Virus record (IMG/VR): IMGVR_UViG_3300027754_000257
Coordinates: 1 to 34,390 of that record
Strand: one strand, 5' to 3'
Length of the DNA stretch: 34,390 nt
From: a virus
Shown here: positions 1-34,390 of the stretch, in pieces
How positions within the stretch are numbered: the first letter of the stretch is position 1
Layout of the letters: every line of letters begins with the position of its first letter
Notes under the pieces: model-generated
Told to the model about the DNA's origin: nothing
Databases searched by the model: none
The model's input: the letters and a program-made list of their open reading frames with translations, nothing else
Translations under genes and position numbers: made by a program

Positions 1-141
1 TGTACCTGTCGGTGTTGGGCCGTGAGCCTGATGCCAGTGGGCTGAAATACTTCTCTGACCGTTTTGGTGCTGACGTTGACGCCTCTGAACTAGGCATTTT
101 TCGTGGAATGTCTACCCAAGAGATCAACGCCAATGCAGCTA
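1..141. repeat. Left copy of 141-bp terminal direct repeat
   Basis: Bases 1-141 match 34250-34390 with two differences (position 11 G versus A, position 15 T versus C). Both changes are synonymous in the overlapping reading frame (Ser TCG/TCA, Leu TTG/CTG). The repeat runs exactly to the window end, as expected when a circular or terminally redundant genome is assembled with overlap. Confidence 0.9.
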
Positions 142-1103
142 GGAACGCTGCAGTTACTGCTGGCACCACAGGCACTACCACAGGCGCTACCCGCACGGGC
201 ACTACAGCAGGCACTGTCCAGCCCATCGTCAGGCCACCACCACCACGGCAAGTCACAGGCACCCAGTTTGCACCAGCGCAAGTGACCAACACTGCCATCA
301 CAGGTACGCCATTCACCAACGTCTACACGCCACCAACGATGCAGCAGAATGCTCCACGGCTGTCGGACATCCAGGCTGCAGCGCAGTCAGATAACCCCTA
401 TCAGTCCTTGATGGCGCTGACACCACAACGCACACTGTCACCGTCCTATGCAGCCCAGGCTGGGCAGACAGCCGCCAACACCAACCTTGGTGGGTACGAC
501 ACAAGCCTCTACAGCCAACCATTGACGGGTCTGCTGGCACCCAGTACGGTTGCTGGTGGCGGTGGCGCTGATGGCGTGAACAACGCTGGTGATGCGCGTG
601 GGCCGGGTACTGATAACACGGGTACTGGTCAAACTATATATGGTGGTTTGGCTAATTTGGCGGGTGAGGCGCAACGATATGGATTCAACACTATTGGTGG
701 TCTTATAGCCGGGGCAATACCTGTAGGCTCTACCCTTGCTCCAGGTATAAATGCTACAACAGCAGATTTAGCTGTACTAGGTAACAGAGATGCTATAGCT
801 GCAATGACTGCTCAGAATCAAGCTATAGCACAAGATGCAGAACAGCAAAGTAGCAGTTCTCCATTTGACGGTGGCACTGGTGAAGGTCTTGGCGCAGCCT
901 ACGATAAATTCAAAGGCGGTTTAATTACTCCTCGGAATGTAAGAGGGCCAAACCCACCTGGACCAGATGACGGCAATACTAACCTAGACATTGGCGAGTA
1001 CGTTATCCGCAAGAAAGCAGTGCAGAAATACGGCGCGAACATTTTCGAACAAATTAACGCAGGCAAGATTCCCGCCAAGCGTTTGAAATCACTGTTGGAG
1101 TAA
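1..1103 (+). CDS. DUF4214-domain virion-associated protein, C-terminal part (5' end lies at 33961)
   Basis: The frame is open from base 3 and has no convincing start here. A GTG at 12 lies inside the conserved YLSVLGREPDASG motif of a DUF4214 unit, so it is a valine codon and not a start. Joined across the circular junction to the gene at 33961, the protein would be about 463 residues. After the DUF4214 unit come a Thr/Gly-rich low-complexity linker, a Gly/Ala-rich middle with hydrophobic patches, and a C-terminal segment ending GEYVIRKKAVQKYG then INAGKIP, a tail typical of some phage structural proteins. The next gene starts 4 bp after the stop. The role is inferred to be structural. DUF4214 is otherwise found in secreted and surface proteins, so host-surface contact is possible. 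Confidence 0.7.
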   Translation, partial: YLSVLGREPDASGLKYFSDRFGADVDASELGIFRGMSTQEINANAARNAAVTAGTTGTTTGATRTGTTAGTVQPIVRPPPPRQVTGTQFAPAQVTNTAITGTPFTNVYTPPTMQQNAPRLSDIQAAAQSDNPYQSLMALTPQRTLSPSYAAQAGQTAANTNLGGYDTSLYSQPLTGLLAPSTVAGGGGADGVNNAGDARGPGTDNTGTGQTIYGGLANLAGEAQRYGFNTIGGLIAGAIPVGSTLAPGINATTADLAVLGNRDAIAAMTAQNQAIAQDAEQQSSSSPFDGGTGEGLGAAYDKFKGGLITPRNVRGPNPPGPDDGNTNLDIGEYVIRKKAVQKYGANIFEQINAGKIPAKRLKSLLE

Positions 1104-1107
1104 CACC

Positions 1108-2178
1108 ATGAGCAAGAGCGGCGGCAGCCAGACAAGCACAACGACAATCGACCCGGCAATCCGAGAAGCCTACCTGCAGAACTTGCAGCAAGGGCGAAAC
1201 GTAGCAGCGGCATTGCCCGTCAGGGAGTTTGCCGACTTTAACCCTGTCTATAGGGCTGGTGAGCAGCAGTTGGTGAACACTGGCCTGGCAGGCCGGGGCA
1301 TTGACACCACCAACACTGCCGCCGAGTACGCCAACCAAGCAGCGCAGTTCCAGCCGTACTACACGGGCGGCGTCAATGCCGGGATGTCCAATCAGTTTGG
1401 TGCTGTGGGCTACACGCCAACGGCTGCTACTGCTGCACAGGCGCAGATGTCAAACATCAGCAACTACATGAACCCGTACACCAACCAGGTCATTACCAAC
1501 AACCTGGCTGACATTGAGGGCGCACGGCAGGCGGCTGTGCAGCAGATGGGTGAGGCTGCAACCAGGGCAAAAGCCTACGGCGGTACACGCCAGGGAGTTG
1601 CGGAAGCAGCCACCAACAAGGCGTATGCTGACAAGGCAGCGCAGATGTCAGCGCAGCTCAGGATGCAAGGCTTTGACACCAGCTCCAACCTGATGCAGCA
1701 AGACCTTAATCGTATGCAGCAGGCCAACCTGCAATCGTCACAGCAGGGTGCTGGTGCTATGCAGTTCGGCGCAGGCGCCATCAACGCCGCAATGGGCGGC
1801 AACGCTGCAGCCATGAACGAGATGCAACGCTACAACGCAAGCCTAGCCCAGCAGAGCGACCTTGCCAACCAGCAAGCCTACGCCGCCGCCAATGCACAGC
1901 GGCTGGCCGCTGCAGGCCAATTAGGTGCCTTTGGGCAGCAGCAGCAGAACCTGGGCATGAGTGGCGCACAGGCCGTGATGGGCGCAGGACAAGCGCAGCA
2001 GCAATTCACGCAGCAGCAGTTGGATGCACTGCGCGGGATTGGTGCGGAGAAGCTGGGCATCAGCCAAGGCGCACTGTCAGCGCAGTTGCCAAATGCTGGC
2101 GGCAGCACCTCACAGCCAACCTACCGCAATGATTTGTCCTCCATACTTGGCATTGCAGGCTTGCTGTTTGGTAAATAG
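1108..2178 (+). CDS. Ala/Gln-rich putative internal virion (ejection) protein
   Basis: This 356-residue protein starts 4 bp after the previous stop, with GGAG about 8 bases before the ATG. It is very rich in Ala and Gln (runs such as FGQQQQNLG and QAQQQFTQQQ), is predicted mostly helical, and ends with a short hydrophobic segment (SSILGIAGLLFGK). I recognise no catalytic motif. Its place ahead of two larger helical proteins in a tail-end gene block, with no tape measure gene anywhere, fits the small internal core/ejection proteins of podoviruses (T7 gp14-like position). That role is inferred from composition and context only. Confidence 0.6.
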   Translation: MSKSGGSQTSTTTIDPAIREAYLQNLQQGRNVAAALPVREFADFNPVYRAGEQQLVNTGLAGRGIDTTNTAAEYANQAAQFQPYYTGGVNAGMSNQFGAVGYTPTAATAAQAQMSNISNYMNPYTNQVITNNLADIEGARQAAVQQMGEAATRAKAYGGTRQGVAEAATNKAYADKAAQMSAQLRMQGFDTSSNLMQQDLNRMQQANLQSSQQGAGAMQFGAGAINAAMGGNAAAMNEMQRYNASLAQQSDLANQQAYAAANAQRLAAAGQLGAFGQQQQNLGMSGAQAVMGAGQAQQQFTQQQLDALRGIGAEKLGISQGALSAQLPNAGGSTSQPTYRNDLSSILGIAGLLFGK

Positions 2179-2189
2179 GAGAAATAATC

Positions 2190-3572
2190 ATGGCAACAGA
2201 TTTCAGTTTTGAGGGCTTGCTTGGCGGCATCAACAATGCCTTTGGCGGTGGCAGCAGCAACTACCTAGACGAGTACCTGACGCCAGAGCAGAGGCGAATG
2301 ATGCAACGCAATGCCATGCTGTCAGCGTCTGCAGCCTTGCTGAAAGCTGGCGGTGAAAGCACCCGGCGTATTGGCATTGGTGAGGCACTAGGCGAGGCGC
2401 TACAGGCAGGACAAGCCGGGTACGAGAAGGCGCAGACGGGTGCGCTAACCCAGATGTCGCTGAAGCAGAAGATGGATGAGGCGAAGAGAGCAGCAGAGTT
2501 GAGAAAAAGGATTGCGGGTGTATTCACGCCCCAAACAGCAATGCCAGGCGCAGCGCCAATGCCAATGCCAGAAGTTGACACAGGCGCGCCGCCACTACCC
2601 ACTGCTGGTGCAGCAATGCCGCCATCGCAAGATATGGTAAGACCGATGAACCCCAATGCTGCTAAAGCCAACCAGTATCGCCAAGTAGCAAAAATGCTGG
2701 AGGACGATGGTCAATTAGAGAAGGCGATGCAGTACCAAAAGTTTGCGATGGACCTTGACCCACCAACCACTGCCACAGGAACTGCTTTGTCAAAGTTAAT
2801 TGCAGAACGCGCTATGCTGCCTGTTGGTAGTCCATTGTTTAAAGCATACGATGCAGCAATTGAGAAGGAATCTCAATTTGCTCCAACTGCGCCAAGGGTA
2901 GGAACTCTACTATCGCAACTTCAAGCTGATTTGGCTGGAGCAACTGACCCTAGAATAAAACAACAAATTGAAGCCAGGATACAAAAAGAAATTAACAACG
3001 CACCGCCTGCACAAAACATTGTCAACATAAATGAAGGACAAAAGGGGCTTGAGAATGTAATGAAGTTAGGCGCCGCCTTTAAGGGTGAGCCTATCTACAA
3101 AGAATATCAAGGAATGCAAACAGCGTTTAATCAAGTAAATACTGCGCTAAACCAAGAGACTCCAATTGGCGACCTTGCTGGTGCAACCAAAATGATGAAA
3201 ATGATGGATGAGGGTTCTACAGTAAGAGAGTCTGAACTTGCACTTGCAATGGCTGCTGCTGGACGCATGGACAGATTGAAAAATTATCTCAATCAAGCGA
3301 TGACAGGTCAGAAGTTAACTCCAAGACAGCGCATTGAATTTAAGGCTTTGTCCAATGAGCTGTATGCAGCAGCAGGTCAGGCATACAACAATAAACGAAG
3401 TGAGTACCAGGCATTTGCTGAGGCATATCAACTTCCTAACATAAGCACTGCTATTGGTGCGCCAGCCAATGTGCCATCCATTGTTAGGCAACCAGGTGGG
3501 TCTGTTACGGCACCAGGTATGGGTGGTGGTAGACCAACTTTAAATAACATCTTTGGCGCACCGGGGAACTAA
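2190..3572 (+). CDS. Putative internal virion (ejection) protein
   Basis: This 460-residue protein has a strong Shine-Dalgarno (AGGAGA) before the ATG. The N-terminal 150 residues contain a Gly-rich start, helical EQRRMMQRNAMLSAS and a GIGEALGEALQAGQAGYEKA segment, followed by a Pro/Met/Ala-rich linker. The C-terminal two thirds is helical and soluble. The base composition changes inside the gene: the first 500 bases are G/C-rich and the rest, from about 2690, is clearly A/T-richer, suggesting a swapped module. It lies between two other candidate ejection proteins. No enzymatic motif was recognised and the function is inferred from position. Confidence 0.6.
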   Translation: MATDFSFEGLLGGINNAFGGGSSNYLDEYLTPEQRRMMQRNAMLSASAALLKAGGESTRRIGIGEALGEALQAGQAGYEKAQTGALTQMSLKQKMDEAKRAAELRKRIAGVFTPQTAMPGAAPMPMPEVDTGAPPLPTAGAAMPPSQDMVRPMNPNAAKANQYRQVAKMLEDDGQLEKAMQYQKFAMDLDPPTTATGTALSKLIAERAMLPVGSPLFKAYDAAIEKESQFAPTAPRVGTLLSQLQADLAGATDPRIKQQIEARIQKEINNAPPAQNIVNINEGQKGLENVMKLGAAFKGEPIYKEYQGMQTAFNQVNTALNQETPIGDLAGATKMMKMMDEGSTVRESELALAMAAAGRMDRLKNYLNQAMTGQKLTPRQRIEFKALSNELYAAAGQAYNNKRSEYQAFAEAYQLPNISTAIGAPANVPSIVRQPGGSVTAPGMGGGRPTLNNIFGAPGN

Positions 3573-3574
3573 TC

Positions 3575-5662
3575 ATGGATGGCATTGAAGACAAAATCAA
3601 ACAGGCCAAAAAAGCTGGTTACAGGGACGAGGATATCGTCCAGTTTTTGGCGCAGCTTCCAGACGTTGGGCCACAAGTCTTGGCTGCATTGGAGCAGCAA
3701 TACAAGCCAGCCGAAATTCTAAAGTTCCTGGGGCAGTCTCCTGCTTACCGAGCAGGCACAGAGAAATCCACACTGCAACGCGGTGCCTTAACTGCACTGC
3801 AAGGGCCAGCCTTTAATTTTCTTGATGAGATGTATGGCGCAGTCAGCGCACCATTCACAGCGGTAACGCAAAACATTCCGCTGGGTCAGGCGTATGAGCA
3901 AGGTCGGGATGTTGTTCGAGGTCAAACAGAATCGTTTGAGCAAGAATCCCCATTCACTGCTGCTGGCCTGCAACTTACAACCAGTTTGCCTATGGGAATG
4001 ATCAGCGCACCAGCCGCCATTGGCAGGGCAGTTATGCCAGCCATCACCCGTGCATTACCAACCGTAGCACCAACTGTCCAGGCCGCAGGCAGATACATGA
4101 CAGCAGCGCCTGGTGCTGGTACGGCAATGGGTTTAGGTCAGCGCACAGCTCAAGCTGCTGGCTCTGGTGCTGGCTACGGGTTTATTAGCGGTCTAGGCGC
4201 ATCTAATCAGAGTGACGCAATAGACATACTGAACGATGCAGCCAGAAGCTCACTTATTGGTGGCACTCTTGGCGGTGCATCCCAGCCAACCATGAGCGTG
4301 TTGGGTGCTGCTGGCAGACAAGCCACAGCAAGAATGTCCCCCACAGCCGCTGGAACCTACGCCCAGCAAAAAGTTGCCGAGGCTTTGATTCGTGATAGAC
4401 CAGAGAACTTAGCCCCAAGCGCACTGAACATGGCGCAGGCCAGGCTCTTGAAACTTGGTCCAGAGGCGCGTATTGCTGACGTTGGTGGGAAGTCAACACG
4501 CAACCTTCTGGATGTCCAGGCCACATTGCCAGGCACCACGGCAGAGGCTGTGGAACGTGCCATTCGGGAGCGCCAGGTAGGACGCGCTGGAAGACTGATG
4601 GCTGGTGCTGATGAGGCACTTGGCACTCAAAACGCACAGTTTACGCAGAGCATTGACAACTTTAGCAACCAGAGATTTGCCGCATCACGCCCATACTATG
4701 CTGCAATTGATCAATCTACAGCAACCGTGAATAATTCCATCTTTGATGCCTTGAGCAAATCAAAGGGTGTGCAAGGTTCTGCTGAACTTTTGTTTACAAC
4801 AAAGACGGGTCAGCTGATTGACTTGTCAAAGCTCAAGCCTGGTGACTCAGTGCCAATGAATGTCCTGGATTCGTTGAAGCAATCTCTTTATGACACATCT
4901 ATGGGTCTGCGTAAAGTTGGCAGCAATGCCCAAGCTGAAGCGTATGACAAGGTTCGGATACAACTTGTCAAGCAATTGGAAGACCAAGCGCCAAAGATTG
5001 GTGGTCAATCTGCCTACACAATGGCAATGAAAACATGGGCTGGTCCATCACAGATGATGGATGCTGCTGAGATTGGTCGCAAGGTAATGAAGGGCGATAT
5101 TCTTGACATACAGCAGGCCACCAAGAATTTATCTGCCTCTGAGATTGACGCATTCAGAATTGGTGTGTTGCAGGGATTGAGAGAGAAAACTGGCACTGAG
5201 GCTGGACAGACTTCACTTTTGAAGTTTTACAAAGAGCCAAGCACACAGGCCAGATTGAGGGCCGCATTCGGAGGAGACTTTAAAGCATTCTCTTCCTCTG
5301 TTTTGGCTGAAGAAGCTCTCAAACGATTTGAGTCTGCTGGTCGCGGTTCTAAAACGGCTGCAATGCTTGCTGGTGGTGCAGACCTGGATGTTGCACCACT
5401 GGCCCAGGCAGCAGGCTCAGTAGCATCTGGAAGTCCAACTGCAATATTGACTGCAGCAAGTAACCTGGCTCGACAGACGCAAACGCCAGAGGCTGTTCGC
5501 AATGAAATCGGAAAGATTTTGCTTTCGCGTGACCCTAGGCAACTACAGCAGCTTTCTGAAATCATCAGACAACTGAACGCATCACGGGCAAGGGCGGCGG
5601 GTGCTGCAGGCTTTGGTGCTGGTCAGGTAGGCGGCATGGCCCCTAGTTATTTTGCACCATAA
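3575..5662 (+). CDS. Large putative internal virion (ejection) protein
   Basis: This 695-residue protein starts 2 bp after the previous stop in a TAATCATG junction. Residues 1-60 form a charged helical region (DGIEDKIKQAKKAGYRDED). Residues 70-240 are rich in Gly/Ala/Thr with weakly hydrophobic stretches, and the remainder is helical with repeated Gln/Ala/Leu. It is the largest protein of the block, in the place where podoviruses encode the big DNA-ejection protein. I see no clear lytic transglycosylase motif. The ejection role rests on size, composition and order. Confidence 0.6.
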   Translation: MDGIEDKIKQAKKAGYRDEDIVQFLAQLPDVGPQVLAALEQQYKPAEILKFLGQSPAYRAGTEKSTLQRGALTALQGPAFNFLDEMYGAVSAPFTAVTQNIPLGQAYEQGRDVVRGQTESFEQESPFTAAGLQLTTSLPMGMISAPAAIGRAVMPAITRALPTVAPTVQAAGRYMTAAPGAGTAMGLGQRTAQAAGSGAGYGFISGLGASNQSDAIDILNDAARSSLIGGTLGGASQPTMSVLGAAGRQATARMSPTAAGTYAQQKVAEALIRDRPENLAPSALNMAQARLLKLGPEARIADVGGKSTRNLLDVQATLPGTTAEAVERAIRERQVGRAGRLMAGADEALGTQNAQFTQSIDNFSNQRFAASRPYYAAIDQSTATVNNSIFDALSKSKGVQGSAELLFTTKTGQLIDLSKLKPGDSVPMNVLDSLKQSLYDTSMGLRKVGSNAQAEAYDKVRIQLVKQLEDQAPKIGGQSAYTMAMKTWAGPSQMMDAAEIGRKVMKGDILDIQQATKNLSASEIDAFRIGVLQGLREKTGTEAGQTSLLKFYKEPSTQARLRAAFGGDFKAFSSSVLAEEALKRFESAGRGSKTAAMLAGGADLDVAPLAQAAGSVASGSPTAILTAASNLARQTQTPEAVRNEIGKILLSRDPRQLQQLSEIIRQLNASRARAAGAAGFGAGQVGGMAPSYFAP

Positions 5663-5692
5663 TATTCTCAACATCTTCACAGGAGCATCACA

Positions 5693-6007
5693 ATGAGCAA
5701 GCTATTTCGGGACGATAACGGGCAACTGACCACCTTTGGCGCACTTGGCACCACACAGGTAATGACGGTATCTGGCAGTAGCGTACAGTCAACGGCAGTA
5801 GCAACAGGCGTCACCATGCTGCGCCTAGCGAATGGCTCTGCAGCGCACTGCCACTTCGCCATTGGAGCCAGCCCTACCGCCAGCCTGACCACCTCACCGA
5901 TGCTTCCAGCGAATGCCGTGGAGTATGTGGCCTGCGCCTCTGGTGACAAGGTGGCTGTGATACGTGGCGCTACTGCCACCGATGTGTCCATCACGCAGAT
6001 CAGCTAG
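5693..6007 (+). CDS. Small beta-rich virion protein (decoration or tail accessory)
   Basis: This 104-residue protein has a perfect AGGAG about 9 bases before the ATG. It is rich in Ala, Thr, Ser and Val with alternating hydrophobic residues and contains ACASGDKVAVIRGATATDVS near the C terminus. Proteins of this kind (a HCHFAIGASPTA-like strand, then LPANAVEYV) are common as small virion components of tailed phages. It lies between the large ejection candidate and another virion-type protein. The exact role is not evident. Confidence 0.6.
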   Translation: MSKLFRDDNGQLTTFGALGTTQVMTVSGSSVQSTAVATGVTMLRLANGSAAHCHFAIGASPTASLTTSPMLPANAVEYVACASGDKVAVIRGATATDVSITQIS

Positions 6008-6016
6008 GAGCGCATC

Positions 6017-7552
6017 ATGGGGCTGTTGGATGATGAGGAACTGTTTGCAAAATTACAGGCAACGCCAAGAAATCAAATTCTTGGTTTGCTTTCTGATTTC
6101 ATTGCAAAAAGTTATTCTCCAGAGCGCACCCAACAGATGCAGGGTGTTTCAAAGTTTATGGGTGCGCCAGCAATCAGCGAAACCTTAGATCGCTTGTCTT
6201 ATGGCGAGCCACTGACAACTGGCGCTGGCGGACTTGGCGGCACAACACGCATCAGGCCAGAGGCACTTGAGGCAGCAATGGCTGTAGCACCAATGGCAGC
6301 ACCAGCAGCCCGAGCAGCAGGCGCAGGCGCTATGGCAGCAGGACGAGCTGGTGAACGCTTTGCGGAACGTGCTGTGCCAAGGGTCATGGAGCGAGGTGGT
6401 ATGGGCGCTGAGATGCTGCAAGGCATGGCGCAAGGCAGCAGATCAAATGTTTATCTGCCCAACACTCCAAAGAATCCCAACCCTTTAGTTGGCACCCGAT
6501 ATCAGACTGAACAACTTCCGGGTATTGCACCGAGACAGCCAGTTAGCTCTGACGAGATGCTGGGTGGCAGTCTAATGACATACCCAACAGATATGTTGAG
6601 CAAAAATGTGCTTGTCACCAATGTCAGCGAAGTCCCGCTTGGAGCAAATGCTTTCACCACCCCAGGTGGTCTGATGTACATGAGAGATTTGCAAAACATT
6701 CAAAACAGAGTGGGCTACGCATCAAATAAAGGTGCGGCTCAAAGCCAAAATAATCGTGCATTGCAAGCCATTGAGGAAAACCTTAGCAGAGGTGGAACTG
6801 GGCGTGTGTTTATGGCTCCGCACACGATGGCAAGAGGTGGTGAGAATTTTTCTACAGGGCCAACTGAAGGCTTGTTGGCAATGATTGATGCCACTAATCC
6901 AAGCCCTAAAATTTTAGAAGAAATATCAGATCAGATGCGACAGAAAACTGTCAAAGGAGTCAAAGGCAAGTATAAGGATTTTGTAGGTCTAAATGACCCA
7001 GCAGCCAGATTGCAACTTTTAACTGGAGAAGGATTGTCTGCTGGAAGTCCTGGAGATTTACGCAAAATCTTTGTGGAAAAGATGAGTAACGTAGGCGCAG
7101 AAAAAGGTTTGGGTTTTAATTATTTGGACTTCCAAAATGCAATGCTTGACCCCAATGTAATGAACAAGCCCAGCTTTTTGATGGGTGATTCAATTTACGA
7201 GGCGTTTCCCAATCTTGGAATCAGGCCAGGCTCACATGGTGCTTATGGCTACGATATGCGTGGTTTGTTTTTAGGTAACACTCGCGGCGCACCTGTCAGC
7301 GAAGTCATGCAGCCTGTCTACAACAGCATCATGCAAAAACAAATGAATAAGCCAGGGTCCAACTACCAAAAGGCATCGATGGAGGACTTGTTTAATCAAA
7401 TCCAACTGCCTGGAGATGTACCCGCGGGAAGTACATACGCTGACCCTAATCAATTGACCAGAGGTCGGTTATCCACTGGCATGGAGGACATCTCTCTATT
7501 CATGGATGAGGCTGAGATTAAACGACTCAAGCGCCTTCTTGGTCTGAAGTAA
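6017..7552 (+). CDS. Virion-associated protein of unknown function
   Basis: This 511-residue protein starts ATG 9 bp after the previous stop, with TAGGAG upstream. Residues 1-60 are helical, residues 65-140 are Ala/Gly/Met-rich (VAPMAAPAARAAGAGAMAAG), and residues 150 onward look globular (PLVGTRYQTEQLPGIAPRQP, then YGYDMRGLFLGNT). It ends in a charged helix. No catalytic motif could be assigned. It is the last gene of the rightward structural block; its final 26 bases overlap the 3' end of the leftward operon. Confidence 0.6.
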   Translation: MGLLDDEELFAKLQATPRNQILGLLSDFIAKSYSPERTQQMQGVSKFMGAPAISETLDRLSYGEPLTTGAGGLGGTTRIRPEALEAAMAVAPMAAPAARAAGAGAMAAGRAGERFAERAVPRVMERGGMGAEMLQGMAQGSRSNVYLPNTPKNPNPLVGTRYQTEQLPGIAPRQPVSSDEMLGGSLMTYPTDMLSKNVLVTNVSEVPLGANAFTTPGGLMYMRDLQNIQNRVGYASNKGAAQSQNNRALQAIEENLSRGGTGRVFMAPHTMARGGENFSTGPTEGLLAMIDATNPSPKILEEISDQMRQKTVKGVKGKYKDFVGLNDPAARLQLLTGEGLSAGSPGDLRKIFVEKMSNVGAEKGLGFNYLDFQNAMLDPNVMNKPSFLMGDSIYEAFPNLGIRPGSHGAYGYDMRGLFLGNTRGAPVSEVMQPVYNSIMQKQMNKPGSNYQKASMEDLFNQIQLPGDVPAGSTYADPNQLTRGRLSTGMEDISLFMDEAEIKRLKRLLGLK

Positions 7553-7700
7553 TCATAATGATGAAATGCTGAAGAGCGCGGATGGCCTCTTCAGCTATTG
7601 CCTGTTGTTCTGAACCATCCATGTCATCAATTACATTGTCTGGTTGCACATCAATGTTGATGCCAAAACTGGACAAATGAACATCTAAAATTATTTTCAT
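7527..7700 (-). CDS. Small hypothetical acidic protein, last gene of leftward operon
   Basis: The 57-residue reading starts at MKIILDVHL, preceded by GGAGGAACT, a near-perfect ribosome binding site, so this ATG is chosen over upstream in-frame codons that would overlap the preceding gene. The sequence is acidic in the middle (NVIDDMDGSEQQ) with a helical C terminus. It lies 10 bp after the HTH gene and its end overlaps the convergent structural gene by 26 bp. No function is recognised. Confidence 0.6.
   Translation of the reverse strand: MKIILDVHLSSFGINIDVQPDNVIDDMDGSEQQAIAEEAIRALQHFIIMITSDQEGA
7568..7595. terminator. Perfect 9-bp inverted repeat near convergent gene ends
   Basis: GCTGAAGAG (7568-7576) and CTCTTCAGC (7587-7595) pair perfectly around a 10-base loop, 16 bases after the stop of the rightward gene. 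There is no T-run on either side, so it is not a classical intrinsic terminator. It could stop or stabilise the rightward transcript, but it also lies inside the coding sequence of the leftward gene. Confidence 0.35.
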
Positions 7701-7710
7701 AGTTCCTCCA

Positions 7711-7938
7711 TCAGGGATGCGGACAGTCATCTGGCACAAACGCCAGGCAGTGGACACCTGCGTACTTGGTGGCAGTACGGGTCCACCTGTCAATGTAAGT
7801 ATCTGGCATCAAGGCCAACGAACGGCTGATGGCTGATGGCTCCGCATTCAGAGCAAACGCTAGCTCTCTGGCGGTCATGCCATCAGGTGCCAAGGCCAGA
7901 GTGTCGCGGATGCGTTTTGAGAGTACTGTGATTGTCAT
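7711..7938 (-). CDS. Small winged-helix-type DNA-binding protein
   Basis: This 75-residue protein (MTITVLSKRIRDTLALAPDG) starts at an ATGA overlap with the preceding gene's stop. Residues 17-40 (GMTARELAFALNAEPSAISR) look like a helix-turn-helix in which a recognition helix follows a MarR/GntR-like first helix, and residues 45-60 could form the wing (YIDRWTRTATKYAGVH). It may regulate its own operon or early genes. The HTH is seen only by pattern; the target is unknown. Confidence 0.6.
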   Translation of the reverse strand: MTITVLSKRIRDTLALAPDGMTARELAFALNAEPSAISRSLALMPDTYIDRWTRTATKYAGVHCLAFVPDDCPHP

Positions 7939-8177
7939 TTGTTGCGCTCTTTTAAAATGGACTCCGCGCTCATTGCGGCTTGAAATTTGGTTAGGCAAGA
8001 CTGATTGATTGCTGGAATGTCTTCTTCCGTCAATCCCTGCCACTCACGCTGTGCTTTTGTTTGCCAGTAATGAACATCACACAACTCACCTTGGTCAATG
8101 GCATCTTTGTACAAATTGAATTGGTAGCTGCCGCAGTTCCAAGCGCCACATTTATATACACATCTCTTTTCAGACAT
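7935..8177 (-). CDS. Cys-containing small protein with W-x-GLT C-terminal module
   Basis: This 80-residue protein has AAGGAG before the ATG, which overlaps the preceding stop. The N-terminal part has four cysteines (CVYKCGAWNC and ELCDVHYW), a possible metal site. The C-terminal half has REWQGLTEEDIPAINQ and ends ILKERNK, a module shared in outline with the proteins at 8170-8529 and 8869-9291. The function is unknown. Confidence 0.6.
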   Translation of the reverse strand: MSEKRCVYKCGAWNCGSYQFNLYKDAIDQGELCDVHYWQTKAQREWQGLTEEDIPAINQSCLTKFQAAMSAESILKERNK

Positions 8178-8529
8178 TGTTTTTCTCCTTTAGTCTGGCT
8201 TCAATAATTTTTGTCAGGCAAACCACTTTCCACAACAAATCTCCAAAATCGACATCCATATCAGCAACTATGTCACTCATCTCCTCTTCCGTCAGCCCTA
8301 CCCACGGGCGCTGTGGTGGGGCGGTGTAGAGCATTGAGAGGTCTGCTGGCTTGGCAAACCACAGGACTTGACCACGCCCGTATAAACACTCCTGCAATTG
8401 ACCTGCAGGCTTGACCGGCTCGGCTTGCTGCTCCAGCGCGGCTTTAATCGCATGGCGTACGTATTTGCGCTCATGCTTGTCTGTTTCGATGTACTCAAGA
8501 CACATCTTCAGTGCTTCGTCTTTAGTCAT
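8170..8529 (-). CDS. Small protein with W-x-GLT C-terminal module
   Basis: The chosen start (MTKDEALKMCLEYIETDKH) has GGAGAAGACC upstream and overlaps the previous gene by 8 bp, giving 119 residues; a longer version would overlap much more. Residues 1-35 are a charged helix. The C-terminal half contains QRPWVGLTEEEMSDIV and ends EARLKEKNNV. Its DNA shares a 24-bp exact stretch with the gene at 8869-9291 over the PWVGLT motif. The function is unknown. Confidence 0.6.
   Translation of the reverse strand: MTKDEALKMCLEYIETDKHERKYVRHAIKAALEQQAEPVKPAGQLQECLYGRGQVLWFAKPADLSMLYTAPPQRPWVGLTEEEMSDIVADMDVDFGDLLWKVVCLTKIIEARLKEKNNV
8291..8314. repeat. 24-bp exact repeat (copy A) over the PWVGLT motif
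   Basis: The 24 bases here are identical to 8975-8998. Both lie on the coding strand of small leftward genes and encode the QRPWVGLT core. The rest of the two genes differs, which suggests duplication or recombination of a small module. Confidence 0.85.
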
Positions 8530-8710
8530 TGGTCTTCTCCTTAACCCACATGCAACCAAGACAAATCCGCATCATCCACCGAACAAAAGCATTGGGTTCT
8601 TTGCCTCGCACCGGGCGATAGACCAAGCCGTGGCCGTCAAGGCCACAGCCAAACAGGTAGCACTTCCACTTCGAATACTCTGGCATTTTTATCGACTTGT
8701 ATTCAGTCAT
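8522..8710 (-). CDS. Small Cys/Trp-rich hypothetical protein
   Basis: This 62-residue protein starts with GGAGACCA before an ATG that overlaps the previous gene's stop by 8 bp. It contains a basic N terminus (EYSKWKCYLFGCGLDGHG), a PVRGKEPNAFVRW segment and C-x2-C near the end (RICLGCMWVKEK). The cysteine spacing could bind a metal, but I recognise no family. Confidence 0.55.
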   Translation of the reverse strand: MTEYKSIKMPEYSKWKCYLFGCGLDGHGLVYRPVRGKEPNAFVRWMMRICLGCMWVKEKTND

Positions 8711-8876
8711 TGGTCTCCTCCTTTTGCTGGTTTAACATTTCAACGTAGTCCAGCAAACGGCCAATCACATTTTGGTCTAGCGCCACTACTCTGTTTTCGT
8801 GGTGATTGACCGCAAGCCAGATTTGAAAGCCGTCGTGGCTGGCGTAGACCCCATCGCCCAGATATGTGTCATCCAT
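8703..8876 (-). CDS. Small conserved phage protein (YLGDGVYAS type)
   Basis: I choose the start MDDTYLGDGVYASHDGFQIW (57 residues), which overlaps the previous gene by 8 bp and has AGGAT upstream. A start at 8939 would overlap it by 71 bp. Short proteins with the pattern YLGDG-Y-S-DG-QIWL, then a VALD/E element and LLDYVE, are frequent in phages and prophages of proteobacteria. Their function is unknown to me. Confidence 0.65.
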   Translation of the reverse strand: MDDTYLGDGVYASHDGFQIWLAVNHHENRVVALDQNVIGRLLDYVEMLNQQKEETND

Positions 8877-9291
8877 GATTTTTATCCTGTAAAACTTTGG
8901 CGGCGTAAACCATTCCTGCACAAAAATATTGGTGGTCAAACATTGGGTTTTCCCCGCTTGGCATATCCTGTTTGGTCAGCCCTACCCACGGGCGCTGTAC
9001 TGCGGGTGGGGTGGGTTGTTGAACATCGTCAATCTCTCCGCAGTGGTAGCACTGCCATGTCCAACAACCTTTTTTATCGTGACAAAAGCGACACGTTACA
9101 GGCTCCTGCACTGGCAGGGGTGCGGTTTCTGCCTCTTGCAGAATTTGCTTGTACCCGATCACCTCTCCTTCAAGTTCATGGATGCGGTGCTTTAAAGCGC
9201 GTATGTCGCCTGCCGGTATGTGTGAAGCCCTCCAACTTTTGACTTCTGCTAAAGCCTCTTCGAAGTTATATGGTAATCGTGAAAATGTCAT
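8869..9291 (-). CDS. Zn-ribbon-like protein with W-x-GLT C-terminal module
   Basis: The start at 9291 (MTFSRLPYNFEEALAEVKSW) is supported by AAGGAG 5 bases upstream and gives 140 residues. Residues 30-60 are a predicted coiled coil (IRALKHRIHELEGEVIGYKQ). Residues 65-90 contain two Cys pairs (CRFC and CYHC) that look like a zinc ribbon. The C-terminal part has QRPWVGLTKQDMPSG and ends AAKVLQDKNHG, as in two neighbouring genes. It may be a nucleic-acid or protein adaptor; the function is unknown. Confidence 0.6.
   Translation of the reverse strand: MTFSRLPYNFEEALAEVKSWRASHIPAGDIRALKHRIHELEGEVIGYKQILQEAETAPLPVQEPVTCRFCHDKKGCWTWQCYHCGEIDDVQQPTPPAVQRPWVGLTKQDMPSGENPMFDHQYFCAGMVYAAKVLQDKNHG
8975..8998. 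repeat. 24-bp exact repeat (copy B) over the PWVGLT motif
   Basis: Identical to 8291-8314, 684 bp away, in the same coding frame of a different small gene. Confidence 0.85.
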
Positions 9292-9328
9292 GGTTGCTCC
9301 TTGATGTTGTAAGCGGCTCATGCTTGTG

Positions 9329-9454
9329 TCATAGTATTCCCCACAAAAAGCCAGCTACGCCAGCCAAAAATGTAATCGTCATCAACACCAAAAAGATAAT
9401 GGTCATCCAGTGCATGACCTCATCAATGAGCGTGTAATCGTCGTCATCGTTCAT
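9329..9454 (-). CDS. Small membrane protein
   Basis: This 41-residue protein starts MNDDDDYTLIDEVMHWM at an ATGA overlap with the preceding gene, with AAGGTGAC upstream. A longer reading from 9544 would lie inside the upstream gene and is rejected. An acidic N terminus is followed by a single hydrophobic segment of about 24 residues (IIFLVLMTITFLAGVAGFLW). It is probably an inner-membrane peptide of unknown role. Confidence 0.6.
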   Translation of the reverse strand: MNDDDDYTLIDEVMHWMTIIFLVLMTITFLAGVAGFLWGIL

Positions 9455-9660
9455 AACGTCACCTTTCTTGTCTTGAGTCCCCTGTGCGTGTAGCACTGCA
9501 CTGAGCCATCGTCCAACATCTTCCAGCCTGCGTTTTCTCCGCACAGCTTCTGAATCTTTTCCTCCACGGTGTCCACCTGCGCCTCATGCTCAGATGGACC
9601 GTCCAGCAGGTAAGCTGCCGACATGACCAGGGCGATGAGTGCTGCAGCAACCCAGTTCAT
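9451..9660 (-). CDS. Small exported or membrane-anchored protein
   Basis: This 69-residue protein starts ATGA-coupled to the gene before it. The N terminus (MNWVAAALIALVMSAAYLL) is a signal-anchor or signal peptide. The rest is charged and has two cysteines (KLCGENAGW and VQCYTHRG) that could form a disulfide in the periplasm. It may act in the envelope early in infection; this is inference. Confidence 0.6.
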   Translation of the reverse strand: MNWVAAALIALVMSAAYLLDGPSEHEAQVDTVEEKIQKLCGENAGWKMLDDGSVQCYTHRGLKTRKVTL

Positions 9661-9938
9661 GCTTCCACCTCGAAGTCTTCAAAGGCTTTCATGGCCTCGA
9701 TCTCAATGTCCTCGACCAAGCCAGCATCCAGTACCTCGCTGATGTCAATGCCGCCAACCAAAGCAAACTGCAACTCGCAGGTGGCAGGGTCACCTGGGCA
9801 GTCTTCAGTCTCGCGCTCCTCTTTCTCGATGAGCGTGTAGCAGGTCATTACCAACCCACGCGATGTCTCAAACTGAGACTCAAACAGACCCTTCAGGTCT
9901 TCCTTGGTTGGCTTGTAGCCAGATGTCCAGATTGTCAT
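9657..9938 (-). CDS. Acidic hypothetical protein
   Basis: This 93-residue protein has AAAGGAC before the ATG, about 8 bases away. It is acidic, especially at the C terminus (GLVEDIEIEAMKAFEDFEVEA), with two cysteines near CPGDPATC. A hairpin with a UACG loop lies between it and the upstream gene. Highly acidic early phage proteins can act as DNA mimics or host-protein inhibitors, but nothing specific supports this here. Confidence 0.6.
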   Translation of the reverse strand: MTIWTSGYKPTKEDLKGLFESQFETSRGLVMTCYTLIEKEERETEDCPGDPATCELQFALVGGIDISEVLDAGLVEDIEIEAMKAFEDFEVEA

Positions 9939-9953
9939 GGTGATGTCCTTTCT

Positions 9954-9967
9954 GGGGCCGTAGCCCC
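9954..9967 (-). promoter_or_regulatory. GC hairpin with UACG tetraloop in leftward mRNA
   Basis: On the minus strand the RNA reads GGGGC-UACG-GCCCC, a 5-bp all-GC stem with a loop of the very stable cUNCGg class. It lies in the 38-bp gap between the first two genes of the operon, just before the ribosome binding site of the second. It is more likely an mRNA stability or processing element than a terminator, because no U-run follows. Confidence 0.5.
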
Positions 9968-9976
9968 GTGGGTTGA

Positions 9977-10234
9977 TTACTTACGCTCAACAGTGCCGAC
10001 CAGTTCGCCTTCAGTGATGGCAAACAGAATTGCTTTGGCAATGTTGAGGGTTTGACGGGCACGCTCCACATCGTTGTAGAGCATCAGTTCTTGGGCATCT
10101 GACATCAGGCCAGCAACAACCATGTTGCCGCCAGAGAATTTGTAAGTGATGGATTGCTTGACCTGTTGGATGTATTCCGCAATGTCGGCTACGCCGTACA
10201 TGGTCAGGTTGCGATTTGGTGTTGCAGTTGTCAT
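9977..10234 (-). CDS. First gene of leftward operon, hypothetical
   Basis: This 85-residue protein has AGGAAAA before the ATG and lies about 43 bases downstream of the predicted leftward transcription start. It is mostly helical (YIQQVKQSITYKFSGGNMVV, then LNIAKAILFAITEGELVGTVERK), with no recognised motif. As the first gene behind the operator-controlled promoter it should be the most strongly expressed of the operon. It is not an obvious repressor. Confidence 0.6.
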   Translation of the reverse strand: MTTATPNRNLTMYGVADIAEYIQQVKQSITYKFSGGNMVVAGLMSDAQELMLYNDVERARQTLNIAKAILFAITEGELVGTVERK

Positions 10235-10283
10235 GATGTTTTCCTGGTTAAGACCCTATGCACAGTGCGAGGGCTTAGGTAGG

Positions 10284-10311
10284 ATTCTAGCGAGTTGCTA
10301 GTACAGGTCAA
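10284..10311 (-). promoter_or_regulatory. Leftward promoter
   Basis: Read on the minus strand, TTGACC (10311-10306) is followed by 16 bases and TAGAAT (10289-10284), matching the sigma70 consensus at five of six bases in each hexamer. Transcription would start near 10277 and serve the eleven-gene leftward operon. The 13-bp operator at 10288-10300 overlaps the -10 element. Confidence 0.65.
10288..10300. promoter_or_regulatory. Operator O1
   Basis: TAGCGAGTTGCTA is an inverted repeat with TAGC/GCTA arms, extended to CTAGC...GCTAG at 10287-10301. It has the same length and arms as the site at 10386-10398, and its outer TA forms the start of the leftward -10 element. A regulator bound here would block the leftward promoter. 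Confidence 0.65.
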
Positions 10312-10340
10312 GGCTTTCAGCAAAAATATTTCAACTGAAA

Positions 10341-10352
10341 ACCCTTAAGGGT
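10341..10352. promoter_or_regulatory. 12-bp perfect palindrome in the divergent control region
   Basis: ACCCTTAAGGGT is a perfect palindrome between the two promoters. Just before it, TTTCAG (10315-10320) and CTGAAA (10335-10340) form a second inverted repeat. These could bind a second regulator or a host protein. No partner is identified. Confidence 0.4.
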
Positions 10353-10371
10353 AAACACCTAGCCAAATTCC

Positions 10372-10402
10372 TTGACTTGACGCTATAGCAGTCTGCTAGA
10401 CT
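10372..10402 (+). promoter_or_regulatory. Rightward promoter of the early region, probably leaderless
   Basis: TTGACT (10372-10377) and an extended -10, TGCTAGACT (TAGACT at 10397-10402), lie just before the ATG at 10410. The 19-base spacing is long but the TG extension may compensate. Transcription would start at about 10409-10410, at the start codon itself, and no Shine-Dalgarno sequence is visible. The operator at 10386-10398 overlaps the -10 element. Confidence 0.5.
10386..10398. promoter_or_regulatory. Operator O2
   Basis: TAGCAGTCTGCTA is a perfect 5-bp inverted repeat around GTC, matching O1 in length and in the TAGC/TGCTA ends. It overlaps the -10 element of the rightward promoter in the mirror arrangement to O1. 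Confidence 0.65.
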
Positions 10403-10409
10403 TCTCGGC

Positions 10410-10616
10410 ATGGAACAAAAACTTACAGCGCAGCAGCGCCAGGAACTCGCCGAGAAGGTCGGCCTCAACGAACAATGGCTGTATCAGTGTCTCAGCGGTA
10501 GGCGGGACATGAGTCCTGCAGAGGCCATCCGAGTGGAGGCTGCATCTGGCGGGACAGTCACCCGGCAGATGCTTTGCCAAGGCAACTGGGCCAAGATTTG
10601 GCCTGAGTTGGTATGA
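10410..10616 (+). CDS. YdaS/Cro-like helix-turn-helix regulator
   Basis: This 68-residue protein carries an HTH in residues 6-50 (ELAEKVGLNEQWLYQCLSGR), followed by SPAEAIRVEAASGGTVTRQ and NWAKIWPEL. This is the layout of YdaS/Cro-like phage regulators, where the last helix follows a VEAA-G-VTR motif. It is the first rightward early gene and sits beside two matching operators, so it is the natural candidate to bind them. The ATG has no Shine-Dalgarno and lies at the predicted transcription start, as in leaderless repressor mRNAs. A separate CI-type repressor was not found. Binding to O1/O2 is inference. Confidence 0.8.
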   Translation: MEQKLTAQQRQELAEKVGLNEQWLYQCLSGRRDMSPAEAIRVEAASGGTVTRQMLCQGNWAKIWPELV

Positions 10617-11149
10617 GCAATCTACAATCCCACCAGGTAATGCAGTTGCCTACTTTGGGGGTGGGCCAAGCGTCCACCTCCTCCTTTTCTCGGGTCATTG
10701 GCATTGACCCTGGCGCATCAGGCGCCATTGCTCTCCTGGTCGGCGGGGTGCTGATCAGCGTTCACGATATGCCAACCGTCACCGTGGAGCGCAACAAGGC
10801 GCAGAAACGCCAAGTCTGTCCTGCTGGACTTGCAATCTTGATGCAGCAGCTCGCACCGCACAAGGCCATTGTCGAGAAGGTAGGCGCCATGCCTGGTCAG
10901 GGTGTGTCTTCCATGTTCAGCTTTGGGCGTTCGGTTGGAATCATCGAGGGAGTGCTTGCCGCCAAGCAGATACCTGTGACCTTCACAACTCCGCAAGCCT
11001 GGCAGAAGTTGTCAGGTGCCGCCAAGGGCAAGGACGGTTCACGCCAGAGGGTCATGGAGCTGTTTCCGAGGGAAGCGCATCTCTTTGCACGGGTCAAGGA
11101 CGATGGACGCGCTGACGCTGTTTTAATCGCACTGACTACTAGTTGCTAA
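10613..11149 (+). CDS. RuvC-like Holliday junction resolvase
   Basis: This 178-residue protein begins at an ATGA overlap with the regulator gene. The RuvC/RNase H-like fold is shown by VIGIDPGASGAIALL (catalytic Asp32), AIVEKV (Glu88) and the C-terminal DDGRADAVLIAL (Asp164/Asp168), matching the Asp-Glu-Asp-Asp pattern. MPGQGVSSMFSFGRSVGIIE between them is typical of phage and bacterial RuvC-like proteins. It should cleave branched DNA made during replication or recombination before packaging. About 25 residues precede the first strand, so a later start (Met10) is possible. Confidence 0.85.
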   Translation: MSNLQSHQVMQLPTLGVGQASTSSFSRVIGIDPGASGAIALLVGGVLISVHDMPTVTVERNKAQKRQVCPAGLAILMQQLAPHKAIVEKVGAMPGQGVSSMFSFGRSVGIIEGVLAAKQIPVTFTTPQAWQKLSGAAKGKDGSRQRVMELFPREAHLFARVKDDGRADAVLIALTTSC

Positions 11150-11155
11150 GATCAA

Positions 11156-11836
11156 ATGATTCACTATCACGGGACGCCAATTACGCCAATGAAAGCCATA
11201 GAAACAATGGGCGGTAAAAACTTTTGTATTTCTTTTGCTTGCCCTAAAGATTTAAAACGTTGTTTACGTTTAGGTCAATCTTTAATGTTAGACAACGGAG
11301 CATTTAGCGCCAAAACAAGAGGATATCAATTTGACCTTAATGGGTTTTACGATTGGATTGAGCCTATTCTTGCTCACCCTCATTGGGCAGTCGTTCCAGA
11401 CGTAATTGATGGCAATGTTGATGAACAAAGAGCAATGGTTAAGTCTTGGCCTTTTCGCAAAGAGTTTGGAATTCCTGTATGGCATTTAGGTTTGCCAATT
11501 TCCTACTTGCTTGAATTGTGTGACGCTTGGGGCCGGGTTTGCTTTGGGTCTGCTGGTGAGTTTTGGCAAATCGGCACGGCAAAATGGTGTCGCAGAATGG
11601 ATGAGGCTTTCAATGCCTTGGTCAACACATACGGCAGACAAATCCCTTGGGTACATGGGATGCGGATGCTAGGTCAATCAAGTGGGCCGTGGCCTTTAGC
11701 CAGCGCGGATTCCACCAATGTTGCTCTGCATCACGCAGAATATTTACAGTGCGCTGGTTGCATGGCAAAACGCATTGATTCAACCAATCCACCAACAAAG
11801 TGGAATGTTCAACCAGTACAGGAACTTTTATGTTAA
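11156..11836 (+). CDS. TGT/DpdA-like enzyme, candidate 7-deazaguanine DNA transglycosylase
   Basis: This 226-residue protein shows the pattern of the short DpdA/tRNA-guanine transglycosylase-related phage proteins: LMLDNGAFS (Asp46), WAVVPDVIDG (81-82), PVWHLG (His110), RVCFGSAGEF (128-136), WVHGMRML (165-172) and a SADS motif (183-186; Asp185 would be the nucleophile). Known DpdA enzymes replace guanine in DNA with preQ0 or a related 7-deazaguanine. The C-terminal C-x2-C (199-202) could be part of a zinc site. It overlaps the following transporter gene by 7 bp, and a queuosine-precursor transporter beside a TGT-like enzyme strongly supports the assignment. Both genes are more A/T-rich than their neighbours, suggesting transfer as a pair. 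RNA as substrate cannot be excluded. Confidence 0.7.
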   Translation: MIHYHGTPITPMKAIETMGGKNFCISFACPKDLKRCLRLGQSLMLDNGAFSAKTRGYQFDLNGFYDWIEPILAHPHWAVVPDVIDGNVDEQRAMVKSWPFRKEFGIPVWHLGLPISYLLELCDAWGRVCFGSAGEFWQIGTAKWCRRMDEAFNALVNTYGRQIPWVHGMRMLGQSSGPWPLASADSTNVALHHAEYLQCAGCMAKRIDSTNPPTKWNVQPVQELLC

Positions 11837-12306
11837 TTGCAGCAATTTTTACCTACGCCATTGCTATGACATTGGCAAATTTATCCATTGCCACATTTGG
11901 GGTGTGGGTTAGTCCTATCAATGCTTTTATTTTTATTGGGCTTGATTTGGCATTGAGAGATTGGTTACACATCAAACTAAAAATGTGGCAAATGGGCGCA
12001 TTGATTGCCAGTACAGGACTGTTGACTTACGCGCTTAACCCTGCTGCTGGAATGATTGCTATAGCCTCTGCCCTATCTTTTATGTTGGCGGCACTTGCTG
12101 ATTGGGCGGTCTTTACAAAAATTACTGGCTCATGGTTTAAACGTGCCAATGTGTCTAATGTTGCAGGCGCTGCGGTTGATTCAATTGCTTTCCCGACAAT
12201 TGCTTTTGGCGTTTTAATGCCAGAAATTATTGCAATGCAATTTATTGCCAAAGTGTTTGGTGGAGCATTGTGGACAGCAGCAATGGCGGGTAAGGACAAT
12301 AAATGA
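11830..12306 (+). CDS. VUT/YhhQ-like queuosine-precursor transporter
   Basis: The start at 11830 gives 158 residues, with AGGAA upstream and a 7-bp overlap with the DpdA-like gene. It is almost wholly hydrophobic with about five membrane segments. The family signature is seen in the C-terminal half: NVSNVAGAAVDSIAFPTIAFG, then IAKVFGGALWT, matching the N-x-G-x-x-x-D-S and K-x-x-G-x-x-W pattern of VUT_1 (YhhQ) proteins, which import preQ0 or preQ1. It is shorter than typical bacterial YhhQ (about 220 residues), like short phage versions. Its likely job is to supply precursor base for the neighbouring enzyme. Substrate and direction are inferred from family. Confidence 0.75.
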   Translation: MLIAAIFTYAIAMTLANLSIATFGVWVSPINAFIFIGLDLALRDWLHIKLKMWQMGALIASTGLLTYALNPAAGMIAIASALSFMLAALADWAVFTKITGSWFKRANVSNVAGAAVDSIAFPTIAFGVLMPEIIAMQFIAKVFGGALWTAAMAGKDNK

Positions 12307-12530
12307 CATCACTTCAAAGCAGTGAGCGCCAAACGCTCAAGGCCCACATCCTTTACCTCAACGCTGAACTGGAGAAGTCTCGCCGCCAGTGCCGTATGAA
12401 GACTGATTTGCTCCAACGCATGATGGACCCAGATGACCTAGGTCACGCGGTGAGCCAAGAGATCAGGACTTTGGTGTACCAAATTCTCATCGAAGACAGT
12501 CACAACGAAAGAGCAGCATGGAACAGATAA
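12303..12530 (+). CDS. Small coiled-coil hypothetical protein
   Basis: This 75-residue protein starts ATGA-coupled to the transporter, with AAGGA upstream. The first 45 residues are a charged helix (TLKAHILYLNAELEKSRRQC), followed by MMDPDDLGHAVSQEIRTLVY. It overlaps the nuclease gene by 13 bp. There is no recognised family; it may be an adaptor of the replication or nuclease proteins around it. Confidence 0.6.
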   Translation: MTSLQSSERQTLKAHILYLNAELEKSRRQCRMKTDLLQRMMDPDDLGHAVSQEIRTLVYQILIEDSHNERAAWNR

Positions 12531-13582
12531 CCCTACGCCCGAGCGCAGCTGCACGATGGATTGCTTGCCCTGCAAGTGTCCAACTGTCAGCTAGGATGCC
12601 AAAGGGAGAGTCAGGCGCTGCCGCCCAGCGTGGCACTGCGATTCACTCTCTGAGTGAAAGCTGTTTCTTAACCTCCAGCGCACCAGAGGAGTGGCTTGGC
12701 ATTGACGTTGAAGGCGTTAAGATGGACGAGGACGCCATCACTTACGCCAGGAAGCACCTGGACTACATTGAGACAGAGGAGCTGCGCCTGGGCAATGTGT
12801 TTGTGGAGCAGTTTGTCACAGCCTACGAGTCTCCCGCGGTGAAGGTGGCGGGTACTGCTGATGTCTTGGGCTGGTCAGATGACACTGGCGAATTCATCAT
12901 TGGTGACTTGAAGACAGGCCGGGGATACGTTGACGCTGACAGTGACCAGATGCGTATTTACGCCTTGGGCGGGATGCGTTTGGCGAAGAAGCAATTCAAG
13001 ACAGTGACGATGACCATTGTGCAGCCAATGCATGGCGTCAACCGCAGTCACACCATGACAGTGCCTGACCTGCTACGCTGGGAAGCGCAGACGCTGATAC
13101 CCGCCATCCAGGCTGCGATGGCCACCACAGCCGAGGCAGTGCCATCTGAAGCTGCTTGTCAGTGGTGTCCTGCTAAGGCAATATGCCCAGCGCACATCGA
13201 ACCCTTCAACATTATGAGCGTGGCGCAGGAACCACCAGCACTAAGTGATGAGCAGCTGACATCGTTCCTGGACAACATCAGCAAGGTAGAGGGATTCATC
13301 AAGGCATTGGAAACCTATGCCACCAAGCGCATTGCAGATGGTGCAAGCCTTCGCGGTTGGCAGATGGGTCCAAAGAAGTCTACAAGGAAGTGGACTGATG
13401 AGCAGGAAACTGCTCTTGCACTGCACGAAGCTGGTCTGACATCAATGCAGATTTACCCCAAAGAAATCATATCTCCAGCAGTTGCCGAGAAACTGCTTGG
13501 AGATAAAACAGTCACGGAAACCTTGACTTCCAAGGTGTCTAGTGGACTCACACTCTGTCGTAGCTACGGCATTGGTGAGTAA
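12518..13582 (+). CDS. DUF2800-type PD-(D/E)XK exonuclease with Fe-S cysteines
   Basis: This 354-residue protein has the RecB/Cas4-type nuclease motifs in order: GTAIHSLSE (His43), VAGTADVLGW (Asp115), IIGDLKTG (Asp130-x-Lys132) and QMRIYALG (Gln144). A Cys at 18 (WIACPAS) and three late cysteines (CQWCPAKAIC; 214, 217, 223) reproduce the one-plus-three arrangement of the iron-sulfur cluster in Cas4 and AddB nucleases. The C-terminal 110 residues are an accessory domain. It lies between small early genes and the SSB-like gene, so a role in recombination or DNA processing is likely. The start overlaps the previous gene by 13 bp. Confidence 0.8.
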   Translation: MEQITLRPSAAARWIACPASVQLSARMPKGESGAAAQRGTAIHSLSESCFLTSSAPEEWLGIDVEGVKMDEDAITYARKHLDYIETEELRLGNVFVEQFVTAYESPAVKVAGTADVLGWSDDTGEFIIGDLKTGRGYVDADSDQMRIYALGGMRLAKKQFKTVTMTIVQPMHGVNRSHTMTVPDLLRWEAQTLIPAIQAAMATTAEAVPSEAACQWCPAKAICPAHIEPFNIMSVAQEPPALSDEQLTSFLDNISKVEGFIKALETYATKRIADGASLRGWQMGPKKSTRKWTDEQETALALHEAGLTSMQIYPKEIISPAVAEKLLGDKTVTETLTSKVSSGLTLCRSYGIGE

Positions 13583-13622
13583 GGCGTAAAGCGTAATTCT
13601 CAACTCTTAAAGGAAATTCGAA

Positions 13623-14219
13623 ATGCTAAATCTTTCAAATGGCAATGGCGGTGCCTACATCCGTTTTATGGCTCAGACAAAGGTCTGGGAGAACTCGGAT
13701 AAGGAGGCCATCAACATTGAGTCAATGGTGATGGACCTGGACTCAGTTCGCACCGGGTGGCTGCTGCTGGCAGTGGGACAAAGGGATTGGGTAGAGGACG
13801 CTCAAGTTGGCGTCAAGGGCAAGCAGCCCAGCCCTGACTACAAGTATGGTTTCAGCGTGAAGCTGTTCTCAAAGCCAACTGGCGTAGTGGAATGGTGCGC
13901 GAATGGCGTAGGGGTCACGAAAGGTTTCCAGGCCATTTACAACGCCTGTGATAAGGCGGCTGATGCTAACCCTGGCAAGGTGCCTGTGATCAAGTATGAG
14001 GGTGCCACCAGTTTGAAGATTGGTGCAGGGAACACGGCAATACCAAACTTCACGCTGAAGAACTGGATTAACCGTCCAGCGGCATTGGACGCTGACCCGG
14101 CAGATGCTGACTTCGAGGAGCCAGCACCAGCACCAGCGCCAGCACCAGTGCGTCAGGCTGCAAAGCCCAAGCCAGCGCCAGCGCCAGTGCAGCAGGATGA
14201 CGAGGAAATGTTTAACTGA
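13623..14219 (+). CDS. SSB-like single-stranded DNA-binding protein
   Basis: This 198-residue protein follows AAAGGAAA at a normal distance. Residues 1-150 look like a compact beta-rich domain (MVMDLDSVRTGWLLLAVGQR, YGFSVKLFSKPTG). A linker of Pro-Ala repeats (about 167-190) leads to an acidic tip ending DDEEMFN, the kind of acidic tail with a phenylalanine that SSB and T7 gp2.5 use to recruit partners. It stands between a nuclease and the primase-helicase. The fold is not proved by motif, so the call rests on the tail, linker and context. Confidence 0.65.
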   Translation: MLNLSNGNGGAYIRFMAQTKVWENSDKEAINIESMVMDLDSVRTGWLLLAVGQRDWVEDAQVGVKGKQPSPDYKYGFSVKLFSKPTGVVEWCANGVGVTKGFQAIYNACDKAADANPGKVPVIKYEGATSLKIGAGNTAIPNFTLKNWINRPAALDADPADADFEEPAPAPAPAPVRQAAKPKPAPAPVQQDDEEMFN

Positions 14220-14236
14220 CACGCAACTGACAAAGG

Positions 14237-14262
14237 AACCCGGCCTGGTGCCGGGTTTTTTT
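14237..14262 (+). terminator. Intrinsic terminator after the SSB-like gene
   Basis: AACCCGGC (14237-14244) pairs with GCCGGGTT (14250-14257) around CTGGT, and the 3' arm runs into seven Ts (14256-14262). It lies 17 bases after the SSB-like stop and would end or attenuate the first early transcript. Confidence 0.9.
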
Positions 14263-14269
14263 GCCCCCA

Positions 14270-14446
14270 ATGAATCAAGAACAATGGAATTTGCTCCTCA
14301 TTGCACTCGCTCAAAGGGTGTACCAACTGGAGCAGAGAATAAAAACAATGGAAACTGCACATGGATGCAAAACTGATTGCGGCGGCACTCGGCAGATCAA
14401 GGCCAGCAGCAAACGGAGAGTGGTTGGCGTCCTGCCCAGTAGTTGA
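14270..14446 (+). CDS. Possible small ORF overlapping the primase-helicase start
   Basis: An ATG at 14270 opens 58 codons (MNQEQWNLLLIALAQRVYQL...) starting right after the terminator and overlapping the next gene by 86 bp. The first 30 residues form a plausible amphipathic helix, but there is no ribosome binding site and the overlapping part looks like a shadow of the primase frame. It is listed only because this 98-bp gap otherwise holds nothing. Confidence 0.2.
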   Translation: MNQEQWNLLLIALAQRVYQLEQRIKTMETAHGCKTDCGGTRQIKASSKRRVVGVLPSS

Positions 14447-16460
14447 TCATGGACAGGGCAATGGGGACCGCAACCCGTCCCTGTCAGTGACAGACGCCGA
14501 TGGCAAGCTGCTGCTCAAGTGCCACGGTGGCTGCTCACAGCATGATGTTTGGGCAGCTGTCAGGGACTTAGGGCTGTTGCCCCAGCTCAGTGAGTGGGTT
14601 GAGCCTCTGGTGATCAGGCCAATCAATGGGCATCACCCGGCACCAGTGCAAGTGCCAGTACCCCGTCCACCGGGGCAGTTACCCCGTTCAACGGGGCAAG
14701 TGAATTTGACAGGTGAATGGGAGTATGCTGATGAGCATGGCGTGGTGCTGTTTGTCAAGCAAAGGTTTTGGACTTCAGACACCAAGGGCAAGACGTACAA
14801 GCTGTTGCGGGTGCTGGAGGACGGTTCACGCCAGGCGTCGATGCAGGGTGCCAGGGTTATTCCCTACCGCCTGGCAGATGTCCTTGAGGCCAAGCGCCAG
14901 GCAAAGCCAGTGTTCCTGTGCGAAGGGGAGAAGGCTGCTGATGCCCTGGCGTCTATTGGAGTGTTCACCTCCACATCTCACACTGGTGCAGGCAGTTGGC
15001 CTGCCGCCAACAGCACCTGGTTTGCCGACCTCAACATTGTCCTGGTCCCGGACAATGACCAACCCGGTTACCGCTATGCCTCCCTGGTGGCGTCAGCACT
15101 TCTTCCCCTTGCCAAGAGCGTCAGACTTCTGGCGTTACCCGTTGGACACACTGAGGATGCGTTTGAGTGGGTGATGGCTGGTGGTGACAAGGCTCAACTG
15201 ATGGCGCTGTGCAAGGGGCTGCAGCCAGTGCTGGACGCTGAGTCCATTGTGTATCTCCCACCAGCAGCAGAAGACTCAGAGCCATCGACAGACCTATCGT
15301 TAGACGCCGAGGCTTTTGAGTCAGAGCCAGCGTTAGAGCTGGTGCCAGCGGAAAGCAAGATCAGGATTGAGCCTTGGGACACCATCCAGGATGAGCCTGT
15401 GGAGTGGCTGATTCAAGACGTACTGCCCCGCAAAGGTTTCAGCGCACTCTTTGGGCCACCAGGTTCATTCAAATCGTTTGTGGCACTGGACATTGCTCAC
15501 TCAGTGGCTACAGGAACAGCTTGGATGGGCAAGGAAGTCTCAACGCCTGGGGCAGTGCTGTATATCTGTGGCGAAGGTCATGGCGGTGTTGGCGCAAGGA
15601 TCAGAGCCTGCCGCCTGCATCACAAGACTGAGCCAGGCGCCAAGGTCTACGTCATTAGGCACCAGCTCAACCTTCGCAGCTCGAAGGAGGACATCCAGCA
15701 GCTGCACCTTGCCATCAGCAACCTTGTGCAGCGGGAGGAGATAAGGTTTGAGCTGGTCCAGGTGGACACCCTGGCTCGAGCGTTTGGCGGTGGAAATGAG
15801 AATGACAGCTCAGACATGGGTGCCTTCATTGCCTCGCTCTCAAAGATTCAGCGGCTGTTGGACTGCGCCTTGCAGATAGTCCACCACGTTGGAAAGGATA
15901 TCACTAAGGGTTTGCGTGGACATAGTTCTTTGCTTGGTGCATTGGACACTGAGTTGGAGTTACAGCGTCTGGATTCAGCATTGCAAGATAATCAATATGC
16001 TGGGTCAGGCAATATAACTATCACCAAACAGAAGGATGGAAGTGATGGTGCAAAGTATGGGTTTCGCATGGTTAAAGTTAATCTAGATAATGGTCGGTTG
16101 GGGTTTGATAATACCCAGAGTTTGGCGGTTGAGGCAGCGGATATCGTTGTCAATACCCAGCAAGTAGGCTTGAATCGGACAGGCCAGGGCAAGCACCAGG
16201 GCAAGGCAATGACCGCTTTTGTCGAGTCTTTGAGGGAAACGGACCGCATCCAGACCACTAAGTTTGGGTCTAAACGGGTGGCTTTGGTGTCATTGTGGCG
16301 GGAAAAAGTGTGGCGAGGATTGGGAAAGACAGGAGAAATCAAGTCCCAGGACAGCGATTTTCGCTCAATCTGGAGGGCAGCGACAGGTCTTGAGGGTGTG
16401 ACGTTGGACGGTGACTTTGCCTTTTTCAGCACCAAAACGGCTGAAAAGGAGCATTTTTAG
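14361..16460 (+). CDS. Bifunctional primase-helicase (zinc finger, TOPRIM, RepA-like AAA ATPase)
   Basis: This 699-residue protein has three domains. Residues 20-60 form a zinc finger (Cys25, His30, Cys54, Cys58; LLLKCHGGC). Residues 180-260 form a TOPRIM domain (FLCEGEKAADAL with Glu188, and VLVPDNDQPG with Asp231/Asp233). Residues 340-560 form a RepA/DnaB-type ATPase with Walker A GPPGSFKS (365-372), Walker B LVQVDT (Asp469) and LQIVHHVGKD. It should prime and unwind DNA at the phage fork. Two 21-bp tandem repeats lie in the zinc-TOPRIM linker. The ribosome binding site is weak. No phage polymerase accompanies it, so the host polymerase is probably recruited. Confidence 0.9.
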   Translation: MDAKLIAAALGRSRPAANGEWLASCPVVDHGQGNGDRNPSLSVTDADGKLLLKCHGGCSQHDVWAAVRDLGLLPQLSEWVEPLVIRPINGHHPAPVQVPVPRPPGQLPRSTGQVNLTGEWEYADEHGVVLFVKQRFWTSDTKGKTYKLLRVLEDGSRQASMQGARVIPYRLADVLEAKRQAKPVFLCEGEKAADALASIGVFTSTSHTGAGSWPAANSTWFADLNIVLVPDNDQPGYRYASLVASALLPLAKSVRLLALPVGHTEDAFEWVMAGGDKAQLMALCKGLQPVLDAESIVYLPPAAEDSEPSTDLSLDAEAFESEPALELVPAESKIRIEPWDTIQDEPVEWLIQDVLPRKGFSALFGPPGSFKSFVALDIAHSVATGTAWMGKEVSTPGAVLYICGEGHGGVGARIRACRLHHKTEPGAKVYVIRHQLNLRSSKEDIQQLHLAISNLVQREEIRFELVQVDTLARAFGGGNENDSSDMGAFIASLSKIQRLLDCALQIVHHVGKDITKGLRGHSSLLGALDTELELQRLDSALQDNQYAGSGNITITKQKDGSDGAKYGFRMVKVNLDNGRLGFDNTQSLAVEAADIVVNTQQVGLNRTGQGKHQGKAMTAFVESLRETDRIQTTKFGSKRVALVSLWREKVWRGLGKTGEIKSQDSDFRSIWRAATGLEGVTLDGDFAFFSTKTAEKEHF
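14659..14700 (+). repeat. Two tandem 21-bp repeats, each a CCCCG/CGGGG hairpin
   Basis: Units 14659-14679 and 14680-14700 each contain CCCCG, a 5-base loop (TCCAC or TTCAA) and CGGGG. They encode the 7-residue repeats VPRPPGQ and LPRSTGQ in the primase linker. The repeat keeps frame and the stems are conserved while the loops differ. Confidence 0.7.
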
Positions 16461-16470
16461 TCAAATAATC

Positions 16471-16601
16471 ACAAATGGTACAAATCGTACAAATGGGCAA
16501 CGATTTGTGATTAAAGCACCAGTACAAATCGTCTCCAGGGTATAACCTGGACGATTTGTGCTGCACGATTTGAGTTAGGCGAAAAAAGGTGGACAAATGG
16601 T
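16471..16601. repeat. Iteron-like array: eight copies of a 9-bp repeat (ACAAATSGT)
   Basis: Forward copies: ACAAATGGT 16471-16479, ACAAATCGT 16480-16488 and ACAAATGGG 16489-16497 (three units with no gap), ACAAATCGT 16524-16532 and ACAAATGGT 16593-16601. Reverse copies: 16500-16508, 16551-16559 and 16565-16573 (last base changed). The array fills the gap between the primase-helicase and the next gene, and the last copy covers that gene's start codon. It resembles the iterons of plasmid and phage origins, or a multi-site operator. Confidence 0.8.
16524..16559. promoter_or_regulatory. Long inverted repeat within the 9-bp repeat array
   Basis: ACAAATCGT at 16524 and ACGATTTGT at 16551 are extended inward by CCAGG and CCTGG, giving a 14-bp stem with a small bulge around GTATAA. 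The loop contains TATAAC, which could be a -10 element, but no good -35 lies at the right distance. It may extrude as a cruciform or act as a paired binding site. Confidence 0.6.
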
Positions 16602-17253
16602 AAAAGCAAAGACAGTGGTGGATGAAGGGTCTAGTTTCCAGCTAGATGAGTTTAAGGTGAAGGCTGAGTCCTTGGTGGCCCAGCTTGAGTGGGTCAAGCA
16701 AAACCATGATGCGAGGTGGGGCATGAAACGCATTGAGATGTTGGTGGATGCTAACTTGCGGCTGAAGTTGATGCAGCAGATGGAGCGAGTCTTTAATGCT
16801 CAGCGGGACAGGGACATTGAGAAGATGGAGAAGGCTGTAGCGGGAATGATTAAGGGCTATGGTGTACTTGACGCCTGGGCGTTAGATAATAATATTGAGG
16901 AGAAACCAGAGGTCAATGCAGTGGAGTGGGTGATGCAAGACAAGAGCATCATGGTGGTGGTGCAAACTCATAATGACGCTGTATATTATCAACAGTTCAG
17001 ACCCGAGTTAAGCAACCGACACATATGGTCGATGGAAGAGTTAGAGTTACTACTTGAATCAGATGTGATCAAGGATATTATGAAAGCCAAGGCATTACTA
17101 CCAGGTACACGCATGACGAGGATTGCGCCTGGCGGTGGTGCCACAGGATTTGATGACCTGCCAGACTGCGACATTGACCTGAGTGGTGGTTTAGCCAACC
17201 CGCTGTTTAACTTTGATCACGCAAAGGCGATGAAGGCTCCAGCAAGCCGCTAA
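16597..17253 (+). CDS. Hypothetical protein beside the iteron-like array
   Basis: This 218-residue protein has AAAAGGTGG before the ATG. Residues 10-95 are strongly helical with a charged coiled-coil look (LRLKLMQQMERVFNAQRDRD), followed by a mixed domain (EWVMQDKSIMVVVQTHNDAV) and a Gly-rich, acidic C terminus (PDCDIDLSGG). No family is recognised. A 9-bp array copy overlaps its start codon, so the array-binding protein could control it, or it could itself be that protein. It directly precedes the terminase genes. Confidence 0.7.
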   Translation: MVKAKTVVDEGSSFQLDEFKVKAESLVAQLEWVKQNHDARWGMKRIEMLVDANLRLKLMQQMERVFNAQRDRDIEKMEKAVAGMIKGYGVLDAWALDNNIEEKPEVNAVEWVMQDKSIMVVVQTHNDAVYYQQFRPELSNRHIWSMEELELLLESDVIKDIMKAKALLPGTRMTRIAPGGGATGFDDLPDCDIDLSGGLANPLFNFDHAKAMKAPASR

Positions 17254-17333
17254 AATGGACTCAGGTGGCGCTACAAGGGCAATGTGAGTCTTGTGGTGCT
17301 TGGTGCAAGCTAAAACGATTGTGGAGCGTTCTG

Positions 17334-17768
17334 ATGCCGGGTAACCCGAAAGTGCGACAAGACGTTACGCTGCTGGAGGACATTGACAGCGAGATCGTTC
17401 TGTCCATGTTTGAGGTGGGCAAGTCCAAGGCCGACATCTGCCGTGAACTGGGTATCGGAAGGCGTGGATTGGACAAGTGGATTGATGAGAATGACTACGA
17501 GCCTATAATTACACGCGCGCGGGTGGAGGCGGCAAGTTTCCTCGCAGCTCAGACATTGGATATTGCGGACAGCATCGACGACGACAATCCAAGCAAGCCG
17601 ATGCACCGCATCCGCACTAGGCAGTGGCTGGCCGAGAGGTGGGACGCGAAGACGTATGGCGCAAAGCAGGCCGCGGTGACGGTCAACATCGGCAACTTGA
17701 GGCTGGACGCGCTGCGCCAGCTCGAAGTGGTCGAGGACTTATCCACAGGCGAAACACCCTCTTTCTGA
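17334..17768 (+). CDS. terS: Terminase small subunit
   Basis: The ATG at 17334 is preceded by GGAG at a good distance and gives 144 residues; the frame is open further back to a GTG at 17265, which would add CESCGAWC, a possible Cys motif, but that start lacks a ribosome site. Residues 18-50 form an HTH (MFEVGKSKADICRELGIGRR) that should bind the packaging site. Residues 60-112 (ARVEAASFLAAQTLDIADS, then RIRTRQWLAERWDAKTYGAK) match the helical oligomerisation region usual in Sf6-type small terminases. A DnaA box lies in its last codons. TerL follows 405 bp later. Confidence 0.8.
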   Translation: MPGNPKVRQDVTLLEDIDSEIVLSMFEVGKSKADICRELGIGRRGLDKWIDENDYEPIITRARVEAASFLAAQTLDIADSIDDDNPSKPMHRIRTRQWLAERWDAKTYGAKQAAVTVNIGNLRLDALRQLEVVEDLSTGETPSF

Positions 17769-17826
17769 CAGTGCCCTGTGGATAACTACAACTTTTGACG
17801 AAAACGCTTGTATAGGCTGTGGATAA
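17739..17826. other. Cluster of three perfect DnaA boxes (candidate origin)
   Basis: TTATCCACA at 17739-17747 (inside the terS end), and its reverse complement TGTGGATAA at 17777-17785 and 17818-17826. All match the consensus R-box exactly. An A/T-richer stretch follows (GTTAACATAATGG at 17838-17850). Three exact 9-mers in 88 bp are unlikely by chance. Confidence 0.7.
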
Positions 17827-18173
17827 GCCATTCTCTTGTTAACATAATGGTCGTTGTATTAAGCATTCGGTGCATAACTGCCACTTTGTACGCTTTTGGT
17901 GGCAGAGCAGCCAGCCGCCTACCGACAGCCGCCTGACCCCTGCCGCGGGGCGCTCGAGCGCCGCTCCCAGCCGCCGCCGCGCCGACCCCCCCCGTCCCGG
18001 CGCTTGGCGGGGGGCGACAGTTGCAGCACCAAACACCTAGCGAAAAAAATAAAACGTAATGCGCCACACGCCAAGCACAACACGCCAAGCACCCCCCCCC
18101 CGCCACCCGCCAAACGCCAAGCACCAAACACCACCCGCTTCCCAAAAAAAATAAAAAATGCATAATGTGAAAT
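17769..18173. other. 405-bp noncoding region between terS and terL
   Basis: This gap holds two of the DnaA boxes at its left end, an A/T-richer stretch, then an extremely C-rich block (about 17900-18110) with poly-C runs near 17986 and 18092. It includes a 14-bp perfect palindrome (GGCGCTCGAGCGCC, 17949-17962). CGCCAAGC occurs three times forward (within 18067-18078, 18081-18092 and 18113-18124) and once inverted near 18000. The last 40 bases are A-rich with CATAAT at 18161-18166. I find no convincing gene. Its place beside the terminase genes makes it a candidate packaging (pac/cos) and replication site. Confidence 0.6.
18067..18124 (+). repeat. Three direct copies of ACGCCAAGCAC upstream of terL
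   Basis: CACGCCAAGCAC occurs at 18067-18078 and 18081-18092 (14-bp period) and ACGCCAAGCAC again ending at 18124, with a poly-C run between the last two. An inverted GCTTGGCG lies near 18000. Short direct repeats beside terS/terL often mark small-terminase binding sites; this is inference. Confidence 0.55.
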
Positions 18174-19583
18174 ATGAACGCTGACGCTAACCCGTTCCTC
18201 GCCTTTGCCAAGCTGTACCGCAACAACCCCGTGCTGTTTGTCAGGGAGGTGCTTGGCGTCAAGCCTGACCCCTGGCAGGAGGAGTTCTTGGGGCATATAG
18301 CGGCAAACAACAGGCGCATCAGCGTCAGGTCCGGGCATGGCGTAGGGAAGAGTACGGCAGCGTCCTGGGCAATCATCTGGTACCTGCTGTTGCGGTTTCC
18401 CGTCAAGATTGTGGTCACAGCGCCTACCTCAAGCCAGCTATATGACGCCCTGTTCGCTGAGCTGAAACGCTGGGTCAAGGCGCTGCCGCCAACGCTGCAG
18501 GAGCAGCTGGAGGTGAAGCAGGACCGCATTGAGGTGAAGGAGGCTCCCACTGAGGCTTTCGTCAGCGCCAGGACATCACGCGCAGAGCAGCCAGAGGCAC
18601 TGCAGGGAGTGCACAGTGAGAATGTGATGCTGGTGGCCGACGAGGCCAGCGGTATACCCGAGCAGGTATTTGAAGCGGCAGCAGGCAGTATGTCGGGCCA
18701 CAAGGCTGTAACTTTGTTACTAGGTAACCCGGTCCGCAGCAGCGGTTTCTTCTACGACACCCATAACAGGCTGCGAGATGACTGGGTGACCATGAAGGTG
18801 AGCTGCGCCGACAGCCCGAGGGTGAGTGACGCCTACATGGACGAGATGAAGTCTAGGTACGGCGAGGAGTCCAACGCCTACCGGATACGGGTGCTGGGAG
18901 ACTTCCCGCGCAGCGATGACGACACCGTGATACCTATGGAGTTGCTGGAGGCGGCTATCAACCGGGACGTTGCCATGAGTCCCATTGCCCAAGTGGTGTG
19001 GGGGCTGGACGTTGCGAGGTTTGGCAGTGACAGGTCAGCCCTGTGCAAGCGTCAGGGGAATGTGATTACCGAGTTGAAGACCTGGAAGAACCTGGACCTG
19101 ATGCAGCTGACTGGTGCGGTGATGGCTGAGTACCAGGCGCTGCAGCCAAGCCAGCGTCCCCATGAGATCATGGTGGACAGCATTGGGTTGGGTGCTGGGG
19201 TGGTGGACAGGCTGCGTGAATTAAAGTTACCAGCCATTGGCATCAATGTGGCAGAATCCCCGGCATTGGGCAGCACCTACAGGAATCTGAAGGCTGAGCT
19301 GTGGCACAAGGCCAAAGCCTGGCTGGAGAAGCGGGACTGCAAGATTCCCAAGGATGAGGGTCTGATTGCCGAGTTGGCAACTGTGCGGTACTTCTTCACC
19401 AGCAGCGGGAAGATTCAGATTGAGGGCAAGGACGAGATTCGCAAGCGTGGCCTGGCGTCACCAGACAAGGCTGACGCATTCTGCTTGACCTTTGCTTCTG
19501 ATGCCGGGACTGCGATGTATGGCAGCTTTGGTGGTAGCAAGTGGGGCCAGGGGATTAGACGTAACCTAACGAGGGCAGCATGA
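18174..19583 (+). CDS. terL: Terminase large subunit
   Basis: This 469-residue protein has both TerL domains. ATPase: Walker A SGHGVGKST (53-61), Walker B VMLVADEAS (151-159, Asp156-Glu157), followed by the coupling segment LLLGNPVRSSG. RNase H-like nuclease: GLDVARFGSD (Asp279), IMVDSIGLGAG (Asp335) and SPDKADAF (Asp431/434). It cuts concatemers and drives DNA into the prohead. There is no clear ribosome site; CATAAT at 18161-18166 lies 7 bases before the ATG, so a leaderless transcript is conceivable. Length is normal for the family. Confidence 0.95.
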   Translation: MNADANPFLAFAKLYRNNPVLFVREVLGVKPDPWQEEFLGHIAANNRRISVRSGHGVGKSTAASWAIIWYLLLRFPVKIVVTAPTSSQLYDALFAELKRWVKALPPTLQEQLEVKQDRIEVKEAPTEAFVSARTSRAEQPEALQGVHSENVMLVADEASGIPEQVFEAAAGSMSGHKAVTLLLGNPVRSSGFFYDTHNRLRDDWVTMKVSCADSPRVSDAYMDEMKSRYGEESNAYRIRVLGDFPRSDDDTVIPMELLEAAINRDVAMSPIAQVVWGLDVARFGSDRSALCKRQGNVITELKTWKNLDLMQLTGAVMAEYQALQPSQRPHEIMVDSIGLGAGVVDRLRELKLPAIGINVAESPALGSTYRNLKAELWHKAKAWLEKRDCKIPKDEGLIAELATVRYFFTSSGKIQIEGKDEIRKRGLASPDKADAFCLTFASDAGTAMYGSFGGSKWGQGIRRNLTRAA

Positions 19584-19738
19584 AATACACAGCAGCAACC
19601 AAGAAAATTGCAAAGGTGATGGGTGAATTTAAAGACAAGAAGCTGATGAGCAGCTCTGGTCAGAAGGTAAAGACCCGTGACCAAGCCGTGGCGATTGCCA
19701 TGTCCGAGGCGCAGAAGATGAAGAAGGGCATGAAATGA
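19580..19738 (+). CDS. Small basic phage protein (DUF6496-like)
   Basis: This 52-residue protein starts at an ATG overlapping the terL stop. Its sequence (MKYTAATKKIAKVMGEFKD, then SSSGQKVKTRDQAVAIAMSE) matches the DUF6496-type small proteins often encoded beside head genes. It is Lys-rich and probably helical. The function is unknown; nucleic acid binding is possible. Confidence 0.75.
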   Translation: MKYTAATKKIAKVMGEFKDKKLMSSSGQKVKTRDQAVAIAMSEAQKMKKGMK

Positions 19739-20178
19739 GAACCATACCCGATAACATGAAACACGCCGTGATGATCATCATGAGTGGCAAAGAGCCTGGT
19801 GATTCCTGTCCAGAGGCTACTCAGGATGTAACGCTGAACTTGAAGAACCGGGACAAGGCCATCACCAAGGCCGCATACGGTCCCGAGAATCCCAAGCTGC
19901 CCAACACCGAGTTTTGGATGCGTAAGGCAGAGAAGTGGGATGTCAGCGCCAAGGATGCCAAGCAAAGCCGTTGCGGTAACTGCTCAGCGTTTAACCAATC
20001 AGATGAGATTGAATCTTGTATCGCCGAGGGCATTGGTGATGAGGGTGACCCCTGGGCGGTGATTGAGGCTGGTGATCTAGGGTACTGCGAGATATTTGAC
20101 TTCAAGTGCGCCGCCAGCCGCAGTTGCGATGCGTGGATTGTTGAAGACGAGGAAGTGGACACTGAGTTGGAAGAATGA
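19735..20178 (+). CDS. Cys-rich phage protein, possible metal or Fe-S binding
   Basis: This 147-residue protein is ATGA-coupled to the gene before it. The C-terminal half carries six cysteines with conserved spacing: RCGNCSAFN (80, 83), C95, GYCEIFDFKCAASRSCDAW (118, 125, 131). This resembles phage proteins that hold a zinc or Fe-S site (compare HiPIP-like spacing). It ends in a very acidic tail. Located between terL and portal, it may be a minor head component. The function is unknown. Confidence 0.65.
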   Translation: MRTIPDNMKHAVMIIMSGKEPGDSCPEATQDVTLNLKNRDKAITKAAYGPENPKLPNTEFWMRKAEKWDVSAKDAKQSRCGNCSAFNQSDEIESCIAEGIGDEGDPWAVIEAGDLGYCEIFDFKCAASRSCDAWIVEDEEVDTELEE

Positions 20179-20858
20179 ACCCTCCCATCGTCATCAGCAC
20201 CGTCCACGGTAAGGGTTTACCCGTACTGCTGGAGAGCATTCGGCAGTACGCGCCTGATGTCCAGATTTATTTGAAGGGGCCAGACCGAGTGATTAGGGGT
20301 TACGGCTGCGCCTTGTTGTTTGGTGATGCCACCAACTTTGGTGATGATTACAACGCAGTGATCAGGCAAGCACTGCGTGACGGGCATGGGTCAGTGGTGA
20401 TTGCCAATGATGATATTGTGCTGACGCCCAGCAGCTACCGAATGCTGCTGGATGATGTGGCTATCTGCAAGGAGCTGAACCAGAACCCTGGACTGGTGGC
20501 GTCCAGGTCCGATGCCGTGAGGCCAATCCAGAATGTCAGGTTTAATGATGGCGAGAAACTTAACGGGATGAAGTTCAGCCATGAGTCATTTGTTAGGCAG
20601 CTGCCTGTGGTGAGTCCGATATTTGCCTGGATGAGTGCAGAGGCGTTTGAGGATTGTCAGTTCCCGCCAATCAATTACTTCAGCGATGATGTCATCTGCA
20701 TTGACCTGGCGAAGAAGGGGTACAAGCACTTTCTGAGTGCCAGCTACGTTCACCACATTGGCAGCAACACCATAGGCCGGGATGCACAACAACTGACGCT
20801 GGCGGCTAAACCTTGGATTGAGCAACATCGTCCAACCTACGCGAAAGAATGGTTCTGA
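20175..20858 (+). CDS. Glycosyltransferase, GT-A fold
   Basis: This 227-residue protein overlaps the previous stop (ATGA). The N terminus PIVISTVHGKGLPVLLESI, the NFGDDYNAVIRQAL segment and VVIANDDIVLTP (a D-x-D-like NDD at 78-80) fit a family 2-like glycosyltransferase. A late acidic FSDDVICIDLAKKGYK and VHHIGSNTIG fit the acceptor side. It lies inside the packaging/head operon. It may glycosylate a virion protein, modified DNA or the host surface; none is shown by the sequence. Confidence 0.75.
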   Translation: MNPPIVISTVHGKGLPVLLESIRQYAPDVQIYLKGPDRVIRGYGCALLFGDATNFGDDYNAVIRQALRDGHGSVVIANDDIVLTPSSYRMLLDDVAICKELNQNPGLVASRSDAVRPIQNVRFNDGEKLNGMKFSHESFVRQLPVVSPIFAWMSAEAFEDCQFPPINYFSDDVICIDLAKKGYKHFLSASYVHHIGSNTIGRDAQQLTLAAKPWIEQHRPTYAKEWF

Positions 20859-20859
20859 A

Positions 20860-22911
20860 ATGGAAAATCTAAACACCGACACCCAGGCCATTGAGGTCAT
20901 GGACCTTGATGAATTGCAGGGCATCATCAGCATGGAGCTGACTGATGCAGTCAGTTACATTGACACCGACCTGAGTCCCATCCGAGCCAAGGGCACCGAG
21001 TATTACCGCGGTGACTTGTTCGGCAGCGAGGAAGAGGGTAGAAGCCAAGTGGTGGCGATGGAGGTGCGAGATACCGTTAGCGCAATGATGCCCAGCCTGA
21101 TGCGGATATTCTTCAGCACCGAGAACACCGTTGAGTTTGTGCCAACAGGGCCAGAGGACGTTGCCAACGCACAGCAGGCCACCGACTACTGCAACTTTAT
21201 CTTTAACTCTGACAACAACGGTTTCCTGACCACCTACGCCACCTTTAAAGACAGCCTGGTGCGGAAGTGCGGCATTATGAAGTGCTGGTGGGAGGAGGAC
21301 GAGACTGTCCGCATTGAGGAATACTCTGGGCTGGATGACCAGACGCTGCAGATATTGATGCAAGAGCAGACCGATGTGATGGTGATGAACACCTACCCCG
21401 ACCAGATGATGGGTCAGTTGCACGATGTCCAGATCAAGCGGAAGATCAAGGGTGGGCGGGTGCGGATTATGTCGGTGCCGCCCGAGGAACTGCTGCTGGA
21501 CCGTAGGGCCAGGTCATTTGATGATTCAGCCATCATTGCCCACCGCCAGATGGCGACCGTGGCGCAGTTGATTGAGATGGGTTACGAAGAAGATGAGGTG
21601 CGCGAGAACATCACCAGCAACGACCTGGACACCAACGAGGAGTACCTGGCGCGTCAGCCCATGAGCAGCTTTGGTGTGTCTGTTGAGTCTGCCAACCCCA
21701 TGATGGAGCGAGTGCTGTATGTTGAGGCGTACCTGCGGATTGACTACGACAAGGACGGGATTCCTGAGTTGCGGAAGGTCTGCTGCATTGGCAGCGGCTA
21801 CAAGATTGTGCGGAACCTGCCAACGTCCTACATACCGTTTGTTGACTTTCCTTGTGACCCCGAGCCTCACACCTCACCCCTGGAGGCCATGTCAATATTT
21901 GACATCACCCACGACCTGCAGGAGATCAAATCAGAAATCCTAAGAAACACGCTGGACAGCCTAGCGCAGAGCATCCACCCTCGCACTGCAATCGTTGAGG
22001 GCCAAGTCAACATTGACGATGTGCTGAACAACGAGACAGGCGCCATCATCAGGATGAGGGCACCCGGCATGGTGCAGCCGTTCTCCACGCCATTTGTGGG
22101 GCAGGCCGCATTCCCGATGCTGGACTACATTGACCAAATCCGTGAGGACCGTACTGGCATGAGCAAGGCGGCAATGGGATTGAATGCTGATGCCCTGCAG
22201 TCCAGCACTAAGGCCGCGGTGGCAGCAACCATCTCAGCCAGCCAGGGCCGCATTGAGTTAATCAGCCGCCTCATGGCAGAGGGCATGAAGAAACTGTTCA
22301 AGAGCATCTTGTTCCTGGTGACCACCCACCAGGACAAGGCTCGCATGGTGCGCCTGCGGAATGAGTTTGTGCAGATCGACCCCCGAGCCTGGGATGCTGC
22401 AATGGACTGCTCCATCAACATTGGCATGGGCAACGGCGACACCAACGAGCGCGTAGCGGCACTGATGCAGATCAGCGCCAAGCAGCAAGAGGTGCTGACC
22501 CAACTGGGTGTGGTGAATCCCTTGGTGACGCCAGCACAGTACAGCAGCACTTTGCGGAAGATTGTGGAGCTGAACGGGTTTAAAGACCCAGGCCAGTTCT
22601 TCAACCAGATACCCGCCGACTACCAGCCGCCTGCGCCACCCGCACCCAAGCCAACCCCCGAGGAAGTGCTGGCGCAAGTGCAGGCACAGAGCATCCAGGC
22701 CGACATCCAGAAGAAGGCAGCAGAGCTTGAGCTAAGCCGCCAGAAGATGATGATGGATGATGACTTCGCACGGGACAAGATGTACCAGGAGATGGCTCTC
22801 AAGAAGTACGAGCTGGAGCTGAAGTACAACACCCAGATCAACACGGCAGAAATCACGGCTCAACAGAACATTGACCGTGAGCTGCTTAAACAACAAGGAA
22901 CCTTTCAATGA
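20860..22911 (+). CDS. Portal protein
   Basis: The ATG at 20860, directly after the glycosyltransferase stop, gives 683 residues; an earlier TTG would lie inside that gene. Typical portal features are the N-terminal SPIRAKGTEYYRGDLFGSEE region, the large alpha/beta centre (VPPEELLLDRRARSFDDSA, ALIVEG-like strand, EIKSEILRNTLDSLAQS), and a long C-terminal helical barrel region rich in Gln/Lys/Glu (KKAAELELSRQKMMMDDDF). It forms the dodecameric DNA entry ring. Length and position after terL and before scaffold and capsid support it. Confidence 0.85.
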   Translation: MENLNTDTQAIEVMDLDELQGIISMELTDAVSYIDTDLSPIRAKGTEYYRGDLFGSEEEGRSQVVAMEVRDTVSAMMPSLMRIFFSTENTVEFVPTGPEDVANAQQATDYCNFIFNSDNNGFLTTYATFKDSLVRKCGIMKCWWEEDETVRIEEYSGLDDQTLQILMQEQTDVMVMNTYPDQMMGQLHDVQIKRKIKGGRVRIMSVPPEELLLDRRARSFDDSAIIAHRQMATVAQLIEMGYEEDEVRENITSNDLDTNEEYLARQPMSSFGVSVESANPMMERVLYVEAYLRIDYDKDGIPELRKVCCIGSGYKIVRNLPTSYIPFVDFPCDPEPHTSPLEAMSIFDITHDLQEIKSEILRNTLDSLAQSIHPRTAIVEGQVNIDDVLNNETGAIIRMRAPGMVQPFSTPFVGQAAFPMLDYIDQIREDRTGMSKAAMGLNADALQSSTKAAVAATISASQGRIELISRLMAEGMKKLFKSILFLVTTHQDKARMVRLRNEFVQIDPRAWDAAMDCSINIGMGNGDTNERVAALMQISAKQQEVLTQLGVVNPLVTPAQYSSTLRKIVELNGFKDPGQFFNQIPADYQPPAPPAPKPTPEEVLAQVQAQSIQADIQKKAAELELSRQKMMMDDDFARDKMYQEMALKKYELELKYNTQINTAEITAQQNIDRELLKQQGTFQ

Positions 22912-23171
22912 CCGAGGACGTTATCCGCAAGGGCACAAAGTCAGAGCTACTGCTCCAAGACGAGGTTTTTACCGATGCCCTGCAACAGTTGCAAGATATG
23001 CAGATTTTCAAGTGGAAGACAAGCCTTCCTGATGAGACTGCAAAGCGTGAGCAGGCGTGGCTGATGATTCAAGTCATCGACAACCTGCGAACAGAGTTGA
23101 AAAAGATGGTGGATAACGGCTGGATTGAGCGCAAGAAACTTGAGCGTTCAGGAAAATTGAAAGGAATCTGA
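22908..23171 (+). CDS. Small conserved head-region protein
   Basis: This 87-residue protein is ATGA-coupled to portal. It is helical and charged (DEVFTDALQQLQDMQIFKWK, then WLMIQVIDNLRTELKKMVDN). Proteins of this size and pattern often sit between portal and scaffold in podoviruses. The role is unknown. Confidence 0.7.
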   Translation: MTEDVIRKGTKSELLLQDEVFTDALQQLQDMQIFKWKTSLPDETAKREQAWLMIQVIDNLRTELKKMVDNGWIERKKLERSGKLKGI

Positions 23172-23172
23172 A

Positions 23173-24114
23173 ATGGATAATTTAAATGTTGCCAACGCGG
23201 CAAGTGCTATCAGCGCGATGTTGCCATCAGAAGATGGGGACCAGCAAGACGTTGAGATGCAGGAAGAGTTGACGCAAGTTGACTCAGCGGCTCCAGAGGA
23301 GGAATTGCAAGACTCTGATGGGGAACAGTCTGATGAGGTTGAGGCCGAGGAGGAGGAGGACAAACCACCCGTATTCACCGTCAAAGTTGACGGCAAGAAT
23401 GTCGAGGTCACGCTTGAAGAACTTCGCAAAGGCTACAGCCGAGAAGCAGACTACACCCGCAAGACTCAGCAAGTGTCCGAGGAGCGAAGAGCGTTCCAGG
23501 CAGAGGCTGACCTTGTGCGGACGGAGCGCCAACAGTATTCCCAGTTGCTGGGTTCACTCCAGGCGCAACTTCAGCAAAACGCTGCACCGCAAATCGACAT
23601 GGATCGTCTTTACAACGAAGACCCAATCGAGTGGGTGCGGCAAAAGGAACTTGCAAGAGATGCCGAGAAAGTACACGCTGCCATTGTTTCCGAGAAGCAG
23701 CGACTCTCTCACATCCAGGCGCAAGAGCAATACCAGTCCATGCAGGCACACCTCGCACAACAGCAAGATGCCATGCTCAAAGCCATTCCCGAGTGGAGCA
23801 ATCCAGACAAGGCGAAGGCTGAAAAGACGTTGCTGATTGAGTGGGGGCAGAAGCTAGGCTTTTCCTCTGACGAGCTGAAGAATATTTTTGACCACAGGGC
23901 TGTCGTTGCGCTGCGTAAGGCTGCGCTGTACGACCAGATGATGACCAAGAGGGGCAACATCAGGCCAGCGGTCAACAATGGGCCTAAACCCGCCAAGCCA
24001 GGCGCAGCGGGGCGAATGGACAACACAACTGACTCAAGACGGTCGCAACAAAGACTTGCTAAAACTGGTCGCGTCAACGATGCGGCTTCCGCAATTGAAC
24101 ATCTTTTGAGGTAA
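23173..24114 (+). CDS. Scaffolding protein
   Basis: This 313-residue protein with AAGGA upstream has a very acidic N terminus (residues 20-65, EVEAEEEEDKP), a short VFTVKVDGKNVEVTLEELRK motif, a long Gln/Glu-rich coiled coil (about 95-205) and a basic C terminus (RRSQQRLAKTGRVNDAASA) suited to bind the capsid inner surface. It directly precedes the major capsid gene, as usual. Confidence 0.85.
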   Translation: MDNLNVANAASAISAMLPSEDGDQQDVEMQEELTQVDSAAPEEELQDSDGEQSDEVEAEEEEDKPPVFTVKVDGKNVEVTLEELRKGYSREADYTRKTQQVSEERRAFQAEADLVRTERQQYSQLLGSLQAQLQQNAAPQIDMDRLYNEDPIEWVRQKELARDAEKVHAAIVSEKQRLSHIQAQEQYQSMQAHLAQQQDAMLKAIPEWSNPDKAKAEKTLLIEWGQKLGFSSDELKNIFDHRAVVALRKAALYDQMMTKRGNIRPAVNNGPKPAKPGAAGRMDNTTDSRRSQQRLAKTGRVNDAASAIEHLLR

Positions 24115-24120
24115 TTCAAA

Positions 24121-25077
24121 ATGGCTATCGTAACTAACACGTTCACGACATTTGCCGCCAAAGGCATTCGTGAAAATCTCGCAAATATTATCTACAACAT
24201 CTCACCAGAGGAGACACCGTTCCAAAGTAATATTGGAAAAGACAGCGTGCAAAACACGCTATATGAATGGCAAACGGACTCGTTACAGGCGGCTCAAACT
24301 AATGCTCAGCTTGAAGGGGACGATATTGGCACGTATGACCCTGTTACCGCAACGGTGCGGATGCAGAACTATGTGCAGATCAGCCGCAAAACGGTTGTGC
24401 TGTCCAACACTGAGGAGATTGTCAACAAGGCTGGACGTAAGTCTGAGTTGGCCTATCAGTTGGCTAAGAAGGGCGCTGAGCTGAAGCGTGATATGGAATT
24501 GGTGATGGTTCAAAGCCAGGTCGCAAGTGCAGGCAGCACCAGTGCTGCACGTACTACAGGCTCTGTTTTGGCTTTCATCAAGACCAACACTGATACTACT
24601 GGCACTGACCCGTCTTACACAACGCTGCCAAACAGCTTGCGTACCGATGGCACTGTTCGGACCTTCACTGAAACTATTCTCAAGAATGTGATTCAAAAGA
24701 CCTGGACCTCTGGCGGTACACCGAAAATCCTGATGACAGGCCCGGTGAACAAGCAGCGCGTTAGCGGATTTGCAGGTATTGCTGCAACCCGCTACAACAT
24801 TGAAGGTGGCGCTAAACCCGCCACTATCGTTGGCGCGGCTGATGTCTATGTCAGTGATTTTGGCAATGTGACGGTGGTGGCGAACAGGTTCCAGCGTGAG
24901 CGTGATGCGCTGGTGTTGGACCCTGAGTACGCATCAGTTGCGTACCTGCGTCCTTTCCAGCAGATCGAGCTGGCGAAGACGGGTGACGCTGAAAAGCGTC
25001 TGTTGATTGTTGAGTATGGCCTCAAGATCACGAGTGAGAATGCTCACGGTCTTGCTGCTGATTTGATAACGTCCTAA
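24121..25077 (+). CDS. Major capsid protein (SU10/DUF5309 type)
   Basis: This 318-residue protein has GAGGT upstream. The start AAKGIRENLANIIYNISPEETPF is the signature of the SU10-type (DUF5309) HK97-fold capsid family, followed by TLYEWQTDSL and VQISRKTVVLSNTEE. The C-terminal part (DVYVSDFGNVTVVANRFQR, then LDPEYASVAYLRPFQQIELA) also matches. It forms the icosahedral shell, with the scaffold gene immediately upstream. Its stop is followed by a hairpin described separately. Confidence 0.95.
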   Translation: MAIVTNTFTTFAAKGIRENLANIIYNISPEETPFQSNIGKDSVQNTLYEWQTDSLQAAQTNAQLEGDDIGTYDPVTATVRMQNYVQISRKTVVLSNTEEIVNKAGRKSELAYQLAKKGAELKRDMELVMVQSQVASAGSTSAARTTGSVLAFIKTNTDTTGTDPSYTTLPNSLRTDGTVRTFTETILKNVIQKTWTSGGTPKILMTGPVNKQRVSGFAGIAATRYNIEGGAKPATIVGAADVYVSDFGNVTVVANRFQRERDALVLDPEYASVAYLRPFQQIELAKTGDAEKRLLIVEYGLKITSENAHGLAADLITS

Positions 25078-25078
25078 C

Positions 25079-25118
25079 AGGAGGGGTGGGCCAGGGCAAC
25101 CTGGTCCACCTTCAAAAG
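25079..25118 (+). promoter_or_regulatory. Ribosome binding site separated from its AUG by a GNRA hairpin
   Basis: AGGAGG (25079-25084) is followed at once by an 11-bp stem, GGTGGGCCAGG (25085-25095) with CCTGGTCCACC (25100-25110), with one G-U pair and a GCAA loop, and then by 8 bases before the ATG at 25119. With the hairpin folded the spacing becomes an ideal 8 bases. No T-run follows, so it is not an intrinsic terminator. Confidence 0.65.
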
Positions 25119-25433
25119 ATGGAAACACGACTCTTTGACAGAAATGATGTCACAGGCATCACCAGGCTCTGGCACTATGACCCCGAGACTGACGAGGCAA
25201 CCATTGAGACTCAGCAGGATGTCTCCAATGTGGTGGAGGAGAACAAGGACCAGTTCAACGCCATCGACAACAAGGCCAACTGGACAGGCGAGTGGCACAA
25301 GGTGGCAAGCATTCCACTGAACATCTACTACGAATTGCAGGCCAGCGGCAAGATCACAGATCAAGCCTACATGAAACGCTGGCTCAATGACCCCGACAAC
25401 CGATTCTTCAGAACACGACCAGGAAAAGTATGA
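25119..25433 (+). CDS. Small head-region protein
   Basis: I choose the ATG at 25119 (METRLFDRNDVTGITRLWHY; 104 residues) because upstream codons lie inside a strong hairpin and the nearest GTG touches the Shine-Dalgarno sequence. The protein has an N-terminal beta-like section (YDPETDEATIETQQDVSNV), then a helical WHKVASIPLNIYYELQASGK and NDPDNRFFRTRPGKV. It lies between capsid and glycosyltransferase. Its function is unknown; it may be a minor head protein. Confidence 0.7.
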   Translation: METRLFDRNDVTGITRLWHYDPETDEATIETQQDVSNVVEENKDQFNAIDNKANWTGEWHKVASIPLNIYYELQASGKITDQAYMKRWLNDPDNRFFRTRPGKV

Positions 25434-26065
25434 AGATTATTGCGGTTTGCACTCCGGCGCGTGACATGGTTCACACGCAATATGCCTATTGCCTGGTGAA
25501 CATGGTGGCATATCACGCCTGCAATACGGATGACCGCATTGACCTCAAAATCATGCAGGGTACGCTGATACAGAACCAGAGGGCAGAGCTGGCGCTGGAC
25601 GCCATGCGCGAGGGCTGCAGCCACATCCTGTTCATTGACTCAGACATGACCTTCCCGCAGGACATGATTCAGCGGCTGATGGCGCATGACCTAGACATTG
25701 TGGCAACCAACTGCGCCAGGCGCCGTATGCCAACAGGCCCAACTGCCAAGATTGGCAACAGGTTGGTGTACAGCACCCTGCAGGACCACGGGCTGCAGGA
25801 GGTGGACACCATTGGCATGGGCGTCATGCTGATCAAGGCAGACGTATTTAAGAAGATGTCCGAGCCTTGGTTTGAGACTCCCTGGCGCAATGACAAGCGT
25901 GGCTATGTCGGCGAGGATGTGTTCTTCTGTTTAAAGGCCAAAGAGATTGGGTATAAAATCTACATTGACCACGATGTCTCGCGGGAGATAGGGCACATAG
26001 GCACCTTTGAATTCCGACACGAACACACATGGGTGGTCAAGGACTTGCAGGACAAGGAGGCATAA
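25430..26065 (+). CDS. Glycosyltransferase, GT-A fold with DSD motif
   Basis: This 211-residue protein is ATGA-coupled to the gene before it, with AGGAAAAG upstream. MKIIAVCTPARDMVHTQYAY leads to a nucleotide-sugar region; HILFIDSDMTFPQDMI holds the D-x-D metal motif (70-72). GEDVFFCLKAKEIGYKIYID and REIGHIGTFEF are typical of phage family 2 or Anp1-like glycosyltransferases. It is the second such enzyme within the head gene block. The sugar acceptor is unknown. Confidence 0.8.
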   Translation: MKIIAVCTPARDMVHTQYAYCLVNMVAYHACNTDDRIDLKIMQGTLIQNQRAELALDAMREGCSHILFIDSDMTFPQDMIQRLMAHDLDIVATNCARRRMPTGPTAKIGNRLVYSTLQDHGLQEVDTIGMGVMLIKADVFKKMSEPWFETPWRNDKRGYVGEDVFFCLKAKEIGYKIYIDHDVSREIGHIGTFEFRHEHTWVVKDLQDKEA

Positions 26066-26689
26066 ATGGCACTCACGACCTACACCGAGCTGAAAGCATC
26101 AGTTGCTGATTGGCTCAATCGCACTGACCTGACAGCGGCAATTGCTGACTTCATCAGTCTTGCAGAGGCTCAGATGGAGCGCGTCCTGCGGAACAGGAAT
26201 ATGCTGACCCGAGGCACGGGCAACATCACCGCCGAGTACAACGCACTTCCAGCGGACTTCCTTGATGGCTTGACGCTGAAGCTCACTGGCACCAACCCCA
26301 TCACACCACTCCAGTTTGAGACACTCAACAACCTGGACCAGCTGCAAAACACCACCTACGTGTCTAATGGCAAGCCGCTGTTCTACGCCATCATCGGGAC
26401 CAACTTCCGAGTCCTGCCGATACCTGACAGCACCTACGCCTACGAGATTGACTACTACGCCAAGCTGGCAAAGTTGAGCGTGAGCAACACAACCAACTGG
26501 CTGCTGACCCAGGCGCCTGACATTTACCTGTACGGCGCATTGCTGCAGGCTGCGCCTTACCTGCAGAATGACGAGCGTATACCCGTCTGGGTGGCGCTGT
26601 ACACCAAGGGCATTGAAGACTTACGCCTCGCTGACAACAGATCGACACAGGCTGGGACTATGCTTGCAAGAGCAAGAACACTAGGATAA
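26066..26689 (+). CDS. Head-tail adaptor protein (SU10-type)
   Basis: This 207-residue protein follows a GGAGG ribosome site. YTELKASVADWLNRTDLTAA, ISLAEAQMERVLRNRNM and the beta-rich centre with LPADFLDGLTLKL, then YEIDYYAKLAKLS, correspond to the phage adaptor family found with SU10-type capsids. It should sit under the portal as the first neck ring. The position before the tail fibre gene agrees. Confidence 0.8.
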   Translation: MALTTYTELKASVADWLNRTDLTAAIADFISLAEAQMERVLRNRNMLTRGTGNITAEYNALPADFLDGLTLKLTGTNPITPLQFETLNNLDQLQNTTYVSNGKPLFYAIIGTNFRVLPIPDSTYAYEIDYYAKLAKLSVSNTTNWLLTQAPDIYLYGALLQAAPYLQNDERIPVWVALYTKGIEDLRLADNRSTQAGTMLARARTLG

Positions 26690-26692
26690 ATC

Positions 26693-28996
26693 ATGGCAGA
26701 TACCACGACAACCAACCTACTCCTGACCAAGCCAGAAGTTGGAGCCAGCACCGACACCTGGGGCACCAAGGTCAACACTGACCTTGACCTGGTAGATGCA
26801 CTGTTCACGGCGGGTGGCACAGGCACATCAGTTGGCCTCAATGTTGGCGCTGGCAAGACGCTGGCAGTTGCCGGGACGCTGACAGCCACAGGCACCACCA
26901 GCCTGACATCACCAGCAGCCACCACCAGCATCACCACGCCATCCACAACCTTTGCCTTGGTCAACACCACCGCAACCACCGTCAACCTGGCTGGCGCTGC
27001 TACAGCCTTAAACCTTGGTGCTGCCACTGGCACTGCCACGGTTAACAACACCACCCTGGCTGCAAAGGCCATCACAGCCAGCACCACCCTGGGCGTGACG
27101 GGAGCAACAACACTGTCAGCGGCATTGACCTACGGCGGGATTACGCTGACCAATGCCGTGACAGGCACTGGCAAGATGGTGCTGGACACCTCACCGACTT
27201 TGGTCACCCCTGCCCTTGGTACCCCATCAGCATTGGTCGGCACAAACATCACAGGAACTGCCACAGCATTCACTGCAAGCAATGTCACGACAAATGCCAA
27301 CCTGACAGGTGGAGTAACGTCAGTTGGCAATGCCGCTACTGTTGTCACCAACGCCAACCTGACAGGTGGAGTAACGTCAGTTGGCAATGCCGCTACTGTT
27401 GTCACCAACGCCAACCTCACGGGCGACATTACGTCTGTTGGAAACGCCACTACGCTGACCAATGCCCCTGTAATTGCCAAGGTGCTGACAGGCTATGTAT
27501 CAGGTGCAGGCACAGTGGCGGCGACAGACTCAATTCTGCAAGCAATCCAAAAGCTAAACGGCAATGATGCCACCAATGCCAACCTGACAGGCGCAGTCAC
27601 ATCAGTTGGTAACGCAACGTCTTTAGGTTCGTTTACTTCGCTGCAACTTCTTGGCGCATTGACAGACGAGACAGGCACAGGTTCGGCTGTATTTGCTACA
27701 AGTCCAACGCTTGTTACGCCAGCACTAGGTACACCTTCGGCATTGGTTGGAACAAACATCACAGGTACTGCAACAGCATTCACGGCTTCTAACGTCACAA
27801 CAAATGCAAACCTGACAGGCGCAGTCACATCAGTCGGAAATGCCGCTTCCCTTGGTTCATTTACTTCGCTGCAATTGCTCACTGCCTTAACTGACGAGAC
27901 AGGCACAGGTGCGAATGTCTTTGCTACAAGTCCAACGCTTGTTACACCAGCACTTGGCGCAGCCACCGCAACGAGCATCGTGTCCTCAGGCACAGCCGCA
28001 AGCAGCTTTACCGTGACGAGCGGGTCAGCCGTACCACTGACGATTACCAATGTCGGTACGGGGAATAGTTTTGTTGTTGAAGATTCAGCAAGTACGGATG
28101 CTTCGCCGTTTGTGATTGATGCTGCTGGAAATGTGGGCGCGGGTTTAGCCCCCACAACAAAACTGCAAGTTACTGGAGCAGGCACTACGGCAGCGTTTTA
28201 TACCAATAGCGATGCGTCTGGGTCTACTGTTTATTTGCAATCGTCTGGGGGCGCTGCGGGTGATGGTGGACAAATCCTGTTTGGCGCATCACAAGGCGTT
28301 TTTGCTGGTATCAAAGCACTTCTCACTAACGGTACTGGGCCTGCTGGTGACTTGGTATTTCAGACTCGAACAACGTCAGGTAATGTTGTTGAGCGAATAC
28401 GGATTGAGGCGGGTGGAAACGTAGGGGTTGGCGGTACTGCTGGAGCAGACACTTCTTTTGGTGTTTTGGGAACTTTTAAAACATCAGCGGCAATTTCAAG
28501 GGTTGTTCGTGCTTTTGGGACTATTCCATCAGCTACTACAACCACAGCGCGTGGTTTTGGCACTGACTTGTCTACTGAAGCCGCAGCGTTTACCTTAGGC
28601 AGTCTTCAACATTTTGGTGCTCTGCAATCTACGATTGGCGCGTCATCGGCGGTGACAAACCAGATTGGTTTTCTTGCTGAATCCAACCTCACTGGAGCCA
28701 CCAACAACTACGGCTTCTTCAGCAACATAGCATCAGGCACTAACCGCTACAACTTTTATGCAAACGGGACTGCGGATAACTACTTTGCTGGGAGCGTGGG
28801 GATTGGGTCAACAGCAAACGCATCTGCAATACTAGACGCACAAAGCACCACCAAGGGCGTGCGTATGCCAAACATGACTACCACGCAAAAGAACGCGATT
28901 GCTAGTCCTGCAGCAGGCTTGATAGTGTTTGATACAACACTTGCAAAACTTGCTGTTTACTCAGGCACTGCTTGGCAGACCGTCACATCTATTTAA
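26693..28996 (+). CDS. Tail fibre protein with beta-strand repeats
   Basis: This 767-residue protein starts in a TAAATCATG junction with AGGAT upstream. N terminus: [20 protein letters not shown], the attachment motif of many podovirus and myovirus fibres. Residues about 60-440 are Thr/Ala/Gly/Val repeats ([19 protein letters not shown]), giving a fibrous beta shaft; some units are identical at DNA level. The later part has virion-surface type modules ([35 protein letters not shown]), and the C terminus ([19 protein letters not shown], then [17 protein letters not shown]) is a typical fibre tip. It is likely the receptor-binding protein. Confidence 0.9.
27301..27414 (+). repeat. Two exact 57-bp tandem repeats in the tail fibre gene
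   Basis: Bases 27301-27357 are identical to 27358-27414 and encode 19-residue units of the type [19 protein letters not shown]. Degenerate copies flank them. Exact identity suggests recent duplication or frequent recombination in the fibre shaft. Confidence 0.9.
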
Positions 28997-28998
28997 TC

Positions 28999-29142
28999 AT
29001 GGAACAAATCACACTTACCCTTACCATCCAAGAGGCCCAGGCCATCCTGCAAGTGTTGGGCGAATTGCCAACTAAATCAGGCGCTTTCCCGTTGACTCAA
29101 AAGTTGGCAGAGCAGGTTCAAGCCCAAGCCAAGAAAGAGTAA
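28999..29142 (+). CDS. Small hypothetical protein after the tail fibre
   Basis: This 47-residue protein (MEQITLTLTIQEAQAILQVL, then ELPTKSGAFPLTQKLAEQ) begins two bases after the tail fibre stop in a TAATCATG junction with no Shine-Dalgarno, suggesting translational coupling. It is likely helical. Short proteins with the ELPTKSGAFPL pattern occur in other phages near tail genes. The role is unknown. Confidence 0.7.
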   Translation: MEQITLTLTIQEAQAILQVLGELPTKSGAFPLTQKLAEQVQAQAKKE

Positions 29143-29145
29143 ATC

Positions 29146-29454
29146 ATGTCCAACACCTACGCATACAAAGTCACCAACCTCATCCGCAACCCAGAGGGAA
29201 TTGTCGTCACGGCGCAGTTTAGTATTACTGCAAGTGACGGGGTTGACAGCTTTACCCACAACTACAATTTTGGCTTTGCAAACAAGCCCGTCACTCCCAC
29301 GCCCTTTTCCAATCTCACCGAGTCCAAAGTAATTGAGTGGATAAAGCGTGATGCAGGCGCTGAGAGCCAGCATGAGGCAAGCGCAGACGCTGAACTCGCA
29401 GCCTACAAACTACGCATGGCAGCGCCTGTGGTGACTGCTGGAGTTCCGTGGTGA
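29146..29454 (+). CDS. Hypothetical protein next to the tail fibre
   Basis: This 102-residue protein starts three bases after the previous stop (TAAATCATG). It is beta-rich in the first half (YAYKVTNLIRNPEGIVVTAQ, then FTHNYNFGFANKP), with a helical, acidic second half (SKVIEWIKRDAGAESQHEAS). Its placement suits a fibre-associated or assembly protein, but I recognise no family with certainty. Confidence 0.65.
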   Translation: MSNTYAYKVTNLIRNPEGIVVTAQFSITASDGVDSFTHNYNFGFANKPVTPTPFSNLTESKVIEWIKRDAGAESQHEASADAELAAYKLRMAAPVVTAGVPW

Positions 29455-29660
29455 CTGAGAAGATGATCAGCGAGACTGAGGCCAAGCTGTCAGTGCATGA
29501 GGCCATCTGCGCTGAACGGTACGAGAGCATCCAGAAGAGTTTTGCTGCTGGCTCAAAGCGCATGGCAAAGCTGGAGTACTTGCTGTACGTTGTGATTGCG
29601 GCAGTTTTGTTTGGGCCAGGTGTAGCGGCTGAGTTTGTCAAGAAAGCACTAGGGCTGTGA
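29451..29660 (+). CDS. Small membrane protein, possible holin component
   Basis: A GTG at 29451 overlaps the previous stop (GTGA), with GGAG about 8 bases upstream; GTG 29448 and ATG 29463 are alternatives. The reading gives 69 residues: a charged N-terminal helix (ISETEAKLSVHEAICAERYE) and one C-terminal membrane segment (LEYLLYVVIAAVLFGPGVAA). The layout resembles XhlA-like lysis accessory proteins. It opens the lysis block. Confidence 0.6.
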   Translation: MTEKMISETEAKLSVHEAICAERYESIQKSFAAGSKRMAKLEYLLYVVIAAVLFGPGVAAEFVKKALGL

Positions 29661-29661
29661 A

Positions 29662-29808
29662 GTGGACTTCTTCGAAATCCTGTCGAAAGCATGGCCCATC
29701 CTGCTGGCAATCATCACGCTGATCATCGTATTGGCTAAACTCGATTTGCGGGTGGCAGTGTTAGAGGAGAAGATTAAAACGCTTTTTGAAATGTGGAACA
29801 AGAAATGA
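29662..29808 (+). CDS. Small membrane protein with GTG start
   Basis: GTG at 29662 begins 48 residues: DFFEILSKAWPILLAIITLI, a membrane segment, then a charged heptad-like tail (LDLRVAVLEEKIKTLFEMWN). AGGG lies about 7 bases before the GTG. It ends in an ATGA overlap with the next gene. It is one of several single-segment membrane proteins here and could be a holin, antiholin or spanin part. Confidence 0.55.
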   Translation: MDFFEILSKAWPILLAIITLIIVLAKLDLRVAVLEEKIKTLFEMWNKK

Positions 29809-30284
29809 TTGACCCGCTCACCGCATTCGCAGTGGCTCAAGGGGCAATCAAAGGCGTCCAGGCCGCTATCAAGATGGGCAAGGACATCAACGCCATCAGC
29901 GGCGACTTGATGAAGTTCTTTGAGGCCAAGGATGTTGTAGCAAAAGCGGCAGTGAAGAAGAAACCCAAGGGGTTTGGGCAGAGCGATACGGCAGTGGCAT
30001 TTGAGACAGTGATGCAGCTCAAGCAGTTGCAAGATGCAGAGGCAGAGCTAAAGCAGATGCTGATCTGGTCAGGCAATGACGATGTTTGGAACGCCATCAT
30101 GCTGGAGCGCAACAGGATGGTGACAGAGCGAAAGAAGGCCGAGGCTGAAGCAGCTCACGCCAAGGCGGTGAGAGCAGAAGAGATCAGCGACATTGTAAAT
30201 TTTAGTTTATGGTCCGCGCTGGTGTCATCCATAGTTGGCCTGGTGGCCTGGTTGACTTGGCAGATTGTTGGAGATGGAAGATGA
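29805..30284 (+). CDS. Membrane-anchored coiled-coil protein
   Basis: The ATGA-coupled start gives 159 residues (MIDPLTAFAVAQGAIKGVQA). The body is helical and charged (QLKQLQDAEAELKQMLIWSG), with a single C-terminal membrane segment (LWSALVSSIVGLVAWLTWQI). Similar proteins starting MIDP-TAFA are common before holin genes in marine and freshwater podoviruses. The function is unproved; a lysis role is likely from context. Confidence 0.65.
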   Translation: MIDPLTAFAVAQGAIKGVQAAIKMGKDINAISGDLMKFFEAKDVVAKAAVKKKPKGFGQSDTAVAFETVMQLKQLQDAEAELKQMLIWSGNDDVWNAIMLERNRMVTERKKAEAEAAHAKAVRAEEISDIVNFSLWSALVSSIVGLVAWLTWQIVGDGR

Positions 30285-30583
30285 ATGACGACAAAGGCGC
30301 ACTGATTGAGAAGGCTACGTTTGCAATACTGCCGTTGCTGTTCTCCTGCGTTGTGTATCTGATGTCTGCCTTGTCCAACTTGAGCCATGAGGTGACCATC
30401 CTCAACAGCAAGATCAGTCTGGTGGTGACCAGCGACAACAAGCAAGCCAGCAACTCAGGCGCTGAGTTGGCAAGGGAAAAGCTGCGACAGGACTTGGAAA
30501 AAGAGATTCAGAAAAACCGCGATGACATCATGCACAACCGACAAGAGATTGCTGTGATCAACACCAAGCTGGAGAAGAAATAA
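30281..30583 (+). CDS. Membrane plus coiled-coil protein, candidate inner-membrane spanin
   Basis: The ATGA-coupled ATG at 30281 gives 100 residues. One membrane segment (ATFAILPLLFSCVVYLMSAL) is followed by a coiled coil (LSHEVTILNSKISLVVTS, then EKLRQDLEKEIQKNRDD). An N-terminal anchor with a periplasmic coiled coil is the form of an i-spanin, but no partner lipoprotein with a lipobox was found. It could alternatively be a holin accessory. Confidence 0.6.
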   Translation: MNDDKGALIEKATFAILPLLFSCVVYLMSALSNLSHEVTILNSKISLVVTSDNKQASNSGAELAREKLRQDLEKEIQKNRDDIMHNRQEIAVINTKLEKK

Positions 30584-31068
30584 TGGATTGGCTCAAACAG
30601 ATTGCACCTACGATTGCCACCGCAATGGGTGGCCCTTTAGCTGGCATGGCGGTATCAGCTATTAGCAAAGCTATTGGTGTTGACCCTGAGAAGGTGGGCG
30701 ACCTGATCTCCAGCAACAAGCTCACCGCCGACCAAATCGCAATGGTCAAGCTGGCTGAGATTGAACTGCAAAAGCAAGCGCAGGAGCTGGGCCTCAACTT
30801 TGAGAAGCTGGAGGTCGAGGACCGCAAGAGCGCCAGAGATATGCAGTCAGCCACCCGGTCCATGATGCCGCCCATCCTGGCTGCTGCTGTGACCCTGGGA
30901 TTCTTCAGCATCATGGTGATGATGTTCTTCCAGAAGATTGACTCCAACAACCCCGCCATCCTGATGATGCTGGGGTCACTCGGCACAGCTTGGACCGGGA
31001 TAATTGCCTATTATTTTGGCTCTAGCGCCGGGAGCCAGGCCAAGACAGATTTACTCTCAAGGAAATGA
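30583..31068 (+). CDS. Holin-like membrane protein
   Basis: This 161-residue protein starts one base into the previous stop (TAATG). After WLKQIAPTIATAMGGPLAGM come a helical charged region (QKQAQELGLNFEKLEVEDRK) and two or three C-terminal membrane segments (PPILAAAVTLGFFSIMVMMF, then WTGIIAYYFGSSAGSQ). This matches the phage and gene-transfer-agent 3TM holin-like family. It lies upstream of the endolysin and should permit its release. Confidence 0.75.
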   Translation: MDWLKQIAPTIATAMGGPLAGMAVSAISKAIGVDPEKVGDLISSNKLTADQIAMVKLAEIELQKQAQELGLNFEKLEVEDRKSARDMQSATRSMMPPILAAAVTLGFFSIMVMMFFQKIDSNNPAILMMLGSLGTAWTGIIAYYFGSSAGSQAKTDLLSRK

Positions 31069-31070
31069 CC

Positions 31071-31217
31071 ATGAAACCTGGACTTTATGCCAACATCAAC
31101 GCCAAGCAAAAACGTATCTCCGCTGGCTCTGGCGAGAAGATGAACAAGGTCGGCAGCAAGGCAGCACCAAGCGCCAAGGACTTTAAGCAAGCCGCCAAGA
31201 CTGCAAAGAAGAAATGA
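31071..31217 (+). CDS. Small basic protein
   Basis: This 48-residue, Lys-rich protein (MKPGLYANINAKQKRISAGS, then SAKDFKQAAKTAKKK) has AAGGAA about 9 bases before the ATG. Short proteins with the MK-GLYANI-AK-KRI-AGSGEKM pattern are widespread in phages. Basic composition suggests nucleic acid or virion interior association; the function is unknown. Confidence 0.75.
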   Translation: MKPGLYANINAKQKRISAGSGEKMNKVGSKAAPSAKDFKQAAKTAKKK

Positions 31218-31501
31218 AGACTCCAGCCTGGCAGCGCAAGGAAGGACAGAACCCAAAGGGTGGCCTCAACGCTGCTGGACGGGCAAGTCTGAAGGCGGCT
31301 GGTCAAGACATCAAAGCACCAGTGAAGTCTGGTGACAATCCTCGACGCGCCAGCTTCCTGGCTCGAATGGGCAATATGCCGGGTCCAGAGCGCAAGAACG
31401 GTGAACCCACCCGGCTGCTGCTGAGTCTCAATGCATGGGGTGCCAGCAGCAAGGCAGACGCCAAGGCCAAGGCCAAGGCCATCTCAGCGAGGAACAAATG
31501 A
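31214..31501 (+). CDS. DUF6321-like small basic protein
   Basis: This 95-residue protein is ATGA-coupled to the previous gene. Its motifs WQRKEGQNPKGGLNAAGRAS, RRASFLARMGNMPGPE and RLLLSLNAWGASSKADA match the DUF6321-type small proteins often present beside phage head or lysis genes. It is basic and the role is unknown. Confidence 0.7.
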   Translation: MKTPAWQRKEGQNPKGGLNAAGRASLKAAGQDIKAPVKSGDNPRRASFLARMGNMPGPERKNGEPTRLLLSLNAWGASSKADAKAKAKAISARNK

Positions 31502-31908
31502 CACCGCACTTTTCCCTCGATGAGCTGACGCACACTGACCACCGAAAGCTGGACAACACGCCCAATGCACAGGAGCTGGCAAACCTTCAGCGGCTGGCTG
31601 AGTTTCTGGAGACAGTCAAAACAGCACTTGGCGGCAAGCCTGTGATGATCAATTCAGCGTTTCGCTCCAAGGCCGTGAATGACGCTGTAGGCTCGAAGGA
31701 CACCTCACAGCATAGGCAAGGACTAGCTTGTGATTTCAGAGTGCCTGGGATGGTTCCTGATGCCGTGGTGAGGACGATCATTGCAGCCAATCTTCCGTTT
31801 GACCAAATCATCAGAGAATTTGACGCCTGGACGCACATCAGCATTGCTGACAAGCCAAGGGGCCAAAGGCTTATCATTGACAAATTGGGCACCCGCCTCT
31901 TTGTCTAG
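31498..31908 (+). CDS. Endolysin, peptidase M15 family
   Basis: The ATGA-coupled start at 31498 gives 136 residues. The zinc peptidase signature is SAFRSKAVNDAVGSKDTSQH (His72), GLACDFRV (Asp79) and AWTHISI (His113), matching M15A peptidases that cleave peptidoglycan cross-bridges. There is no signal peptide, so a holin is required; the holin-like gene lies 430 bp upstream. Length is typical for single-domain phage M15 lysins. Confidence 0.9.
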   Translation: MTPHFSLDELTHTDHRKLDNTPNAQELANLQRLAEFLETVKTALGGKPVMINSAFRSKAVNDAVGSKDTSQHRQGLACDFRVPGMVPDAVVRTIIAANLPFDQIIREFDAWTHISIADKPRGQRLIIDKLGTRLFV

Positions 31909-31918
31909 GAAGAACACT

Positions 31919-33397
31919 ATGTTGATGCCACTCAAGATACCAGCAGGCGTGTACCGCAACGGCACCGAGTACCAGAGCATAGGCCGCTGGTTTGACGCCA
32001 ACCTGGTTCGCTGGTTTGAGGGTACGCTTAGACCCGTTGGTGGTTGGCGCAAGCGGTCATCAAGCCAGATGACGGGCAAGTGCAGGGGCATCATCAACTG
32101 GCGGGATGACAGTTCAGCACGTTGGATTGTTGCCGGGACAAACACCAAGCTGTTTGTGTCTGATCAAACAGGAACCCTCAAGGACATTACGCCAACAATC
32201 TTCACGCCAGGTGCTGCAGATGCCACTTTGCTGATTGGCTACGGCTACAACAACTACGGCAATTTTGCTTATGGTGTAGCCAGGCCAGACACTGGAGCCA
32301 TCATCAACGCTGCCACCTGGTCAATGGACACATGGGGAGAGTATTGGGTGGGCTGCTGCACCAGCGATGGACAGTTGCTGGAGTGGCAGCTTGGATTTAC
32401 CACACCCACCAAGGCCGTTGCACTGGTCAATGCACCCACCAGCTGCGCCGCAGTGATGACCACCTCTGAGCGTTTTGTCTTTGCTTTGGGTGCCAATGGT
32501 AACCCTCGCCTGGTGGCATGGTCCGACCAGGAGGACAACACTACCTGGACGCCAGCCAGCAACAACCAAGCAGGCAGCTTTGAGCTGACAACTGTCGGCT
32601 CCATTGTGGCTGGCAAGAGGGTGCGCGGCGTCAACCTGATATTTACTGACGTTGATGTCCACACCAGCAGCTACATTGGTCAGCCGTTTGTGTTCAGCTT
32701 TGAGAAGGCTGGCTCTGGCTGCGGCTTGATTGGACCCCAGGCTGTAGCGGCTATTGACACTGCCGCTCTCTGGATGAGTCGGTCCGGTTTCTTTATTTAC
32801 GATGGATACGTCAAGCCATTGCCATGTGACGTTGGCGACTTTTTGTTTGGCAACATAAACTTTGAGCAGGCCAGCAAAGTCTACGCTGTCCACAACTCCA
32901 AGTTTGGGGAAATCTGGTGGTTCTACACCAGCGCAGCCAGCACCGAGAACGACAGTTACGTCATCTACAACTACCGCGAAAACCATTGGAGCCTGGGCAC
33001 CCTGGCACGGCTGGCTGGCGTTGACAAGGGCGTCTTCAACAACCCGCTGATGGTCAGCTCTGACGGCTTTATTTATGAGCATGAGGTTGGTTTTGCCTAT
33101 GACGGACAAACAATCTACGCAGAGTCTGGCCCGGTGGAGATTGGCAACGGTGAGCAGATCATGCAGGTTCGCAAGGTGATACCTGACGAGTCCAACCTTG
33201 GTGATGTCAGCATCAGCTTCAGCAGCCGCTTCTACCCGACAGCCACTGAGACAACCTACGGACCCTTTACTAGCGCCAACCCAACAGACGCTAGGTTTAG
33301 TGGACGCCAGGTCAAGATGAAAGTGACAGGGGATACCCTAGGTGATTGGCGGGTGGGGGTGATGCGTCTGGATGCAGTGCCAGCCGGGAAGCGGTAA
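31919..33397 (+). CDS. Tail protein (putative nozzle / P22 gp10-like)
   Basis: The ATG at 31919 has AGGA upstream and gives 492 residues; the longer open frame would run through the endolysin. PLKIPAGVYRNGTEYQSIGR, then WFDANLVRWFEGTLRPVGGW and many short beta strands (WIVAGTNTKLFVSDQTGTL) resemble the beta-propeller-like tail hub or DNA-stabilisation proteins of P22-type tails. It lies with a small structural-type gene and the GNAT-like gene. The role is inferred. Confidence 0.65.
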   Translation: MLMPLKIPAGVYRNGTEYQSIGRWFDANLVRWFEGTLRPVGGWRKRSSSQMTGKCRGIINWRDDSSARWIVAGTNTKLFVSDQTGTLKDITPTIFTPGAADATLLIGYGYNNYGNFAYGVARPDTGAIINAATWSMDTWGEYWVGCCTSDGQLLEWQLGFTTPTKAVALVNAPTSCAAVMTTSERFVFALGANGNPRLVAWSDQEDNTTWTPASNNQAGSFELTTVGSIVAGKRVRGVNLIFTDVDVHTSSYIGQPFVFSFEKAGSGCGLIGPQAVAAIDTAALWMSRSGFFIYDGYVKPLPCDVGDFLFGNINFEQASKVYAVHNSKFGEIWWFYTSAASTENDSYVIYNYRENHWSLGTLARLAGVDKGVFNNPLMVSSDGFIYEHEVGFAYDGQTIYAESGPVEIGNGEQIMQVRKVIPDESNLGDVSISFSSRFYPTATETTYGPFTSANPTDARFSGRQVKMKVTGDTLGDWRVGVMRLDAVPAGKR

Positions 33398-33603
33398 TGA
33401 AGGTTCCAGCCCCACCGCAAACCTACACGCCAGTGGCAGAGGCCCAGCGTAACTTCTTAATTGAGAGTGCCGACAGGCAAAACCGCAAGATCAATGCGGA
33501 CGTTGAGATTAGCAGCAGCAAGCTGATCTTGACATCACCCAATGGGACTAGGTACAGTGTGACGGTCAGCAACGCAGGGGCATTGTCGGCAACGGCGCTA
33601 TGA
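33397..33603 (+). CDS. Small hypothetical structural-type protein
   Basis: This 68-residue protein starts inside the previous stop (TAATG). Its N terminus is proline-rich (MKVPAPPQTYTPVAEAQRNF), then a helical RQNRKINADVE and a strand pair (SKLILTSPNGTRYSVTVSNA). It resembles small tail accessory proteins. No function is known. Confidence 0.65.
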   Translation: MKVPAPPQTYTPVAEAQRNFLIESADRQNRKINADVEISSSKLILTSPNGTRYSVTVSNAGALSATAL

Positions 33604-33959
33604 CAGATATTGAGAGACTAAGGCCAGAGATTGAAAAAGCCTTAAAATATTCCTTGAACACTCACACATTTGATGATGTTGCTGAGTTGGTCCAGCAAGC
33701 CAAGATGCAACTCTGGCCTGGAAAGAGTTCGGTGATTGTGACGGAGATTGTTCTCCATCCACAACAGAAATGCCTCAACTACTTTTTAGCAGCAGGCGAG
33801 ATGGACGAACTAGCACTGATGACGCCAATGATCGAGTCCTGGGGCAAGGGACTTGGATGCACCCGCGTCACACTGGCTGGACGCAAGGGCTGGCAACGGA
33901 CATTCCTGGCGAAGACGGGTTACACACCACAGTGGTGGATTATGAGTAAGGAGCTTTGA
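33600..33959 (+). CDS. GNAT-like phage protein
   Basis: This 119-residue protein is ATGA-coupled to the previous gene. QLWPGKSSVIVTEIVLHPQQ, NYFLAAGEMDEL and GCTRVTLAGRKGWQRTFLAK follow the strand-helix order of a short GNAT-fold domain; the acetyl-CoA loop is not clear. Related small proteins lie next to tail and ejection genes in podoviruses. An enzymatic role is uncertain. Confidence 0.65.
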   Translation: MTDIERLRPEIEKALKYSLNTHTFDDVAELVQQAKMQLWPGKSSVIVTEIVLHPQQKCLNYFLAAGEMDELALMTPMIESWGKGLGCTRVTLAGRKGWQRTFLAKTGYTPQWWIMSKEL

Positions 33960-33960
33960 A

Positions 33961-34390
33961 ATGGCAACGATGAACGCGCAACAAGAAGCTGAACAGGCCC
34001 GCCAACAACGAATAGCGGAAGAGGGAGCGGCAATCTTAGCAGCATACCAACAGGGCACAGCCCCTACGGGAATATCCGTTACACAGGCGTATCAGCAAGT
34101 TTTAGGCAGAACTCCAAACGCTCAAGAGATTGAGTACTGGAAAACCCAGTTTGGGAACAGCCTTGATGCAACTGAACTGTCCACCTTCAGTGTGGCAGCT
34201 CAACCAGAACGGGCTGCAGCTCCAACCACGAATGATGCTGTTCGGCAGATGTACCTGTCAGTGCTGGGCCGTGAGCCTGATGCCAGTGGGCTGAAATACT
34301 TCTCTGACCGTTTTGGTGCTGACGTTGACGCCTCTGAACTAGGCATTTTTCGTGGAATGTCTACCCAAGAGATCAACGCCAATGCAGCTA
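33961..34390 (+). CDS. DUF4214-domain protein, N-terminal part (continues at base 1)
   Basis: The ATG follows AAGGAG at a normal distance. The frame is open to the window end, and the last 141 bases equal the first 141, so it continues into 1-1103. Residues 1-35 form a Glu/Gln/Ala-rich helix. Two DUF4214 units follow: QAYQQVLGRTPNAQEIEYWK and MYLSVLGREPDASGLKYFSD, about 60 residues apart. The repeated unit suggests a tandem adhesion or stalk module. Confidence 0.75.
   Translation, partial: MATMNAQQEAEQARQQRIAEEGAAILAAYQQGTAPTGISVTQAYQQVLGRTPNAQEIEYWKTQFGNSLDATELSTFSVAAQPERAAAPTTNDAVRQMYLSVLGREPDASGLKYFSDRFGADVDASELGIFRGMSTQEINANAA
34250..34390. repeat. Right copy of 141-bp terminal direct repeat
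   Basis: Matches 1-141 with two synonymous mismatches. It ends exactly at the window edge, so the assembly overlap could be longer in the full molecule. Confidence 0.9.

Follow-up and report, generated by a model that had tools for sequence, protein, structure and literature searches.

A DpdA-like gene and a predicted precursor importer gene form a conserved pair in phages without detected preQ0 synthesis genes

The window analyzed here is the whole of phage record IMGVR_UViG_3300027754_000257, 34,390 nt (34.4 kb) of DNA from a freshwater phage. The termini of the record (positions 1–141 and 34250–34390) overlap by 141 bp at 98.6% identity, with 2 mismatches, which makes it probable that the record represents a complete genome with a circular map. 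The record ends are bridged by a DUF4214 repeat protein (33961–34389 and 3–1103). The portal, capsid and adaptor proteins match SU10-type families, and the structural genes share about 70% DNA identity with those of a relative, MW202879. Elsewhere in the window lie a putative Anp1-family glycosyltransferase (25430–26065; Pfam, 7.3e-11) and a protein lacking a Pfam match (20175–20858) that appears glycosyltransferase-like by eye.

Two overlapping genes on the forward strand are the subject of this analysis. The first (11156..11836, ATG start; PHROG 887) encodes a predicted DpdA-like 7-deazaguanine DNA transglycosylase of 226 residues; the second (11830..12306) encodes a six-helix membrane protein of 158 residues, a VUT/QPTR (YhhQ-like, COG1738-type) protein predicted to import the precursor. 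The initial annotation, made from the DNA letters alone, had placed both reading frames and their overlap correctly: the dpdA stop and the VUT start share exactly 7 bp, ATGTTAA. An AGGA within dpdA (11820–11823), ahead of the VUT ATG at 11830, is a plausible ribosome-binding site, and together with the stop/start overlap it delimits a predicted translational coupling site (11820..11836, forward strand). Overlaps of the ATGTTAA type recur in many relatives. In comparisons with close relatives, dN/dS is 0.06–0.15 for dpdA and 0.03–0.16 for the VUT gene.

The pair is embedded in a run of replication and recombination genes, all on the same strand. Directly upstream of dpdA, separated from it by 6 bp, is a RuvC-like Holliday junction resolvase (10613..11149; PHROG 1770, 1.8e-35). 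The VUT gene is followed by genes for a 75-aa protein (12303–12530), a PD-(D/E)XK exonuclease (12518–13582; PHROG 69; Pfam DUF2800/PDDEXK_1), a 198-aa protein (13623–14219) and a primase/helicase, and the order of the 75-aa protein, exonuclease and 198-aa protein is kept in relatives. The dpdA and VUT genes have a G+C content of 44% and 42%, compared with 57% and 54% for the resolvase and exonuclease, and the difference is larger at third codon positions (36–37% versus 58–64%). This low G+C relative to the flanks suggests that the pair arrived recently in the present phage; among 16 relatives compared, the pair is not always lower in G+C than its flanks. No preQ1 riboswitch or other RNA family was detected in the 34.4-kb window at the gathering threshold.

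The 226-residue protein matches PHROG 887, named queuine tRNA-ribosyltransferase, at 4e-47, a family that the phage 9g, MED16 and 7-11 DpdAs match as well. It shares 40% BLASTP identity with the MED16 DpdA and 31% with that of 7-11, while hhalign aligns it with the 9g DpdA at a probability of 96.5% (E = 7.5e-10). The TGT/DpdA-type motifs singled out in the initial annotation are present, and they are not a product of chance, since 36 columns are invariant among 44 relatives. The invariant positions include D46-N-G-A-F50, P81-D82, W109-H110, H167-G168, R170-M-L172 and S183-A-D-S186; D46, D82, H110, H167 and D185 are found without exception in the 44 sequences. H167 aligns with H196 of 9g, where the VHG motif begins at 195. 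A histidine at this 9g position separates DpdA (DpdA-1) from DpdA2, in which it is absent (PMC6884629), and it is kept in all 44 relatives. A Pfam search of the protein gave no match, and the PADLOC DpdA model matched nothing in the window and 9g only weakly. PDB sequence searches with the DpdA and VUT profiles returned no match for either.

A structural model of the DpdA-like protein has a mean pLDDT of 74 and is weak after about residue 160. It superposes on TGTs with Z-scores of about 12.6 (up to 12.7) and an rmsd of 3.1 over about 200 residues, indicating a predicted TGT-like barrel fold. The top structural match is the CBASS protein Cap10 (9ntn; Z 13.2), a score tied with those of TGTs (difference within 1). 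Foldseek reported nothing under 0.001, with Cap10 first at 2.9e-03. This likeness surfaced by structure comparison only; a PDB sequence search with the DpdA profile at E-values up to 1 did not find Cap10. We did not assign the protein to the Cap10 group, as this search gave no sequence match and the record has no QueC-family gene as a Cap9-like neighbor. Profile and structure comparisons thus place the protein within the TGT-like fold, with phage DpdAs as its relatives. Judged by homology, the diagnostic histidine and the modeled fold, it is a DpdA-type phage enzyme, as had been proposed, and belongs to the DpdA-1 type.

A TGT-like fold alone does not tell a DNA, RNA or protein target apart. 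Because the sequence relatives of the window protein are phage DpdAs, DNA is the best inferred target. The 9g DpdA inserts preQ0 into plasmid DNA, and virion DNA of MED16 and 7-11, phages without synthesis genes, contains dADG (PMC6884629, PMC8306585). A point against this is that the phages whose modified DNA has been measured have DpdAs of the other dpdA clade, not that of the window.

The membrane protein passes the Pfam Vut_1 cutoff (36.7 versus 27.2 bits) and matches PHROG 4899 at 1.4e-33. Its AlphaFold2 model (pLDDT 94.5) has six long helices, in line with the VUT/QPTR-type transporter first suggested. Among known structures the model comes nearest to ECF S-components, with Z-scores of up to 10.7, a range in which helical bundles call for caution. 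The protein misses the NCBIfam equivalog cutoffs for queuosine-precursor transporters (PRK11212, 20.4 versus 252 bits; TIGR00697, 18.8 versus 50.95 bits). E. coli YhhQ (QPTR, COG1738) likewise has a Vut_1 domain, but is 221 residues long as opposed to 158, and the hhalign alignment of the two (76 columns, E = 4e-05, probability 70%) involves the C-terminal half only. Some QPTR proteins carry preQ0/preQ1 and others queuine, a difference that sequence does not reveal (PMC11130926); the cargo of the phage protein is therefore not readable from its sequence. By family, it is probably an importer of a 7-deazaguanine precursor.

How tightly are the two genes linked? Every viral locus retrieved with VUT as bait (78/78, forming 31 clusters at 90% identity) has a same-strand dpdA directly upstream, at a gap of −4 to 415 bp. 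The bait patterns favor close relatives, so this figure is valid for the present VUT subfamily only. Within that scope, it supports the functional coupling of enzyme and transporter that had been inferred from the single locus. With dpdA as bait, VUT was present in 70 of 79 evaluable viral loci, in one of which (L078) it precedes dpdA. VUT is missing from the remaining 9 viral loci and, on the bacterial side, from 45 of 56, and DpdA therefore does not require it. Among annotated phages, 21 records contain a VUT relative, with an adjacent dpdA, in either order, in 14; PEAT2, Flyfo and Opt-719 have the VUT-then-dpdA order. The other seven records are mEp021-like. In E. coli phage mEp021 itself (L222, 3953–5220), a VUT-type protein matching PHROG 4899 overlaps a DNA methyltransferase gene, which we considered as a possible DpdA and rejected; no dpdA was found in the mEp021 record. 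In Rhizobium phage RHph_X2_30 (L223), a DUF165-annotated gene (1985–2515) matches both PHROG 4899 and Pfam Vut_1, and a dpdA annotated as hypothetical (2995–3684) lies about 480 bp after it.

Two dpdA lineages, about 38% identical to each other, can be distinguished. The VUT partners of both are 48–79% identical to the window VUT, many of those from the second lineage exceeding 70%. Such similar VUTs alongside divergent dpdA lineages indicate that partners have probably been exchanged.

Searches of the window for QueC, QueD (PTPS) and QueF were negative, and in 29 related records none of the three scored over the cutoff; a QueC-like match in the relative G011 reached 14.2 bits, below the cutoff, and was dismissed. 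Nor did any of the 38 window proteins scanned give a FolE- or QueE-type Pfam match. The reported lack of queC/D/E/F thus agrees with these searches. Related pairs also occur in bacterial genomes, namely a betaproteobacterial MAG, Ideonella livida, Achromobacter aestuarii and a Nitrosomonadales MAG, although the MAG contigs carrying the pair may be misplaced. QueC, QueF and TGT are encoded in all four of these genomes, QueD in three. Four betaproteobacterial genomes were searched for both VUT and QueC; three of them encode QueC but have no VUT match other than the phage-type one. In two bacterial genomes (G032 and G033, those of loci L163 and L165), VUT and queC genes are no more than about 1 kb apart, possibly representing further 7-deazaguanine clusters. 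From the two nearest cellular matches, our guess is that the host of the window phage is a betaproteobacterium. Given QueC, QueF and TGT in the pair-bearing genomes, strict dependence on the medium for precursor is unlikely. It is more likely that the importer supplements host-made preQ0 than that salvage is the sole source.

Precursor salvage by DpdA phages is a previously proposed idea. It was put forward for Vid5 in 2018, through a phage preQ0/preQ1 transporter (PMC6266253), and for EC151 in 2021, where the phage transporter would raise preQ0 in the host (PMC8310023). For the 76 DpdA-only phages, the largest group of Hutinet et al. (2019), host preQ0 or uptake was suggested as the source (PMC6884629). 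The arrangement is thus not as unusual as the initial annotation held, whereas its reading of an enzyme, a transporter, their coupling and missing synthesis genes is retained. Hutinet et al. also reported YhhQ homologs in some phages, uncorrelated with any group (PMC6884629). Like the window, the DpdA-only group 3 phages (Salmonella phage 7-11 and, later, Pantoea phage MED16) have a DpdA-1 enzyme and no preQ0 synthesis genes, but their records contain no VUT and their DpdAs belong to the other dpdA clade. Vid5 and EC151 resemble the window in having a VUT-family transporter proposed to import precursor for DpdA; in contrast, they also have several or all of the genes for preQ0 synthesis, whereas the window has only dpdA and the transporter. 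Pectobacterium phage PEAT2 comes close, as its VUT (gp18) and queuine tRNA-ribosyltransferase (gp19) genes are adjacent and overlapping on one strand. However, in PEAT2 VUT precedes dpdA, and the DpdA belongs to the 7-11 clade. We found no discussion of the PEAT2 pair in the literature. What is new here is the strict VUT–dpdA pairing without synthesis genes, together with the observation on host-like genomes.

Taken together, we favor, at a probability of about 0.7, a coupled module in which DpdA exchanges guanines in phage DNA and VUT tops up the precursor. The two genes would be translationally coupled within the replication gene run. The short DpdA (DpdA-1) would put a 7-deazaguanine in place of some guanines of phage DNA; preQ0 is the likeliest base, and the end product may be dADG. 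The six-helix VUT/QPTR importer would supplement the host-made pool with preQ0, or a base related to it, from outside the cell. Modified phage DNA may benefit against restriction. In MED16, dADG accounted for about 0.13% of G, and the majority of the G-site enzymes tried were still able to cut (PMC8306585), which makes the protective effect of such low modification doubtful.

Alternatively, DpdA might modify DNA with host preQ0 only, the transporter serving elsewhere, for example in supplying queuosine for host tRNA or in the export of a by-product, and the genes simply moving as a block. The QueC, QueF and TGT of host-like genomes, the viral and bacterial genomes that have dpdA but no VUT, and the VUT without dpdA in mEp021 all fit this explanation. 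Against this, none of the 78 VUT-seeded loci, which span 31 clusters and two divergent dpdA lineages, lacks dpdA, and a single passive block does not explain the reversed order in PEAT2, Flyfo and Opt-719. We therefore regard it as unlikely. We hold in similarly low regard, and if anything slightly lower, a variant in which the transporter brings in a 7-deazaguanine beyond the synthetic capacity of the host (queuine, for instance, or some other scavenged base) for DNA marking; if true, phage DNA would carry a mark that the host pathway itself does not produce.

It is less probable still that the enzyme is a small TGT acting on tRNA and raising queuosine or a related base during infection. The TGT fold of the model, the name of PHROG 887 and the role of bacterial QPTR proteins in supplying the tRNA pathway (PMC11130926) point in that direction. 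However, the 44 relatives share no invariant cysteine and thus lack the zinc site of TGTs, and the window DpdA has no Pfam TGT match. PF01702 found nothing in the record, whereas 14 of 14 control genomes score, and profile alignment to E. coli TGT gave no useful match. A canonical tRNA TGT was rejected on the missing Pfam match and the unconserved zinc site. Moreover, relatives of the window DpdA stem from phages with modified DNA, and host-like genomes already possess a full TGT. Least probable of all is a Cap10-like action on protein, for instance to interfere with host defense: Cap10, a TGT-family enzyme in the 7-deazapurine protein modification of CBASS that binds a 7-deazaguanine-linked protein end (PMC11996544), is the top structural match, but its Z-score is tied with those of TGTs and the sequence relatives are phage DpdAs rather than Cap10.

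The linkage described here provides a large set of phages in which a transporter and DpdA are kept together without synthesis genes. DNA modification with a partly scavenged base thereby becomes directly testable, using two short genes in E. coli. The question it raises is whether the importer alters how much of the base phage DNA contains, or which base it is.

Follow-up and report, generated by a model that had tools for sequence, protein, structure and literature searches.

The window analysed here, i.e. the whole stretch of 34,390 nucleotides of the viral record IMGVR_UViG_3300027754_000257, carries directly 3' of a primase-helicase gene an array of short repeats, followed by an ORF of 218 aa (16597-17253) and then by the genes for TerS, TerL, portal, scaffold and capsid (Table 1). 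The 218-aa ORF, which in relatives always lies between the array and terS, has no relative in Pfam, PHROG or phage records. A pattern search for ACAAATSGK retrieved seven exact copies and an eighth with one mismatch, all within 16471-16601, and no exact copy in the rest of the 34,390-base window. Since chance would give about 1.24 exact copies over the whole window and 0.005 over 131 bp, the probability of finding seven of them in one place is about 1e-20, or about 3e-18 once corrected for position. A sequence-only reading of this DNA had described eight copies, all in noncoding DNA and without any other copy elsewhere. The exact search bears out the latter point; the number of copies is right for seven exact ones, the eighth (TCAAATCGT) being mismatched, and the noncoding location is right except for the last copy, which overlaps the ATG of ORF 16597. 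The first three copies indeed follow each other head to tail and gapless, but the alternation of inverted and direct copies proposed for the others does not hold: the orientations along the array are + + + - + - - +.

Table 1. Features of the array and of its surroundings (positions in the window).
Feature	Positions	Strand	Basis
Primase-helicase, 699 aa	14361-16460	+	Pfam, PHROG, AlphaFold model, invariant residues
C-terminal domain of the primase-helicase, residues 591-699, proposed iteron reader	16131-16457	+	Covariation, predicted fold
Long inverted repeat TAATCACAAATGGT / ACGATTTGTGATTA around iterons 2-3	16466-16513		Repeat search
Iteron 1, ACAAATGGT	16471-16479	+	Pattern search
Iteron 2, ACAAATCGT	16480-16488	+	Pattern search
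Iteron 3, ACAAATGGG	16489-16497	+	Pattern search
Iteron 4, ACAAATCGT, inverted	16500-16508	-	Pattern search
Hairpin CAGTACAAATCG-tc-TCCAGG-gtataa-CCTGGACGATTTGTGCTG, 2-nt bulge on 5' arm	16520-16563		Fold prediction
Iteron 5, ACAAATCGT, hairpin 5' arm	16524-16532	+	Pattern search, hairpin analysis
Iteron 6, ACAAATCGT, hairpin 3' arm	16551-16559	-	Pattern search, hairpin analysis
Iteron 7, TCAAATCGT, one mismatch	16565-16573	-	Pattern search
Iteron 8, ACAAATGGT, overlapping the ATG of ORF 16597	16593-16601	+	Sequence, pattern search
Perfect DnaA boxes TTATCCACA, three	17739, 17777, 17818	+, -, -	Sole perfect boxes in the window

Two inverted-repeat structures built on the iterons had been overlooked by the sequence-only reading: the long inverted repeat and the iteron-armed hairpin of Table 1. 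The predicted single-strand fold of the array reaches z-scores of -4.6 and -5.2 against shuffles, each strand beating all 200 of them. The cluster is unique in the window and likewise in relatives—in those that are near-complete, the word is dense solely at the array—and the gene of a replication protein adjoins it, as is expected for iteron-type origins.

This protein matches Pfam AAA_25 (E 2e-38) and the primase/helicase families of PHROG, the DNA primase matches covering residues 112-282. The helicase half is of the RecA/RepA type, with a Walker A motif GPPGSFKS at 365-372. In the other half, a zinc-finger-like N-terminus (C25, H30, C54, C58) and a Toprim-like region (E188, D231, D233) have residues that are invariant in 73 sequences; Pfam returned no Toprim match, so that a primase half with zinc finger, Toprim and catalytic acids is recognised by pattern only. 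The best matches of the AlphaFold model are the T7 gp4 replisome (5ikn, E 8e-11) and RSF1010 RepA (1nlf/1g8y); the RecA-like ring-helicase domain expected of a T7 gp4-type protein is present according to AAA_25 as well as to 5ikn and 1nlf. Among cultured relatives, the best helicase matches are only near 30% identity, and inspection by eye revealed no such array directly downstream of the RepA-like gene of MW202711.

The C-terminal domain is a predicted winged helix: modelled alone, it folds as H-EE-H-H-EE (pLDDT 80.7) with the winged helix at about 613-689. Its structural matches are the winged helices of CRP, Cdc6/ORC and MCM, with generic scores (Z up to 5.6). Pfam gave no convincing match for this domain and a profile search against PDB sequences nothing credible. 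Among the collected loci it was found solely as the end of this helicase and never apart from it, e.g. in a nuclease fusion, all short hits being contig-edge truncations.

Relatives were gathered as 113 distinct IMG/VR records spanning the end of the gene and the following DNA, and in nearly all of them an array lies directly 3' of the helicase stop. At a helicase identity of at least 78%, the same word occupies the same place. In a clade at about 46-50% identity the layout is the same—tandem copies spaced by about 9-11 bp come first, an inverted copy follows, and last comes a hairpin whose arms carry copies—with other words: GATCGGAAG, TGGAGACATT, AGCGACAAA, GGTAACA, GACGGAATGG and more besides. 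Defined by repeated 6-mers, the words form 17 to 19 classes depending on the threshold. A search of IMG/VR for the triple word gave hits with the same helicase upstream, hits at contig ends and, for the rest, mostly coding repeats of unrelated proteins (of glycine-threonine-asparagine type), a few further hits being other noncoding repeats; a search of host genome contigs for prophages gave weak relatives only. Two of the loci, L024 and L051, belong to one contig of 39,747 bp (IMGVR_UViG_3300034068_000046), on which one and the same array is present at two places separated by 36,910 bp. That genome is terminally redundant or circular, of about 36.9 kb, so that our 34.4-kb window is probably slightly incomplete.

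Some other features of the window deserve mention. Between 11156 and 12306 lie a queuine tRNA-ribosyltransferase-like gene and a Vut_1 (YhhQ-like) gene, which suggests a 7-deazaguanine or queuosine metabolism and perhaps DNA modification. At about 17838-17866, beside the DnaA boxes, a motif cTTAACATAATG...GTrTTAA-like is conserved in ten aligned phages; by eye we take it to resemble XerC/XerD dif-type sites, which would suggest Xer-based dimer resolution or dif integration. Just before terL, at about 18000-18180, the DNA of the window's clade is very C-rich and repetitive (C runs, CGCCAAGC/CGCCAC repeats), possibly a genome-end or packaging region.

The diversity of the words allowed us to ask which part of the locus follows them. 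Over 792 pairs of phages with a core identity of at least 0.80—pairs which are not mutually independent—similarity of the word correlates with that of the C-terminal domain (Spearman 0.83), and the partial correlation is still 0.82 when the core, the N-terminus and the downstream gene are held constant. For the same pairs the correlation is 0.23 with the helicase core and -0.06 with the N-terminus; for the homologue of ORF 16597 it is 0.10 with the protein start and 0.26 with the remainder. When the word labels were permuted within four clades, the observed partial correlation was reached 0, 0, 0 and 1 times in 2000. The correlation with the C-terminal domain lies between 0.80 and 0.84 in each bin of core identity from 0.75 upwards and vanishes below (-0.03, -0.04), partly because different clades share the word ACAAATGG, which is common to phages whose C-terminal domains are only 10-20% identical. 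This may reflect an old shared specificity or convergence. Within the domain, the predicted third helix (residues 665-676) is one of the places where the word classes differ most (0.84 v 0.36, 0.67 v 0.22, 0.97 v 0.49). ORF 16597 was also considered as the iteron reader and rejected: it shows no covariation, belongs to no family and has no match in the phage records.

Pairs of close relatives with different words illustrate this behavior. When L040 is compared with L043 or L044, all from the distant clade, identity is 16-40% over the final ~100 aa of the primase-helicase, against mostly 92-100% over its other parts (with two blocks at 70-76%), the ORF 16597 homologue at 89-91%, TerS at 97-98% and TerL at 97-98%. 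At the nucleotide level, L048 and L043 agree mostly at 88-97% in the upstream gene; identity falls to 37-47% between -360 and about +60 and is back at 83-100% from +120 on, over several hundred bases. Reciprocally, L048 and L176 have nearly the same word and similar domains within more diverged surroundings. By these alignments, near-identical phages differ by a joint replacement of C-terminal domain and array, as one cassette between conserved flanks. The trees agree with this: with the k-mer definition of words and FastTree trees, at least 38 word changes are counted on the core tree against 21 on the C-terminal-domain tree, the minimum being 18. Inheritance of the cassette by linkage is conceivable, but its downstream neighbour does not follow; linkage alone is thus a poor explanation, ORF 16597 being equally close to the array.

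The hairpin behaves differently from the word. A strong predicted hairpin with word-bearing arms is found in nearly every clade, in most cases with a 5' arm that has a short bulge, and its apex follows the core clade, not the iteron word. The apex is AGGGTATA in 22 of the 22 phages of the window's clade and ATCCCTTWAGGGAT in 7/7 of another; in two further clades, a constant apex extends across seven word classes each: GAGAGTCT...CTCG (26/26) and TGC(N)TTAATGC (15/17, or 15-17 of 17). Because the apex is constant within a clade and the word is tied to the C-terminal domain, the array appears to contain two separable elements. The constant apex would perhaps be tied to something conserved as well, the primase half or a host factor.

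These data make it quite probable that the array is the replication origin of the phage, read by the C-terminal domain of its own primase-helicase. The sequence-only reading had proposed an origin recognised by a phage initiator, and the covariation of the word with a domain of the primase-helicase speaks in its favor. It designates the protein encoded from 14361 as the likely recogniser, not the one encoded from 16597; the covariation is strong, and this initiator may bind the iterons specifically. The origin reading is favored because the covarying domain belongs to a replication protein. In the sequence of events that we propose, the winged-helix domain would bind the 9-bp iterons, and the three head-to-tail copies, spaced by 9-11 bp or about one helical turn, would allow cooperative binding. 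Several subunits gathered in this way could assemble the ring helicase at the origin and open the DNA, while the iteron-armed inverted repeats might extrude as the predicted hairpin. Synthesis would then be started at or near the hairpin apex, either by the primase half of this chain or by a factor of the host. Domain and array being exchanged together as a cassette, related phages would switch origin specificity along with its reader.

It may be asked whether the true origin lies instead at the perfect DnaA boxes, 1.2 kb downstream of the array, where terS ends and ahead of terL, the array being an accessory for copy control, incompatibility or distant helicase loading. This stretch (17739-17826) contains 2-4 boxes in 16 of 16 relatives inspected, and the GC skew, which does not change sign at the array and is uninformative as a test of it, drops locally at 17.5-18.5 kb, coinciding with this stretch. 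On the other hand, many phages with their own primase-helicase need no DnaA; and in phage phiM5 a direct terminal repeat occupies the same intergenic stretch, so that this DNA may have a role in genome ends, in dimer resolution or in regulation. Of the alternatives weighed here, an origin at the DnaA boxes is the serious one; we consider it unlikely. The perfect boxes being found only there, nothing indicates a DnaA-dependent origin at the array itself; the cluster might act as a second initiation element or as a rival one, a candidate for dependence on host DnaA, and a bipartite arrangement of both is possible. The alternative put forward by the sequence-only reading, a cooperative operator, would regulate ORF 16597 and the downstream packaging genes, at the level of transcription or of translation, through the C-terminal domain or another protein, without any origin role. 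Iteron 8 overlaps the start codon of ORF 16597, a copy is retained there in the window's clade, and one weak promoter-like site ends at 16469. Yet the presumed reader belongs to a replication enzyme and the word covaries with this protein, not with ORF 16597; in the 46-50% clade the array stops well short of the start codon, and an operator does not need an iteron-armed hairpin with a constant apex. It thus loses ground to the origin and appears quite improbable.

The position of the array upstream of terS, and the fact that terminase sites can have repeats, recall a pac/cos site for packaging, to which the small terminase (gene at 17265) would bind. We rejected this reading, which is hardly credible: TerS remains 97-98% identical between L040 and L043 or L044 despite completely different words, so that the specificity of the site does not follow TerS, and the word follows the helicase domain. 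The terminal repeat of Sinorhizobium phage phiM5, one of the tailed-phage records with a TerL relative, moreover adjoins terL, lying just before it. The strong hairpins predicted on either strand could also belong to a structured RNA—attenuator, riboregulator or terminator—rather than to a DNA site. No Rfam match and no terminator-like T-run were found at the array; besides, the head-to-tail copies with their period of 9-11 bp contribute nothing to an RNA fold, and the covariation with a winged-helix domain argues against an RNA, which makes it very improbable.

We found no published description of this primase-helicase/array family in the open-licence literature. T7 gp4 is the best structural match of the full primase-helicase model, and for T7 gp4 itself origin binding by a winged-helix tail is not known. 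The alpha protein of phage P4 (discussed in PMC4234260) unites primase, helicase and a C-terminal origin-binding domain, the same association on one chain as proposed here, but its helicase is of another family; the P4 origin sites are not known to have the present architecture. By analogy of function, the closest systems are the RepA and origin of PLE, the pri-rep-ori of PICI, and pRN1. In PLE, satellites of Vibrio cholerae, the DNA-binding domain of RepA covaries with an iteron origin, the remainder of the protein being conserved; domain and origin have been swapped several times, and only cognate pairs replicate (PMC7145576, PMC8263062). Covariation of domain and iterons and module swapping are common to PLE and to our phages; however the PLE initiator is of the RepA_N type without predicted primase/helicase activity, its binding domain is N-terminal, and PLE is a satellite, not a phage. 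The SaPI/PICI iteron origin lies immediately 3' of the initiator gene, as does the array, and initiator and primase are sometimes fused (PMC6092414); it consists of two iteron sets around an AT-rich stretch, at variance with the three tandem copies, one inverted copy and iteron-armed hairpin found here. The crenarchaeal plasmid pRN1 encodes a primase-helicase, orf904, with a C-terminal winged helix (predicted in our case), and just downstream a stem-loop origin whose sequence varies between conserved flanks (PMC4234260), but with an archaeo-eukaryotic primase, an SF3 helicase and no iterons. RSF1010 oriV, served by RepA, RepC and RepB', associates iterons with priming stem-loops (PMC4234260), and its RepA is the closest plasmid structural relative of our helicase; there three separate proteins act, against one chain for the proposed reader, the helicase and the primase here. 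A T7-type primase-helicase with a fused winged helix, together with iterons and an iteron-armed hairpin, is found in none of PLE, PICI, pRN1 and RSF1010.

More tentatively, the origin could require two keys, fast-changing iterons that the swappable winged helix would read and a fixed apex that the conserved core of the primase would read, both on a T7-type primase-helicase able to load itself. If this were true, competition among replicons or parasites that target origins, as known from PLE and the ICP1 nuclease Odn, would drive the frequent swaps of the cassette. The family provides about a hundred natural combinations of a small winged-helix domain with the cognate word of 9-11 bp, in related and sometimes nearly identical phages, so that the recognition code, the compatibility of origins and the reason for their rapid switching become directly testable. 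This would show how a T7-type primase-helicase acts as its own origin-recognition protein, and the array marks the likely start of replication for a large group of uncultured phages.
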